NCBI GenBank assembly: GCA_937924755.1
Contig: CALEVZ010000004.1
Span: 1-57,195, forward strand
DNA: 57,195 nucleotides
Direction of reading: 5' to 3'
Source: an uncultured bacterium
GTDB taxonomy: Bacteria; Acidobacteriota; Thermoanaerobaculia; Thermoanaerobaculales; Thermoanaerobaculaceae
The notes beneath the pieces are model-generated. The model made no database searches. It was not told the origin of the DNA and saw only the letters and a program-made list of their open reading frames with translations. Both the position numbers and the translations under genes were made by a program. This document shows positions 1 through 57,195 of the stretch, piece by piece (within the stretch, counting starts at the first letter, position 1; every line of letters starts with the position of its first letter).

Positions 1-1280
1 AGGGTGACGTCGCCGGAGGTGCCGCCGCCGGCCAGGCCGGTGCCGGCGAAGACGGCGGTGATGTCGCCGCCGCCCCCGCCGGTGGCGGCGATGGTGAGGG
101 TGTTCCCGGAGGGAGTGATGGAGATGTTGCTGCCGGCCGACAGGGTGACGGCGTTGGCCAGGCCGTTGAGGGCCGTGACGGCAGTGCCGGGGGCGAGCTG
201 AGCGGCGCCCACGCTGGCGGGGGCCAGTTTGGCCGCCGTCACCGCGCCGTCTGCCAGCTTGGTGGCTCCCACACTGCCATCGGCCAGCTTGGGGAAGGTC
301 ACGGCGCCGTCCGCCAGCTTGGCGGTGGTCACCCCGGCGTTAGCCACGGCCACAGCGTCGGCGCTCACGGCGATGCCCTCGCCCGCTCCTACCCCCAGGG
401 TCACCTCCCCCTGGCTGCCGCCTCCCATCAGGCCGGCACCGGCGACCACGGCGGTGATGGCACCGCCCCCGTGCTCCGCCAGGAGGCGGTCGGCGAACTG
501 CATTTCGAAGGTCGAGGGGTCGTTGGAGCGGTTGGCGATCCCTGACCCGAAGACAACCACCCGCCCTTGGCCTGAGAGCAGCGTCACCTCCAGCCGCAGG
601 TTGGTGGCGTCCACGGCGGGGAGCAGATCGGTGATGGGGAACTGCCGGGCCTCGAAGGGGCGCATCGGATAGAGCTTGGAGGCCAGGGGCAGGCCGTCGG
701 GGGCACGGGCAATCACCCGCACCTCGGCACTCTCGCCGCTCACCTCCACGAAGCCAAAGTTGTAGCGGTATTCGGAGGTGTCCCGGGGGGTCGTCTGGTG
801 GACGCCCAACAGCTGGGTGGATTCCCCCTCGCGCAGGGCGAAGGAGGCGGGTATGCCGGCGAAAAACTGCCCCACGCTGTCCCCCTCGCCCTGACTTGGA
901 ACCGCGGAATAGACCCGGCCGTTGACCATCACCCGGCTGCTGGAGAGCACCCGGATCGCCCCGAACACCCGCCCAGTGATGCCGAACAAGGTGGCCAGGG
1001 CGTTGGTGTGGCGAACTGTGGCGCCGGGCGGGAGGGTTTCCCGATAGATGAGCGGTGCGAGGTTGGCCTTGTCACGCTCCAGCAGCTGGTATTCCACCGC
1101 GGCGAAAGCCTCCCCCGGGTTGTGTACCCACAGGGTGGTGAACCAGAAGGACGTGCCCACCCCTTGCCCCACCCCCACCGATGGCACCACCACGTCGGTA
1201 CCGGCAAAGGATGCCAGCCCCACCCGGGGTAGCAGAGCCAGCAGAAGATGACAGACGACGACGCGAAGAGTTGAACCCAC
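1..1280 (-). CDS. Secreted repeat protein, C-terminus off the left edge
   Basis: An open minus-strand frame runs from a GTG at 1280 to the window edge (about 426 residues, no stop). A GGGGGAGG Shine-Dalgarno lies just upstream of this GTG. The N-terminus has a signal peptide (hydrophobic core VVVCHLLLALL, then GLASFAG), so the protein should be exported. Residues about 30-270 form a compact domain I do not recognise, probably beta-rich. From about residue 274 there is low-complexity repeat: ITAVVAGAGLMGGG and again ITAVFAGTGLAGGG near the edge, and between them (about 315-352) tandem TAKLADGAVT-type units. Such repeats occur in phage tail-fibre-like and bacterial surface proteins, so a fibrous or surface role is inferred. 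The divergent neighbour is a small membrane protein, with no phage genes nearby. No specific function is proposed. Confidence 0.75.
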   Translation of the reverse strand, partial: MGSTLRVVVCHLLLALLPRVGLASFAGTDVVVPSVGVGQGVGTSFWFTTLWVHNPGEAFAAVEYQLLERDKANLAPLIYRETLPPGATVRHTNALATLFGITGRVFGAIRVLSSSRVMVNGRVYSAVPSQGEGDSVGQFFAGIPASFALREGESTQLLGVHQTTPRDTSEYRYNFGFVEVSGESAEVRVIARAPDGLPLASKLYPMRPFEARQFPITDLLPAVDATNLRLEVTLLSGQGRVVVFGSGIANRSNDPSTFEMQFADRLLAEHGGGAITAVVAGAGLMGGGSQGEVTLGVGAGEGIAVSADAVAVANAGVTTAKLADGAVTFPKLADGSVGATKLADGAVTAAKLAPASVGAAQLAPGTAVTALNGLANAVTLSAGSNISITPSGNTLTIAATGGGGGDITAVFAGTGLAGGGTSGDVT

Positions 1281-1380
1281 GGACCACCTCCCCCGCCCAT
1301 GCGGTGTGTTTAGTCGCCATGATAGCCTCCTCCTCGGCGCTACACTTGCTGGTGCAGCTAGTCTCTGCAGGGAGGTCCTC

Positions 1381-1740
1381 GTGCACTTTGTGGTCCGCTG
1401 GTTCATCGGGGTGCTGGCGCTGGTGGCCGCCGCCTGGGTGGTGCCCGGGATCAGGGTGGAAGGGCAAGCCTGGGTGGCGTACGCCGTCATGGCGGTGGTG
1501 CTGGGGCTGGTCAACACGGTCATCCGGCCGTTGCTCAAGCTCCTCACCTGCCCGCTGATCATCCTCACCCTGGGGTTGTTCGTCCTGGTCATCAACGCCG
1601 TGACGCTTCTGCTGGCCGCCCGCCTGACCCAGGCGCTGGGGGTCCCCTTCCTAGTGGACGGCTTCGGAGCTGCCTTCTGGGGGGCGTTCATCGTCAGTCT
1701 GGTGACCGTCGTGCTGACCGCGGTGGCCAGGGAAGATTAG
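1381..1740 (+). CDS. Phage holin family 4 / DUF360-type small membrane protein
   Basis: A 119-residue, very hydrophobic protein with about four predicted membrane segments. The pattern is of the PF04020 (Phage_holin_4, former DUF360) family: WVVPGIRVEG after the first helix, then LVNTVIRPLLKLLTCP, which is the family hallmark, followed by two further hydrophobic stretches. Chromosomal members of this family are usually not phage holins, and their role is unknown. The GTG at 1381 was chosen because a GGGAGG ribosome site lies about five bases before it and the protein then begins directly with the first helix. An ATG 75 bases upstream would add a poorly hydrophobic tail. It stands alone, divergent from the secreted repeat protein. 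Confidence 0.8.
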   Translation: MHFVVRWFIGVLALVAAAWVVPGIRVEGQAWVAYAVMAVVLGLVNTVIRPLLKLLTCPLIILTLGLFVLVINAVTLLLAARLTQALGVPFLVDGFGAAFWGAFIVSLVTVVLTAVARED

Positions 1741-1816
1741 CGGGCAGCCAGACAATTCTCCGCCGGGAGAACGGCTCATCGGCCGGCCCCTCATCTCCTC
1801 CCCTTGACAACCCTGC

Positions 1817-1822
1817 TAGAGT
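1817..1822 (+). promoter_or_regulatory. topA -10 box, leaderless arrangement
   Basis: TAGAGT is followed by exactly eight bases and then the topA ATG at 1831. No Shine-Dalgarno is present. A TTGACA at 1804-1809 is too close to serve as its -35. The spacing would place the RNA start at or next to the ATG. Confidence 0.55.
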
Positions 1823-1830
1823 GCGGCGCC

Positions 1831-4137
1831 ATGTCGGGAGCGCTGGTCATCGTCGAGTCGCCGGCCAAGGCGCGCACGCTGGGCAAATACCTGGGCAAGG
1901 GGTACAGCGTCGTCGCCTCGGTGGGCCACGTGCGCGACTTGCCCAAGAACGAGCTGGGCATCGACGTGGAGAAAGAGTTTACCCCAGCTTACCAGGTTAT
2001 TCCGGGCAAGCGCAAAATCATCAGCGAGATCCGCGCCGCCGCCCAGCGCGCCGAGCGCATCCTCCTGGCCACCGACCCCGATCGCGAGGGGGAGGCCATT
2101 GGCTGGCACGTGGCGGCCTTGCTGGCCGACCTCGCGGTGCCGGTCGAACGGGTGCTCTTCCACGAAATCACCCGCCGGGCGGTGCAGGAGGCGATAACCC
2201 ACGCTCGCCCCATCGATCAGCGCCTGGTGGATGCCCAGCAAGCGCGGCGGGTGCTGGACCGCCTGGTCGGCTACACCCTGTCGCCCCTGCTGTGGGACAA
2301 GGTCAAACGGGGCCTGTCCGCCGGTCGCGTGCAGTCGGTGGCGCTGAAGATGATCTGCGACCGGGAGGCGGAGATCGCCACCTTCGTGCCCGAGGAGTAC
2401 TGGCACCTGGACGCCCGCCTGGCGGCCGACGAACCGCCAACCTTTGCCGCTCGCCTGGCCCTGCGGGACGGCAAGAAGTTCTCTGTCCACGACGGCGACA
2501 CCGCCGCCGCGGTGAAGGCCGAGCTCGAGACGGCCAGTTTCGTGGTGGCGGCGGTGAAAAAACGGCGGCGCGCCCAGCGCCCGGGCCCCCCCTTCGTCAC
2601 CGCCAAGCTGCAGCAGGCGGCCTATCAGCGCTTCCGTTTGCCGGTGCGCAGGACCATGCAGCTGGCCCAGCGCCTGTACGAGGGAGTGGATCTGGGGGGG
2701 GAAGAGCGGGTGGGGTTGATCACTTATATGCGCACCGACTCGGTGCGCGTCTCCCAAGACGCTATCGCCGCCGCCCGGGAGGTGATTGCCGCCCAGTTTG
2801 GCGCCTCCTTCCTGCCCCCCACCCCCAACCTGTTCAAGAACCGCTCCCAGGCCCAGGACGCCCACGAGGCCATCCGCCCCACCGATCCCGCCCGCACCCC
2901 CGAGGAGCTGGCCCGTTTCCTGGCGCCCGACGAACTCAAGCTATACACCCTCATCTGGCAGCGCTTCATCGCCTCCCAGATGGTGCCCGCCCAGTTCGAC
3001 GTCACCGACGTGGTGGTGCAGGCCGGGCGCTACGGCCTGAAGACCCGCGGCGAAGTGGAGGTGGCGGCCGGTTTCCTGCGCGTCTACCGGGAGGAGGAGA
3101 CCGACGCGGCGGTCCCCCAAACGGGTGCCCAGCAGGAGGAGGAAGAACTCACCTCCAGGCGCCTGCCGCCCTTGGTGGAGGGGCAGGTTCTCCGCCTGCA
3201 GGAGATCGATGCCCAGCAGAAGTTCACCCAGCCACCTCCGCGCTTTACCGAGTCGACGCTGGTGAAGGCTCTGGAAGACAACGGCATTGGCCGTCCCTCC
3301 ACCTACGCCCAGATCCTCGCCACCATCGCCGACCGCAACTACGTGGTGCGGGAGAAAGGAACCTTCTACCCCACCGAGCTGGGTCAGCTGGTCAATCAGT
3401 TGTTGGTGGGGTCCTTTGGCGAGTTCATCAACGAGCGCTACACCGCCCGCATGGAGGAGCAGCTGGACGCGGTGGCGGAGGGCAAGCTCACGCTGCAGAA
3501 GGCGGTGGGGACGTTCTGGAAACAGTTCAGCGGTGAGCTGGAGCGCGCTAAGAGCGAGATGAAGTCGGTCAAGCGGGCGGGGGTGGCCACCAAGGAAAGC
3601 TGCCCCAGCTGCGGCAAGCCCATGCTCCTGCGTTTCGGGCGCTTCGGGGAGTTCCTCGCCTGCTCCGACTACCCCCGCTGCACCACCACGCGAGAACCCG
3701 GGGCACCGGCGGCGGCGGCCGAGGAAGCGCCAGCCTGTCCCGACTGCGGCGCCCCCATGCTGCTCAAGCGCTCGCGCTTCGGTCCCTTCTGGGCGTGCTC
3801 GCGCTACCCGCAGTGCAAGGGGAGGCGGCGCGTCGCGCGGGGGAAAGCCAGCCCCAACACCCCCACCGGAGTGCGCTGCCCCGCCTGTGGTGAAGGGGAA
3901 CTGGTGGAGAAGCGCGCGCGCCAGGGCCGCCGCTTTTGGGGGTGTAACCGCTACCCCAAGTGTGACTTCACGGTGCCCACCAAGCCCCTGCCCATTCCGT
4001 GCCCAGCCTGTGGGGCTCCTTTCGTGGTGGAAAAGAAGAGCGCCCGGCGAGGGCTAGAGCACGTCTGCATCGCCGAGGGATGCGAGTGGCGTGGGCCAGC
4101 GGAGGCTGCCGGGGGCAACGCCGACCCCGCTGGCTGA
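1831..4137 (+). CDS. topA: DNA topoisomerase I (type IA)
   Basis: A 768-residue type IA topoisomerase that relaxes negative supercoils through a 5'-phosphotyrosine intermediate. The N-terminal Toprim domain starts ALVIVESPAKA and contains the acidic DPDREGEAI motif. The catalytic Tyr is about residue 299 in GLITYMRTDS. The C-terminus carries four zinc-ribbon repeats of CxxC...C...C form: CPSCGKPM, CPDCGAPM, CPACGEGE, CPACGAPF. The third and fourth are somewhat diverged. The ATG at 1831 gives the standard MSGALVIVESPAKA start; a TTG at 1804 would add nine unconserved residues. It is followed 27 bases later by trmFO, and the topA-trmFO-xerC-hslVU order is seen in other phyla such as Firmicutes. 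It appears to be expressed from a leaderless promoter. Confidence 0.97.
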   Translation: MSGALVIVESPAKARTLGKYLGKGYSVVASVGHVRDLPKNELGIDVEKEFTPAYQVIPGKRKIISEIRAAAQRAERILLATDPDREGEAIGWHVAALLADLAVPVERVLFHEITRRAVQEAITHARPIDQRLVDAQQARRVLDRLVGYTLSPLLWDKVKRGLSAGRVQSVALKMICDREAEIATFVPEEYWHLDARLAADEPPTFAARLALRDGKKFSVHDGDTAAAVKAELETASFVVAAVKKRRRAQRPGPPFVTAKLQQAAYQRFRLPVRRTMQLAQRLYEGVDLGGEERVGLITYMRTDSVRVSQDAIAAAREVIAAQFGASFLPPTPNLFKNRSQAQDAHEAIRPTDPARTPEELARFLAPDELKLYTLIWQRFIASQMVPAQFDVTDVVVQAGRYGLKTRGEVEVAAGFLRVYREEETDAAVPQTGAQQEEEELTSRRLPPLVEGQVLRLQEIDAQQKFTQPPPRFTESTLVKALEDNGIGRPSTYAQILATIADRNYVVREKGTFYPTELGQLVNQLLVGSFGEFINERYTARMEEQLDAVAEGKLTLQKAVGTFWKQFSGELERAKSEMKSVKRAGVATKESCPSCGKPMLLRFGRFGEFLACSDYPRCTTTREPGAPAAAAEEAPACPDCGAPMLLKRSRFGPFWACSRYPQCKGRRRVARGKASPNTPTGVRCPACGEGELVEKRARQGRRFWGCNRYPKCDFTVPTKPLPIPCPACGAPFVVEKKSARRGLEHVCIAEGCEWRGPAEAAGGNADPAG

Positions 4138-4164
4138 GTTCGCGGGGCCAAACGTGGGTAGCTG

Positions 4165-5499
4165 GTGAAGTCGAAAGTGGTCACGGTGGTGGGGGGAGGG
4201 TTGGCCGGCTGCGAGGCCGCCTGGCAGCTGGCCGCCGCCGGTGTCGAGGTGGTGCTGGTGGAAATGCGCCCCCAGGTGACCACACCGGCCCATCGCAGCG
4301 CCAATCTGGCCGAGCTGGTGTGCTCCAACTCCCTGCGCTCCGACAACCCCAGCAACGCCGTGGGTCTGCTCAAGCGGGAGATGGAGCTGCTGGGCTCGCT
4401 GGTCATGGCCGCCGCCCGCCGCACCGCCCTGCCAGCGGGGGACGCCTTGGCGGTGGATCGGGCGCTGTTTTCGGCCCACATTAGCAACGCGATCGAGAGC
4501 CATCCCCGCATCACCGTGGAGCGCCGCGAAGTCCGGGAGCTGCCCGCCGGAGAGGTGATTCTCGCCACCGGCCCGCTCACCTCGCCGTCTTTGGTGGCCC
4601 AACTGGAAGGGCTGCTGGGGGAAGGTTCGCTGTCGTTTTTCGATGCCATTGCGCCGGTGGTGGCCGCCGAGTCCCTGCGCATGGAGGCGCTATTCTGGGG
4701 CTCGCGCTACGGCAAAGGGGGCGCCGATGACTACCTCAATGCCCCCTTCTCGCGCGCCGAATACGAACGATTCATCGATGCTTTGCTGGCCGCACCGCGG
4801 GTGGCGGTGAAGGAGGCCGACCGCGAGGTGCCGTTTTTTGAGGGTTGTCTGCCCATTGAGGTGATGGCCGAGCGCGGCCGGGAGACCCTGCGCTGGGGGC
4901 CGATGAAGCCGGTGGGGCTGCCCGATCCCCGCACCGGTCGGACTGCCCACGCGGTGGTGCAACTGCGGCGCGATGATCTGGCCGCGCAGCACTTCAACCT
5001 GGTGGGTTTCCAGACCCGCATGACGCACGCCGCTCAGCAGGACGTCTTGCGTCTGATTCCCGGCCTGGAGGCGGCTCGCTTTGTGCGCCTGGGTGCGGTG
5101 CACCGCAATACTTTCCTGTGCGCCCCCCGCCACCTGGACGGCGAGCTTCGCCTGCGCGCCCGGCCGCAGGTGCGGGTGGCGGGCCAGCTCACCGGGGTGG
5201 AGGGGTACGTGGAGTCGGCGGCCACCGGGCTTTTGGCAGGGGTCTTCACCGCCGCCGAACTGCTGGGCGTGTCGCTGCCGGTGCTGCCCCGCTGGACGGC
5301 GCACGGGGGGCTGCTGCGCCACCTCACCGAGCGCTCCCCGGAGAACTTCCAGCCGGCCAACGCCGCCTGGGGGTTGATGCTCGATCCGCCGTTCGAGCTG
5401 CCCCGGGACAAGGCCCGGCGCCGTCTCCTGGCCGCCCAGGCAGCTCTGGAGGCGGTGACGACGTGGCGATCGGCGCTGCCGTGGCCTGCTCCGGCGTAG
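4165..5499 (+). CDS. trmFO: Folate-dependent tRNA (uracil-54-C5-)-methyltransferase TrmFO
   Basis: A 444-residue flavoprotein that makes ribothymidine at position 54 in the T-loop of tRNA, using methylene-tetrahydrofolate and FADH2. The N-terminal dinucleotide-binding motif is VVGGGLAGCEAAWQLA. It is followed by family signatures VEMRPQ, AELVCSNSLRSD and RWGPMKPVGL, with VGFQTRMTHAAQQ further on. Length fits the family (about 435-450). The start is the GTG at 4165, which puts the Rossmann motif at the very N-terminus; the ribosome site is weak, so translation may depend on topA just upstream. Placement after topA and before xerC is a common gene order. Confidence 0.96.
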   Translation: MKSKVVTVVGGGLAGCEAAWQLAAAGVEVVLVEMRPQVTTPAHRSANLAELVCSNSLRSDNPSNAVGLLKREMELLGSLVMAAARRTALPAGDALAVDRALFSAHISNAIESHPRITVERREVRELPAGEVILATGPLTSPSLVAQLEGLLGEGSLSFFDAIAPVVAAESLRMEALFWGSRYGKGGADDYLNAPFSRAEYERFIDALLAAPRVAVKEADREVPFFEGCLPIEVMAERGRETLRWGPMKPVGLPDPRTGRTAHAVVQLRRDDLAAQHFNLVGFQTRMTHAAQQDVLRLIPGLEAARFVRLGAVHRNTFLCAPRHLDGELRLRARPQVRVAGQLTGVEGYVESAATGLLAGVFTAAELLGVSLPVLPRWTAHGGLLRHLTERSPENFQPANAAWGLMLDPPFELPRDKARRRLLAAQAALEAVTTWRSALPWPAPA

Positions 5500-5552
5500 G
5501 GTGATGCCATTCAGCCCGGCCGGGAAGGGATGGTGCAGACTGCGGTTGAGCG

Positions 5553-5580
5553 TTGCCTGTCCGGTCGAGGGCGTTACACT
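5553..5580 (+). promoter_or_regulatory. xerC promoter, leaderless arrangement
   Basis: TTGCCT (5553-5558), a 16-base spacer and TACACT (5575-5580), followed by eight bases and the xerC ATG at 5589. Transcription should begin at the A of the start codon. No Shine-Dalgarno lies in the eight-base gap. Confidence 0.6.
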
Positions 5581-5588
5581 GATGGTCG

Positions 5589-6485
5589 ATGTCCTGGAAC
5601 CTGGAAGATTTCAGCGCCTACCTGCGGGACGAGCGGCGGGTCTCCCCCCACACCCTGCGCGCCTACGAGCGGGAGGTGGCGGCCTTCGTGGAGTTCTGTC
5701 AACGGGAACTGACGGTGGGGCGGCCTGGCGACGTCACCCGGGCTGCCCTGCGCGCCTTTCTCGCTCACCTTCACCTCCGGCGCCTGGGGCGCGCATCCGT
5801 TCAACGCGCCCTCGCCGCGGTACGAACCTACTTTCGCTTTCTGCTGCGGGAAAACCTGGTGAGCTCGAACCCCGCCCGCTCTCTCACCGGGCCCCGGGCC
5901 GCCCGCACCCTGCCCGACGTCCCTACCGCTTCCGAGGTGGCCAGCCTGGTGGAGGCCCTGCCCGATAACCCCGTCGGACGCCGGGACCGAGCCGTTCTGG
6001 AGTTGCTTTACGGCGCCGGGCTGCGCGCTGCCGAGCTGGTGGGGCTGGAGCTGGACGACGTGGATCAGCAGCACCGGCTGGTGCGGGTGCGTGGCAAGGG
6101 CGGTAAGGAGCGAATGGTGCCCTTCGGCCGGGCGGCGGCGGCGGCGCTGACCGCGTACTTGCCAGAGCGGGCGCGATGGCGGCAGATGGCGCCCCGATTG
6201 GGAGGCGGAGAGCCCTTGTTTGTCAATCAGCGGGGGGGACGTCTGTCCGACCGCTCCCTGCGCCGCCTGGTGGAGCAGGCGGTGCACCGCGCCGCGACGT
6301 TGCGCCGGCTTCACCCCCACACCCTGCGCCATGCCTTCGCCACTCACCTTTTGGAGGCGGGGATGGATCTGCGCGCCATCCAGGAGCTGCTGGGTCACAG
6401 CTCGCTGGCCACCACCCAGAAGTACACCCACCTGGATCTGGCTCACCTCATGGAGACCTACCGCAAAGCCCACCCCAAGGCGTGA
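5589..6485 (+). CDS. xerC: Tyrosine recombinase XerC/XerD
   Basis: A 298-residue site-specific tyrosine recombinase that resolves chromosome dimers. The N-terminal SAM-like core-binding domain covers about 1-90 (FSAYLRDERRVSPHTLRAYE) and the catalytic domain about 110-298. The full active-site set is visible: Arg146 in GAGLRAAEL, Lys170 in RGKGGKER, His244 and Arg247 in HPHTLRHAFATHLLE, His270 in LLGHSSLATT, and the nucleophile Tyr279 in TQKYTHLDL. Placement after topA and trmFO points to the chromosomal Xer protein rather than a mobile-element integrase, and no att-like or phage genes are adjacent. It cannot be told from XerD by eye, so the symbol follows gene order. Confidence 0.93.
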   Translation: MSWNLEDFSAYLRDERRVSPHTLRAYEREVAAFVEFCQRELTVGRPGDVTRAALRAFLAHLHLRRLGRASVQRALAAVRTYFRFLLRENLVSSNPARSLTGPRAARTLPDVPTASEVASLVEALPDNPVGRRDRAVLELLYGAGLRAAELVGLELDDVDQQHRLVRVRGKGGKERMVPFGRAAAAALTAYLPERARWRQMAPRLGGGEPLFVNQRGGRLSDRSLRRLVEQAVHRAATLRRLHPHTLRHAFATHLLEAGMDLRAIQELLGHSSLATTQKYTHLDLAHLMETYRKAHPKA

Positions 6486-6513
6486 TCACCGTGAGAAGAG
6501 CCACGCCCGCTGC

Positions 6514-7395
6514 TCACCCGCGGGTGAACAGCAGACCCACGCCGATGACCGCCAACACCGTCCCGGCAACCGCCCGCCAGCTGGGCCGGTACCCCTCCAG
6601 CGCCATGACCAGGGGAATGACGAGCACCGGGGTGGTGGCCATAAGGGTGGCCGCCACGCCCACATCGGTGATGGACGCCGCGATGAGGGACAGCCAAACT
6701 CCCAGGAAGGGACCGAAGAAGGCGCCACTCACCACCTGTCGCCAGGCGCGACGGGCGGCCAGGAAGACCTCCTTCCGGCGCAGGCGCCCGCTGGCGGCGG
6801 TGAGCAGCCAGAGCAGGGCGGTGGCCACGCCGATGCGCACCCAGGTGGCAGCGAGGGGAGCCACCTCTCCCGCCATCCCCAGCTTGGCCAGGACCAGTCC
6901 GACCCCCTGGCAGGCCGCCCCTGCGGTTCCCAGTGCGACGCCGCGGAGGCGGCGGGACGACTGGCCGGCAGCGCCGCGCTCGGCGGCCACCCAGGTCACC
7001 CCGGCCAGGGTCACGGCGATCCCCGAAAGCGCCCGCCACCCCAGCAGCTCGCCCAGCAGGAGTCGACCGGCGAAGGCGGCAAACACCGGAGCCAGCGCCA
7101 TGAGGAGGGAAGCCAGGCGGGCCCCCAGGTGGCGGAGGGCGGCGAAGAAAGCCAGGTCGCCGGCCAGCAAGCCCAGCGCCGCCGAGGCAGTCAGGTAGGC
7201 CCAGCGCGGCGGCGTCAGGGACGCCAACGGGCGGTCGACGGTGAGCAGGGCCAGCGACAGGAGCAGGAGGGCTACCGGCAAACGCAGCAGGTTGACGCGC
7301 AGGGCGCCGATGCGCCGGGCGGCCTCGGCGAACACGATGCTCGTGACCGCCCAGCAGGTGGCGGTGGCCAGGGCGGCGAGCTCCCCTGTCGGCAT
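6514..7395 (-). CDS. EamA/DMT-family transporter
   Basis: A 293-residue inner-membrane protein with ten hydrophobic segments in two EamA repeats (drug/metabolite transporter superfamily). Typical DMT wording is seen: ATCWAVTSIVFAEAARRIG at the N-terminus, LGWRALSGIAVTLAGV closing repeat one, and PSWRAVAGTVLAVIGVGLLF closing repeat two. The substrate is unknown; relatives export amino acids or other metabolites. It converges on xerC and diverges from hslV. The ATG at 7395 is preceded by TATCCT with an eight-base gap and no Shine-Dalgarno, so it is probably leaderless. Confidence 0.88.
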   Translation of the reverse strand: MPTGELAALATATCWAVTSIVFAEAARRIGALRVNLLRLPVALLLLSLALLTVDRPLASLTPPRWAYLTASAALGLLAGDLAFFAALRHLGARLASLLMALAPVFAAFAGRLLLGELLGWRALSGIAVTLAGVTWVAAERGAAGQSSRRLRGVALGTAGAACQGVGLVLAKLGMAGEVAPLAATWVRIGVATALLWLLTAASGRLRRKEVFLAARRAWRQVVSGAFFGPFLGVWLSLIAASITDVGVAATLMATTPVLVIPLVMALEGYRPSWRAVAGTVLAVIGVGLLFTRG

Positions 7396-7403
7396 GGCAA
7401 GCT

Positions 7404-7421
7404 AGGATACGCCCGTATCCT
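7404..7421. promoter_or_regulatory. Palindrome carrying two outward-facing -10 boxes
   Basis: AGGATAC-GCCC-GTATCCT is a perfect 7-bp inverted repeat. The minus-strand TATCCT (7409-7404) lies eight bases from the EamA start. The plus-strand TATCCT (7416-7421) points toward hslV. It could be a pair of back-to-back promoters, an operator, or both. Confidence 0.45.
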
Positions 7422-7465
7422 GGCGGCGGCGGGGCGCTCCCGGTGAGCCCTGCGGCGTTGTGCGG

Positions 7466-7471
7466 GATACT
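7466..7471 (+). promoter_or_regulatory. Possible hslV -10 box
   Basis: GATACT sits 11 bases before the hslV ATG at 7483, with GGGAGG between them. Transcript start would be only a few bases upstream of the start codon. No clear -35 is seen. Confidence 0.35.
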
Positions 7472-7482
7472 CGGGAGGGCTC

Positions 7483-8022
7483 ATGCAGCGGCAGTGGTAC
7501 CACACCACGATCTGCGCGGTCCGCCGCGACGGCGTCACGGCGATGGCCTGCGATGGGCAGGTGACCTTGGGCACCTCGGTGCTTAAGCAGCGCGCCAGCA
7601 AGCTGCGGCGACTGGGCGGCGGCGCTGTGCTCGTCGGCTTCGCCGGCTCGGTGGCCGACGCCCTGGCGCTGTTCACTCGTTTCGAGGCGCGCATCGAGGA
7701 GTGGCCGGGCAACCTGGAGCGGGCCGCCGTGGAACTGGCCAAAGAGTGGCGCACCGACCGCGCCCTGCGCCACCTGGAGGCGATGATGCTGGCCGCCGAC
7801 CGGGAGAAACTGTTGCTGCTGTCTGGCTCGGGGGAGGTGCTGGCCCCCGACGACGGCGTGCTGGCCATCGGCTCCGGCGGACCCGTGGCGCTGGCAGCGG
7901 CGCGGGCGCTGCTCGCCCACACCACCCTTCCCGCTCCCGAGGTGGCCCGCGAGGCACTCCGCATCGCCGCCGACATTGACCTTTACACTAACCAGCAGAT
8001 CACCCTGGAGGCCCTCCCGTGA
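7483..8022 (+). CDS. hslV: ATP-dependent protease peptidase subunit HslV (ClpQ)
   Basis: A 179-residue proteasome-beta-like peptidase that forms the HslUV protease with the next gene. The conserved HTTICAVRRDG indicates that a seven-residue propeptide (MQRQWYH) is removed to expose the catalytic N-terminal Thr8. Other family signatures are DGQVTLG, VLVGFAGSVADALALF, ELAKEWRTDRALRHLEA, AIGSGGP and DIDLYTNQQ. The ATG at 7483 has GGGAGG six bases before it. The stop overlaps the hslU start (GTGA), so the two subunits are translationally coupled, which fits their stoichiometric complex. Confidence 0.96.
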   Translation: MQRQWYHTTICAVRRDGVTAMACDGQVTLGTSVLKQRASKLRRLGGGAVLVGFAGSVADALALFTRFEARIEEWPGNLERAAVELAKEWRTDRALRHLEAMMLAADREKLLLLSGSGEVLAPDDGVLAIGSGGPVALAAARALLAHTTLPAPEVAREALRIAADIDLYTNQQITLEALP

Positions 8023-9335
8023 CCGCCCCGTTCCTCACACCCGCGGCGATCGTCGCCGAGCTGGACCGCTTCATCGTCGGCCAGGCCGAGGCCAAGCGCG
8101 CAGTCGCCTTGGCCCTGCGCAACCGCTGGCGCCGGCAACAGTTGCCCGAGGAAGAGCGGCGCGAGATCATGCCTGCCAACATCATCCTCATCGGCCCGAC
8201 AGGGGTGGGCAAGACGGAAATTGCCCGGCGGCTGGCTCGCCTGGCGCGAGCCCCCTTCGTCAAGGTGGAGGCTTCCAAGTTCACCGAGGTGGGGTACGTG
8301 GGGCGGGATGTGGAGTCCATCGTCCGCGATCTGGTGGATGCCGCCATCGCCATGGTGCGGCAGGAGCGCAGCGAGGGGGTGCGGGTCGCTGCCCAGCGGG
8401 CCGCCGAGGAGCGGCTGTTGGATTTACTGCTGCCCCGTGCCCCGGATGCCGACCGGGAGGGGTCGCGGCGCGCCCTCAAGCGGCTGCTCCGCGAGGGTCA
8501 GCTGGAGGATCGCGAGGTGGAGCTGGAGGTGACCGAGAACCGTTCCCCCGCGTTCAACATATTCGGTGGGCAGGGAATGGAAACCCTGGAGATGAACCTG
8601 CGTGACGCCCTGGGCGGCATGTTCAACAGACGGGTGCGGCGCACCACCACGGTGGCCCGGGCCCGGCAGCTGCTGGAGGCGGAGGAGCTGGAGCGATTGC
8701 TGGACCGCGCCGAGATCGAGCGGGAGGCAGTGGAGCGGGCGCAGGAGAGCGGCATCGTCTTTCTGGACGAGATCGACAAGATCGCCAATAACGCCCGCGG
8801 AGGGAGCGGCCCTGATGTTTCTCGGGAGGGGGTGCAGCGGGACCTGCTGCCGCTGGTGGAAGGCACGACCGTCACCACCCGTTACGGGCCGGTGAACACC
8901 GACCACGTGTTGTTCCTGGCCGCCGGGGCGTTCCACGTCGCCAAACCCTCCGACCTGATTCCGGAACTGCAGGGCCGCTTCCCCCTGCGGGTGCAGCTGG
9001 AGCCCCTGAGCGAGGCGGACCTGCTGCGCATCCTGCTGGAACCGGAGCATTCGCTGCTTAAGCAACACCAGGCGCTGCTGCGCGCCGAGGAGGTGGAGTT
9101 GGTGTTTGCCCCGGATGCAGCCAAGGAGATGGCGCGCATCGCCTTCGAGCTCAACCGCAGCACCCAGAACATTGGCGCCCGCCGGCTGGTGACGGTGCTG
9201 GAGCGGGTGGTGGAGGAGGTCTCCTTCGCCGCCACCGAGTACGCCCACCGACAGGTGGTCATCGACGGGGAGCAGGTGCGGCGGGCTCTGGCGCCGCTGG
9301 TGGTGAAGGAAGACATCGCCCGCTACATCCTGTAG
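8019..9335 (+). CDS. hslU: HslU (ClpY) unfoldase ATPase of the HslUV protease
   Basis: A 438-residue AAA+ unfoldase that feeds substrates to HslV. The start TPAAIVAELDRFIVGQAEAK is the standard HslU N-terminus. Walker A is GPTGVGKTEIARRLA and Walker B is IVFLDEIDKIA. The pore loop reads KFTEVGYVGRDV, and the end ALAPLVVKEDIARYIL is the C-terminal tail that docks into HslV. The I-domain (about residues 110-235) is present. It starts at GTG 8019 overlapping the hslV stop. Its own TAG stop lies inside the -10 box of the following lipoprotein gene. Confidence 0.97.
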   Translation: MTAPFLTPAAIVAELDRFIVGQAEAKRAVALALRNRWRRQQLPEEERREIMPANIILIGPTGVGKTEIARRLARLARAPFVKVEASKFTEVGYVGRDVESIVRDLVDAAIAMVRQERSEGVRVAAQRAAEERLLDLLLPRAPDADREGSRRALKRLLREGQLEDREVELEVTENRSPAFNIFGGQGMETLEMNLRDALGGMFNRRVRRTTTVARARQLLEAEELERLLDRAEIEREAVERAQESGIVFLDEIDKIANNARGGSGPDVSREGVQRDLLPLVEGTTVTTRYGPVNTDHVLFLAAGAFHVAKPSDLIPELQGRFPLRVQLEPLSEADLLRILLEPEHSLLKQHQALLRAEEVELVFAPDAAKEMARIAFELNRSTQNIGARRLVTVLERVVEEVSFAATEYAHRQVVIDGEQVRRALAPLVVKEDIARYIL

Positions 9336-9338
9336 AGT
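9333..9338 (+). promoter_or_regulatory. -10 box for lipoprotein-dapF unit
   Basis: TAGAGT, whose first three bases are the hslU stop codon, followed by eight bases and the ATG at 9347. No Shine-Dalgarno is seen. The same motif and spacing occur before topA. Confidence 0.5.
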
Positions 9339-9346
9339 GCGCGCCG

Positions 9347-10372
9347 ATGAGAGCGGTGGCTGCAGCGGTGGCGGTGGCGGTGCTCCTGGCGGGGTGCGGG
9401 CGCAAGCTGCCGCCCCTTCCCCCCATCATCGATGTGCCGGAGACGACGCAGGATCTCGCCATTTACCAGGACGGCTTGAGGGCTGTGCTGACGTGGTCGT
9501 ATCCGTCCATGACCCGCGCCGGCCGACCGCTGGTGGACCTGGAGAGGGTCGAGGTGCTGCGGCTGGACCTCGCCCCCGGGCAGGAGCTCCCACCCGCACC
9601 CGAGCTGCAGCGGCAGCTCATGGTGGCGCGTGGCCGCATCGTGGCCCGCCTGGAGGGCAGTGGTCTGGCGGCGGCAACGGTGGGCCGGCAACTGCGCATC
9701 GAGGATCCCCTGCAGCTGCCGGCGGAGGGGATGACGCCGAGCACCTCCTGGTACGCGGTGCGCTCTCGGCGCCGGGACGGCACCACCTCGGCCCTGTCCA
9801 ACCTGGTGAGCTGGCAGGCCAGAACGGTGCCGCCGCCGGTGGAAAAGTTGCAGGCGCTACCCAGCGCCGAGGGCATCGTCTTGTCGTGGAGCCCGGTGGC
9901 AGGAGCCGCCTACCTGCTGGAACGTCAGGATGCCAACGGCGGGGGGTGGCAGCCGGTGGAAGGGGAGGAGCTGAAGACCAACGAGTTCCTCGACCGCGGT
10001 GCCCGCCAGGGGACCATTTGGCGCTACCGCGTGCGTGCGGTGGTGGCGGGGGTGCGGGGGCCCCACAGCGAGGTGAGGGAGGTTCCCTACCCGGATATCT
10101 ATCCTCCTCCTCCGCCGGCGGTCCTGGTCTGCCTGCCGGAGGTCTCGCAGGTGCGCCTTTCCTGGGAAGGATCGCCGGAGATCGGCGTGAGCTACCGGGT
10201 CGAACGGCGGCACCCGGCGGAGGGGTGGCAGCCGATTGGCGAGGCGAGTCAGCGCCAGTGGTTTGATGACCCCAGCCCGCCCGCGGGCGAGCTGGAATAC
10301 CAGGTGATGGCGGTGGATGCAGCGGGAAATCTCTCTCCGCCCGTCACCTGCTCGGTACGGGTGGAACCATGA
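9347..10372 (+). CDS. Lipoprotein with fibronectin type III-like domains
   Basis: A 341-residue lipoprotein. The N-terminus AAVAVAVLLAGCGRKLPP has a clear lipobox (LAGC, acylated Cys17), so it should be anchored in a membrane. After it come about three beta-sandwich segments with fibronectin type III character: roughly residues 30-160, 165-260 (GIVLSWSPVAGAAYLLER) and 265-340 (QVRLSWEGSPEIGVSYRVER, ending YQVMAVDAAGNLSPP). A proline-rich YPPPPP linker separates the last two. Function is unknown; such modules usually bind proteins or carbohydrates. The gene overlaps dapF by four bases (ATGA), which implies co-expression but no obvious shared function. Confidence 0.8.
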   Translation: MRAVAAAVAVAVLLAGCGRKLPPLPPIIDVPETTQDLAIYQDGLRAVLTWSYPSMTRAGRPLVDLERVEVLRLDLAPGQELPPAPELQRQLMVARGRIVARLEGSGLAAATVGRQLRIEDPLQLPAEGMTPSTSWYAVRSRRRDGTTSALSNLVSWQARTVPPPVEKLQALPSAEGIVLSWSPVAGAAYLLERQDANGGGWQPVEGEELKTNEFLDRGARQGTIWRYRVRAVVAGVRGPHSEVREVPYPDIYPPPPPAVLVCLPEVSQVRLSWEGSPEIGVSYRVERRHPAEGWQPIGEASQRQWFDDPSPPAGELEYQVMAVDAAGNLSPPVTCSVRVEP

Positions 10373-11211
10373 ACTTCTCGAAACTCCACGGAGCTGGAAA
10401 CGATTTTCTTCTCTTCGATGGCAAGGAGGGGGTCACGGTGGAGCAGCTGGCGCCCCTGGTGTCCGCGCTCTGTCACCGTCGCCTGGGGATAGGGGCGGAT
10501 GGGGTGCTGGTGCTCCTGCCCACGGGAGAGCGCCGGGCGCGAGTGGTGTACTGGAACTCGGACGGGTCGCCGGCCGCCTTCTGCGGCAATGGTACCCGCT
10601 GCGCGGCCCGCTTTGCCGCGGAACGCTGGGGGTGGCGGGAGATGGTTTTGGAGACAGGTTTTGCCTCCATTCCGGCGGTGGTAGAGGGTACCTCGGTGAC
10701 GCTCCAGTTGCCCGCGCCCGCCGAGGTGAGGGAGGAGCAGACCTTCGTCGTTCACGGTTCGACCATTCCGGCCCGCTATCTAATGCTGGGGGTACCCCAC
10801 CTGGTGCTCCGGGTGGCCTGGTCGGACTTCTGGAACCACCCCCTCGATCCGCTGGCGCCTCTGCTGCGGCGCCACCCCCAGCTCCCGGCCGACGGCGCCA
10901 ATGTCAACTTTGCCAAGGCGATGCCGGACGGAACTCTGGCCTCCCGGTTTTTTGAGCGCGGGGTGGAAGGCGAGACCCTCGCCTCCGGTTCGGGGGTGGT
11001 GGCGGTCGCCCTGGTGGCGGCGGCGGAGGGGTGGGCGTCTGCCCCGGTGCGCGTGGTGACCGCCTCGGGCCGGGAGCTGGTGGTGGCGTTCGATGGAGTT
11101 CCTCCCGCCGCCCCGACCCGTCTCACCGGTCCCGCCGAGTGGGTGGCGGACGGTGTGATAGCCGCCGACCTGCTCAGCGGCTGCGGTTCGGGTTCGGGTA
11201 GGAGGGGATGA
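10369..11211 (+). CDS. dapF: Diaminopimelate epimerase-like protein with a Cys-to-Ser active-site change
   Basis: A 280-residue member of the DapF family, which interconverts LL- and meso-diaminopimelate for lysine and peptidoglycan synthesis. The fold signatures are there: KLHGAGNDFLLFD at the start, RRLGIGADGVLVL, and the first catalytic Cys72 in AFCGNGTRCAARFA. The second motif, normally ETLACGxG with the partner catalytic Cys, reads ETLASGSG: codon TCC at 10984 gives Ser206. In the two-base mechanism of this family both Cys residues are required, so either this enzyme works poorly, uses Ser, or has a different substrate (other racemase-fold relatives do have Ser or Thr at one site). The start overlaps the lipoprotein stop. 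The tail overlaps the convergent gene by 38 bp. Confidence 0.85.
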   Translation: MNFSKLHGAGNDFLLFDGKEGVTVEQLAPLVSALCHRRLGIGADGVLVLLPTGERRARVVYWNSDGSPAAFCGNGTRCAARFAAERWGWREMVLETGFASIPAVVEGTSVTLQLPAPAEVREEQTFVVHGSTIPARYLMLGVPHLVLRVAWSDFWNHPLDPLAPLLRRHPQLPADGANVNFAKAMPDGTLASRFFERGVEGETLASGSGVVAVALVAAAEGWASAPVRVVTASGRELVVAFDGVPPAAPTRLTGPAEWVADGVIAADLLSGCGSGSGRRG

Positions 11212-12817
11212 GGCGGAGCGGCCGAGAAGCGGCCAGCTCCTCGGGGATGGCCTCCAGCAGCACCTTACCGCTCATGTCCTGAGCCAGCGGCAGGTCGACC
11301 ATATAAAGCAGGGTGGGGGTGACGTCGGCAACCCGCGCCCCGCTGGTCCGCGCGCCCCTGGTGACCGCGGGTCCGGCGAAGAAGACGAATCCGTCCGCCC
11401 GGGCCGATGGAGTCACCTGCCAGCGGCGACTGCCCCGCAAGGCATGCCGCAGGCGGGTCCAGGACCCCGGCGCCGTCATGCCATAGGGAGAAGCTACCAC
11501 CAGCATGACGTTCTCGCCGCCAAGGGCCTGCCACAGGGTGGCCAGCTGATCATCCAGCAGGCCGAGGGCCTGCCGGAGGACCTCGGCGGCGGCCGGATCC
11601 CCCGCCGGCGCTGTCCAGAGGGGCCGCAGCCGACCCAAGAGGTCGCTCACCACCAGCAGGGCGTCCACGGGCTCGTCGCGCAAGCGAACCCTCGTCCGCG
11701 CGAACTCCTCGGTGGCCACGGCGAACGCCTCCCGGGTCAGGCCGGCGAACTCCCGCGAACCCTCCAGCGCCGGGGCAATCGCCGTCCGCAGGGAGCTGTC
11801 CAGCGTTTCATAGGGAGAAGCCTCGGCGGCCAGCACGCGGGGCACCACCCAGGTGGCGCGAGCGGGGGCATACCACCCCACTAGGCCCACTCGCAGCCCC
11901 GCACTCTGCAGTATCTGCCACAGAGTGGCGCGCCGCGGAGGTGGTGCTGCGGCCCGCTCCCACAGGCGCCAGGGGAGCTGGTGTGGGGTCGGCCAGGGAC
12001 CCTCCAGCAGCAGCGAGAGGGGCTCGGGTTGCAGCCAGGTGAGCCGGTACACGCGCCTTCCCGCCGTGCCATGCTCGGAGGGCAGGCAGCCGGTGACCAG
12101 GGTGGTGAGGGCCGCAGCTCGGGCGTACGGTCGGAGGGTACGCAGCTGCCCCCAGCTTCCCCTGCCCCAGCGTTCCTTGAGGAACGGCATGTCACCCCTC
12201 TCCAGGGCGGGCAGCAGCACGCCTAGGTCGGCCGCTTCCCACACCACCATGAGGATCGGCGGGGGGTGGGAGACCGGGGCCACATTGCCAGTCATGGCCG
12301 CTGGTGGGTGTTCGACGGGGCTGCGCAGCCAGGGCGCCCACAGCCAGGCGAGCAGCAGGACGCAAGCGGCCATCGACAGCGGCAGGGCGCGCCGGCGAGG
12401 GCGCCTGGCCAGGGCGAGGGCGAGAACCACGAGGGTGAACAGCGCACCCGCCGCCACCGCCTGCTCCAGCGCGCCGCGTCGGGTGACTGCAAGCAAATCC
12501 TTGGTGTTTCTGTAGTTCAGCCATGCAACTGCGGTCAACAAGAAGCCCACGCTCACCAGCAACCAGCACCACACGCCCACGGAAATGCCTGGCTGGGTGG
12601 CCAGGAAGGGAGCGCCCAGCGCCACCAGCTCCAGGAGCAGGAAGAAGGCGAAGCCAAGCCACACCGTGGCCCAGGAGACCCAGGCGGCGGCGAAGAGCAG
12701 AAGCCTCCCCGCTGGAGCGTTGAGCTCCGGCCACAGGAGCAGTTGCAATGGCAACAGGGCTGCCCCCGCCAGGGCTCCGGCGGCCAGGCAGTGGCCAAGC
12801 CTGCGTAGGTGCCGCAT
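11174..12817 (-). CDS. Membrane-anchored type I phosphodiesterase / alkaline-phosphatase-fold protein, degenerate metal site
   Basis: A 547-residue protein with about five N-terminal membrane helices (residues 8-165) and an extracytoplasmic domain from about 185 that follows the type I phosphodiesterase/nucleotide pyrophosphatase pattern. Asp197 lies in WEAADLGVLLPALERGDMPF, and the nucleophile-region Thr is in ALTTLVTGCLPSEHG. A Trp motif is in LVGWYAPARATWVVP. The later metal-binding motifs are altered: SDLLGRLRPLW (391-401) lacks the usual His, and the SDHG motif is replaced by ASPYGM (442-447). Catalysis is therefore doubtful. The start at 12817 gives the first helix directly; it is only 12 bp from the divergent pyrK start. 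Confidence 0.75.
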   Translation of the reverse strand: MRHLRRLGHCLAAGALAGAALLPLQLLLWPELNAPAGRLLLFAAAWVSWATVWLGFAFFLLLELVALGAPFLATQPGISVGVWCWLLVSVGFLLTAVAWLNYRNTKDLLAVTRRGALEQAVAAGALFTLVVLALALARRPRRRALPLSMAACVLLLAWLWAPWLRSPVEHPPAAMTGNVAPVSHPPPILMVVWEAADLGVLLPALERGDMPFLKERWGRGSWGQLRTLRPYARAAALTTLVTGCLPSEHGTAGRRVYRLTWLQPEPLSLLLEGPWPTPHQLPWRLWERAAAPPPRRATLWQILQSAGLRVGLVGWYAPARATWVVPRVLAAEASPYETLDSSLRTAIAPALEGSREFAGLTREAFAVATEEFARTRVRLRDEPVDALLVVSDLLGRLRPLWTAPAGDPAAAEVLRQALGLLDDQLATLWQALGGENVMLVVASPYGMTAPGSWTRLRHALRGSRRWQVTPSARADGFVFFAGPAVTRGARTSGARVADVTPTLLYMVDLPLAQDMSGKVLLEAIPEELAASRPLRLIPSYPNPNRSR

Positions 12818-12835
12818 AATGCTGGCCGCATGATA
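12815..12835. promoter_or_regulatory. Interlocked divergent start region (phosphodiesterase-like gene / pyrK)
   Basis: The minus-strand ATG occupies 12815-12817 and the plus-strand ATG 12830-12832. CATAAT (12815-12820), nine bases before the pyrK ATG, contains the minus-strand start codon. TATCAT read on the minus strand (12835-12830), twelve bases before its ATG, contains the plus-strand start codon. Neither gene has a Shine-Dalgarno here. Confidence 0.5.
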
Positions 12836-13645
12836 GCGCGTCGCGATGTGCCCGCCCGTCTCGTCGAGCGCCGCGAGCTGTCCCCCACCTGTTTCTCCCT
12901 GCTGCTGGCGACCATGGAAAGGCTCCCCGCCGAACCTGGCCAGTTCGGCATGCTCAGCTGCGGCCAGGGGCTCGACCCGCTGCTGCGCAGGCCGTTCTCC
13001 GTCGCCGGGGTTCGTCCGTTGGGCAGCGGGTGGGGGGTAGAACTCCTCGTCAAGGAGGTGGGGAGGGGCACCGCCTGGCTGCGGCGGGCGCCGCTGGGAA
13101 CGATCCTGGAGCTGCTGGCGCCGCTGGGACACGGCTTCAACCTGGAGGCGGCGGCGAGCACGCGGGCCGCGTTGGTGGCGGGCGGGATCGGCCTGCCGCC
13201 AGTCCTCTTTGCCGCCGAGCGCCTGGCCGAGACGGGGGCACCCTTCGACCTCTTTTTGGGTGCCGCGACAGGAGATGAACTGCTGGAGATAAAACGCTGT
13301 CGAGCCGCAGCGGGCGCGGTGGGGGGGAAGCTGGTGCTGTGCACGGACGACGGGAGCGTGGGCGAGCCGGGCTTCGTCACCACGGCGCTGGCCCGCCGCT
13401 TCGCCGCCGGGCAACGATGGGAGCGGGTGCTGGCCTGTGGTCCCGACCCCATGTTGCAGGCCCTGGCCCGCTGGTCGGTGACCGAGGGGGTGGTGGCTGA
13501 GCTGTCGCTGGAAGAACCCATGGCGTGCGGCGTCGGGGTGTGCCTCGGCTGCGTGGTGGAGCTGGCCGACGGGCGGCGGGTGGCCTCCTGCAAGGAGGGG
13601 CCGGTGTTTGAGGCCGCGCGTCTGGCAGCGCGGTGGCGGCCATGA
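12830..13645 (+). CDS. pyrK: Dihydroorotate dehydrogenase B electron transfer subunit PyrK
   Basis: A 271-residue FAD/[2Fe-2S] reductase subunit that passes electrons from dihydroorotate dehydrogenase to NAD+. The flavin motif is RRPFSVAG (about 53-60), the nucleotide-binding motif is VAGGIGLPPVLFAAE, and CGPDPMLQALA is typical of ferredoxin-reductase folds. The C-terminal 2Fe-2S site is ACGVGVCLGCVV followed by ASCKEGPVF. The ATG at 12830 was chosen because the frame upstream is shared with the divergent promoter and a -10-like box sits nine bases before it. It overlaps pyrD by four bases (ATGA), heading a pyrK-pyrD-pyrF operon. Confidence 0.93.
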   Translation: MIARRDVPARLVERRELSPTCFSLLLATMERLPAEPGQFGMLSCGQGLDPLLRRPFSVAGVRPLGSGWGVELLVKEVGRGTAWLRRAPLGTILELLAPLGHGFNLEAAASTRAALVAGGIGLPPVLFAAERLAETGAPFDLFLGAATGDELLEIKRCRAAAGAVGGKLVLCTDDGSVGEPGFVTTALARRFAAGQRWERVLACGPDPMLQALARWSVTEGVVAELSLEEPMACGVGVCLGCVVELADGRRVASCKEGPVFEAARLAARWRP

Positions 13646-14562
13646 GGGTGGACCTCTCCACTGCGGTGGGGGCGCTGACGCTGGCCAACCCGGTGATGGC
13701 CGCCTCCGGCACGTTCGGCTATGGCCTCGACCTGCTGGACCTCTGCCCCCCGGAGTGCCTGGGTGCGGTGGTGACCAAGGGGCTCTCCCCCGCCCCCCGG
13801 GCCGGCAACCCCACCCCCCGCATCGTCGAGACCGCGGCCGGCATGATCAACGCCATCGGTCTGCAGAATATCGGCGTGGAGGCGTTCTGCCAGGAGGCGG
13901 CCGGGGAGCTGGCGCGGCGGGGTGCTACGGTGATCGTCAACGTCTTCGGCGAGCGCCCTGAGCAATACCGGGCGGTCATCGAGCGCTGCGAGCGGGCAGA
14001 GGGCATCGCCGGGTACGAGCTCAACGTCTCCTGCCCCAACGTCGACCACGGCGGCATGGAGTTCGGCCACGACCCTCACCAGCTGGAGGCGCTCACCGCC
14101 CTGTGCCGCGCCGCCACCTCGAAATCCCTGTGGGTGAAGCTCTCCCCCAACGCCCCCGATCTGGTGGGCACTGCCCACGCGGCGGTGGCCGGTGGGGCGG
14201 ACGCCTTGACCCTCATCAACACCCTGCGCGCCATGGCCATCGACCCCTACCGCCGGCGCCCGGTGCTGGCCACGGCGTTTGGTGGCTTGTCTGGACCGGC
14301 CATAAAACCGATCGCCCTCAGGATGCTCTACGAGGTGCACTGTGCCCTGCCGACGGTGCCCCTGGTGGGGATCGGCGGCATCGAGACCGGTAGCGACGTG
14401 GTGGAGTTCCTCCTGGCCGGCGCCTCGGCGGTGCAGGTGGGGACGGCTATCTTTCGCCACCCGGCGGCGCCGCTGCGTATCTTGAGCGAGCTGGAGGACT
14501 TCTGTGTAGCCCAAAAGGTGGGGGAACTGCGCGCCTTGATCGGAGGTTTGCGGTGGCCTTGA
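13642..14562 (+). CDS. pyrD: Dihydroorotate dehydrogenase, class 1B catalytic subunit
   Basis: A 306-residue FMN barrel enzyme that oxidises dihydroorotate to orotate. Signatures include NPVMAASGTFGYG, GAVVTKGLSPAPRAGNPTPRI, the active-site Cys in ELNVSCPNVDHGG, VKLSPNAPD, and the FMN phosphate site VGIGGIETGSDVVEFLLAGASAVQVGT (read in parts). A Cys base and an adjacent pyrK define the NAD-linked class 1B heterotetramer. The ATG at 13642 overlaps the pyrK stop. A GTG nine bases earlier is less likely. Confidence 0.96.
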   Translation: MRVDLSTAVGALTLANPVMAASGTFGYGLDLLDLCPPECLGAVVTKGLSPAPRAGNPTPRIVETAAGMINAIGLQNIGVEAFCQEAAGELARRGATVIVNVFGERPEQYRAVIERCERAEGIAGYELNVSCPNVDHGGMEFGHDPHQLEALTALCRAATSKSLWVKLSPNAPDLVGTAHAAVAGGADALTLINTLRAMAIDPYRRRPVLATAFGGLSGPAIKPIALRMLYEVHCALPTVPLVGIGGIETGSDVVEFLLAGASAVQVGTAIFRHPAAPLRILSELEDFCVAQKVGELRALIGGLRWP

Positions 14563-15299
14563 CCATGGAGGAGGCCGCCGCCCGACTGGTGGTGGCGTTG
14601 GATACGGCCGAGCGAGAGCGAGCGCTGCAGCTGGCCCGCCAGCTGCGCGGGGCCGCCGGCATGATGAAGGTGGGGCTGGAGGCCTTCACGGCGCTGGGTC
14701 CTGGCCTGGTGGAGGAGTTGCTGGCGGCGGGAATGCGGGTGTTTTTGGACCTCAAGCTGCACGACATCCCCCACACCGTGGAGCGCGCCGCCGCCGCCTG
14801 CGCCCGTCTTGGGGTGAGCGTCTTCAACGTACACGCCGCGGGGGGTCCGGCGATGCTGGGGGCGGCGGTGGCGGGGGCGGAGGCCGGCACCCCGGCGGGG
14901 GGGCGGCGACCTCTGGTCCTCGCGGTCACGGTGCTGACCAGCCTGGATGACGCGGCACTGGAGGTTTTGGGGGTACGGGGCAGCGCCCAGGAGGTGGTGT
15001 TACGCTGGGCACGCATGGCCAAAGGGGCGGGGTGCGATGGGGCGGTGTGCTCCGCTCAGGAGGCGGTGAGCCTGCACCGGGAGCTGGGTGAAGATTTTGT
15101 CCTGCTGACGCCCGGCATCCGGCCCGCCGGCAAGGACGCTGGCGACCAGAAACGAGTGGTCACACCGGCGGCCGCCATCCTCGCAGGGGCCACCTATCTC
15201 GTCGTCGGCCGGCCCATCACCGCCGCCGCCGACCCCCTGACCGCCGCCGAGACCATTTTGGCCGAAATGTGCGCCGCCGGCGCCGCGGAAGAGGCGTGA
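14553..15299 (+). CDS. pyrF: Orotidine 5'-phosphate decarboxylase
   Basis: A 248-residue TIM-barrel enzyme that makes UMP from OMP. The Lys-Asp catalytic array is in FLDLKLHDIPHTVERAA. LVVALDTAERERAL holds the N-terminal substrate Asp, and TPGIRPAGKDAGDQKRV is the phosphate-gripper loop, followed by YLVVGRPITAAADP. The GTG at 14553 was chosen because GGAGG lies six bases upstream; it overlaps the end of pyrD by ten bases. An ATG 12 bases later is possible. With pyrK and pyrD it supplies the last steps of UMP synthesis. Confidence 0.96.
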   Translation: MALTMEEAAARLVVALDTAERERALQLARQLRGAAGMMKVGLEAFTALGPGLVEELLAAGMRVFLDLKLHDIPHTVERAAAACARLGVSVFNVHAAGGPAMLGAAVAGAEAGTPAGGRRPLVLAVTVLTSLDDAALEVLGVRGSAQEVVLRWARMAKGAGCDGAVCSAQEAVSLHRELGEDFVLLTPGIRPAGKDAGDQKRVVTPAAAILAGATYLVVGRPITAAADPLTAAETILAEMCAAGAAEEA

Positions 15300-16126
15300 G
15301 CTTCCTCTGCGACACCCACACCCATACCGCCCGTTGCGGTCACGCCGGCGGACGGGACGAGGAGTACATCCAGCACGCCATCGCCCGCGGTCTGAACGCC
15401 ATTGCCGTCACCGACCATGTCCCCTTCTACTGGCTGCCCCCCGACCGGCACGACCCCACCCTGGCCATGGCGCCCGAGGAGCTGCCCCGCTACGTGGAGG
15501 CGGTGCTCGCCCTCAAGGACCGCTACCGCGGCCGCATCGAGGTGCTGCTGGGCCTGGAGGCCGACTACGTGGCCGGACAGGAGGAGAAGCTGGCCCGCCT
15601 GCTGGAGAGTTACCCCTTCGATGTGGTGCTGGGCTCCGTGCACTGGCTCAATGGATGGTGGGTGGACGCGCCGTCGTCCCTGCCCCGCTATCGCCTCGGG
15701 GCGGCCGAGGTAGACCGCGTCTGGGCCGAGTACGCCCAGGCGCTGGTCGCCGCGGCGGCCAGTGGGCTCTTTGACGTCCTGGCCCACCTGGATTTGCCCA
15801 AGAAGTTTGGCTTTCGCCCCAGCACCCCCTTCGCCGGTGTGCAACGGGAGGTCGTGGAGGCGGTGGCCACCGCCGGGTGCGCCGTGGAGCTGTCCTCGGC
15901 GGGGCGGCGCAAACCGGTGGGGGAGGACTACCCGTCGCCGGAGTTGCTGGCCGCCCTGGCGGCGGCGGGAGTGCCGGTCGTGCTGTCCTCCGATGCCCAC
16001 GCCCCCGCCGAGGTGGGATGGGGGTTCGAGCAGCTCCTGGCCACTGCGCGGGCCGCCGGGGTGGAGAGGGCAGCGGTGTTTCGCCAGCGCCGGGCAGTCG
16101 CCCTGCCGTTGCCCCCGGGTTGCTAG
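15296..16126 (+). CDS. PHP-domain phosphatase, HisJ/HisK histidinol-phosphatase type
   Basis: A 276-residue PHP (polymerase and histidinol phosphatase) metal hydrolase. The N-terminal metal motif is [15 protein letters not shown], followed by [28 protein letters not shown] and [14 protein letters not shown], then [16 protein letters not shown] near the end. The overall pattern fits histidinol phosphatases of the HisJ type, which dephosphorylate L-histidinol phosphate. Other phosphoesterases share the fold and no his genes are nearby, so the substrate is not certain. The GTG at 15296 overlaps the pyrF stop (GTGA), so it belongs to the pyr operon. Its TAG stop lies within the -10 box upstream of trxB. 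Confidence 0.82.
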
Positions 16127-16129
16127 AAT
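16124..16129 (+). promoter_or_regulatory. Probable trxB -10 box
   Basis: TAGAAT, overlapping the TAG stop of the PHP gene. The leader to the trxB ATG would be about 45 bases, so this one is not leaderless. No convincing -35 was found. Confidence 0.4.
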
Positions 16130-16178
16130 CGGCACTCCCGGGCGACTCCGCTCCGGCGGGCAGAAAGGTACGATCGCC

Positions 16179-17120
16179 ATGGCTTCCACCCACACCCGCG
16201 TGCTCATCCTGGGCTCGGGCCCCGCCGGGCTGACGGCGGCGTTGTACACGGCGCGCGCCGGCCTCAACCCCATCGTCCTCGACGGAATGCAGCCGGGCGG
16301 GCAGCTCACCATCACCACCGAGGTGGAAAACTATCCCGGGTTTCCCGAGGGCATCCAGGGTCCCGAACTGATGGCCCGCATGCGCCAGCAGGCAGAGCGC
16401 TTCGGCACCACCACGGTGTTCGCTCAGGCCACGGCGGTGGCGCTTGACACCTGGCCGTTCGCCGTGACCACCGATGGCGGCGACAGCTACACCGGCGACG
16501 CCCTGATTATCGCCACCGGCGCCTCGGCCAAGCTGCTGGGGCTGCCGGCGGAACAGCACCTGATGGGGTACGGGGTGTCGGCGTGCGCCACCTGCGATGG
16601 CTTCTTCTTCCGCGGCAAGGAGGTGGTGGTGGTGGGAGGGGGCGACACCGCCATGGAGGAGGCCACCTTCCTGACCCGTTTTGCCACCCGGGTGACCGTG
16701 GTGCACCGCCGGGGGGAACTGCGCGCCTCCAAGATCATGCAGCAGCGGGCGCAGCGCAACGAGAAGGTTGACTTCCGTTTCCATGCCGTGGTGGTGGACA
16801 TCCTGGGCTCGCGGGAGGGAGGGGTGAACGCAGTGGTGCTGGAAGACACCCGCACCGGCGAGCGCGTCACCTTTCCCACCCAGGGGGTGTTCCTGGCCAT
16901 CGGTCACCGCCCCAACACCGCCCTCTTCGCCGGGCAGCTGGAGATGGACGAGAACGGCTACCTGCGCACCGCGGCAGATTCCACCCGCACCTCCCGGGAG
17001 GGCGTCTTCGCCTGCGGCGACGTCCAGGATCACGTGTTTCGCCAGGCCGTCACGGCGGCGGGCAGTGGCTGCATGGCGGCCATCGAGGCGGAACGCTGGC
17101 TTGCCGAGCGCGAGGGGTGA
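16179..17120 (+). CDS. trxB: Thioredoxin reductase (NADPH)
   Basis: A 313-residue low-molecular-weight thioredoxin reductase. The FAD motif is [20 protein letters not shown] (about 9-28), and [20 protein letters not shown] is the typical family segment. The redox CxxC is Cys136-Ala-Thr-Cys139 in [11 protein letters not shown]. The NADPH motif is [13 protein letters not shown], and the C-terminal FAD contact is [10 protein letters not shown]. Length is normal. The ATG at 16179 is preceded by AAAGG. It reduces thioredoxin in the cytoplasm, and the Fe-S carrier and deformylase genes follow on the same strand. Confidence 0.96.
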
Positions 17121-17121
17121 G

Positions 17122-17175
17122 GCTGGAATACCCTTCCAGCGACCGGGGTTGTTTTGTCGGGTCGATTTGACCCGA
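17122..17175 (+). other. Two tandem hairpins between trxB and the Fe-S carrier gene
   Basis: GCTGGAA-TACCC-TTCCAGC (17122-17140) is a perfect 7-bp stem immediately after the trxB stop. TTGTTTTGT follows eight bases later. TCGGGTC-GATTT-GACCCGA (17157-17175) is a second perfect 7-bp stem that ends two bases before the GGGAGG ribosome site. The first may be a weak terminator; the second could influence translation of the next gene. Confidence 0.45.
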
Positions 17176-17191
17176 AGGGAGGTGCGTGAGG

Positions 17192-17518
17192 ATGATCAAA
17201 ATCACTGAGCGGGCGGTGGAGAAGGTGCGCTACTACGCCGGAACCATGCCCGAGGCGGAGGGGAAGGAGCTGCGCATTTTCGTGCAAGGGGGAGGGTGCT
17301 CCGGCTTTCAGTACGGCTTCACCTTCGACGATCACCAGGAGGGTGACACGGTGGTGGAGGCCGGAGGGGTCAAGGTGCTGGTTGACCCCATGTCGCTGCC
17401 GTACTTGACCGGCGCCAAGGTGGACTTCGTCGAGGACATGCGCGGTTCCGGCTTTGTCGTCGACAACCCCAACGCCTCGCGCTCCTGCGGCTGCGGGCAC
17501 TCCTTCTCGGTGGATTGA
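17192..17518 (+). CDS. erpA: A-type iron-sulfur carrier protein (ErpA/IscA/HesB family)
   Basis: A 108-residue A-type carrier that transfers [2Fe-2S]/[4Fe-4S] clusters to apo-enzymes. All three cluster Cys residues are present: Cys36 in [11 protein letters not shown], and Cys99 and Cys101 in [12 protein letters not shown]. The [10 protein letters not shown] wording and short C-terminus resemble ErpA more than SufA. The ATG at 17192 is nine bases from GGGAGG; a GTG at 17186 is too close. It directly precedes def. Confidence 0.92.
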
Positions 17519-17519
17519 G

Positions 17520-18086
17520 GTGGCCATCTTTTCCGCCCTGGACGGCCGGCGGCGCCCGCTGGTGCGCATGGGGCACCCGGTGCTGCGGCAGCGCGCCGAG
17601 GAGGTGCCGCCGAGTCGTTTCGGCACCCGGGCGCTGCGGGATCTGGGGCGCGATCTGGTGCGCACCATGCACGAGGAAAACGGGGCGGGGCTGGCGGCGC
17701 CGCAAGTTGCGGCGCCGCTGCGCGTCTTCGCCTACCAGGTGCCCGCAGAAAAGGGCCAGAGCACCGTTCCACCCACGGTGCTGGTCAACCCCGTGTTGAC
17801 TCTGGAAGGGGAGGCCAGCGAGCTGGGGTGGGAGGGGTGCCTGTCCATCCCGGGGTTGCGGGGCTTGGTCCCCCGCCACCCCCGTCTGGTGGTGCGGGCC
17901 TTCGACGTGGAGGGCGCACCGGTGGAGTTCGCCGCCGAGGGTTTCCACGCCCGCGTCATCCAGCACGAGTTCGACCACCTGGATGGGGTGCTCTTTCTCG
18001 ACCGCATGCGGGACATGCGGGCGCTGTACTACGAGGACGAATGGGAGGAGTTCGCTCTCAAGAAGGATCTACCCATCGAAGAGTGA
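17520..18086 (+). CDS. def: Peptide deformylase
   Basis: A 188-residue metalloenzyme that removes the formyl group from new N-terminal methionines. Motif 1 is GAGLAAPQ (55-62), motif 2 EGCLS (105-109, metal Cys107), and motif 3 QHEFDHLDG (His149, His153). The GTG at 17520 gives MAIFSALDGRRRP before the conserved VRMGHPVLRQRAE. It begins just after the carrier stop. An internal ATG at 17568 would still keep the core. No methionyl-tRNA formyltransferase gene is next to it, unlike many genomes. Confidence 0.95.
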   Translation: MAIFSALDGRRRPLVRMGHPVLRQRAEEVPPSRFGTRALRDLGRDLVRTMHEENGAGLAAPQVAAPLRVFAYQVPAEKGQSTVPPTVLVNPVLTLEGEASELGWEGCLSIPGLRGLVPRHPRLVVRAFDVEGAPVEFAAEGFHARVIQHEFDHLDGVLFLDRMRDMRALYYEDEWEEFALKKDLPIEE

Positions 18087-18104
18087 TGTCTCGCGACCCC
18101 GGCG

Positions 18105-19403
18105 TCAGGCCCCCCTGGCCGATGCCGTGATGGTCTCCAACCCGTGGCCGTGGGGGCCGGTTTCGCGGCGGCGCAACAGCACGGCGAACAGCAGGGCGAG
18201 AAATCCGAACAGGGAGAAGATCCACATCCCGGGGGCGTAGCCCGCGGGGTTGGCAGCGCTGGCGGCGAAGGTGTCGTTGGTGCGACCGATGAGCCAGTTC
18301 ATCCCCGCCACCCCGACCTGCTGGACTAGGGTCATCAGCGCGTAGGCGGTGCCCAGGCGCCTCTCCTCCACCACATAGGCCACCGCCGGCCACATCACCG
18401 CGGGAATGAGCGAGAACGCCACCCCCATCATGGCCACCGGAACGCCCAAAGGGAGCAGCTGATAGGCCATTAGGAGATAGACGGGCATCAGCAACAGGGC
18501 GCCGAACATCATGAACAGCGAACGCTTGCCCAGCTTGTCCACCAGTAGTCCGAATAGCGGAGTGGCCACCATGGCGGAGAGGGGCAGAACGCTGTTGTAG
18601 CGGCCGGCCGCCTCGCGGGTGAGCTCGAAGGCCTCGATGAAGAACTTGATGGCGAAGGAGCGGAAAGGGAAGATGGCGGAGTAGAACGTCACGCACAATC
18701 CCACCACCAGCCAGAACGACAGGTTGAAGCGGAACACATCGGCCAGCACCAGGCGGTCGGTGGCGCCGGCGCGCCCCAGCCCCCAGCGGCGGCGGGCGTG
18801 CCCCTCCAGCATGCCGTAGACGAGCGGCGCGACCAGGCACAGAGCGCTGATGGCAGCGGCGATGACCAGCGGCCCCTGCCAATCCTTGTACGCAAAGCGG
18901 GCCCAGGTGGGCGACCAATCGGCCGACACCGAGCCCAGGCGGGCGACCGTCAGGTTGATCCCGAAGGCGAACGACAGCTCCTTGCCTTTGAACCATTTGG
19001 CGAGGGCGGTGGTGATCGCCACGATGAGCGGCTCGGAGCCCAGCCCCAGCAGGAAGCGGGCCACCAGCATGACGTGAAACGACTCGGTGGCGGCGTTGAG
19101 GCCGGCGGCGACCACGCAAATGGCGCCGAAGAGAATGGTAGATCGGACGGTGCCGAAGCGATCGACGATGATGCCGCCCAGCAGCAAGACGATGACCGCC
19201 GCAATGCTGTAGGCGGTGTACAGGGCGCCGATGTTCTCGTCGGAAAAGGCCAGGGATGACTTGAGCAGATCGGCGATCGGGGCGATGGAGTCGTAAACGT
19301 AGTAGTTGCCGTACATGGCCAGGGAAATGACGACCAGGACGAGCCAGCGGTACCCCCGGGGCGGCTCGACGGGCGAGGTGACGGCGGACGGGAGCGTGGT
19401 CAT
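18105..19403 (-). CDS. MFS transporter resembling MFSD1 dipeptide carriers
   Basis: A 432-residue major facilitator with 12 predicted membrane helices. The first half looks, from memory of the family, like animal MFSD1, a lysosomal dipeptide uniporter: RFLLGLGSEPLIVA (115-128), then KWFKGKELSFAFGINL (136-151) and TVARLGS (152-158). This segment has Glu124, Lys residues 136-141 and Arg155 at places matching conserved charged residues of that protein. No MFS drug-efflux motif is striking. The ATG at 19403 overlaps the stop of the upstream exported S9 peptidase by four bases, so the two are translationally coupled. This suggests uptake of peptides released by that peptidase; the substrate is an inference. 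Confidence 0.75.
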   Translation of the reverse strand: MTTLPSAVTSPVEPPRGYRWLVLVVISLAMYGNYYVYDSIAPIADLLKSSLAFSDENIGALYTAYSIAAVIVLLLGGIIVDRFGTVRSTILFGAICVVAAGLNAATESFHVMLVARFLLGLGSEPLIVAITTALAKWFKGKELSFAFGINLTVARLGSVSADWSPTWARFAYKDWQGPLVIAAAISALCLVAPLVYGMLEGHARRRWGLGRAGATDRLVLADVFRFNLSFWLVVGLCVTFYSAIFPFRSFAIKFFIEAFELTREAAGRYNSVLPLSAMVATPLFGLLVDKLGKRSLFMMFGALLLMPVYLLMAYQLLPLGVPVAMMGVAFSLIPAVMWPAVAYVVEERRLGTAYALMTLVQQVGVAGMNWLIGRTNDTFAASAANPAGYAPGMWIFSLFGFLALLFAVLLRRRETGPHGHGLETITASARGA

Positions 19404-22120
19404 GGCGTGGTCTCCGAGGGCCGGATGGTAGCAGAGGGCGGCGGGCCGGCGACCACCAGGCGAATCCCCACCAGCTGCGGGGGTGGGGCGGTGGGCGGGG
19501 CGGACGCGGCGGGCCGGTCGGCGCTGGGTCCGCGGGCCAGAGCGCTGCCGTCGGCGGCGACCACCCACTCGGCGACGTTGCCGTCCAGGTCGAAGACCGG
19601 ATCGTCGCCGCAGCCGGGGAGGCTGCCCACCGGCAGCAGCAGAGCCTCTGGCCCGAGCTCGGCGAGAGGCTGGGCCAGGCGGGCGGCGTCGTCGGGGTTG
19701 ACCTCGTACCCCGCCCAGCGGTCCAGGGTGTTGCCTCCCGAACCACAGGCGAGCCTGCCGGCCTCCTCCTCTGTGGGCAGGCGGAAGGGTCGGCCGGTGC
19801 GCGCCGCCAGCCAAGCGGCGAACTCCCTGGCCCGCGCAAAGGTGCTAACCACCGGCAGGTTGTCCCCGCCCGGCGGCACCACCACGGCGGGATCGAAGGC
19901 GGCGAATTGGGAGCGGGTGATTTCGAAGCGGGACACCTCGATGCCCCGGTGCACCACTGTTTCGGGCACCAGGGTGTCCCCCGCGCGGTGGCCGAAGGCG
20001 GCGCCGTCCCGGGCGGCCCGGGCACGCTGCACCAGTGCCTGCAGGAGCGAACCCGGCTTGAGAGCGGGGTTGGGCGCCTCCCAGGTGCCGAAGAGGTGGC
20101 GGTCCAGCCACGCCAGCTCCTCCTCTACCTTGCGCCGCTGGTGGGGAATGGCGCCCAGCCCGTGGGGTTCCCCCGGGAACAGTACCAGACGGACCTCTGT
20201 CTTGCCAATTTGTTGCAGCGCCCGGAACAGCGACCACGACTGGTGCGGCGGGACGTTGCGATCCTCCGTGCCGGTGAACACGATGGTGGGGGTGGTGACC
20301 CTCTTTAGTCGGAAAAAGGGGGATTTCTCCAGATACACGTGGGGGATTTCCCAGGGCGGGCCACCGAAGTAGTAGTTGTCGAAGGCCGCCCCGAAATCCA
20401 CGTTGGCCCAGTCGGAGAACCACTCCACGTCGGCGGCGCCGATGCTGGCGGCGCGGAAGCGGTCGCTTGAAGTGATGAGCTCGGCAGAGAGAATGCCGCC
20501 GTTGGACCACCCCACCGCGGCCAGGCGCCGGGGGTCCACCAGCCCGGCGGCGATCACCGCGTCGACGCCCTTTTGCAGGTCGGGGATCTCCAGCTCGTAG
20601 TACTTGCCGCCGCCGATGGACTCCACCCAGTCCAGCCCGTAGCCGGCCGAGCCGTGGTAGTTCACCTGTAGCACGAAGGCGCCCCGCTGCCGCCACAGCA
20701 GCACCGGCGACGCCCAGTTGAAGGACCAGTGGTCCAGGTCGGTGCCAGCGGGTCCCCCATGGATGTCCAGGATCAGGGGGAAGCGAGTGCCCTCCTGATA
20801 GTCGAGCGGGTAGTGGAGGATCGCCTCCACCTCCTCGTCGCGGGCACCTGGGTAGCGCAGGACCTCCACCCGGCCGGTGGGCTTGCCTGCCCAGCCGGGA
20901 TTCAGGGCGGTGAGGGGGCGGGGGTTGCTGCAGCGGGCGCCCTCCAGGGTGGCCGCGTACCACTGGGGCGGGGTGGTGGAGGTGGAGTATTGGTAGGCCA
21001 CGGTCCGTCCATCGCGGCTGGCGACCAGGGTTTCCATCCCCCGGGTGTGCTCTCCACTGAGTTCCTGGCGCTGCCACCCGGCGGGGGTGCGGCGAAAGTG
21101 GGCGGGGCGGAAGCGCACCCCATCGGCCAGCAGCGCGATGATGCCCCCTTGTACCGGCGCAATCCCGCCTCCCAGACCGCGCTCCCAGCTGCCGTCTACC
21201 CGTTCCGTTCGACCGTGGGTCAGGTCGTGGTACCAGAGCTGCTGGACCGAGGCGCTGCGGTAGCGGGGGTGGCGACTGTAGCGGTTGACGAGGTAGAAGC
21301 CGCGGGAGTCGGGGCTCCAGGCGATCGACTCCGGCACGAGGGGGGTGTCGGCCAGCAGGCGCGCCGCCTTGCCGGTGGTGAGGTCGACCAGAAAGGTGTG
21401 CGGGGGTGTACGTTCATCAAACTGATAGGAGAGACTCTGCTGGGCCCGCACCACCGCGTGGCAGCCGTCCGGCGCCACCGCCAGCAGGTCGATCCAGTCG
21501 CGGTTGGAGGTCAGGGGGGTCGCCGTGCCGTCCTCCAGCTTGACGCGGAAGAGCCGCACCGGCGGCTCGTGCTCGGCGTCCTCCACGACGACGGAGGTGT
21601 CCCTGCGCTCCTTGAGGTCGCGCTCCCGCCAGGTGGGCGCCTCCTGGGCAGCCACCACCAACGTGGCGGGGTCAATCCAGCCGAAGGCCCGCACCGGCCG
21701 CTCCAGCCGAGTCACCGGAAAGGGCTCCCCCCCGGCGACGCCCATCGCCCACACCTGGCCCCTGGCCACCTTGTCGTCCTTCACCCCCGGCCGCGGGCGG
21801 GTAAAGAGAAAGGCCACCGACGATCCATCCGGTGAAAAACTCGGGGATGAGACCGAATCCGTGCCGCGGGTGAGCTGCACGGCGCTGCCATCGGCCAAGC
21901 GAGTCAACCAGAGGTGATTGACCCGCTTCTGCTCCCCCTCGGGGGTCTCCGCCACCACGCTCCGGGTCCAGGCGGCGAGGCTGCCGTCGGGGGAGAGGCT
22001 CCAGGCGGTGACCCGTTCGGCCAGCAGCAGGTCATCCACCGACCACGGGGGCGGCGTGGCGTGGCCGACCCAGGCCGAGAACATCATCAGGACCAGGGGA
22101 CACAGAGCAGGGCGCATCAA
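19400..22120 (-). CDS. Exported S9 prolyl-oligopeptidase-family peptidase fused to an FGE-sulfatase-like domain
   Basis: A 906-residue protein. Residues 1-20 are a signal peptide (LCPLVLMMFSAWVGHA). About 25-420 is a beta-propeller with WD40/TolB-like repeats (SLSPDGSLAAW, SFSPDGSSVAF, AWSPDSRGFYL). About 430-680 is the alpha/beta-hydrolase of family S9: Ser539 in AVGWSNGGILSAE, Asp620 in FTGTEDRNVPP, His653 in PGEPHGLG. These relatives are dipeptidyl- or acylaminoacyl-peptidases. Unusually, about 725-890 resembles the formylglycine-generating-enzyme fold (VSRFEITRSQFAAF, FRLPTEEEAGRL, FDLDGNVAEWVV, GIRLVV). It seems shortened and lacks an obvious Cys pair, so it may be a binding module. It overlaps the MFS gene by four bases. 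Confidence 0.85.
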   Translation of the reverse strand: MMRPALCPLVLMMFSAWVGHATPPPWSVDDLLLAERVTAWSLSPDGSLAAWTRSVVAETPEGEQKRVNHLWLTRLADGSAVQLTRGTDSVSSPSFSPDGSSVAFLFTRPRPGVKDDKVARGQVWAMGVAGGEPFPVTRLERPVRAFGWIDPATLVVAAQEAPTWRERDLKERRDTSVVVEDAEHEPPVRLFRVKLEDGTATPLTSNRDWIDLLAVAPDGCHAVVRAQQSLSYQFDERTPPHTFLVDLTTGKAARLLADTPLVPESIAWSPDSRGFYLVNRYSRHPRYRSASVQQLWYHDLTHGRTERVDGSWERGLGGGIAPVQGGIIALLADGVRFRPAHFRRTPAGWQRQELSGEHTRGMETLVASRDGRTVAYQYSTSTTPPQWYAATLEGARCSNPRPLTALNPGWAGKPTGRVEVLRYPGARDEEVEAILHYPLDYQEGTRFPLILDIHGGPAGTDLDHWSFNWASPVLLWRQRGAFVLQVNYHGSAGYGLDWVESIGGGKYYELEIPDLQKGVDAVIAAGLVDPRRLAAVGWSNGGILSAELITSSDRFRAASIGAADVEWFSDWANVDFGAAFDNYYFGGPPWEIPHVYLEKSPFFRLKRVTTPTIVFTGTEDRNVPPHQSWSLFRALQQIGKTEVRLVLFPGEPHGLGAIPHQRRKVEEELAWLDRHLFGTWEAPNPALKPGSLLQALVQRARAARDGAAFGHRAGDTLVPETVVHRGIEVSRFEITRSQFAAFDPAVVVPPGGDNLPVVSTFARAREFAAWLAARTGRPFRLPTEEEAGRLACGSGGNTLDRWAGYEVNPDDAARLAQPLAELGPEALLLPVGSLPGCGDDPVFDLDGNVAEWVVAADGSALARGPSADRPAASAPPTAPPPQLVGIRLVVAGPPPSATIRPSETTP

Positions 22121-22232
22121 GACCTCCTCGCCCGCGGCGGACTGCGGTGAGCGGACGCCGGGCGCTGGTCGAGGTTAGCAGGCTCGCGATTGGCACGCGG
22201 GGGGGCGAACCGGGCCGTTGGGGAGCCGTGGC

Positions 22233-24827
22233 TTACCGCCCGAACAGCCGTCGCCGTTTGACCTCGTAGGGTTTGTTGGCGGTGCCGAAGCTGGAGGAGT
22301 GGCCCGACGTATCGGTGGCGACGATGTACAGCTCCACCACCCCGGCGTTGCCGTGCACGGCCGGCGACAGCTCCAGCACGTACTCATCGCCACCGAGGTG
22401 TTTGAGCTGGACCTCGCGGTACTGCTTGCGCTCGTCGGTGCGCACGTAGGCCTTGGCGCTGGCCACGCGGTAGTCATCGGTGATGCGCATCGGGACGGTG
22501 AGGGTTTCATCTTTCTTGAACCTGGGATCGAAGCCCGGGGCGATGGCAATGACCGGCGCCTGGGCGTCCAGCTCGGCCAGCCGAGCCTGCAGACGATCCC
22601 GGGCCTCGGCAAAGGCGGAGGCCAGGTGTGGGGGTGGTACCAGCGAACCCAGCTGCGCCAGGCCGGCCTCGGGGTTGCCCCGCTCCAACGCCTGGGCGGC
22701 ATCGGCGAGCACCCGGCGCGCCTGCTCGTCGATGGCCCGCTCGTGCCGGGCGCGGGCCAGGCGCTCGGCGACACCGGGGGCCTCGGGCCAGGCGTTGGTG
22801 ACCAGCTCCAGCCGCTGAATGGCGCGGTCCCAGCGGCGCGCCTGCAGGAGCCCATCGGCCTCGGCCAGGAGGGCGCGGGCCGCCTCCTCCCGCAGCTCGA
22901 AGGCCCGTTGATAGGCCGGCAAGATGACCGTCATCTCGGCGCTGCGCTGCAACAGCTCCAGGTGATCACCGGCGCGCTGCGCCCGCGTCATCTGCCCGGA
23001 AACCTTCAATGCCTCGTTGGCCTTGGCCAGTTGCTCCCGCAGCCCGGGCACGGCGGCCTGCTCGCGGGCGGTCATGCCGGCCAGGGCATCCACCGCCGCC
23101 CGCAGGGTGCGCAAGTTGCCGCTGCGCAGGCCCTGCGCCAGGTCGGCGATGGCCCGCTCGCGACTCATTCCCTCCAGCTCGGCGGCGATGCTGCGGGCCA
23201 GGGCGGCATCGGCGGGGGAGAGGGCCGCCAGGCGCTGGGGGGAGATCTCGCCGAGGATGCGGCGCGCCGCCTCAAAATCCCCATCCTCCATGGCGTCGCG
23301 CGCCGCCAGCAGCTGGGGATCGCGATCCGGTGCCGCCGAAGCGGCGGGAGTGGGGACCGGGGTGGCCGGGACGGGGGTGGGCACGACAATGGGCGGCACC
23401 GGGTCGGTATCGAGGAGGGTGACGGCGACGATGCCGGCTCCCAACAGCAGCAGGAGAGCTGCGGCCGCCAGGAGGGGGATTTTCCAGCGCGAGGGCGAGC
23501 TGGGCGGGGCGGCGGGGGCCGCCGCTGGCGGCGGGGCGGGCCCAGGTTCGGCTGCTTTGCCGGCCGTGGCGGCGGGGAGGGGCCCACCGGAGGCCGGTGG
23601 CGGCGGAGGCGGCGAGGCCGCCAACCGGGGCGAGGCCGGCTCGGGAGGCGTCGGGGCGGGCGGCGGTGGCAGCCCCGCCTGCGGTTGAAGCTCTTCCACC
23701 TCGGCTGGCTCCTGCGCGGCCAACGGCTCGCCGGGGGGGGCGGGAACCACCGGGATGACCAGGGCGGGGTCGGTTTTGTTGGGGTCGAAGGGTGGCCGCG
23801 GAGGGGACTCGGGCAAGGACTCTGGGGTGGCCGCAGGAGCGGGAGTGGGCTCCCGGCGCGCCGGCTCCGCAGCGTCGCGCATCCCCACCTTGACCTTGAG
23901 CTGGGGGCGGCTGGGCCCCGGCCTGGCGGCGGGTGCCGCCGGGGCGGGTTGGCGAATGGTGGCCTCGACCTCACCCACCTCTTCCTTGCCCGTTTCCCCA
24001 CGGACGGGGCGCGGCGTCACCTCCGGGGCGAGGCGCGATAGCAGCAGGCGCCGCAACTCCGCAAAGGTGGTGGTGCGAGCCTGGGGATCGCGCCGCAGGG
24101 CCACCGACAGATGCTCCTGCAGGGTGGCGCCGTGGCGCAGTTCGATGATGGGCAACCTCACCCGCGGCGCCGACGAGCCCAGCCCCACCACGTCGGCGTG
24201 CAGGAGCTCGCAGGCGAGCAGGGCGAAGGAGTAGAGATCGGCCCGCCAGGCGAGGGAGTGGGTGAGGGCCCGGGGCACCAGCAGTTCGGCAGCGGCGAAA
24301 CGTTCGGCTTCGGGGGAGCGGCCCAGGGGTGCCTCACCGCCGTCCGCGGCGAGGTACGCCACCGTGCCGAGTCCCAGCAGCTGCACCGTCTCCCCGCCGG
24401 GTGATTCCACCACCAGGACGTTTTCAGGGCAGAGGTTGTGGTGCACCAGCCCGTTATCGGCCAAAACCTCGAGCGCCCGCGCCAGATCGGCGAGGATGGG
24501 GACAATCCGCTCCACCGGTGCGGTGGTGAATTTGGTTAGGGGCGTACCCTCGACGAAGGAAGTGACCAGGAAGGCCCCGTCATCGGGGGTGAACCCGTAA
24601 TCGAGAACCTCCGGCATGGCAGCCAGCTGCAACTCGGCGAGGCGACGCATGAAGGTGATGAAGCGTTCCCGCTGCCCCTGGCTGACTCCGGCAGCGAGGG
24701 GCTTAAGGATCTTGACGGCGACGATCTGGCCACTGCCCGGATCGATCGCCCGCCGCACCGTGGACAGCGGCGAGGCGCTCAAGACTTCCTCCAGACGGTA
24801 TGCGGCGGCTACATCGCGAACGTCCAT
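22233..24827 (-). CDS. Membrane pseudokinase (Ser/Thr kinase-like) with extracytoplasmic domain
   Basis: An 864-residue, one-helix protein. Residues 1-265 follow the Hanks-type kinase layout, but the catalytic parts are degraded. The Gly-rich loop has no glycines (EVLSASPLSTVRRA). Lys39 is kept in VAVKIL. HRDLKPEN reads HHNLCPEN (129-136; catalytic Asp replaced by Asn131). DFG reads GLG (152-154). A Pro/Ala-rich linker covers about 285-447, a membrane helix 451-472, an alpha-helical TPR-like region about 490-760, and a C-terminal beta domain about 765-864 (PVIAIAPGFDPRFKKDETLT). It probably acts as a scaffold or sensor. The start has GAGGA upstream. It lies behind the S9/MFS pair on the same strand, 112 bp away. 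Confidence 0.85.
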   Translation of the reverse strand: MDVRDVAAAYRLEEVLSASPLSTVRRAIDPGSGQIVAVKILKPLAAGVSQGQRERFITFMRRLAELQLAAMPEVLDYGFTPDDGAFLVTSFVEGTPLTKFTTAPVERIVPILADLARALEVLADNGLVHHNLCPENVLVVESPGGETVQLLGLGTVAYLAADGGEAPLGRSPEAERFAAAELLVPRALTHSLAWRADLYSFALLACELLHADVVGLGSSAPRVRLPIIELRHGATLQEHLSVALRRDPQARTTTFAELRRLLLSRLAPEVTPRPVRGETGKEEVGEVEATIRQPAPAAPAARPGPSRPQLKVKVGMRDAAEPARREPTPAPAATPESLPESPPRPPFDPNKTDPALVIPVVPAPPGEPLAAQEPAEVEELQPQAGLPPPPAPTPPEPASPRLAASPPPPPPASGGPLPAATAGKAAEPGPAPPPAAAPAAPPSSPSRWKIPLLAAAALLLLLGAGIVAVTLLDTDPVPPIVVPTPVPATPVPTPAASAAPDRDPQLLAARDAMEDGDFEAARRILGEISPQRLAALSPADAALARSIAAELEGMSRERAIADLAQGLRSGNLRTLRAAVDALAGMTAREQAAVPGLREQLAKANEALKVSGQMTRAQRAGDHLELLQRSAEMTVILPAYQRAFELREEAARALLAEADGLLQARRWDRAIQRLELVTNAWPEAPGVAERLARARHERAIDEQARRVLADAAQALERGNPEAGLAQLGSLVPPPHLASAFAEARDRLQARLAELDAQAPVIAIAPGFDPRFKKDETLTVPMRITDDYRVASAKAYVRTDERKQYREVQLKHLGGDEYVLELSPAVHGNAGVVELYIVATDTSGHSSSFGTANKPYEVKRRRLFGR

Positions 24828-24911
24828 GCGTCCTCACCGACCCGGCCGTGCCACAGTAAACCCCTCGGCGCCCCTCGGGCACCGTGCCCTTGCGCCGGGC
24901 TAACCATCCAA

Positions 24912-24917
24912 AGCATA
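24912..24917 (-). promoter_or_regulatory. Possible -10 box for the pseudokinase gene
   Basis: TATGCT read on the minus strand, about 85 bases before the ATG at 24827. A second candidate (TACTGT) lies about 25 bases before the start. Neither has a clear -35. Confidence 0.25.
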
Positions 24918-24994
24918 GCAGCTTTTTCCCTCGGAGCGGCTCGCCGGCGGTGTCCTCGGTCACTGCCGGGTTAACGCCCGGCCGGGGAGCGCCC

Positions 24995-25000
24995 TACAAT
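24995..25000 (+). promoter_or_regulatory. -10 box of RNase HII-like gene, leaderless arrangement
   Basis: TACAAT, eight bases before the ATG at 25009, with TTAACG at 24971-24976 as a weak -35 (18-base spacer). No Shine-Dalgarno is in the gap. Confidence 0.55.
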
Positions 25001-25008
25001 GCCCGCCC

Positions 25009-25959
25009 ATGGGGATGGTGGCGGGCATCGATGAGGCCGGGGTGGGCCCCCGCCTGGGTCCCCTGGTGGCGGCGGCGGTCAGCCTGGTGGGTCCCGAGCA
25101 GGTGGTGGGCGGATCTCTGTGGGAGGCGCTGGCCCCGGCAGTGTCGCTTGGCCATGGCTCGTTGGTGATCGCCGACAGCAAGAGGCTCTATCGCGGGCAG
25201 CGGGACCGGGCCGGCTTTCGCCGTCTGGAACACGCCGTCCTGGCCGTGGCGGGCACGACGGGGAAAATGCCGGGTTCGCTCAAAGAGCTCATGGCCCGCC
25301 TGGGCGCCTCTTGGGCTGCGGACGGAAAGCCGCTGCCTTTCTACGAGGCGGACCTCCTGCCCCTGCCCCGGTCGGCTGATCCTGCCGCCATCGGGCGGGA
25401 CAGCCAGCGGCTCGCCGCGCGGCTGCGCGAGCTGCGCCTCGAGCCGCCGTTGATGGCCTGTGAGGTAGTGGATGAGCGCGCCTTCAACCGTCTCCTGGTC
25501 GACACCGGCGGCAAGGGGGACGCGCTTCTGGCGGTGGACGCCCGGCTGCTGCTGCGGCTGCCCGAGGACAGTGGCGAGGTGCACCTGGACCGCCTGGGCG
25601 GCCGCCGCAGATACGGACCATGGCTGCAAGCTGTCTTTCCCCGGGGGTTTGTCTTTACCCTCAGCGAGGACGCCGGCACCTCGCGCTACCGTGTGACGCA
25701 GGAACGGGGCACCTGCCTGGAGGTGTGCGTGGCGGTGGGGTGCGAGGCCCGGCAGCTCCCCGTCGCGCTCGCCTCGATGGTGGCGAAGTACATCCGAGAG
25801 TTGCACATGGAGTTGCTCAACCGGTTTTGGGCGGCGCGGCTGCCAGGGCTGACGCCCACCGCCGGTTACCCCGCCGACGCCGCCCGCTTTCTCGGCCAGA
25901 TCGCGGCCTTGGCGCAGGAGGAAGGGCTGGAGCTGGCCGAGATCGTGCGTCGGCGGTGA
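25009..25959 (+). CDS. RNase HII-like (RNase H fold) protein, divergent
   Basis: A 316-residue protein that starts GIDEAGVGPRLGPLVAAAV, matching the DEAG motif of RNase HII (Asp8, Glu9). ADSKRLYRG (55-63) matches the DSK motif. ALASMVAKYIREL (253-265) matches the ASI-AKVTRD helix, with Glu264 in place of the catalytic Asp. The third acidic residue may be Asp194 in VHLDRLGG, where RNase HII has VDG. It is about 100 residues longer than typical RNase HII, with an insert at roughly 60-140. It may still cut RNA in RNA-DNA hybrids or be a related nuclease. No other rnh gene is in the window. I am sure of the fold, less of the activity. Confidence 0.7.
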   Translation: MGMVAGIDEAGVGPRLGPLVAAAVSLVGPEQVVGGSLWEALAPAVSLGHGSLVIADSKRLYRGQRDRAGFRRLEHAVLAVAGTTGKMPGSLKELMARLGASWAADGKPLPFYEADLLPLPRSADPAAIGRDSQRLAARLRELRLEPPLMACEVVDERAFNRLLVDTGGKGDALLAVDARLLLRLPEDSGEVHLDRLGGRRRYGPWLQAVFPRGFVFTLSEDAGTSRYRVTQERGTCLEVCVAVGCEARQLPVALASMVAKYIRELHMELLNRFWAARLPGLTPTAGYPADAARFLGQIAALAQEEGLELAEIVRRR

Positions 25960-25978
25960 GTCACGAACGACGAGGGTC

Positions 25979-26395
25979 TCACTGCAGCTCGCGCTGGAAC
26001 GCCTGGAGGGCGCGCCGCAATTTTTCTGCCCGTTCCATGGCCTTCGTCCGCGCCTGCTCCAGCCGGCGATGGGCACCGGCGCGCGCCTCCGCCGCCTGCT
26101 CCTGCGCGGAACGGCGAAGCTCTGCCAGCAGCGACTCCAGCTCCCTGGCCAGCCGCTCGGCCTCCCGCTGCGCCGCGGCCACGGCGGTGGAGGCGTCGGC
26201 GCCAGCCTGGCCGGCGGTCCGCCGGGCCTGCGCCACCTGCCGCCGGGCCCGCTCCAGTTGCTTCTCCAGGGTGCGGAGACGGATCTCCTCGGTGGATTGG
26301 CGGCGCGGCCACAGGCCCGCCTCACCGGTGGACAGATAAGTGAAAGCCACCAGCCCGGTGACGACGATGAGCGCTGCGGTGATCAGGATTCTCAT
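25979..26395 (-). CDS. Small membrane-anchored coiled-coil protein
   Basis: 138 residues: an N-terminal hydrophobic helix (ILITAALIVVTGLVAFTYL), a short linker, then a long charged helix from about residue 35 to the end rich in Ala, Arg, Glu and Gln (LEKQLERARRQVAQARRTAG and similar heptads). It is probably an inner-membrane coiled coil. Function is unknown. The ATG has GGGGAGGAG just upstream. It converges on the RNase HII-like gene and lies downstream of the patatin gene. Confidence 0.7.
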   Translation of the reverse strand: MRILITAALIVVTGLVAFTYLSTGEAGLWPRRQSTEEIRLRTLEKQLERARRQVAQARRTAGQAGADASTAVAAAQREAERLARELESLLAELRRSAQEQAAEARAGAHRRLEQARTKAMERAEKLRRALQAFQRELQ

Positions 26396-26451
26396 GGCTC
26401 CTCCCCGCTCTCGATAGCCGTGATGCCACGCTGTGCACGGCGGCCATCATC

Positions 26452-27240
26452 TCAACCCAGAGCCGCCCGCAGCGCCGGCAGGGCCTCTTCGGCGGCGGCG
26501 CGGCCACACGCCTCCAGCACCTCCACATCGGAGAAGTCCCACCCCAGATAGGCGCCGACCCGGGGCTGAATCAGGCAATCCAGTTCCTCCTCCGGTGGGT
26601 GATTGGCACGACTCCACAGATACCCGGCGGTCATTATGAGCTCCAAGATGTTGCGCGGCTTGCGGGCCCCCAGGGGCGGCGGCACGATGTCCACGGCGAT
26701 GACAAAATCTGCCCCCAGCTCCCGCGCCGCGTCCACCGGCAGGTTGTCCACCACGCATCCGTCCACCAGCAGGCGACCCTCCATTGCCACCGGCGGGAAT
26801 ACCCCGGGCACCGCCGACGAGGCGCGCAGCGCCGGGGCCAGGGGGCCGGACCGCAGCACCACCCGCTCGCCGGTGACCACGTCGCAGGCCACTGCGGCGA
26901 AGGGCCTGGAGAGCTTGTCGAAATCCGCAACCCCGAGGACGGAGTGGATGACGTCTTCCATCGGGCGGGTGTCGAACAGGCTGAAGCGGCTACGCCAAGA
27001 GAGTCTAGCCAGGCGAGGCCAGCGCACGGTGCGAAACACCCTGCGCAGCTCCTCCACCGACAACCCCGCTGCGTAGGCCGCCCCCACCAGCGAGCCGACG
27101 CTGGTTCCGGCCACTACCTGCGCCTGGATACCCTCCCGGTGGAGGACCTCCAGCACGCCGACGTGGGCAGCCCCCCGCACCGCCCCGCCGGAGAGGGCCA
27201 GGCCAATGCATTGCGGTTTCCTTTTCAGGTACCACCACAT
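26452..27240 (-). CDS. Patatin-like phospholipase (RssA/NTE type)
   Basis: A 262-residue serine lipase of the bacterial patatin family. The oxyanion glycine loop is LALSGGAVRGAAHVG (15-28), the nucleophile Ser47 in AGTSVGSL, and the Asp160 of the dyad in LLVDGCVVDNLPVD. The size and the N-terminal KRKPQCIGLALSGG resemble the RssA/YchK group. It should hydrolyse acyl chains of membrane lipids in the cytoplasm. The ATG at 27240 follows GGGGGGAGGG, and TACACT (minus strand 27272-27267) is a likely -10 with about a 20-base leader. It diverges from the HAD gene. Confidence 0.9.
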   Translation of the reverse strand: MWWYLKRKPQCIGLALSGGAVRGAAHVGVLEVLHREGIQAQVVAGTSVGSLVGAAYAAGLSVEELRRVFRTVRWPRLARLSWRSRFSLFDTRPMEDVIHSVLGVADFDKLSRPFAAVACDVVTGERVVLRSGPLAPALRASSAVPGVFPPVAMEGRLLVDGCVVDNLPVDAARELGADFVIAVDIVPPPLGARKPRNILELIMTAGYLWSRANHPPEEELDCLIQPRVGAYLGWDFSDVEVLEACGRAAAEEALPALRAALG

Positions 27241-27266
27241 GGCGTCCCTCCCCCCGGTTCCGGGGC

Positions 27267-27315
27267 AGTGTACCCCGGCTCGGTGGTGGTCATCGCCGGC
27301 AGCTGCTGGTACCCT
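27267..27315. promoter_or_regulatory. Divergent promoters for patatin and HAD genes
   Basis: Minus strand: TACACT (27272-27267), leader with Shine-Dalgarno to 27240. Plus strand: TACCCT (27310-27315), nine bases before the HAD ATG at 27325, no clear Shine-Dalgarno. One direction thus looks leadered and the other leaderless. Confidence 0.4.
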
Positions 27316-27324
27316 CGGCGGGGT

Positions 27325-27993
27325 ATGGTAGACGAGCCTCGCCTGGTGGTGTTCGACTGGGACGGAACCCTGGTGGACAGCTTCGCTACCATCGTTGCGG
27401 CCCTTTCCCAGGCGTTTACCACCGCCGATGTGCCGGTACCGGGGGCTGCCTCGGTGCGGCGGGTGGTGGGCCTGTCCCTGGCGGAGGCGGTGGCGACGCT
27501 GGCGCCGGGGGAGCCTGCGGAGACGCTGGAGCGTCTGGCGGCCGGCTACCGCCAGGCTTACACCGCTCTGCTGGCCGGGGGAGAAGCCGGAGAACGGCTC
27601 TTCCACGGGGTCGAGGAGGTGTTGACGCTGCTCGACCGGGAGGGCTGGGTGCTGGGGATTGCCACGGGCAAATCGCAAGGGGGTCTGGCCGCTGCGCTGG
27701 CGAGACACGGGCTCACCGGGCGGTTCGCCACCCTGCAGACGGCCGACCAGGGGCCGGGCAAGCCCCACCCGGCCATGCTGGAGCGCGCCATGGGGGAGGT
27801 GGGGGCGACCCCCCAGGCGACGGTGATGGTGGGTGACACGGTGTTCGATATGGCGATGGCGCGCGCTGCTGGAGCGACCGCGGTGGGCGTGATGTGGGGG
27901 TACCACCCGGCCGAGGAACTGCGCGGCGCCGGCGCCGCCGCCGTGCTGGAGACCATGGACGAGTTGCCCGCGGTACTGCGCGCTATCCCCTAA
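27325..27993 (+). CDS. HAD-IA hydrolase, phosphoglycolate-phosphatase-like
   Basis: A 222-residue HAD phosphatase. Motif I is VVFDWDGTLVDS (nucleophile Asp11, acid/base Asp13), motif II GIATGKS, motif III the Lys in GPGKPHPAM, and motif IV VMVGDTVFDMAMARAAG. The cap is helical and inserted after motif I (class I). The GLSLAEAV and GVMWGYHPAEELRGAGA segments resemble Gph-type enzymes that remove phosphate from 2-phosphoglycolate. The substrate is not provable from sequence. It overlaps the convergent aldehyde dehydrogenase by 11 bp at its end. Confidence 0.88.
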   Translation: MVDEPRLVVFDWDGTLVDSFATIVAALSQAFTTADVPVPGAASVRRVVGLSLAEAVATLAPGEPAETLERLAAGYRQAYTALLAGGEAGERLFHGVEEVLTLLDREGWVLGIATGKSQGGLAAALARHGLTGRFATLQTADQGPGKPHPAMLERAMGEVGATPQATVMVGDTVFDMAMARAAGATAVGVMWGYHPAEELRGAGAAAVLETMDELPAVLRAIP

Positions 27994-29665
27994 AGGCGGC
28001 TAACGCCAGGAGCAGCAGGGCTGCCAGCTGCCGTTTTCCCTCTACGCGAACCAACTGCCGCGCTGCCGTCGCTGCCCCCGGGTGGGTCACGAACCAGGGA
28101 GGCCGGGGGAAAATGATGAATGGTCCATCGATGACGCTCTTTTCAGGGTGCTGGAAGAGCATGGTGTTGTGCACCACGCCAATGCCGCTTTCGATGCGCT
28201 GGCGAGTGTGGCCGGGGTACGCCCCCCAGGTGGTGACGCCGAGGGCGAACCCCATGGCGGGCCAGTGGTTGATGGCCACGGTGCCGTAGCGCAGCTCTTC
28301 GACGGCCTGTTCCAGGCGTGGACCCAGCCACCGGCGGGTGCGTGGATCCACCAGGATACAGGCGTTGAGGGTCCCCCACAGGCGCTGGTTGGCGAAGGCC
28401 ACGGCGGCGGCCAGAAACTCGGCGGGGTCCTCGGCGTCCAGAGGGGTTTCGGCGGCCAGGGAGCAGAACCCCTCGGTGGTGAAGCAGGGGTTGTGGTGGT
28501 CCTCGGGGGAGAGGTCGGGGATGAGGGTCCATGGCAGCACCCCCGGCCGGCGCTCACCCACCTGGATGGCTCGGGGGTTGGCGTGGAGCAAGGTGTCGTA
28601 TCGCTCCTCCGCGCCAGGGTAGTAGGCTCGCCGGGAGGGGATGCGCGCCAGCGTCGCCAGCAGGCGGTCCAGGAGAGCCTGGCGCTGGGGCCAGCGACGG
28701 GAGGTCAGCAGCACCCGCGCCGCGTTGCAATTGAAGCCGGCGTTGTTGGCTATCTGGGTGGCGATGTTCTCGGCGTGGAAGGTGAGTTCGGCGTCGCTCC
28801 ACTGGCCGGGGACCACGATCACCGGCCCCACGTTGCCCAGTTCCGAGGTGATGCGCTTGGCGATCAGGGGACGGTCCTCCGCCTTGCGTCGGGCGCCCTC
28901 CCCGCCGGGGCCGTAGACGATGGCGTCGTGGGTGCGGTCGGAGCCGGTGATGTGGATCTCCTCCACCAGGGGGTGGGCGACCAGGTAGGCGCCCACCTGG
29001 GGGCCGCCAGACACCACGCGCAGGAAGCCATCCCGGATCAGGGCGGCGAACGCCTCCTCGATGAACGGCCGGAGGTAGTCATTGACCTCGTGCATCTTGA
29101 GGATGACCACCTGGCCTTCGGCAAAGAGCTTGTGGACGGCATCCAGCGGCCCGATGGAGGCGACGTTGCCGGCACCCAGCACCAGCGCCACCCGGCCCGG
29201 TGGAGGGGTCTGGCGATAGAGCATCCCCATGCCCGCCAGCACCTCCTCCTGCGTGACTCCCGGCTGCATCCACACTTCGGCGCGAAAACCGCGGTAGAGG
29301 AGGCGATCCACCGGATCGACGGGGAAGATCTCGGCGGCCAGCGCCCCCGAGGGGCGGCGGCGAAAACGTCGGAGGGGCAGGCGGGGCGCACCGTGTCGGG
29401 CGATTTGCCGCAGGGTTCGCAGGAGAAGGCGCAGCACCCGGACCTGGGCGAGGGGTCCGCCCAGCCACTCCTCGGCACCCTGGGGAGAGTCAGGGGCGAT
29501 CCCCTTGGCGCGACAGGCGGCCATGGCCTGCCCATCGGCCACCCGTAGCGTCCCGTGCAGGGCCTGCTCCAGGTAGGCGGCCTTCTGTTGCAGCGACAGC
29601 GCCGCCCACCGGTCTTTGGCGGCGGTGAGGGTTTCCAGGTCTCGGTCGAGAGCGTCGGTGTCCAC
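27983..29665 (-). CDS. Aldehyde dehydrogenase superfamily protein, atypical
   Basis: A 560-residue NAD(P)-dependent aldehyde dehydrogenase-fold protein. The catalytic Cys313 is in ANNAGFNCNAARVL, the general base Glu275 in TSELGNVGPVIV, and the cofactor-binding Lys190 in VVILKMHEVNDY. ITGSDRTHDAI corresponds to the FTGS motif. The N-terminal 120 residues have little in common with standard ALDH, and a helical hydrophobic tail (LAALLLLALAA) ends the protein. Substrate is unknown, and an acyl or fatty aldehyde is plausible. The GTG at 29665 follows AAAGGGAGG, 11 bases after the quinone oxidoreductase stop, so the two are in one operon. Confidence 0.78.
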   Translation of the reverse strand: MDTDALDRDLETLTAAKDRWAALSLQQKAAYLEQALHGTLRVADGQAMAACRAKGIAPDSPQGAEEWLGGPLAQVRVLRLLLRTLRQIARHGAPRLPLRRFRRRPSGALAAEIFPVDPVDRLLYRGFRAEVWMQPGVTQEEVLAGMGMLYRQTPPPGRVALVLGAGNVASIGPLDAVHKLFAEGQVVILKMHEVNDYLRPFIEEAFAALIRDGFLRVVSGGPQVGAYLVAHPLVEEIHITGSDRTHDAIVYGPGGEGARRKAEDRPLIAKRITSELGNVGPVIVVPGQWSDAELTFHAENIATQIANNAGFNCNAARVLLTSRRWPQRQALLDRLLATLARIPSRRAYYPGAEERYDTLLHANPRAIQVGERRPGVLPWTLIPDLSPEDHHNPCFTTEGFCSLAAETPLDAEDPAEFLAAAVAFANQRLWGTLNACILVDPRTRRWLGPRLEQAVEELRYGTVAINHWPAMGFALGVTTWGAYPGHTRQRIESGIGVVHNTMLFQHPEKSVIDGPFIIFPRPPWFVTHPGAATAARQLVRVEGKRQLAALLLLALAAFRG

Positions 29666-29676
29666 ACCGCCTCCCT

Positions 29677-30651
29677 TTAGGGCAGTAGCACCGTCGACCC
29701 CACCGTGCGGCGGCCCTCCAGCTCCCGGTGGGCGCTCACCGCCTCGGCCAGGGGGTAGGTGCGGTGCAGGTGAACCCGGAGCACGCCTTGGTGAAGGGCG
29801 GAAAACAGCTCGTCGGCGCCCGCCAGCAGGTCGGCACGGGCGGCGGTGTAGGTCATCAGGGTGGGGCGGGTGAGGTACAGCGACCCCTTTTCCGCTAACA
29901 CCAGCGGAGAAAAGGGCGGCACCGGGCCGGAGGCGTTGCCGAAGGAAACCATCAACCCCCGGGGCGCCAGGCAGTCCAGCGACGCGTCCCAGGTGGCGCG
30001 CCCCACCGAGTCGTAGACAACCGGCACCCCGCGGCCGTCGGTGAGCTCTCGCACGCGCCTGGGAATATCCTCCCGGTCCAGCACCATTACGTGGTGGCAG
30101 CCGTGGCGGCTGGCCAGTTCCACCTTGGCCTCGCTCCCCACGGTGCCAATCACCGTGGCACCTAGGGAGGCCGCCCACTGGCAGGCCAGCAGCCCCACGC
30201 CGCCGGCGGCGGCGTGAAACAGGATGGTCTCCCCCGGCTGCACGCGGTGGGTGCGCCGCAGCAGGAACCAGGCCGTCAACCCCTTGACCATCACCGCCGC
30301 GGCGGTGACGTCGTCGATGGTTTCGGGCAGGGGCACCAGGCGGTGAGCCGGAATCACCCGCCGCTGGGAGTAGGCGCCCGGCGGTCCTCCGGCGTACGCC
30401 ACCCGCTGGCCGACGGTGACCTCGGCAACCCCCTCGCCGACCTCTTCGACGACGCCGGCCCCCTCCAGGCCTAGACCACTGGGCAGCGGCAGGGGGTAAA
30501 GACCGGAGCGATGGTAGGTGTCAATGAAGTTGACCCCCACCGCGGTGTGACGGACGAGGGCCTCGCCGGGCCCGGGGGCCGACACCGGCACCTCCTCCCA
30601 GCGCAGCACCTCGGGGCCGCCGGTGGCGTGGAAGCGAATCGCGTAGGTCAT
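29677..30651 (-). CDS. NADPH:quinone oxidoreductase (QorA-like, zinc-free MDR)
   Basis: A 324-residue medium-chain reductase. The N-terminus IRFHATGGPEVLRWEEVPV and VNFIDTYHRSGLYPL are typical of QorA. The NADPH motif is FHAAAGGVGLLACQWAASLGA, and LGLEGAGVVEEVGEGV replaces the zinc-site region. No zinc cysteines are present, which fits quinone oxidoreductases. It should reduce quinones or related enones by one or two electrons. It sits between acetate kinase and the aldehyde dehydrogenase on the same strand with short gaps. Confidence 0.9.
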   Translation of the reverse strand: MTYAIRFHATGGPEVLRWEEVPVSAPGPGEALVRHTAVGVNFIDTYHRSGLYPLPLPSGLGLEGAGVVEEVGEGVAEVTVGQRVAYAGGPPGAYSQRRVIPAHRLVPLPETIDDVTAAAVMVKGLTAWFLLRRTHRVQPGETILFHAAAGGVGLLACQWAASLGATVIGTVGSEAKVELASRHGCHHVMVLDREDIPRRVRELTDGRGVPVVYDSVGRATWDASLDCLAPRGLMVSFGNASGPVPPFSPLVLAEKGSLYLTRPTLMTYTAARADLLAGADELFSALHQGVLRVHLHRTYPLAEAVSAHRELEGRRTVGSTVLLP

Positions 30652-30704
30652 GGACCCTCATGCCATGCCCAATGGCTCCCCGTCAACCCCGCCCGACGGC
30701 CGGT

Positions 30705-31952
30705 CTACCAGCGGCGGGGGACGTCCGCCACCACCCGGAAGGTGTCGCGGGCGATGAGTAGCTCCTCGTTGGTGGGAATCACGTAGGCCTTGAGCGACGA
30801 GGTGGGGGTGGAAATCAGGGCGTTTTCCCCGGGGCGAACCTTGCGGTTGGCCTCCTCGTCCAGCTCCAGGCCCAGGTGCTCCAAGCCGCGACACACCCGG
30901 ACGCGGATGGCGGGGGCGTTCTCTCCAATGCCCCCCGAGAACACCACCGCGTCCGCCGGGCCGGCCTCCGCTAGGTAGGCGCCAATGTAGCGCTTCACCC
31001 GCTGACAGAAGATGTCGATGGCCAGGGTGGCGCGTCGGTCCTGGTGCTCTGCCTCCTCCTCCAGCAGCTCGCGCATGTCGGGGGTGAGGCCGGACAAGCC
31101 CAGCAAACCCGAGCGCTTGTTGAGCAGGTTGTCCATCTCGGAGAGGTTCATGCCCTCCTTGATGGCCAGGTACTCCAGTACCGACGGGTCGATGTCGCCG
31201 GAGCGGGTGCCCATCAACAGCCCCTCCACCGGGGTGAACCCCATGGAGGTGTCGTAGGAGTGACCGCCCTTGATGGCGCAGGCGGAACAACCGTTGCCCA
31301 GGTGCAAGGTGATGATATTCACCGCCTCCGGCTCCAGCCCCAGCATGGTGCGGTAGCGGTACGCCAGGTAGCGGTGGGAGGTGCCGTGGAACCCATAGCG
31401 CCGGATCTTGTAGCGCCGGTAAAACTGGTAGGGGATGCCGTAGAGGTAGCTCACCTCCGGCATGGTGGAGTGGAAGGAGGTGTCGAACACCGCCACCTGC
31501 GGCACGCCCGGTCCCAGCAACTCCTGGGCGGCGCGAATCCCCTTCAGGTTAGCGGGGTTGTGCAGAGGCGCCAGGTCGATGCAGTCCTCGATGCCCTCGA
31601 TCACCTCGCGGTCGATCCTCACCGAGCGGCGAAAACGCTCCCCGCCGTGCACCACGCGGTGGCCAACGGCGTGGATATCCGCCAAGGAGGCGATGTCCTG
31701 GATGTGGGAGTCGGGGGAGATAACCCAGCGCACGATCCGATCGATGGCCTGGCGGTGGTCGCGGATGGGCTCGGCGGAACGCTGCTTCTCGCGGCCCGCC
31801 ACCTGAAAGGTGATGAGCGCCTCCGTACCGATCCGCTCCACCACGCCGCAGGCCAGCCGACGGTCGGCGTCGGCGGCGATCAGCTCTTGATCGGTCTCGA
31901 TGATCTGGAACTTCACCGTGGAAGAACCGCAGTTGAGGACCAAGACGTTCAC
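30705..31952 (-). CDS. ackA: Acetate kinase
   Basis: A 415-residue kinase (ASKHA fold) that interconverts acetate plus ATP and acetyl phosphate plus ADP. Signatures: VLVLNCGSSTVKFQIIE at the N-terminus, VGHRVVHGGERF, VAVFDTSFHSTMP, RRYGFHGTSHRYL, HLGNGCSACAIKGG, DTSMGFTPVEGLLMGTRSGD (read in parts) and VFSGGIGENAPAIR. Length is slightly above the usual 400. The GTG at 31952 has GGGAGG close upstream, and CATACT about 55 bases upstream is a possible -10. No phosphotransacetylase gene is in the window. Position in a minus-strand group with ALDH and ACBP points to short-chain acyl metabolism. Confidence 0.96.
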   Translation of the reverse strand: MNVLVLNCGSSTVKFQIIETDQELIAADADRRLACGVVERIGTEALITFQVAGREKQRSAEPIRDHRQAIDRIVRWVISPDSHIQDIASLADIHAVGHRVVHGGERFRRSVRIDREVIEGIEDCIDLAPLHNPANLKGIRAAQELLGPGVPQVAVFDTSFHSTMPEVSYLYGIPYQFYRRYKIRRYGFHGTSHRYLAYRYRTMLGLEPEAVNIITLHLGNGCSACAIKGGHSYDTSMGFTPVEGLLMGTRSGDIDPSVLEYLAIKEGMNLSEMDNLLNKRSGLLGLSGLTPDMRELLEEEAEHQDRRATLAIDIFCQRVKRYIGAYLAEAGPADAVVFSGGIGENAPAIRVRVCRGLEHLGLELDEEANRKVRPGENALISTPTSSLKAYVIPTNEELLIARDTFRVVADVPRRW

Positions 31953-32031
31953 GGAGCACCTCCCACCTTGTGGTGGTCTTCACAAGAGCAAGACCGCTGG
32001 GGAGCAGTATGCCATGACTGGCCCCCGCGTC

Positions 32032-32958
32032 CTACCGGCGGGGGGGTCCGGGGGTGGGCGCCGCGGCCAGCTCCACCCTGGTCAGACGCACCACCAGCTG
32101 GCCAACGGAGCGAGTTCGACCCACCAGTTCCACGGGAACCCCCGAGGTGGCGTCGAGGAAAACGGTGAGCTCACCCTGCATGCCGAGAAAGCCCAGATCC
32201 ACCTGGGCGCGGGCCGGGGTGTGGGAGGTGGCGGCGGCGACGTGAATGAGCCGGACCAGCTGATCGCCGCGCTGGCGTCGCTCGCCGGAGGCGAAGCTTT
32301 CCACGTAGTCCACCGGACGCCGGGTGAGACCGCCGTCGGTCATGGACAGCTCCACCAGCTGGTCTCGGGAGATGGTCCAGGTGGTCAGACGCTGACCGGG
32401 GAGGTGCAGCTGGGCGGCGGAAAGCAGATAGAGCAGAGCGTAGGGATCCACCAGCGCGGCGGTGGCCGGCGGGGCGGTGGCGGGGCGGTTCCACTCCTCT
32501 CGCCGGTCGGACCAGGTCTCCGGCGGCAGCTCCGCTTCCCGGTTGTTGGCTGGTGCCCGGCGCCACTCGTAGTAGCCGTCGGTCGCGTATCGGAAAACCT
32601 TTTCGTACTGGCGCTTACCAAAGGTGCGCTTGTGCGTCTGCAGAGCCGCAAAAGTGGTGGGATGCAGCCAGGTGGTCACCGTCTCGTCCCGCCCCACTGG
32701 CAGGTCGGTCTCCACCGCCAGCCGCACCACCCAGCTCGGTGGAGCGACTCCTACCCCCCCCGGAGGTTGGCGCAGCAGCGGCGCCAGCTGCTCGGCCGGG
32801 AGGGTGTCGCGGCGGATCACCGACGTGGCCGAAAGGAGGAGTTTGCGGGCTTCGAAGTGGAGCGCCGCCCACGGCACGGCCGGGCTTGGCGGAGGGGATG
32901 CGGCCGCCGGCGCCCCACCGCCCGCCAGAAGAATCAAGAGCACCGCGGCTCGCCTCAT
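32032..32958 (-). CDS. Secreted protein of unknown function
   Basis: A 308-residue exported protein: signal peptide AVLLILLAGGGAPAAA, then a mature domain without a motif I can name. It contains many beta-strand-like alternating stretches and ends with a Pro-rich tail. The VRRDTLPAEQ, YATDGYYEWRRA and TVFLDATSGVPVELVGRT segments recall periplasmic proteins related to the DUF3108 type, but that is weak. The ATG at 32958 has both a GGAGG five bases upstream and TACAGT nine bases upstream, so the start is well placed. It lies 44 bases after the YdcF gene. Confidence 0.6.
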   Translation of the reverse strand: MRRAAVLLILLAGGGAPAAASPPPSPAVPWAALHFEARKLLLSATSVIRRDTLPAEQLAPLLRQPPGGVGVAPPSWVVRLAVETDLPVGRDETVTTWLHPTTFAALQTHKRTFGKRQYEKVFRYATDGYYEWRRAPANNREAELPPETWSDRREEWNRPATAPPATAALVDPYALLYLLSAAQLHLPGQRLTTWTISRDQLVELSMTDGGLTRRPVDYVESFASGERRQRGDQLVRLIHVAAATSHTPARAQVDLGFLGMQGELTVFLDATSGVPVELVGRTRSVGQLVVRLTRVELAAAPTPGPPRR

Positions 32959-33002
32959 ATCGCCTCCACTGTACCGTACGGACGCCCCGGCGGTGGCCGT
33001 TG

Positions 33003-33869
33003 TCAGCGTCCGACCAAAAGCGCCAGCCCCTCCTGCCAGGCGATGGTGGTGTTTTCCAGCGCTCCCGCGGAGGGGAACAGGTGACGCCAGCGCCAGCGAG
33101 GTGTCTCGCCGCGCACGTCGCACGGGATGGCAACCGCCTCCACGCCCAGGTCTCGGCAGTGGCGGAGCGCCCGCCGCATGTGCCAGGCCGAGGTGAGAAG
33201 GCCCACCCGTCGCCATCCCTGCTCCTCGATCAGGCGACGGTAGGCCTCCACCTCCTCCCGGGTGTTTCTCGGCCCCTCCACCAGCACGATCTGCTCCCGT
33301 GGCACCCCGAGGCTGGCCCACAGGCCAGCCACCACTTGGGGATAACTGCTGGGTGGGGGAGGTAGGGGGGGTACGCTGCCCGCGGGCAGGGGCTGCAGGA
33401 GCGGACCTGAAGTGGCCAGCAGCGGCGCCACCCGCCGGCGATGGAGTTCCACCGGCCGCAGGACGCGCTCTGCGGCGGCCCCCACGGTGACGCGGCCGCG
33501 GGAGGAGATCCCCACCCCACCCCCCAGCACCAGGAGGGCGTCGATGTCAGCAACCTGATGGCCATCACCAGGCTCGACCGGCCCCTCCACGAGGGCGAGC
33601 TGCCAGGCCGCCAGATGAGGGTTGCCGGCCAGTCCCAAAAGTAGCCACCCTACCCCCGCCAGTGCCGCCAGACCGCGGAGGTGACGCTGCCACAGCAGCA
33701 CCGCCAGGGCGGCCAGGAGTGCCCAGATAAGGACGATGGGGGTGAGTAGGGTGGCGGCCAGCTTGCGCAGCTGGTGAGCGGTGTCGCCGTCCAGCTGCCC
33801 CAGGGTCAGGGCGGCGGCGCCCAGGACAGCGAGCGCCACGGCGCAGAGGAGCAGAACTCGCCGTTTCAT
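33003..33869 (-). CDS. YdcF/ElyC-type DUF218 membrane protein
   Basis: A 288-residue protein: two or three N-terminal hydrophobic helices (about 5-80) then a DUF218 domain. DUF218 hallmarks are ALLVLGGGVG, AERVLRPVELHRR, PLLATSGP, IVLVEGPRNTREEVEAYRRL and LLTSAWHMRRALRHCR. ElyC and SanA relatives act in envelope and cell-wall maintenance; the exact reaction is not known. The ATG at 33869 follows GGAG. It is the gene after ACBP in the minus-strand group. Confidence 0.86.
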   Translation of the reverse strand: MKRRVLLLCAVALAVLGAAALTLGQLDGDTAHQLRKLAATLLTPIVLIWALLAALAVLLWQRHLRGLAALAGVGWLLLGLAGNPHLAAWQLALVEGPVEPGDGHQVADIDALLVLGGGVGISSRGRVTVGAAAERVLRPVELHRRRVAPLLATSGPLLQPLPAGSVPPLPPPPSSYPQVVAGLWASLGVPREQIVLVEGPRNTREEVEAYRRLIEEQGWRRVGLLTSAWHMRRALRHCRDLGVEAVAIPCDVRGETPRWRWRHLFPSAGALENTTIAWQEGLALLVGR

Positions 33870-33994
33870 CGCTCCGCTCCGCCGGCGCTGACCCTTCCCC
33901 CGGGGAAGAGCGGGAGCGACACCGGAGGCAGCCCCGCACGTCGCCTGGTCGTGCCGCCGGGAGGGGGGGCGGGGCGGGTTCCCGTCACCGCCCT

Positions 33995-34255
33995 TCACCC
34001 GCCGGCGGCCAGCTGATCCACCAGGGCCACGTAGGCCCGCCGTGCCTCTTGGGCGGACATCCCTTTGCGCCTGGCCCAGGCGTCGTACTTGGCGCGGCCC
34101 ACGAAGTCGAAGAATCCGGGCTCCTCGCCGTGGACATCGCCGGCGGTGGCTTGTTTGTAGAGCCCGTACAGCTCCAGCAGCTGCTCGTCCGACGGCCGCT
34201 TGGGCAAACTCTTGGCACGGGTCACGGCGGCGTCGAACTCGGCCTCCGAGGTCAT
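33995..34255 (-). CDS. Acyl-CoA-binding protein
   Basis: An 86-residue four-helix acyl-CoA-binding protein. It has the family core LLELYGLYKQATAGDV, then FVGRAKYDAWARRKGMSAQEARRAYV, close to eukaryotic ACBP in layout. It binds long-chain acyl-CoA esters in the cytoplasm. Such proteins are uncommon in bacteria. The ATG at 34255 has GGGAGG at a proper distance. TATCAT (minus strand 34281-34276) is a good -10 with a 20-base leader. It heads the minus-strand group that includes acetate kinase and ALDH. Confidence 0.92.
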   Translation of the reverse strand: MTSEAEFDAAVTRAKSLPKRPSDEQLLELYGLYKQATAGDVHGEEPGFFDFVGRAKYDAWARRKGMSAQEARRAYVALVDQLAAGG

Positions 34256-34275
34256 GGCGAATTCCTCCCTGGCGC

Positions 34276-34281
34276 ATGATA
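34276..34281 (-). promoter_or_regulatory. -10 box of ACBP gene
   Basis: TATCAT on the minus strand, 20 bases before the ATG, with GGGAGG in the leader. Confidence 0.45.
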
Positions 34282-34313
34282 CCGACGGCGGCGGTGGGCG
34301 GGGGAGGTGGCGG

Positions 34314-34363
34314 AGCCAGGAATGCGCACCTCCTGGCTGGAGATCCCCAGGTGCCAGGAGGTG
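34314..34363. repeat. Alternating inverted repeats, mutually exclusive hairpins
   Basis: Within the 357-bp gap between ACBP and the hybrid kinase. CACCTCCTGGC (34327-34337) and GCCAGGAGGTG (34353-34363) are perfect 11-bp arms with a 15-base loop. AGCCAGGA (34314-34321) can alternatively pair with TCCTGGCT (34331-34338). The two pairings exclude each other. No T-run follows on either strand. Apart from promoters, nothing else was recognised in this gap. Confidence 0.5.
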
Positions 34364-34408
34364 GGACGATGGGATATGCCACGTTGTGACCCCACTCTTG
34401 ACACCCCC

Positions 34409-34435
34409 CTTGACCCACAACTGCTGTCCCTATGA
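34409..34435 (+). promoter_or_regulatory. Candidate promoter for the hybrid histidine kinase gene
   Basis: TTGACC (34409-34414), a 15-base spacer, TATGAT (34430-34435). A further TTGACA lies at 34398-34403. The leader to the GTG at 34613 would be about 170 bases. Confidence 0.5.
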
Positions 34436-34612
34436 TGTACACTTAGTCAATAGGTATCCGGCCTTGAAGACCCACGTGGGGAGCCCGGGTGATTTCTGGA
34501 GGCCATTGAGCTGGTGTGCCTTCCCATGTCAGGCGCGAAGCCGTGAGGGCGATGATGTGAAACGTCAAAATCTCGTGGCCACCAGAAATGAACACTGTCG
34601 GGCAGGCGTCCC

Positions 34613-37600
34613 GTGACGGCCCAACCCCTCCTGCATCTGGTGACGGCGGCCTGCCTGCTGATGGCCGCCGCGATGGCGGCTGGCGCTGCCCGCAGGAACA
34701 CCCCCGCCACCCCATGGTGGGCGGCAGCCATCGTCCTGGCGGCGCTCGGCCTGCTGCGGGCGCTCCTCGCCGATCGGCCTCTGGGGGGAGCGGTGGAACT
34801 CACGCTGGCCGCCGGGCTCCTGGTCTGCTTCGCCGCCCTGCGTGCCACGACCGGGAGGGTACGCGACCTGAACAGCTACGCCGCCGCGTTGAGCGAAGAT
34901 CTGGAGCGCAGTGAGCAGCGCTACAGGTTTCTCCTCAACGGCCTGCCAGAGGCGTTCGTGGTGCTGGAGGAAGAGACCATCTTCTTTGCCAACCGTGGGT
35001 TCGCCAAGATCTTCGGAGTGGGGTCGAAGGCGGCCCGGGGGCGACGTCTGGAGGAGTTCATCGCCCCGGAGTGGCGGGCTGCCTTTCGGGGTCGCCACAG
35101 CCTGGAGTCGACAACTCCTGTTGTTGGCATGCGTCGGCTGGAACTCGAGGTTGAAGGTGAAAATGGCAGGAAAATGTGGGCGGAGATGCGACTGGCCACC
35201 TCGGATTTCGAGGAGCGGCCGACGGAGGTGGTGCTGATCGCGGATATCAGCGAGCGGCGCCGGGCGGAGCATCGGCTGCAACGCATCACCGAGACGATGC
35301 TGGAACTCGGTGACGACTACAACGCCAACGTGCGCAAGCTCACCGACCTATGCGGGGAACTGATGAGCGCCACATCCGCCATGTACAACCGCCTACGGGG
35401 CGAGATGCTCTGCACCCTGGCGGGCTGGCAGCTGCCGCCCGACTACCCGGCCGCCGACCGTGCGCAAGGACACCTTTGCTATGACCTGATCCGCGCCCGT
35501 CACGGCGAGGGGCCGCTGGTGGTCGGGGCCTTGAGTCAAACCCCCTACGCCGACAGCGACCCCAACGTCCGCCGCTACGGCCTGTCCACCTACGCGGGCT
35601 TCCCGGTCGTCAACCGGGGGCGGACGGTGGGCTCGCTGTGCGTGGTGTACCAGCAGGCGGTGAACCCGACGCCGGGGGACCTGCGCGTGTTGCAGGCCCT
35701 GGCTTCGGCCCTGGGGATCGAAGAGGAGCGGCAACACGGACGAGCGCTCCAGCAAGCGGCGCAGGAGATCGCCGAGGCCACGCAGCATGTCGGCACTTTA
35801 CCGGCGCTGTGCGGGGTGGTGCACGAGATTGTCGGACGGTTTTTCGACGCTCCGGGCTTTATTCTGGCGATCTACAACCGCGCTGCCCAGCTCCTCTCGT
35901 TTCCCTATGTCGCTGGGGCACAGAGAGTTCCTGAGCCTCGGCCGCTCGCGAGCGGCCTGTTCGACGAGGCGCTGCGCTCCGGGCGGGTGGTCGTCGTCTC
36001 GCCCGAGGCGGGATCCGCGCCCGGGGGAGCCTGGGAAGGGGTAGACGAGCTGGGATGGGCCGGCGGTGTGCTGGTACCCCTGGAGGACCGCCAAGGACCG
36101 TTTGCCGTCATGGGGGTGGGCAGTGATCGTCGAGAGCTGGTCTACTCGGAATGGGAAAGGGAGGTGCTGGAAGCCCTCTCGAGCCAGGTCGCGCGGGCGG
36201 TGGAATACCTCCTGTCGGAGGAGCAGCTGCGGCAATCCGAAGTGAAGTACCGCACCCTGGTCAACCGCATGCAGGATGGGGTGTTTTTGCTCCAGGGCTC
36301 GCGCCTGGTGTTCTGCAACGAGGCGCTCGCTGGCATGCTGGGATACTCACCCGCCGAGCTGGAGGGCAGGGAGTTTCTCGCGTTGATAGATCCGGAGGAT
36401 CGGGAGCTGGTGGCTAAACGCCACCGCCGACGACTGGCGGGTGAAGAAGTGCCGGAGGAGTACGAGTTCCGCCTGCGACACGCCGACGGGCGGCGGGTGG
36501 AGGTGCTGTTGCGGGTGGGTTTGGTCGAATACCAGGGGCGAATCGCCACGCTGGGAACGTTGCGGGACCTCACCGAGCGCCGGCGCCTGGAGGCGCAACT
36601 GCGACAGGCGCAGCGGATCGAAGCGCTGGGGCAGCTGGCGGGCGGCGTGGCGCACGACTTCAACAACCTGCTCATGGCCATCCACGGCTCGGCGCAACTT
36701 TTGCAGCAACGTCTGGGAGGGAAGCCACGGGAGGAGCTCGCCATCATCCTTTCCGCCAGCCGGCGTGCTGCCCAGCTGACCCGCGGGCTCCTGGCCTTTG
36801 CCCAGCGGCAGGTGCTGCAGCCCCAGCCGCTGGATCTCAACCGCCATATCCAGCAGATGCTGCCCATCCTTCGCCGGGTGATCCCAGAGAGTATCGTTAT
36901 CGACTACCTCCCCTGGGCATCGCCACTGGTGGTGGAGGTGGATACGGGACAGCTGGATCAGATTCTGATGAACCTGGTGGTTAACAGTCGTGACGCCATG
37001 GAAAACGGTGGTCGTATTCTCATCCGTACCGCTGCCGTGGAGATCGGCGCCGACTACAAGGCATCCCACCCCTGGGCCAAGCTGGGAAGCTGCGCCCACC
37101 TGCAGGTGTGCGACACCGGCGTCGGCATGGACGCCCACACCCTCGCCCACGCCTTCGAGCCGTTCTTCACCACCAAGGAGCCGGGGCGGGGCACCGGCTT
37201 GGGGCTGTCCACCGTCTACGGGATCGTCAAGCAGCACGGCGGTATGATCGACCTCGCCAGCGAACCCGGCGGCGGCACCACCGTGGACGTGTACCTCCCC
37301 ATCGTCGACAGGCTGCCGCAGGAGGAGACGCCGGGGCTCGAGGGCCAGGCAGAGGGGGGCCGGGAGCGCATCCTGGTGGTGGAGGACGAGGAGGAGGTGC
37401 GCCAGATCCTGCGGGAGGCCCTGCGGGAGGTTGGGTACGAGGTATGGGAAGCGGGGGACGGTGCCGCCGCCCTGGACGTGCTGCTCTCCGCTGGCGAGGA
37501 GTTCGCGCTGGTGATTTCCGACGTGGTCATGCCGCGCCTGGGAGGCAGGGAGCTGCTGGAGGCGGCGCGCTCCCTCGGTTTCACGATGCCGTTTCTCTAC

Positions 37601-37750
37601 TCCTCGGGCTACGGGGAGCCGTTCGTCGACCACGGTCACCACGGCGGGGGGTCCGGGGAGCGCGTCGCCTTCATCGCCAAGCCCTACGGGATCGAAGAGC
37701 TGCTCCGCAAGGTGCGGGAGGTTCTCGCTGCTCGCCCTGCTTCGGCGTGA
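34613..37750 (+). CDS. Hybrid sensor histidine kinase with PAS, GAF and receiver domains
   Basis: A 1045-residue hybrid kinase. Two hydrophobic helices lie at the N-terminus (about 1-80), followed by a PAS (about 107-220), a GAF-like domain (about 225-375), a second GAF (about 380-560), and another PAS (about 560-680). The HisKA His681 is in GGVAHDFNNLL. The ATPase domain has the N-box NLVVNSRDAME, DTGVGM, and GRGTGLGLSTVYGIVKQHGG (read in parts). The receiver has its phospho-acceptor Asp970 in LVISDVVMPRLGG, with Lys in IAKPYG. It would autophosphorylate on a cellular signal and pass the phosphate to its own receiver; no output regulator is adjacent. The GTG start has a weak ribosome site. 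Confidence 0.93.
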   Translation: MTAQPLLHLVTAACLLMAAAMAAGAARRNTPATPWWAAAIVLAALGLLRALLADRPLGGAVELTLAAGLLVCFAALRATTGRVRDLNSYAAALSEDLERSEQRYRFLLNGLPEAFVVLEEETIFFANRGFAKIFGVGSKAARGRRLEEFIAPEWRAAFRGRHSLESTTPVVGMRRLELEVEGENGRKMWAEMRLATSDFEERPTEVVLIADISERRRAEHRLQRITETMLELGDDYNANVRKLTDLCGELMSATSAMYNRLRGEMLCTLAGWQLPPDYPAADRAQGHLCYDLIRARHGEGPLVVGALSQTPYADSDPNVRRYGLSTYAGFPVVNRGRTVGSLCVVYQQAVNPTPGDLRVLQALASALGIEEERQHGRALQQAAQEIAEATQHVGTLPALCGVVHEIVGRFFDAPGFILAIYNRAAQLLSFPYVAGAQRVPEPRPLASGLFDEALRSGRVVVVSPEAGSAPGGAWEGVDELGWAGGVLVPLEDRQGPFAVMGVGSDRRELVYSEWEREVLEALSSQVARAVEYLLSEEQLRQSEVKYRTLVNRMQDGVFLLQGSRLVFCNEALAGMLGYSPAELEGREFLALIDPEDRELVAKRHRRRLAGEEVPEEYEFRLRHADGRRVEVLLRVGLVEYQGRIATLGTLRDLTERRRLEAQLRQAQRIEALGQLAGGVAHDFNNLLMAIHGSAQLLQQRLGGKPREELAIILSASRRAAQLTRGLLAFAQRQVLQPQPLDLNRHIQQMLPILRRVIPESIVIDYLPWASPLVVEVDTGQLDQILMNLVVNSRDAMENGGRILIRTAAVEIGADYKASHPWAKLGSCAHLQVCDTGVGMDAHTLAHAFEPFFTTKEPGRGTGLGLSTVYGIVKQHGGMIDLASEPGGGTTVDVYLPIVDRLPQEETPGLEGQAEGGRERILVVEDEEEVRQILREALREVGYEVWEAGDGAAALDVLLSAGEEFALVISDVVMPRLGGRELLEAARSLGFTMPFLYSSGYGEPFVDHGHHGGGSGERVAFIAKPYGIEELLRKVREVLAARPASA

Positions 37751-37776
37751 TGCCCGACGCACCGCCATGGCCGATA

Positions 37777-38640
37777 TCAGGCGCCTGAGGCGGGTGGTGG
37801 CGTGGGGGCGGCAGGTGCGGAGGGAGAGGACGCCCCGGCGAGGGGGGGTGCGGGAGCGCCCAGTAAGTAGGTGATGCGACACCCCCCGAAGGCGCTGACG
37901 CGGCCAGCCTCCCAGTGGTAGCTGCCGCCATCGACTCCGCGGGCGATGGCCAGCAGCTCTTCGGGGTGATAGGAGCGGAGCACCGAGACCAGGGCATCCC
38001 ACGCCGCCACCAGCGGCACCACCGGGATGAGGTAGGTCCACAGGAGGCGGGCCACCGTACGAGGTCGGATGAAGGGGGTGGCGAGCCACACCAGCAGCGG
38101 CAGGAGAACCACCACCGGGCCCCAGCGCAGCAGGCTGCGCTCGGTGTATTCGAACACCCCGACGCCGCGGCGCTGGGCTACCACTCCCCGTAGGATGGCG
38201 GCGGCCTGTTCGGGGGGAAAGTGGTGAAAGGCCGAGAAGAAAGTTCGAAACCCTCCCAACTCGGCGGGGATTCGGATGGCGTCGATGGACTCGTGCACGC
38301 AGGAAACGGTATCCCCGCGCGTGGTCTCGAGGCGGGTAAAGACCTGCTCGTTGGGGAAAAGATCGGTCACCGTCACCCTGACCTTCACCCCTCGCCGGGC
38401 CAGCTCCTCCTGCACGGTCAGGACCGGGGCGGCGGCCCCGGAGCACAGGTCGAGGATCGCCCCTTCGCCGCAGCGCTCCATGGTGGTGTGGAGGCGGTGG
38501 GCGATGGCCGCGTATGGTTTCCAGCGGCTGGCGAAGAAGGACATGAAGTCGGTCAGCAAGTCCCGCCACAGGCGCGGAAACCGGGGCATTTCATGGAGCT
38601 CCAACAGCTGCCGGCGCCTCATCGCAGCTCGCTTCCCCAT
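37777..38640 (-). CDS. Class I SAM-dependent methyltransferase, membrane-associated
   Basis: A 287-residue protein with a Rossmann methyltransferase core. The SAM motif is ILDLCSGAAAPVLTVQEELA, followed by VTDLFPN. The FFSAFHHFPPEQA segment is typical of methyltransferase motif post I. Two hydrophobic segments follow (VVVLLPLLVWLATPFI and LLWTYLIPVVPLV), so it may be peripheral to the membrane, and the end is Pro/Ala-rich. The substrate is unknown. It could also start at an ATG 18 bases downstream. It converges on the hybrid kinase gene. Confidence 0.8.
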   Translation of the reverse strand: MGKRAAMRRRQLLELHEMPRFPRLWRDLLTDFMSFFASRWKPYAAIAHRLHTTMERCGEGAILDLCSGAAAPVLTVQEELARRGVKVRVTVTDLFPNEQVFTRLETTRGDTVSCVHESIDAIRIPAELGGFRTFFSAFHHFPPEQAAAILRGVVAQRRGVGVFEYTERSLLRWGPVVVLLPLLVWLATPFIRPRTVARLLWTYLIPVVPLVAAWDALVSVLRSYHPEELLAIARGVDGGSYHWEAGRVSAFGGCRITYLLGAPAPPLAGASSPSAPAAPTPPPASGA

Positions 38641-38692
38641 CGACAGGGTTTCGGTTCTCGCCCTCGTGGCGAGGGCGCGGGCTCGGCCGTGC

Positions 38693-38698
38693 TAGAGT
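38693..38698 (+). promoter_or_regulatory. -10 box upstream of the RND efflux operon
   Basis: TAGAGT, the same hexamer as before topA and the lipoprotein gene. Nine bases later an ATG opens a ten-codon reading frame. The leader to tolC is about 100 bases. Confidence 0.45.
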
Positions 38699-38707
38699 CT
38701 ACGGCCG

Positions 38708-38740
38708 ATGCGGCGGGGGAAGCCGGCTCCTTCGTCGTAA
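38708..38740 (+). other. Ten-codon reading frame in the efflux leader
   Basis: ATG to TAA, encoding MRRGKPAPSS, at leaderless spacing from TAGAGT (nine-base gap). Downstream (38750-38775) the leader has CCCGGG twice, able to pair around an 11-base loop. It could be a leader peptide or chance. Confidence 0.3.
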
Positions 38741-38805
38741 CCCTCCGTCCCCGGGAACGTAGCATACCCGGGTGATGTGATAAGCGGGGATTAACAGGTG
38801 ATCGG

Positions 38806-40185
38806 ATGAAGGTGTTCTTTCAAACAGGCTGGGCGAGGCCCGCAGCGGCGGCACTGCTCGTGGCGGTGGCGGTGCCCAGGGCCGCCCCGGGGGTTGAGCT
38901 GGATCTCGCCGGAGCGGTGCAGCTGGCGCTGGAGCGCAACCAGGCGCTGCAGGCTGTGCGCGAGCGCCAGGTGGAGGTGGCCGGTGCCGTTGCCCAGGCG
39001 CGCGCCGACGCCTATCCGCAGATCTCCGCCTACGCCGCCTGGAACCAGTCTCGCAACCCGGCGTTCCTCAACAGCCGGGACTTCGAGGACATCATCTCGC
39101 AGTTCCCGGGAGCCTCCCTGACCCCGCGCAGCCAGGGCCTGTCCTCGGCCGGGGTGAGGGTTTCCCAGCCGCTGCTGACTTTTGGCAAGATCCCGGCGGC
39201 CATTGACCTGGCCCGCCTAGCCGGGAGGGTCACCGAGGCGCAGATCGAGGTCGCCCGCCTGGACACCGCGCTGGCGGCGGCGGAGGCGTACTACGGCCTG
39301 CTGGCGGCGCGGGAGCAGGTGCGGGCGCTGGAGCTGGAGCAGCGGGCGCGCGAGGAGGCACTGGCGGTGGTGCAGGCGCGCTACGACATCGGGGATGCCA
39401 CCCACCTGGAGCTTTTGCAGGCGCAAGCTGCCCTTGCCGAGGTGGGGCCAATCGTGGCCACGGCGCGGGGCGGCGCCGAGGTGGCGGAGATCCGCCTGTG
39501 GGCGGTACTAGGAGTGCACCCGGACGAGGAGCTGGACATCCGCTCCTTGGTCGCCGATCCCCCGCCGCCCCCGGACCGCGCCCTGCTGGCCCGGGCGGGG
39601 TGGCAGCGACGCCCGGAGCTGAAGGCGCTGGTCCTGGAGCGGGAGGCGAGACGGCGGCAAGAAACTGTGATCACCGCCGATGGCAAGCCGAGGGTGGACT
39701 TCTCCGGCCACTGGGGGAGACAGGTCCGCCTGATCGAAAATATCGACGATCCGCGCTTCGATGATTGGTTGATCGCCGTCGAAGTGTCGTGGTCGCTTTT
39801 CGACGGCGGACGGCGGCGCGGCCAGCAAGCGCAGGTGCGCTCGATCCAGCGGCAGCTGGAGCTGCAACTGGCGGACACCGACCTGCGCGTGCTGTTGGAG
39901 GTGGAACAGGCGGTCACCGGCTATCAAACCGCGCTGGCGCGCCTCGCCGCCGCCCGTCAGGCGCGCGCCGCTGCCCAGGAGGCGCGGCGCGTGGCCAGCG
40001 AAACCTACCAGCTGGGCGCAGCCATCTTCGCCGACGTCCTGGACGCCCAGCGCCGCGAGGTGCAGGCCGAGGTGGATGCCGTGGCGTCCTTCTTCAACAC
40101 CTGGATCGCCGCGGCGCGGCTGGCGCGGGCGGTGGGCCGCCTGCCCCACGAGGTGCTGGGCCCTTCCGGCTGGCTCCTGGAGTGA
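38806..40185 (+). CDS. TolC-family outer membrane efflux protein
   Basis: A 459-residue outer-membrane channel of the TolC family with a signal peptide (ALLVAVAVPRAAPG). The mature part has two repeated long-helix segments of outer membrane efflux type. The first holds LDLAGAVQLALERNQALQAV and ARADAYPQISAYAAW. The second holds RPELKALVLEREARR and ARRVASETYQLGAAIFADVLDAQR (read in parts). It forms the exit duct for the RND pump encoded downstream. The ATG at 38806 has AGGTGAT upstream. It is followed after three bases by the adaptor, and together they form a complete tripartite system. Confidence 0.9.
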   Translation: MKVFFQTGWARPAAAALLVAVAVPRAAPGVELDLAGAVQLALERNQALQAVRERQVEVAGAVAQARADAYPQISAYAAWNQSRNPAFLNSRDFEDIISQFPGASLTPRSQGLSSAGVRVSQPLLTFGKIPAAIDLARLAGRVTEAQIEVARLDTALAAAEAYYGLLAAREQVRALELEQRAREEALAVVQARYDIGDATHLELLQAQAALAEVGPIVATARGGAEVAEIRLWAVLGVHPDEELDIRSLVADPPPPPDRALLARAGWQRRPELKALVLEREARRRQETVITADGKPRVDFSGHWGRQVRLIENIDDPRFDDWLIAVEVSWSLFDGGRRRGQQAQVRSIQRQLELQLADTDLRVLLEVEQAVTGYQTALARLAAARQARAAAQEARRVASETYQLGAAIFADVLDAQRREVQAEVDAVASFFNTWIAAARLARAVGRLPHEVLGPSGWLLE

Positions 40186-40188
40186 TGC

Positions 40189-41289
40189 ATGACACCATTC
40201 GATGACCACCGCAACGGCCAAGCGCACGACCGCCGCCGCACCTCCACGCGTTCTAACAAACCCTGGCGGTGGCTTGCCGCGGGCGGCACCCTGGCCGTCC
40301 TCGCCGGCTGTGGCGGCGGCTCGCCGGCGCCGCCGGCAGCCGTCGAAAGGTCTGCCACCGTCAAGGTCCTGCACCTCCAGGCCCGGCAGGCGGTGGACAT
40401 GGCGCGACTGCCGGCGGACGTCCTCCCCAACCGGCGCACCGTGCTGGCGGCGGAGGTGGGCGGCGTGGTGGAGCGCCTGACGGTGACCGAAGGGTCGAGG
40501 GTACGCGAGGGGGAAACTCTGGTCAGCATCGACACCCGCGCCCTGCAGCAGGCGCTGGCCGAGGCCGAGGCCATCTACCGGCGCGCCCAGGCCGATTTCG
40601 AGCGGGCCGAGCAGCTGGCCGAGCGCCGCTCCATCACCCGCCAGCAGCTCATCGATGCCCGCGCCGCCCACGATGTGGCCCTGGCCCGCCTGGAGAGCGC
40701 CCGCCTGCAGCTCTCCAAGTCCCAGGTGAAGGCCCCTTGGGACGGCACGGTGGCGGTCAAGCGCGTGGAGGTGGGGGACTTTGCCGTGCCCGGTCAACCG
40801 CTGCTGGAGCTGGTGGACACCGCGCGCCTGAAGGTGCGCGCCTTCGCCCCCGCCGCGGATGTGCCTTACCTCAAGGAGGGTGCCCCGGCCCGGGTGGTCC
40901 TGGAGGGAATTCAGGGAGAGGTGGGGGCCGACGGGTGGGTGACGCGGCTGGGGGTGGAGCTGGACCCGGAGGCTCGCACCCTCGCCCTGGAGGTGGAGCT
41001 GGCCAACCCCGGCGGCTCCTGGCGGCCCGGCATGCTGGCACGCATCGAATTACCCCGGCGGGTCCTCGATCAGGCGATCCTGGTGCCGCTGTCGGCCGTC
41101 ATCGATTACGAGAAGGAAAAGGTCATTTATCTCGTCGAGGAGGGACGGGCGCGCCGGCAAGTGGTGGAGCTGGGCCCGGTGATCGGCGAGGAGGTGGTGA
41201 TCAGCAAGGGTGTGTCCCCGGGGGCGGTGGTGATCGTGGAGGGTCACCAGCAGGTATCGGACGGCCAGCGCGTGGTCGAGGCGGGCTAG
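40189..41289 (+). CDS. RND efflux periplasmic adaptor (membrane fusion protein), lipoprotein
   Basis: A 366-residue adaptor. After about 36 residues comes a lipobox VLAGC (acylated Cys about 41), so it is lipid-anchored. The biotinyl/lipoyl-like halves are TVLAAEVGGVVERLTV and VKAPWDGTVAVKRVEVGDFA. Between them lies a coiled-coil hairpin (about 120-175, LAEAEAIYRRAQADFERAEQ). The beta-barrel and membrane-proximal domains follow (RVVLEGIQGEVGA; VPLSAVIDYEKEKVIYLVEE). It bridges the RND pump and the TolC-type channel. The start is three bases after the tolC stop, consistent with coupled translation. Confidence 0.93.
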   Translation: MTPFDDHRNGQAHDRRRTSTRSNKPWRWLAAGGTLAVLAGCGGGSPAPPAAVERSATVKVLHLQARQAVDMARLPADVLPNRRTVLAAEVGGVVERLTVTEGSRVREGETLVSIDTRALQQALAEAEAIYRRAQADFERAEQLAERRSITRQQLIDARAAHDVALARLESARLQLSKSQVKAPWDGTVAVKRVEVGDFAVPGQPLLELVDTARLKVRAFAPAADVPYLKEGAPARVVLEGIQGEVGADGWVTRLGVELDPEARTLALEVELANPGGSWRPGMLARIELPRRVLDQAILVPLSAVIDYEKEKVIYLVEEGRARRQVVELGPVIGEEVVISKGVSPGAVVIVEGHQQVSDGQRVVEAG

Positions 41290-41298
41290 GGGCGGCCC

Positions 41299-44200
41299 AT
41301 GGGGATCACCAACTTCGCCCTCTCCCGGCGCAACGCTACGATCTTCTTCCTGATTGCCATCGTGGTGGCGGGGGCGAGCGCCTATCTCACCCTGCCACGG
41401 GAGGCGGCCCCCGACATCACCGTCCCGGTGATCATCGTGTCCACGGTTTACCCGGGCGCCTCCCCCACCGACATGGAAACTCTCGTCACCCGCCACCTGG
41501 AGCGGGAGCTGCAGGGAGTGGAGGGGCTCAAGCGCCTCACCTCCACCTCCCAGGAGAGCGTCTCCGTGGTTACCGTTGAGTTCGTCTCCGGCACCGATAT
41601 CGACGCCGCGCTGCAGAAGGTGCGAGACCGGGTGGACCGTGCCAAGGTGGACTTCCCCCGCGACGCCGAGGAGCCGGCGCTGCAGGAGATCAACTTTTCC
41701 GACTTCCCCATCGTCCAGGTCAACCTCTCCGGCGCCGTGGGCCCGGCGGTGCTGAAACAGCTGGCGGAAAACCTCAAGGACCGCCTGGAGGGGCTGCCGG
41801 GGGTGCTGCGCGTCACCCTGGTGGGTGGGCTCGACCGCGAGGTCAAGGTGGAGGTGGATCCCCAGCGCCTGCGCCTGTACCGCCTGGCCTTCCAGGATGT
41901 GGTGGACGCGGTGGCCAACGAGCACCTGTCGATACCGTCTGGGGAGCTCAAGGTCGGCAGCCAGTCGCTGTCGGTGCGCGTGCCGGGGGAGGTGAAGGAG
42001 CCGCGAGAGATCGCCGACTTCGTCATCCGCGCCACCGGCGGCCGGCCCGTGTTCGTGCGCGACGTGGCCACGGTGAGCTTCGGCTTTGCCGATCGCACGT
42101 CGTTCGCCCGCATCAACGGCCAGGAGTCGGTGGCGCTGGCGGTGCAGAAGCGCCTGGGCGCCAACATCATCACCGTGGCCGACGCGGTCAAGCGGGCGGT
42201 GGAGGAGGAACGAGCCGGCTGGCCCACCGGCGTGCAGGCCACCATCCTGGGGGACCAGAGCAAGGACATTCGCACCATGGTCGTGGACCTGGAAAACAAC
42301 ATCCTCTCCGGGTTGCTGCTGGTGGTGCTGGTGCTGATGTTCGCCCTGGGGCTGCGAAACGCCGTGCTGGTGGGACTGGCCATCCCCATATCCATGCTGC
42401 TGACGTTTTTTCTCCTGCAAATCCTCGGCATCACCCTCAACATGATCGTGCTGTTCTCGCTGGTGCTGGCGGTGGGGATGCTGGTGGACAACGCCATCGT
42501 CATCATCGAGAACATCTACCGCCACACCCAGGAGGGTAAGCCGCGCCTGCAAGCCGCCGGGGAGGCGGTGCGCGAGGTGGGGGTGGCGGTGTTGGTCTCC
42601 ACCCTCACCACCGTGGGAGCGTTCTTCCCGCTGCTCTTCTGGCCCGGGGTCACCGGTGACTTTATGTACTACCTGCCGGTCACCGTGTCCATCGTGCTGC
42701 TGGCCTCCATGGTGGTGGCCTTCACCATCAACCCGGTGCTGGCCTCCTTCTTCATCAGCGCCGGCCGCCCAGCGGCCAGCGACGAAGGGGTCGGGGTCAA
42801 CGAAAAACTCCTGGGACCGCGGCTGCTCACCGCCTACCGGGGGGTGCTGGCCGCCGCCCTCGACCACCGAGCCCTGACGCTGGCCACTGTGGCCGGCCTC
42901 TTCGTGGCGGTGGTGGCCCTCTTTGCCGCCTTCAACCATGGCGTCGAATTCTTCCCCGAGACCGAACCCCGGCAGATCTTCGTAGACGTGGAGATGCCCC
43001 CCGGCACGCGGCTGGAGAGCACCAACGCGGTGGCCGAGGAGATGGAGCGACGCCTGGCGGGACTGGCCGACGTCAACGTCGTCGCCGTCGGCGTCGGAGA
43101 GGGGTCGCAAGCCGATTTCGGCGTCGCGGGCGGGGGTGACGCCACCAGGGCGAGGGTTTCCATCGACCTGCGGGACCGCAGGGAGCGCACCGAGAATTCG
43201 TTCCTCACCCTCGCCGAGGTGCGCCGGCGCACCAGCGGCATTCCCGGGGCTACCATCGATGTGGACCGCCCCAACGAGGGGCCGCCGGTGGGCCTGCCCC
43301 TGACCATCGAGATCTCCGGCGAGGACTTCCTCCAGCTGGGAGCCATCGCGGCGCGTATCCGGCAGGCGATCGTGGACATCCCGGGGCTGGTATCGCTGGA
43401 CGACGACTTCGACCTGGCGCGACCCGAGATCAACGTGCGGGTGGATCGCGTGCGGGCCGCCCGCCTGGGGCTGACCACCCGCGACATCGGTAACACCCTG
43501 CGCACCGCCCTGCAGGGACAGGAGGCGGCCATTTACCGCTACGGCGATGAGGACGCCAAGATCCGCGTTCGTCTGGCGGAGGGGTCTCGCCAGCGCCTGG
43601 AGGATCTGGAGCAGCTCACGGTGGTGGCCGAGGGCGGTATCCATGTACCCCTGTCGGCGGTGGCCATCCTGGAGCAGGGCGCGGCGCTGCCCGCCATCCG
43701 GCACAAGGCGGCGCGCCGGATGGTCACCGTCTCGGGCCGGGTGACCTCCCCGGAGCTGGCGGAGCCGGTGCGGCGGGAGGCCCGCCGGCGGCTGCAGGCC
43801 ATCCCTGGCCTGCTGCCCCCCGGTGTCACCCTCGCCTTCGCCGGCCAGTCGGAGGAGGAGGACGAGGCCAAGGCGTTCCTCTCCCAGGCCTTCTTTTTCG
43901 CCTTCCTCATTGTCCTCTTGCTGATCATTGGCACCTTCGACTCCTTCGTGGTCCCCTTGATCGTCATGACCTCGGTGTTCATGTCCATGGTCGGAGTGCT
44001 GGTGGGGCTGGTGGTGACCGGGCAGCCCTTCGGCATCATCATGACCGGCCTGGGCGTCATTTCCCTGGCGGGGATCGTGGTGAACAACGCCATCGTCCTG
44101 CTCTCCTACGGCGAGCAGCTCGCGGCGCAGGGGTTGCCCCGCCGGGAGGTGGTGATGCTCACTGGCCTGCGCCGCCTGCGCCCCGTCACCCTCACCGCTA

Positions 44201-44433
44201 TCACCACCATCCTCGGGCTGATCCCCCTCACCACCGGGGTGGAAATCGATTTCCGCACCTTCTCCCTGGCCACCGGCGGCGAGTCCAGTCAGTGGTGGCG
44301 AGGCATGGGGGTGGCGGTGATCTTCGGACTTGGCTTCGCCACCGTGGTCACCCTGGTGGTGGTGCCGGTGCTCTATGACTTGTTGCTACAGGCGCGGGAA
44401 CGTCGCGCCCGCCGGGCGGCTGCCGCGTCCTGA
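41299..44433 (+). CDS. RND-superfamily efflux pump (AcrB/MexB-like)
   Basis: A 1044-residue inner-membrane pump, about the usual 1030-1050. It has 12 predicted helices with two large periplasmic loops. Typical features are the N-terminal FALSRRNATIFFLIAI, IVSTVYPGASPTDMETLVT, and the proton-relay TM4 region (LVLAVGMLVDNAIVIIENIYRH, read in parts), with the Asp of the DNAIV motif. The second half has GVEFFPETEPRQIFVDVEMP, and the end is LLQARERRARRAA. The family uses proton motive force to extrude drugs or metals. Substrate cannot be told from sequence. It is the last gene of the tripartite operon, nine bases after the adaptor. Confidence 0.95.
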   Translation: MGITNFALSRRNATIFFLIAIVVAGASAYLTLPREAAPDITVPVIIVSTVYPGASPTDMETLVTRHLERELQGVEGLKRLTSTSQESVSVVTVEFVSGTDIDAALQKVRDRVDRAKVDFPRDAEEPALQEINFSDFPIVQVNLSGAVGPAVLKQLAENLKDRLEGLPGVLRVTLVGGLDREVKVEVDPQRLRLYRLAFQDVVDAVANEHLSIPSGELKVGSQSLSVRVPGEVKEPREIADFVIRATGGRPVFVRDVATVSFGFADRTSFARINGQESVALAVQKRLGANIITVADAVKRAVEEERAGWPTGVQATILGDQSKDIRTMVVDLENNILSGLLLVVLVLMFALGLRNAVLVGLAIPISMLLTFFLLQILGITLNMIVLFSLVLAVGMLVDNAIVIIENIYRHTQEGKPRLQAAGEAVREVGVAVLVSTLTTVGAFFPLLFWPGVTGDFMYYLPVTVSIVLLASMVVAFTINPVLASFFISAGRPAASDEGVGVNEKLLGPRLLTAYRGVLAAALDHRALTLATVAGLFVAVVALFAAFNHGVEFFPETEPRQIFVDVEMPPGTRLESTNAVAEEMERRLAGLADVNVVAVGVGEGSQADFGVAGGGDATRARVSIDLRDRRERTENSFLTLAEVRRRTSGIPGATIDVDRPNEGPPVGLPLTIEISGEDFLQLGAIAARIRQAIVDIPGLVSLDDDFDLARPEINVRVDRVRAARLGLTTRDIGNTLRTALQGQEAAIYRYGDEDAKIRVRLAEGSRQRLEDLEQLTVVAEGGIHVPLSAVAILEQGAALPAIRHKAARRMVTVSGRVTSPELAEPVRREARRRLQAIPGLLPPGVTLAFAGQSEEEDEAKAFLSQAFFFAFLIVLLLIIGTFDSFVVPLIVMTSVFMSMVGVLVGLVVTGQPFGIIMTGLGVISLAGIVVNNAIVLLSYGEQLAAQGLPRREVVMLTGLRRLRPVTLTAITTILGLIPLTTGVEIDFRTFSLATGGESSQWWRGMGVAVIFGLGFATVVTLVVVPVLYDLLLQARERRARRAAAAS

Positions 44434-44441
44434 GCCCGGAC

Positions 44442-44470
44442 TTGCGTCGCCAGCGCAGGCGCGCTATGCT
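44442..44470 (+). promoter_or_regulatory. Promoter of the tRNA-Lys/tRNA-Leu pair
   Basis: TTGCGT (44442-44447), a 17-base spacer, TATGCT (44465-44470), 11 bases before the tRNA-Lys 5' end. This is the clearest two-part promoter in the window. Confidence 0.65.
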
Positions 44471-44481
44471 TTCCGCCGTGT

Positions 44482-44557
44482 GGGCCGCTAGCTCAATTGG
44501 TAGAGCAAGGGACTCTTAATCCCTAGGTTGTAGGTTCGAGTCCTACGCGGCTCACCA
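44482..44557 (+). tRNA. tRNA-Lys (anticodon CTT)
   Basis: A 76-base cloverleaf including encoded CCA. The acceptor GGGCCGC pairs with GCGGCTC (one G-U). The D-loop is AGCTCAATTGGTAGAGC and the anticodon loop CTCTTAA has CTT at the centre. The T-arm is TAGGTTCGAGTCCTA. CTT reads the AAG codon. Confidence 0.95.
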
Positions 44558-44573
44558 TTTTCCCCTGCCGCCC

Positions 44574-44658
44574 GCGAAAGTGGCGGAACCGGTAGACGCG
44601 CGAGACTTAGGATCTCGTGGCTTCGGCCGTGGGGGTTCGAGTCCCCCCTTTCGCACCA
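44574..44658 (+). tRNA. tRNA-Leu (anticodon TAG)
   Basis: An 85-base class II tRNA with encoded CCA. The acceptor GCGAAAG pairs with CTTTCGC. The anticodon loop CTTAGGA has TAG at the centre, which reads CUA. The long variable arm is TGGCTTCGGCCGT, and the T-arm is GGGGGTTCGAGTCCCCC. It follows tRNA-Lys by 16 bases and probably shares its promoter. Confidence 0.95.
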
Positions 44659-44757
44659 GTCACTTTCGAAGACTGTTTGAGGGAGTGAGAGCGGCCATCC
44701 AATTCCCGGGCGCGACACTCCCGCCAGTGGAAATCGGCCGGGGGAAGCCCTTATTCA

Positions 44758-44766
44758 TGATATGAT
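44758..44766 (+). promoter_or_regulatory. Extended -10 promoter of trigger factor gene
   Basis: TGATATGAT, i.e. TG-N-TATGAT, with no clear -35. The leader to the tig ATG would be about 135 bases. Nothing else was recognised between the tRNA-Leu gene and tig. Confidence 0.5.
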
Positions 44767-44910
44767 CGCCGAGTGGTGGGAGGGCGGCGCCCTCGTTCTC
44801 CTGGTGCGGCGCTCCGTCGCGCGCGATCCCGAGGACAGTAGGCGAGGAGAGGTGCAGCGGCGAGAGGGGTGCCTGCCCGAGGTGGCCTCCCCCTGCTGCG
44901 AGGAGCAGTC

Positions 44911-46185
44911 ATGAGCTATAGCATTGAACGACTTGGACCGTGTCGGGTAGCGGTGGCGGCAGTGCTGGGGAGCGAAATCGTGGCACGGGAGCGCAGGCGC
45001 GTGGTGGAAACCTGGAGACGCAATGCGCGCCTGCCCGGGTTTCGTCAGGGGAAGGCGCCGGTGTCGCTGGTGGAGCGGCGGTTCGCTCAGGAGATCGATG
45101 GCGATTTGAATGAGGAGTTGATCCGCGCCTGCTGGCGCGAGGTGCGCTCCGCCGAGGAGTTGCGCCCCGCCGGGCCGCTGCAGGTGAGGAAGGCGGAGGT
45201 CTCGGCAGACGGCGGGTTTTCCCTGGAGGGGGAGTTCGAGGTGTTTCCCGTGGTCGAGATCGGGGATCCTGCCCAGTTCTCCCCACCCCCGGTGGATCTC
45301 GAGCCGACCCCGGAGGAGGTTGACGCCGCCCTGCAGCAGATGCGGGAGCGACAGGCGGCGTGGGAGCCAGTGGAGGGTGAGCCAATCGCCGAGGGGATGC
45401 TGGTGGAGGTGGAGGTGCGCGGCCAGTTTCCCGACGGCGAAGGGGAGCCGTTTTGCGAGCAGCGCTCCCTGTTCGTGGTGGGCAAGGGGGAGGTGTACCC
45501 CGAACTCGAGCAGGCGGTGCTCGGCGCCGCGGTGGGCGACACGGTTACCGCCGAGGCCAGGCTGGGGGCATCGGCGGGGGAGAAGGCGGGCGCGCGGGTG
45601 CACTACGAGGTGCTGGTCAAGGGAGCGCGGCGCAAGCGCCTACCGGAGCTGGACGACGCCCTGGCCGCCTCGTTCGGGGTGGAACAGGGTCTGGCGGTGC
45701 TCACCGAGCGGGTGCGCGAGCGCCTGCGGTTCGAGCGCGCTCGCCGGCGCCGGGCGGTGTGGAGGGAGGCTCTCATCGCCCATCTGGCCGGTGATGCCCT
45801 TCTGCCCTTGCCCGAGGGCGTGGTGAAGGAGCGCACCCGCGTGGAACTACTGGACTTCGCCCGCGAGCTGGCCCGCCGCGGGGTGGATGTGGAGAAGGTC
45901 GAGCTGGACTGGGCCGAGATCGAGAGGGATGTGCGCCAGCGGGTGGAGCGCGTCCTGCACGGGGAGCTGGTGCTGGACGCCCTGGCGGAGCGCCTGGGTG
46001 TGGAAGTGAGTGAAGCGGAGCTGGACGGGGAGCTGGAGAAGCAGGCCCGCATAGGGGGTGTCCCCTTTGCCGAGCTCAAGGGGAATCTGGCCAAGCGCGG
46101 TGATCTGGAGCACGTCCGCGCCCTGCTGCGGCGGGAAAAGGCCACCGATCAGGTGCTCGGCGAGGTGGCGCCGAAGGAGGGGTGA
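44911..46185 (+). CDS. tig: Trigger factor
   Basis: A 424-residue ribosome-associated chaperone. The ribosome-binding signature is [12 protein letters not shown] (about 41-52). Next is a FKBP-like peptidyl-prolyl isomerase domain (about 145-230, [20 protein letters not shown]), and a long helical C-terminal domain. Sequence similarity to typical trigger factors is moderate. The ATG at 44911 has GAGGAG upstream, and an upstream in-frame ATG is less likely. It precedes clpP, clpX and lon, the classical order of chaperone and protease genes. Confidence 0.9.
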
Positions 46186-46187
46186 CC

Positions 46188-46772
46188 ATGCTGGTACCCA
46201 TCGTCGTCGAACAGACGGCCCGCGGCGAGCGGGCGTACGATATCTTCTCGCGCCTGCTCAAGGACAACGTGGTGTTCATCGGCGAGGTCATCGACGACCA
46301 CCTGGCCTCGCTGGTGATCGCGCAGCTGCTGTTTTTGGAGGCGGAGAACCCGGAGAAGGATATCTTCCTGTACATCAATTCCCCGGGGGGGTCGGTCACC
46401 TCGGGCCTCGCTATTTACGACACCATGCAGTACATCAAGCCGGACGTGTGCACCATTTGCATCGGCCAAGCGGCGTCGATGGCGGCGGTGCTGCTGGCGG
46501 GGGGTACCAAGGGCAAGCGTCTGGCCCTGCCCCACGCCCGGGTGTTGCTGCACCAGCCGCTCCTCCACGGGCTGGGCGGTCAGGCCACCGACATCGACAT
46601 CCACGCCCGGGACATCATGCGCCTGCGGGCGCGCCTGAATGAGATCCTGTCGCGCCACACCGGCCAGCCCATCGAGAAGGTGAACGGCGACACCGAGCGC
46701 GATTTCATCCTCGAGGCCGCCGATGCGGTGACCTACGGTCTCGTGGACAAGGTGATCGCGCACCGGGAATAG
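46188..46772 (+). CDS. clpP: ATP-dependent Clp protease proteolytic subunit
   Basis: A 194-residue serine peptidase forming the ClpP barrel. The catalytic triad is visible: Ser97 in [14 protein letters not shown], His122 in VLLHQPL, Asp172 in [29 protein letters not shown] is the handle region. The ATG at 46188 gives the usual [24 protein letters not shown] six bases earlier overlaps the tig stop. It pairs with ClpX encoded next. Confidence 0.97.
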
Positions 46773-46807
46773 AACGTGAGGCGAGGCGCTTGCGAGGGCG
46801 GATGGTG

Positions 46808-46813
46808 TATGCT
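46808..46813 (+). promoter_or_regulatory. Possible clpX -10 box
   Basis: TATGCT in the 58-bp clpP-clpX gap, 17 bases before the GTG at 46831, with GGAGG in between. No good -35. Confidence 0.35.
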
Positions 46814-46830
46814 AGGGCGAGGAGGCGTCA

Positions 46831-48072
46831 GTGGCTAGGGAAAGCGCCGCGGATGGTCTGCGATGTAGCTTTTGTAACAAGTCGCAGCGCGAGGTCCGCA
46901 AGCTGATTGCCGGCCCCAACGTTTACATCTGCGACGAATGTGTGGACATCTGCCTGGATATCATCTCCGAGGACCGCGCCCGGGAGGCGCGGGAAACTCG
47001 CAAGAGCTTGCCCAAGCCGGAGGACATCAAAAATATCCTCGACCAGTACGTGATCGGTCAAGAGGCGGCGAAAAAGCGCCTGGCGGTGGCGGTGTACAAC
47101 CACTACCGGCGCATCGACTATCTCTCCCACTCGCCGCGACCGGAGGTGGAGCTGTCGAAGTCCAACATCCTCCTCATCGGCCCCACCGGAACCGGCAAAA
47201 CTCTGCTGGCCCAGACCCTCGCCCGGATGCTGGACGTGCCCTTCACCATCGTGGATGCCACCACCCTCACCGAGGCGGGGTACGTGGGTGAGGACGTGGA
47301 GAACATCCTGCTGCGCCTTTATCAGGCGGCCGATGGCGACCGCGAGAAGGCGGAGCGAGGCATCGTCTACATCGACGAGATTGACAAGATCGCCCGCAAG
47401 TCCGACTCCCCCTCCATCACTCGCGACGTGTCGGGGGAGGGCGTACAGCAGGCGCTGCTCAAGATTCTCGAAGGCACGCTGGCCAACGTGCCCCCCCAGG
47501 GGGGGCGGAAACACCCCCATCAGGAGTTCCTCCAGATCGACACCACCAACATCCTGTTCATGTGCGGCGGCGCCTTCGTCGGTCTGGAGGACGTGGTGGC
47601 GCGTCGGCTCAACCAGAAATCCATGGGCTTTGAAGCCCGCATCCTGAAGTCGTCCGAACGCAGCTCCACTGAGCTGTTGATGCAGGTGCATCCAGAGGAC
47701 CTCATCAAGTTCGGGATGATTCCCGAGTTCGTCGGGCGGGTGCCGGTGGTGGCGACCTTGCACGAGCTGGACAAGGAAACCCTGGTGCGCATCCTGACCG
47801 AGCCGAAGAACTCGCTCATCAAGCAGTACCAGACCATGCTCTCCTTCGAGGGCGTGGAGTTGCGTTTTGCCGATGATGCCCTGGCGGCGATAGCCGAGGA
47901 GGCGATCGTCCGCAAGGTGGGGGCGCGGGGCCTGAAGATCATTCTGGAAGAGCTGATGCTGGACGTCATGTATCAGGTTCCCTCCCGCTCGGACATCACC
48001 GAAATCGTCATCACGCCCGAGGTGGTGGCGCGGCACGTCGCGCCGCTGGCCTCGATGCGCAAGGCTGGCTGA
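46831..48072 (+). CDS. clpX: ClpX unfoldase ATPase
   Basis: A 413-residue AAA+ unfoldase. The N-terminal zinc-binding domain has CSFCNKSQ and ICDECVDIC. Walker A is [15 protein letters not shown], Walker [12 protein letters not shown], and the pore loop [11 protein letters not shown]. The ClpP-docking IGF-type loop is not obvious by eye. Near the end are [16 protein letters not shown] and [19 protein letters not shown] (the sensor-2 helix). It feeds substrates to ClpP. The GTG at 46831 has GGAGG before it. It lies between clpP and lon on the same strand. Confidence 0.97.
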
Positions 48073-48083
48073 GAGTTTTTCCT

Positions 48084-48100
48084 GCCCGCAAGGTGCGGGC
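48084..48100 (+). other. Hairpin in the clpX-lon gap
   Basis: GCCCGCA-AGG-TGCGGGC, a perfect 7-bp stem. It is followed by GCTTCC, not a T-run, so it is unlikely to be an intrinsic terminator. It could be an operator or mRNA structure. Confidence 0.3.
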
Positions 48101-48128
48101 GCTTCCTCGAGAACGAGAGGATCGGAGC

Positions 48129-50519
48129 ATGGCTGAACCGAACGCGCATGTACTCCCGGTTGTGCCACTGCGCGACATGGTGGTTTTTCCGGGGATGAAG
48201 GCGGCCTTCGTGGTGGGGCGGCCTTCCTCGGTGGCGGCTCTCCATCGCGCCCTGGAGCACCCCAGGAAGCGACTCTTCCTGATCGCCCAGCGCGATCCCC
48301 AGCTGGATGAGCCTGGGCCCGACGATGTGCACCGCATCGGCGTGATCGCCACGGTGCTGCAGCACGTCACCTTTCCCAACGGCACCATCAAAGTGGGTGT
48401 GGAAGGGCTGGTGCGGGCCCAGTGGGTCAAGCTGCGGCTCACCGCCGACCGGGCTTTCGAAGCGGAGGTGGAGCCCATCGCCACCCCGGCCGTCGACGAC
48501 GCCAAGGTCACCCGCTACATGGCTACTCTGGTCAACCTGTTCCAGCAGTTCGCCCGGCTCTCCCAGCAGATCGGCGCGGAGGCAGTGCTGGCGGAGCTGC
48601 AAACCGACGACCCCCAGCGGTTCGCCGATACCATGGCGGCGGCGCTGCCGGTGTCGACCCAGGAGAAGCAGCAGCTTTTGGAAGTGATCAACCCCTTGGA
48701 GCGTCTGCAGCGCCTCAATGACCTCCTGGATGTGGAAATCGAGAAGCAGAACATCGATCGCCGGCTCAACTCCAAGGTCAAGAAACAGATGGAGAAGGCG
48801 CAGCGGGAGTACTACCTGTCCGAGAAGATCAAGGCGATCAACGAGGAGCTTGGCAGGACGGACGTCAAGGAGGAACTGGAGGAGCTCGCCAAGCGCGTCG
48901 AGAGCGCTGGCATGTCCAAGGAGGCGAAGGAGAAGGCCCTATCGGAGATCAAGCGCCTGGAGAGCATGGCGCCGATGTCCGCCGAGGCCACGGTGTCGCG
49001 CAATTACGTGGAGTGGCTGCTGGCGGTGCCGTGGAAGAACGCCACCCGCGAGATCCGCAACATCACCACGGCGGAGAAGGTGCTGGAAGAGGACCATTAC
49101 GGCCTCGAGAAGGTCAAGGAGCGCATCCTCGAGTTCCTGGCGGTGCGGCAACTGGTCAAGAAACCCAAGGGGACGATCCTCTGCTTCGTGGGGCCGCCCG
49201 GGGTGGGCAAGACGTCGTTGGCCAAGTCCATCGCCCGTGCCACCGGTCGCAAGTTCGTTCGTCTTTCCCTGGGTGGCGTGCGGGACGAGGCGGAAATCCG
49301 CGGCCATCGGCGGACGTACATCGGCGCCTTTCCCGGGCAGATCATCCAAATGATGAAGAAAGCGACCACCGTCAACCCGGTTTTTCTCCTGGATGAGGTG
49401 GACAAGATGGCGTCGGACTTCCGCGGGGATCCCGCGGCGGCGCTGCTGGAAGTGCTGGATCCCGAGCAGAACCACGCCTTCGTGGATCACTATCTGGACG
49501 TGGAGTACGATCTCTCCCGGGTTTTCTTCATCGCCACCGCCAACGTCACCCACACCATCCCGCCGGCGCTGGTGGATCGCATGGAGGTGATCCGTCTGTC
49601 GGGCTACACGCCGTACGAAAAGCTGCAGATTGCGCAGAAGTTCCTGGTGCCCAAACAGGTGGAACAGCAGGGTCTGGGGCGCTTTAAGGTGAGCTTCTCC
49701 GATGAGGCCATTCATCTGCTGGCCGAGCGCTACACCCGGGAGGCCGGCGTGCGCAACCTGGAGCGGGAGATCTCCTCCATTTGCCGCAAGCTGGCGCGGG
49801 AGGTGTTGAAGAAGGGCACCCGCAAGGGCACGGCCCTGGAGGTTGGGCCTGAACGGGTGGGAGAACTCCTCGGCAAACCCCGCTACCGCGCCACCAAGGC
49901 CAACGAGACCAGCGAGGTCGGCGTCGCCACCGGGCTTGCCTGGACGGAAGTGGGCGGCGAACTGCTGGCCACCGAGGTGACCCTCATGCGCGGCAAGGGC
50001 AACCTGACGCTCACCGGCCAGCTCGGCGACGTCATGCAGGAGTCGGCACGGGCGGCGCTTTCTTACGTGCGCTCCCACGCCGCTCGACTGGCGCTGGCCG
50101 ATGACTTCTTCGAGACGCGGGACGTCCACGTGCACGTGCCGGAGGGCGCCATCCCCAAGGACGGGCCATCGGCGGGGGTGACCATGGCGGTGGCGCTGTT
50201 CTCGGCGGTGGCGGGGGTGCCGGTTCGTCAGGACGTGGCGATGACCGGCGAGATCACGTTGCGCGGCAAGGTGCTACCGGTGGGAGGAATTAAGGACAAG
50301 GTTCTGGCCGCCTACCGGGCGGGTATCCGCGAAGTGATCCTCCCCGAGGAGAACGAAAAGGATCTCGAAGACATCCCCGAGGACGTACGCTCGGAAATGC
50401 AGTTTCACCTGGTGAAGGGAATGGACGAGATCATCGCCCTGGCGCTGGATGGGCCTCTTCCCCCCGTCGCAGGCGGTTCCGGGACCGAGAGCGCCGAGGC
50501 AAGCCTTGTCTCTCACTGA
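48129..50519 (+). CDS. lon: ATP-dependent Lon protease
   Basis: A 796-residue Lon. The N-terminal LAN domain starts [18 protein letters not shown] coiled-coil middle (about 185-260) precedes the AAA+ domain with Walker [14 protein letters not shown] and Walker [14 protein letters not shown]. The C-terminal protease domain has the catalytic Ser681 in [11 protein letters not shown] and Lys722 in [11 protein letters not shown]. The ATG at 48129 has GAGGATCGG upstream; an ATG 36 bases earlier would be unusual. It degrades damaged proteins, and the order clpX-lon-ysxC is common. Confidence 0.98.
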
Positions 50520-50521
50520 CG

Positions 50522-51127
50522 GTGCACATCCGCGAAGTTCAGCTGCAGGCCACCGTGGCGAGTCACCGGGAGGGACCGAAGGCGCCGTGGCCGCAGATTG
50601 CCTTCGCCGGCCGCTCCAACGTGGGCAAGTCGACGCTCCTGAACGCTCTTTTCGGTCGCCCACTGGCGGCAACCTCGAAGCATCCGGGCAAGACGCGCAC
50701 CATCAATTACTACCTGGTCAATCGCTCGTTGTTTTTCGTCGACCTTCCGGGTTACGGGTATGCCAGGGTGGCCCAAAGCGAACGCGCCGGCTGGGGCAAG
50801 CGCATCACCGACTACGTGACCAGTGAAGATCGCCTCAAGCTCGTGGTATCCCTGGTGGATCCCCGCATCCCCACGTCGCCGCTGGATGAGGATCTTCTCG
50901 CCTTACTGCGGCGATGTGGGCGCGAGTTTTTTGTGGTCATGACGAAGTCGGATTGCCTGGGTCGAGGGGCGCTGGCTGCCGCAGCGCAGCGGCTGCGGCG
51001 TGATCTTGCTTTGCCGGAGGCGCCGCTGGCGGTTTCCGCGCGCACTGGAGAGGGCACGAAGGAGCTCCTGGGGCATCTCGCTGCGGTGAGCGCCCCGCGC
51101 AGGGCTGGAGGAGAAGGAGCAGGGTGA
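50522..51127 (+). CDS. ysxC: Ribosome-biogenesis GTPase YsxC/EngB
   Basis: A 201-residue small GTPase needed for 50S assembly. G1 is [17 protein letters not shown]2 lies in [14 protein letters not shown]3 is [10 protein letters not shown]4 is MTKSDCLG, and G5 is VSARTGEGT. The start at GTG 50522 is two bases after the lon stop. The end overlaps rho by one base. Confidence 0.95.
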
Positions 51128-52515
51128 TGGTGGAACGAAAGGGTACACAAGGAAAGAGCGAGCGCGGCCGTCGCCGTCGCAGCGCCGCCGAGACCGAGGG
51201 CCTGCCGGTGGTGGTGGAGGAGGAAGAGGTCGCTACCCAGGAGGGGGAGGGTCAGGACGGCCAGCGGCTGGATATGCGTACGCTGAAGGACATGTCCATC
51301 GCCGACCTCACCCAGGTGGCGCGGGAGCTGGAAGTCGAAAACCCCGCCGGGATGCGCAAGCAAGACCTCATCTTCAAGATCCTGCAGGTGCAGACGGAGC
51401 GGGAAGGACTGATCTTCGGCGAGGGGGTGCTGGAAATCCTCCCCGACGGCTACGGCTTCCTGCGGGCGCCGGAGTACAACTACCTCCCCGGGCCGGACGA
51501 TATCTATGTCTCGCCGTCCCAGATCCGGCGCTTCAATCTGCGCACCGGGGACACGGTGTCGGGTCAGATTCGCCCGCCGCGGGAAGGGGAGCGTTACTTC
51601 GCCCTGATCAAGGTGGAGGCCATCAACTTCGAGCCCCCCGACGTGGCCCAGGAAAAGATCCTGTTCGACAACCTCACCCCCCTGTACCCGCTGGAGAGGC
51701 TGAACCTGGAAGTTGAAGGGAACATGACCTCGCGGGTGATGAACCTCCTCACCCCCATCGGCAAGGGCCAGCGCGGTCTCATCGTCGCCCCGCCACGCAC
51801 CGGCAAGACCATGATGCTGCAATCCATCGCCAATGCGTTGACGACCAATCACCCCGAGGTGGTGCTCATCGTCCTGCTGATCGACGAGCGCCCCGAGGAG
51901 GTGACCGACATGCAGCGCTCGGTGAGGGGCGAGGTGATCTCCTCCACCTTCGACGAACCGGCGTTTCGCCACGTGCAGGTGGCCGAAATGGTGCTGGAGA
52001 AGGCCAAGCGCCTGGTCGAGCACCGCCGCGACGTGGTCATCCTGCTGGACTCCATTACCCGCCTGGCGCGGGCGTACAACACGGTGGTGCCACCCTCCGG
52101 CAAAGTGTTGTCGGGGGGCGTGGACTCCAACGCCCTGCAGAAGCCCAAGCGCTTCTTCGGCGCCGCCCGCAACATCGAGGAGGGGGGCTCCCTCACCATC
52201 ATGGGCACCGCCCTCATCGATACCGGTTCGCGCATGGACGACGTGATCTTCGAGGAGTTCAAGGGCACTGGCAATATGGAAGTGCACCTGGATCGCAAGC
52301 TCACCGAAAAGCGCGTCTTTCCCTCCATCGATATCAACAAGTCGGGTACCCGCAAGGAAGAGCTCCTGTTGGAGCCCTGGGAGCTCAAGCGGGTGTGGGT
52401 GCTGCGCAAAGTGTTGAACCCGCTGTCCACCGTCGAGGCCATGGAGTTGCTGCTGGAGCGGCTAGAGAAGACCCGCACCAACCGCGACTTCCTGGAGTCG
52501 ATGTCGCAGGGATGA
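51127..52515 (+). CDS. rho: Transcription termination factor Rho
   Basis: A 462-residue hexameric RNA helicase. The N-terminal basic/acidic tail is followed by the Rho-N helix bundle ([22 protein letters not shown] in parts), the RNA-binding cold-shock domain ([28 protein letters not shown]), and the ATPase domain. Walker A is [13 protein letters not shown] and Walker B is [16 protein letters not shown]. The Q-loop region reads [22 protein letters not shown] in parts. The ATG at 51127 overlaps the ysxC stop by one base (a GTG three bases earlier is possible). It probably provides much of the transcription termination here, since few intrinsic terminators were seen. Confidence 0.98.
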
Positions 52516-52543
52516 CCCCCTCGCATCTAGGGCCGGTCCATCC

Positions 52544-53368
52544 ATGAGCCAGCCGGCGCACCTCGTCGGCGTGCGGTTTCTAAACTCGCGACCGCTGGTG
52601 GCGGGTCTGGAGGCGGGAATGCCGGCACCCTTCGGCTACCGGTACTCCGCCGCCGACCCCGCCGAGTGCGCTGCCCGACTGGCGTCGGGCGCGGTCGCTG
52701 CAGCCCTCGTGCCCGTCGTGGCCCTGGCCGAGTGCCCGGGGGCCCGGGCGGTACCGGGCCTGGGCGTGGCGTGCCGGGGCGCCGTGCACTCGGTGCTGCT
52801 GGTGTCGAAGGTGCCGCTGGCCCGCATCGATCGGCTGGCGGTACACGCCGCCTCCCGCACCTCCGAGATCCTGGCGCGGCTGCTGCTGGGCGAAACGACG
52901 GGGGCCCGCCCGGCGGTGGTGCGCAGCTCGCCGCCGCTGGAGCACATGCTGACCCACGCCGACGCCGCAGTGGTGATCGGTGATGTCGCCATGCACCTGC
53001 GCGGTCGCACCGGCCTGGTTGAGGTGGACCTGGGCCAGGCCTGGCGGGAGTGGAGCGGCCTCCCCTTTGTGTTCGCCCAGTGGGCCATCACCCCGGACGC
53101 CCCGTCGGGGATCGACGCTTTGCTGGAAGACTCGCTCGCCTACGCCGAGCAACGCTGGGCCGACCTGCTCCCGCGCTGGGCCGCCGCCCACTCCGTCGCG
53201 CTGCCAGAGGTGGCCAGCTACCTGGGCGAGCGCCTTCACTTTCGCTTGGACGAAGAGGACGAGCGCGGCAGCCGAGCCTTCCTCGAGCTGGCCGGCGCTC
53301 GAGGGCTCCTTTCCGGCTCCTGCCAGGAACCGCCCGGCACTGGTGTGCCCCTACAATCTCGGCGATGA
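52544..53368 (+). CDS. mqnA: MqnA-type chorismate dehydratase (futalosine menaquinone pathway)
   Basis: A 274-residue protein of the MqnA/MqnD fold. The start HLVGVRFLNSRPLVAGLE is the typical MqnA opening, which binds chorismate or 3-enolpyruvylbenzoate. Other motifs are SVLLVSKVPLARIDRLAVHA and HADAAVVIGDVAMHL. MqnA converts chorismate to 3-(1-carboxyvinyl)benzoate, the first step of the alternative menaquinone pathway. No other mqn gene is in the window. The ATG at 52544 lies 28 bases after the rho stop. The stop overlaps the next gene by four bases (ATGA). Confidence 0.88.
   Translation: MSQPAHLVGVRFLNSRPLVAGLEAGMPAPFGYRYSAADPAECAARLASGAVAAALVPVVALAECPGARAVPGLGVACRGAVHSVLLVSKVPLARIDRLAVHAASRTSEILARLLLGETTGARPAVVRSSPPLEHMLTHADAAVVIGDVAMHLRGRTGLVEVDLGQAWREWSGLPFVFAQWAITPDAPSGIDALLEDSLAYAEQRWADLLPRWAAAHSVALPEVASYLGERLHFRLDEEDERGSRAFLELAGARGLLSGSCQEPPGTGVPLQSRR
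53352..53357 (+). promoter_or_regulatory. -10 box inside the mqnA end, before the GT-C gene
   Basis: TACAAT, seven bases before the ATG at 53365. The start also overlaps the mqnA stop, so the gene may be both coupled and separately transcribed. Confidence 0.4.
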
Positions 53369-55344
53369 ACGCATGCACCCGCACCGTCCAGACGGGAGTG
53401 TTGTTCTGCTTCCTCGCCTGGTTTGCCGCGGTGCTCCTGCGTTATGACCGGGTGGACAGCGCCGAGGCCTTCGTCACTGTGCTGCTAGTGACCGGGTGGG
53501 TGGCGATCTTCTCCCTGGCGTGCCTGGGCGCCGGTCGGGTGGCGTGGCTGGCGTGCGGTGGCGAGCTGCGGAGCTGGGAGGACTGGCTCATCGCCGCCGG
53601 GCTGGGGTGCGCCGCGCTGGTGGCGGCGGGCCTTCTGCTTTCGCTGCCGGGCTGGTTTCGCCCGCTCCCCCTGGCGGCGGTGTTGGCGACGGCGGTCGGG
53701 ATGGGGGCGCGAGCGGTGTGGCGGGACCGAAGAGAATGGTCCTGGCCGCCCTGCCACCGCCGGCTGCTGCCGCTCGGGGCGCTGATTGCCGCCGTGGCGC
53801 TGGCCACCCTGCTGGTGACCGCCAGCGCCTCGCCGTTCTACGATCAGTTCCACTATCACCTGGGCTTTCCCTACCAGTGGCTGCGCAGCGGCCGTCTGGA
53901 GGGGTTTCCCCGCCACGCCTATTCGTTCTTCCCGGCCGCCATGGGGGTCCTGTTCGCGTACCCGCTGGGGTGGCTAGGCACCTGGTCGGCGCAGGCGATC
54001 CACTGGTGGACGGGGGGGGTGGCGGTGCTGGCGACCGGCGCTCTGGCGGCGCGTCTAGGTGGGCCGCGCGCCGCCGTCGTTGCCGCCGCCATGGTGGCCT
54101 GCACGCCGTCGGTGATGCAGGTGTCCACCTGGGCCGCCGCCGACCTGGGGGCCACCGCCTTCGGCGCTCTCGCCTGGCTGCTTCTGCTGCGGTCCCGGCG
54201 GCAAGCTCAGGAGCGTCGCGGGGTGTGGCTGGCAATCGGGCTCCTGGCCGGACTGGCGGCGGCCGCCAAGGTGCTGGCCCTCACCATCGTGGTGGCGCCG
54301 ATTTTTTTGGTCGGGGTGGTATCGGCCGTTCGCCGCCCGCGGATCGTGATCCCTCGCCTGCTGTGGATGAGCGCTGGCCTGCTGGTGACCTTCGGGCCCT
54401 GGGCGGCCCGCAATCTGCTCCTCACCGGGGATCCTCTCTACCCCTTCGGCACCGCCGCCCTGGCGCATGTCACCAGCGCCGCCGCCACAGGGGAGAAGGA
54501 GGTGGCCAGGGCCATCGTGGCCGGTGAGGCAGGGGTGAGATCGCCGGCGGTGGTGGCCTCCCTGGCTACCTTTCGACCCGAGGGGGACGCCGGAGCCATC
54601 GGCCCCCTCTACCTCGGCTTGCTGCCCCTGGCGGTGTGGGCCGCCGTGCGCGACCGTCGCCGTGATGCGGCCGTGCTCGCCCTGGCCGCAGCTCTCGCTG
54701 TGGCGGGCTGGGCGGTAGGCCCCCCCCGGGGCCGTTACGTGCTCCCGGCCTTGCCCCTGCTGGCCGCCCTGGGGGCCGCCGGTTGGCGGTGGGTCCTCCA
54801 AGCGACTCCTCGCCGGGCGCGAGTCTTTCTCGCCGCGGTGTTGCTCTTCGCCCTGGCCTGGAGCGCCGTGGGCGGGGCATCCCCGCTGGAGTTGCGGCGG
54901 CTGGCGGTGACCCTGGGAGTGGCTAGCGGCGAGGAGCTGATGCGCCAGTACGTGACCTACTGGCCGGCGATCCGATTCGTCAACGCCGAGCTGCCTCGCG
55001 ATGCCAAGCTGCTGCTCGTGGCCGAGTCTCGCCCGTACCTCCTGGACCGTGACCTCATTGTCGAGGACCCCTTCCAGCGGCCGTTGCTCGCAGAGCTGGC
55101 AGAGGGCGCGCGCCGCCCGGAGGACATCGTCGTCGCCCTGCGGAAACAGGGGGTCACCCATCTCCTCGTCAACCACCAGGAAGGGCGGCGCATCGCCGCC
55201 TTAAACGGGCGAGGGCACTATTTCGAGGTACATGATGGGGCAGCGCGACAGCGCCTGGCGGAGTTCTTCGAGCACTGCACGGCTCCGGCCTTCGCGGCAC
55301 AGCACATCGTTGTGGTAGCTTTGCGCGAGTGCAGCGGAACATGA
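53365..55344 (+). CDS. Membrane glycosyltransferase-like protein (GT-C / PMT-ArnT type)
   Basis: A 659-residue polytopic membrane protein with about 12 helices. It follows the GT-C layout of PMT/ArnT-type glycosyltransferases: an acidic first-loop motif (SASPFYDQFHYHLGFPYQW), then a later cytoplasmic-to-periplasmic pattern GPWAARNLLLTGDPLYPFG, which is typical. The C-terminal soluble part (about 520-659) has no recognised domain. It should transfer a sugar from a lipid-linked donor in the periplasm; the substrate is unknown. The ATG at 53365 has a -10 box seven bases upstream. It overlaps the next glycosyltransferase by four bases. Confidence 0.8.
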   Translation: MNACTRTVQTGVLFCFLAWFAAVLLRYDRVDSAEAFVTVLLVTGWVAIFSLACLGAGRVAWLACGGELRSWEDWLIAAGLGCAALVAAGLLLSLPGWFRPLPLAAVLATAVGMGARAVWRDRREWSWPPCHRRLLPLGALIAAVALATLLVTASASPFYDQFHYHLGFPYQWLRSGRLEGFPRHAYSFFPAAMGVLFAYPLGWLGTWSAQAIHWWTGGVAVLATGALAARLGGPRAAVVAAAMVACTPSVMQVSTWAAADLGATAFGALAWLLLLRSRRQAQERRGVWLAIGLLAGLAAAAKVLALTIVVAPIFLVGVVSAVRRPRIVIPRLLWMSAGLLVTFGPWAARNLLLTGDPLYPFGTAALAHVTSAAATGEKEVARAIVAGEAGVRSPAVVASLATFRPEGDAGAIGPLYLGLLPLAVWAAVRDRRRDAAVLALAAALAVAGWAVGPPRGRYVLPALPLLAALGAAGWRWVLQATPRRARVFLAAVLLFALAWSAVGGASPLELRRLAVTLGVASGEELMRQYVTYWPAIRFVNAELPRDAKLLLVAESRPYLLDRDLIVEDPFQRPLLAELAEGARRPEDIVVALRKQGVTHLLVNHQEGRRIAALNGRGHYFEVHDGAARQRLAEFFEHCTAPAFAAQHIVVVALRECSGT

Positions 55345-56498
55345 GCACGGCAGGCTGTGAGCTGTCCATCGTCCTGCCTTGCCTGAACGAGGCGGCGACG
55401 GTGGCGACCTGCGTCGCCAAAGCGCGCCAGTTTCTCCATCGCTCAGGCATTGACGGCGAGGTGATCGTCGCCGACAACGGCAGCTCGGACGGCTCCGCCG
55501 AGTTGGCAGCGGCGGCCGGGGCGCGGGTTGTCCATGTCGCCCAGCGCGGGTACGGCAGCGCCCTCACCGCTGGCATCGCCGCGGCGCGCGGCACCTTCGT
55601 GATCATGGCCGACGCCGACGACTCCTACGACCTCGCCAATCTCGACGAGTTCGTCGAACGCCTTCGCCAGGGGTGGGACCTGGTGATGGGCAACCGCTTT
55701 CTCGGTGGCATCGCCCGCGGTGCCATGCCGTTTCTCCATCGCTACCTGGGCAATCCGCTGCTGTCCGGGCTGGGACGACTATTTTTCTCCAGTCCCTGCC
55801 GCGATTTTCACTGTGGGCTGCGCGGTTTTCGACGAGCAGCCGTCCTCGACCTCGATTTGCGAACGACAGGCATGGAGTTCGCGAGCGAGATGGTGGTCAA
55901 GGCGACCCTGGCGGGGCTGCGCATCACTGAGGTGCCAACCACCCTCGTCCCTGATGGACGGGGAACACCTTCGAAGTTGCGCACCTGGCGCGATGGCTGG
56001 CGACATCTGCGATTCTTGCTGCTGTTTTCCCCCCGATGGCTGTTCCTCTATCCCGGCCTGGCCCTCATGGTCATGGGAGCGGCGGTGACTGCCTGGCTGC
56101 TTCCTGGCCCCCGCCAGTTGGGATCACTGACGCTCGATGTGCACACCCTGCTGTATGCGGCCGCGGCAATTCTCATCGGCTTCAAGGCAGTCTCCTTCGC
56201 CATCCTGAGCAAGGCCTTCGCTACGGCTGAAGGGCTGTTGCCGGCGGCAACCCGCTGGCAGGAGCTGGAGCGACGTCTCACCCTCGAGGGAGGGTTGGCG
56301 GTCGGCGCCTTCCTGGTGGTGGCCGGGGTGGGCGGCTCGCTTCTCGCTGTGAGGCTGTGGGGAGCCACCTCGTTTGGTGGGTTGGAACCCACCGTCATGC
56401 TGCGCATCGTGGTGCCCGCGGTGACTGCCACGGTGCTGGGGTGCGAATTCATCCTCGCCAGCTTCTTCCTTTCGGTGCTGCGCCTGAAGAGGAACTAG
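55341..56498 (+). CDS. GT2-family glycosyltransferase, DPM/dolichol-phosphate-sugar-synthase type
   Basis: A 385-residue enzyme: cytoplasmic GT-A domain (about 1-230) then four hydrophobic helices. Motifs: LSIVLPCLNEAATVATC, VIVADNGSSDGSAELA, RGYGSALTAGIAAARG, the DxD-like ADADDSYD (metal/nucleotide binding), and GNRFLGGIARGAMP. RDFHCGLRGFRRA fits the acceptor helix of this group. It probably makes a polyprenyl-phosphate sugar used by the adjacent GT-C enzyme, a common pairing. The ATG at 55341 overlaps the upstream stop. Its end is 80 bp from the IS remnant. Confidence 0.9.
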   Translation: MSTAGCELSIVLPCLNEAATVATCVAKARQFLHRSGIDGEVIVADNGSSDGSAELAAAAGARVVHVAQRGYGSALTAGIAAARGTFVIMADADDSYDLANLDEFVERLRQGWDLVMGNRFLGGIARGAMPFLHRYLGNPLLSGLGRLFFSSPCRDFHCGLRGFRRAAVLDLDLRTTGMEFASEMVVKATLAGLRITEVPTTLVPDGRGTPSKLRTWRDGWRHLRFLLLFSPRWLFLYPGLALMVMGAAVTAWLLPGPRQLGSLTLDVHTLLYAAAAILIGFKAVSFAILSKAFATAEGLLPAATRWQELERRLTLEGGLAVGAFLVVAGVGGSLLAVRLWGATSFGGLEPTVMLRIVVPAVTATVLGCEFILASFFLSVLRLKRN

Positions 56499-57195
56499 CC
56501 CGGATATCTCACCGCAAGGTAGTGAAAAGGGACTTCGGTCTCGGCTATCATGTTCTTGTCGAGAGAGTTGCGACAGACATGGGGAGCCCCATGAAGCCAA
56601 CGCAGGGTACCGCAGCTGCCCCCCACCTTCGCATCGCATGCCGGCCGCAAGCCGTGGAAGCGGCACTCGTGGATGTGCTTCTGGACAGCCGTGCGACGGC
56701 ACCCGAGGCGCTGGTGGTGGATCTGGATGCCACCGACGATCCGCTGCCTGGACAGCAGGAGGGGCGGTTTATTCACGGCTACTACGGCGGGTATTGCTAT
56801 TTGCCGCTGTCCATGTTCTGCGGGCATCAGTTGCTGGTGGCCAAGCTGCGTCCGGCCCACGTCGATGCGGCGGCCGGGGCGGTGGATGAGGTGGAGCGGG
56901 TGGTCGGGCAGCTTTGTGCCCGCTGGGGCGAGGTTCGGATCATCCTGCGCGCCGACTCGCACTTTGCCCGCGAGCTGTACGAGGACTTTTACTGCGCCCG
57001 TGGCGACATGGAGAACCGCATCAAGGAGCAGCAGATGGGGCTGTTCGCCGATTTCACCAGTACGTCGCTGTTCTTCTCCAACCAGCTCCGGCTGTGGTTT
57101 TCCCCGTTTGCCTATGTGCTGCTCGACGCACTTTGCCGCCTCGCCCTGGCGGGCACCGCTGTGGCCACCGCGCCGATGGGGAGGATTCGCGTCAC
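56499..57195 (+). mobile_element. IS1380-type insertion sequence remnant (left part)
   Basis: Includes the truncated transposase and the 80 bases before it (56499-56578). CCCGGATATCTCACC directly after the glycosyltransferase stop could be the left terminal region, but the partner inverted repeat is outside the window and no target duplication can be checked. Confidence 0.5.
56579..57195 (+). pseudogene. Truncated IS1380-family transposase, internal deletion
   Basis: An open frame from about 56579 to the edge. The core is IS1380-like: VDLDATDDPLPGQQEGRF and YCYLPLSMFCG, with first catalytic Asp; RIILRADSHFA with the second Asp; and MENRIKEQQ with the Glu. RADSHFARE joins directly to LYEDFYCARGDMENR, whereas complete family members carry roughly 100 or more residues between these motifs. 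The N-terminus is also short: about 45 residues precede DLDATDDP, where the family usually has more than 100. The element is therefore a deletion derivative. Its right part lies beyond the window. Confidence 0.75.

Follow-up and report, generated by a model that had tools for sequence, protein, structure and literature searches.

A probable dipeptide importer of the MFSD1 family encoded next to an exported S9 peptidase in an uncultured acidobacterium

The analysed stretch of DNA (hereafter the window; 57,195 nucleotides from an uncultured member of the Thermoanaerobaculaceae) contains a gene for a major facilitator superfamily (MFS) carrier with close sequence kinship to MFSD1, the mammalian lysosomal dipeptide uniporter. 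We consider it probable that the carrier is a bacterial dipeptide importer of the MFSD1 family, which feeds the cytosolic dipeptidase PepD and has a lineage-specific partner in the S9 peptidase encoded by the overlapping gene. The features of the locus are as follows.

18105-19403, minus strand: MFSD1-family MFS transporter gene; 432 aa, 12 predicted transmembrane (TM) helices
18939-18941, minus strand: codon of Arg155 in TM5, equivalent to MFSD1 Arg181, the clamp of the dipeptide C-terminus; R in 105 of 105 homologues
19032-19034, minus strand: codon of Glu124 in TM4, equivalent to MFSD1 Glu150, the clamp of the dipeptide N-terminus; E in 104 of 105 homologues, X in the remaining one
19290-19292, minus strand: codon of Asp38 in TM1, equivalent to MFSD1 Asp60; invariant in the 105 homologues
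19400-19403, minus strand: ATGA overlap of the S9 stop and the MFS start, read directly from the sequence
19400-22117, minus strand: exported S9 peptidase gene with a C-terminal FGE-like domain; 905 aa from the ATG at 22117, the TTG at 22120 being a less likely start
19556-19870, minus strand: degenerate FGE-sulfatase domain (PF03781), retained in the S9 orthologues, in which no catalytic cysteine pair is evident
20093-20728, minus strand: S9 catalytic alpha/beta-hydrolase domain (PF00326) with the triad Ser539/Asp620/His653
22123-22129, minus strand: GAGGAGG motif 5 nt before the ATG of the S9 gene, its putative ribosome-binding site; read directly

Kinship of the carrier with MFSD1

The start codon of the carrier gene (ATG, 19403-19401) overlaps the stop codon of the S9 gene (TGA, 19402-19400), and the coordinates and the overlap given in the first-pass annotation proved exact. 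Scans for promoters and terminators gave signals at chance level only. The carrier matches the Pfam family PF07690, and its AlphaFold2 model has a mean pLDDT of 92.3. The Pfam search gave no match to the POT/PTR2 family PF00854 up to E=0.1.

Mouse MFSD1 is the sole strong relative of the carrier among the solved structures. A phmmer search with the single sequence found it (8r8q) with E=6.2e-50, while the next MFS protein followed with E=0.13; the resemblance to animal MFSD1 noticed at first pass is thus far beyond chance. The profile built from 105 bacterial homologues scored 273 bits against MFSD1 and 41 bits against the next transporter. The two proteins share about 32% identity across 372 aligned residues of the membrane domain. 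Foldseek with the carrier model returned 8r8q as the top PDB match. The VIA-align list puts other MFS structures first; this list seems biased to structures in the same, inward-open state, while 8r8q is outward-open, and the absence of MFSD1 from the displayed rows was not counted against membership. In the tree, which contains one eukaryotic sequence only and has long branches and no fixed root, mouse MFSD1 is placed among the bacterial members with a support of 100/99 (98/90 with L105, L106 and L108). Placement in another MFS family, the outcome named beforehand as contrary to the proposed relationship, did not occur, and the carrier groups with MFSD1. Membership of the MFSD1 family is supported by the single-sequence and profile searches, the site residues and the tree. 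The carrier is a new bacterial branch within this known family, distinct from the one that holds the bacterial proteins closest to mouse MFSD1. The literature found on MFSD1 deals with animal proteins only, and searches of open-licence papers yielded no description of bacterial homologues.

The dipeptide site of MFSD1 has been defined by cryo-EM and mutagenesis (PMC11252000). Nine of its residues, Tyr56, Tyr59, Asp60, Glu150, Arg181, Tyr276, Phe280, Trp373, and Gln396, are conserved nearly without exception in the 105 bacterial homologues and lie in the carrier model on the same helices as in MFSD1 (TM1, 4, 5, 7, 10, and 11). The first-pass annotation had pointed to charged residues at matching places and had suggested Glu124 and Arg155 as possible binding-site residues; both align with the MFSD1 clamps Glu150 and Arg181. 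The Asp/Glu/Arg set is missing from the controls, namely two weakly similar Legionella MFS proteins and two other MFS proteins. The carrier differs from MFSD1 in the replacement of Gln176 by Asn150, of Gln393 by Thr358 and of Asn157 by Thr131, and its selectivity may therefore differ as well. Tyr365 of MFSD1 is also replaced. MFSD1 works together with the accessory protein GLMP; no match to the GLMP profile PF15065 was found in the genome of the carrier, and the control genomes likewise gave none.

The overlapping S9 peptidase gene

The S9 gene probably starts at the ATG at 22117, which is favoured over the adjacent TTG because the GAGGAGG motif is better spaced; the TTG taken as the first codon of the open reading frame is probably unused. 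Inspection by eye indicates a likely signal peptide (MRPALCPLVLMMFSAWVGHA) in the product, which also has a PD40 propeller repeat. Its catalytic triad is intact and invariant across 20 aligned sequences. The C-terminal degenerate sulfatase-modifying-factor (FGE) domain had been overlooked at first pass.

On sequence comparison, the enzyme groups with the S9 carboxypeptidases and acylaminoacyl peptidases, apart from DPP IV. Among the solved structures, the S9 carboxypeptidase 8wt1 scores 265 bits and DPP IV 109 bits. The carboxypeptidases of Geobacillus (8wt1), Fusobacterium (7ep9), and Deinococcus (5yzm) are its best profile and fold matches. They share with it the propeller and the S9 domain with an intact triad, but the window protein carries in addition the FGE-like domain and the likely export signal. 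Assignment to the S9B DPP IV type was rejected, as no PF00930 (DPPIV_N) match was found and carboxypeptidases rank first. Assignment to Dpp5 (NCBIfam NF053518) was also rejected, with 97.9 bits against a cut-off of 900. The release of dipeptides by this enzyme, suggested in the first-pass annotation, found no support, its closest kin being carboxypeptidases and not dipeptidyl-peptidases.

Full-length S9-FGE orthologues (40-62% identity) are present in about 20 genomes in a sample of 148 of the class, and several of these genomes also encode a relative of the transporter. The two genes are adjacent in the genome of the window only. The search for the same gene pair, proposed at first pass, returned a single genome in this sample, and S9 adjacency was rejected as a conserved link of the carrier. 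The best reading is that the S9 peptidase is a lineage-specific partner and not a regular one.

Carrier neighbourhoods, proposed pathway and alternatives

Neighbours on the same strand and within 2.5 kb were counted at 80 loci with carrier homologues. PepD is encoded upstream at 20 of them and an OPT oligopeptide transporter upstream at 23, and an M29-like aminopeptidase gene lies downstream at 29. At least one of the three is found at 36 of the 80 loci, mainly in Ignavibacteria-like lineages, and their occurrences are not independent of one another. PepD, which is mostly single-copy, adjoins the carrier in 19 of the 38 genomes searched, with an expectation of 0.03. In two Acidobacteriota of the class (L123 and L124) an S46 dipeptidyl-peptidase is encoded directly upstream. 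S9 enzymes are encoded downstream in some Ignavibacteria and Bacteroidetes (L034, L036, L046, L051, and, by tblastn only, L033). In the nearest relatives within the Thermoanaerobaculales the carrier gene is solitary: a divergent phosphoesterase gene (identified in L113) adjoins it, but no peptidase gene. The same-strand neighbours scanned in L105, L106, L108, L110, L111 and their kin, which are nearer to mouse MFSD1 or farther from the window protein, also include no peptidase. An M13 peptidase is encoded near the carrier homologue of L168 on the opposite strand. Of the coupling to peptidases proposed at first pass, the general part stands, as carriers of the clade adjoin dipeptide-pathway peptidases elsewhere; the pairing with the S9-FGE enzyme specifically is not supported.

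The genome of the window encodes PepD (552 bits, contig C52) and, on other contigs (C14 and C31), two S46 dipeptidyl-peptidases. Two OPT and also POT-like genes represent possible alternative peptide importers. The PepD, OPT, and dipeptidyl-peptidase neighbours make dipeptides the likely substrate. We propose that the carrier resides in the inner membrane and moves dipeptides out of the periplasm into the cytosol, topologically the same direction as in MFSD1 (digestive compartment to cytosol). By analogy with MFSD1, Glu124 would hold the N-terminus of the dipeptide and Arg155 its C-terminus. If the carrier is a uniporter like MFSD1, cytosolic hydrolysis, chiefly by PepD, would pull net uptake. 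The periplasmic dipeptides may be provided by the two S46 dipeptidyl-peptidases and perhaps also by the S9 enzyme. The S46 enzymes DPP7 and DPP11 are periplasmic dipeptide producers and are unrelated to the S9 enzyme. Import of dipeptides released by periplasmic dipeptidyl-peptidases has also been proposed for POT/PTR2 transporters, such as the Porphyromonas POT (PMC8048996). These share the MFS fold with the carrier but belong to another MFS family, whereas the carrier has the MFSD1-type clamp.

A dedicated scavenging module, in which the carrier imports dipeptides freed in the periplasm by the S9 peptidase, appears unlikely. It would agree with the four-base overlap on the same strand, with the S9 enzymes downstream of some homologues, and with dipeptide uptake in Porphyromonas gingivalis, where an acylpeptidyl-oligopeptidase acts together with the DPPs (PMC8048996). 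However, the pairing in one of 148 genomes, despite the orthologues in about 20, and the ranking of carboxypeptidases above DPP IV, together with the Dpp5 score below cut-off, speak against it. Still less probable is a shift of the carrier to another small zwitterion, for example free amino acids, to which the substituted Gln176 and Gln393 might point. Such substrates are reported for other members of TC family 2.A.1.53, which includes the Legionella amino-acid transporters (Pht). MFSD1 is listed in this family in TCDB (PMC9333335), but the compared Legionella proteins have no equivalents of Asp60, Glu150, and Arg181, invariant in the carrier homologues, and the neighbouring genes favour dipeptides.

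A role in the export or processing of a modified, RiPP-like peptide is very improbable. PqqD-like genes adjoin the carrier in several lineages; they were found within 2.5 kb of it at 25 tblastn places and adjoining the Bacteroides finegoldii homologue, and the S9 enzyme is weakly similar to lasso isopeptidases (77 bits, cut-off 400). However, neither a precursor nor a cyclase gene could be recognised, and the window shows no PqqD gene adjoining the carrier. PepD, a cytosolic enzyme, and the M29-like aminopeptidase are catabolic.

Relation of MFSD1 to the bacterial family

MFSD1 was an orphan transporter until 2024. We suggest tentatively, giving the idea a little less than even weight, that MFSD1 is a eukaryotic branch derived from a large family of bacterial dipeptide importers tied to cytosolic dipeptidases and periplasmic dipeptidyl-peptidases. 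If this is true, lysosomal dipeptide salvage would be a reused bacterial route of nutrient uptake. The question of how lysosomal dipeptide export evolved becomes testable with the bacterial branch, whose proteins can serve as material for structures and mutagenesis. The unchanged clamp and the operon-like links to PepD and to S46 and M29 peptidases allow the substrate to be predicted for hundreds of genes named just "MFS transporter", including those of gut Bacteroides and Parabacteroides.

Locus layout and placement of the carrier in the MFSD1 family

The reported pair of an S9 peptidase and an MFS transporter was found on the minus strand with a four-base overlap of the peptidase stop and the MFS start. 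The features of the locus are as follows.

17454-18086, plus strand: peptide deformylase gene, convergent, with the end of the MFS gene close by
18105-19403, minus strand: MFS transporter (the carrier), its ATG overlapping the peptidase stop by four bases
19400-22117, minus strand: S9 peptidase, predicted to be exported, preceding the MFS transporter in gene order
19556-19870, minus strand: FGE-sulfatase-like domain (PF03781), C-terminal on the S9 peptidase and retained in its orthologues from about 20 genomes of the class (alignment A5)
22233-24827, minus strand: kinase-domain protein with a proline-rich linker, encoded about 115 bases upstream of the peptidase gene

The sequence GAGGAGG lies five bases before the ATG at 22117, and, judged from the sequence, this ATG rather than the TTG at 22120 is probably the start of the peptidase gene. 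The kinase-domain gene is co-directional with the pair and may belong to the same transcription unit. The window also contains a hybrid histidine kinase with GAF, PAS and receiver domains (34613-37750, plus strand) and an RND efflux operon encoding an outer-membrane factor, a membrane-fusion protein and an AcrB-type pump (38806-44433, plus strand).

The host genome (3.35 Mb in 86 contigs, 97% complete) contains one clear copy of the carrier, whose nearest relatives are found in Thermoanaerobaculales/Acidobacteriota. The proposed resemblance to MFSD1, classified as 2.A.1.53 in TCDB (PMC9333335), was confirmed. In a single-sequence search of all solved structures, the carrier matched mouse MFSD1 (8r8q) with E=6e-50, while the next MFS protein gave E=0.13; 118 of the 372 positions aligned with MFSD1 are identical. 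With the profile built from alignment A3 (105 bacterial sequences), MFSD1 reached 273 bits, and a glucose carrier, the next transporter, reached 41 bits. Foldseek placed MFSD1 at rank 1 for the AlphaFold2 model of the carrier (mean pLDDT 92.3). The Z-ranked structure list is headed by other MFS proteins, many in the inward-open state, while the MFSD1 reference is outward-open, so fold comparison on its own does not decide the family.

The phylogeny did not place the carrier in another MFS family. Mouse MFSD1 is nested among the bacterial sequences, adjoining a second bacterial clade, L105/L106/L108 (support 98/90), and the group enclosing both also includes Bacteroides (100/99); the window carrier belongs to the main bacterial clade with Thermoanaerobaculales. 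The tree has 53 rows with one eukaryotic sequence on a long branch and a root that is not fixed, and gives no direction of transfer. Judged against open-licence papers, the carrier represents a novel bacterial branch within an established family rather than a new type of system. The second clade, from the same class (L105, L106, L108, and also L110 and L111), shares 36-39% identity with the window carrier and is nearer to mouse MFSD1 in the tree.

Residues of the dipeptide site

Cryo-EM and mutagenesis of MFSD1 have shown that the dipeptide is held between Glu150 and Arg181, in a site lined or touched by Asp60, Tyr56, Tyr59, Tyr276, Phe280, Trp373, Gln393, Gln396, Asn397 and others (PMC11252000). 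Alignment to MFSD1 gives Tyr34, Tyr37, Asp38, Glu124, Arg155, Tyr241, Phe245, Trp338 and Gln361 as the carrier equivalents; Glu124 and Arg155, singled out in the first-pass annotation, correspond to the clamp pair. The nine residues are invariant or nearly so across all 105 sequences, and in the model they sit in helices 1, 4, 5, 7, 10 and 11, as in MFSD1. Four site positions differ from MFSD1 in the carrier: Gln176 is replaced by Asn150, Gln393 by Thr358, Asn157 by Thr131 and Tyr365 by Phe330. The Bacteroides and Parabacteroides homologues (30-32% identity) retain the Asp, Glu and Arg, and no such set was found in the controls, a pair of weakly similar Legionella MFS proteins (about 23%) plus a further two MFS proteins. 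Family 2.A.1.53 also includes the Legionella Pht proteins; both Legionella controls are identified here only as MFS proteins. It is quite probable that the carrier imports dipeptides. The bacterial MFSD1 branch is useful because it offers a substrate prediction for many unannotated genes.

The S9 partner and the proposed route

The suggestion that S9 enzymes of this layout often release dipeptides was not established, because the best matches are S9 carboxypeptidases: the profile of the peptidase orthologues that carry the FGE-like domain scored 265 bits against the S9 carboxypeptidase 8wt1 versus 109 bits against DPP IV, and 8wt1 ranked first in Foldseek with the peptidase model. From sequence and model, carboxypeptidase or acylaminoacyl specificity appears at least as likely as dipeptide release. 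About 20 genomes of the class encode a full-length orthologue (40-62% identity), and the triad Ser539/Asp620/His653 is invariant; no catalytic cysteine pair is evident in the FGE-like domain. In none of these genomes does the orthologue lie beside the carrier, and we consider it unlikely that the enzyme is the dedicated supplier of the carrier. The interpretation of the pair as a peptidase-carrier module is partly supported: dipeptide import is the probable part, while this S9 enzyme is not established as a dipeptide releaser.

The window's own genome encodes PepD (contig C52), two S46 enzymes (C14 and C31), two OPT transporters and POT-like proteins. Periplasmic peptidases would produce dipeptides, which the carrier would bring into the cell, perhaps by uniport of the kind that has been measured for MFSD1; cytosolic PepD would cleave the imported dipeptides and so maintain the gradient. 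This route follows the logic of the Porphyromonas pathway, in which DPP, POT and dipeptidase act in succession (PMC8048996), but with an MFSD1-type carrier instead of, or alongside, POT.

Carrier neighbours in other genomes

Genes were called at 97 homologue loci and assigned with Pfam, NCBIfam and tblastn; at the 80 loci from genome contigs, neighbours were counted if they were co-directional with the carrier and no more than 2.5 kb away. The cytosolic nonspecific dipeptidase PepD (TIGR01893; 601 bits for one scanned) lies upstream of the carrier at 20 of the 80 loci, OPT oligopeptide transporters lie upstream at 23, an M29-like aminopeptidase lies downstream at 29, and at least one of the three is present at 36. 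PepD, mostly single-copy, adjoins the carrier in 19 of 38 genomes searched versus 0.03 expected by chance, although these adjacencies are not independent events, since the 38 genomes are related and were picked from Ignavibacteria-like and Bacteroidetes loci.

Adjacency to peptidases was found for PepD, M29-like, S46 and some S9 enzymes, but not for the orthologues of the window's S9 peptidase. In two genomes of the window's class (L123, L124) the gene immediately upstream of the carrier, co-directional with it, encodes an S46 dipeptidyl-peptidase (716-728 bits). PD40-type S9 peptidases lie farther downstream of the carrier at L034, L036 and L046, another S9 enzyme lies directly downstream at L051, and tblastn gave an S9 match near the carrier at L033. 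The closest relatives have the carrier as a lone gene next to a divergent one; where this neighbour was scanned, it encodes a phosphoesterase.

A stand-alone PqqD-like protein is encoded directly downstream of the carrier in Bacteroides finegoldii and Ignavibacteria (L141:6350-6700; L012:9253-9600). In Ignavibacteria, the M29-like aminopeptidase gene is separated from the carrier, or from the PqqD-like neighbour of the carrier, by a gene for an exported protein of about 250 aa, at the following loci.

L010:9654-10409, L011, L012, L013, L014, L016, L020, L023, L052, L072: exported protein of about 250 aa

The protein has no Pfam match at L010 and L016, the two loci checked, and looks beta-barrel-like by eye.
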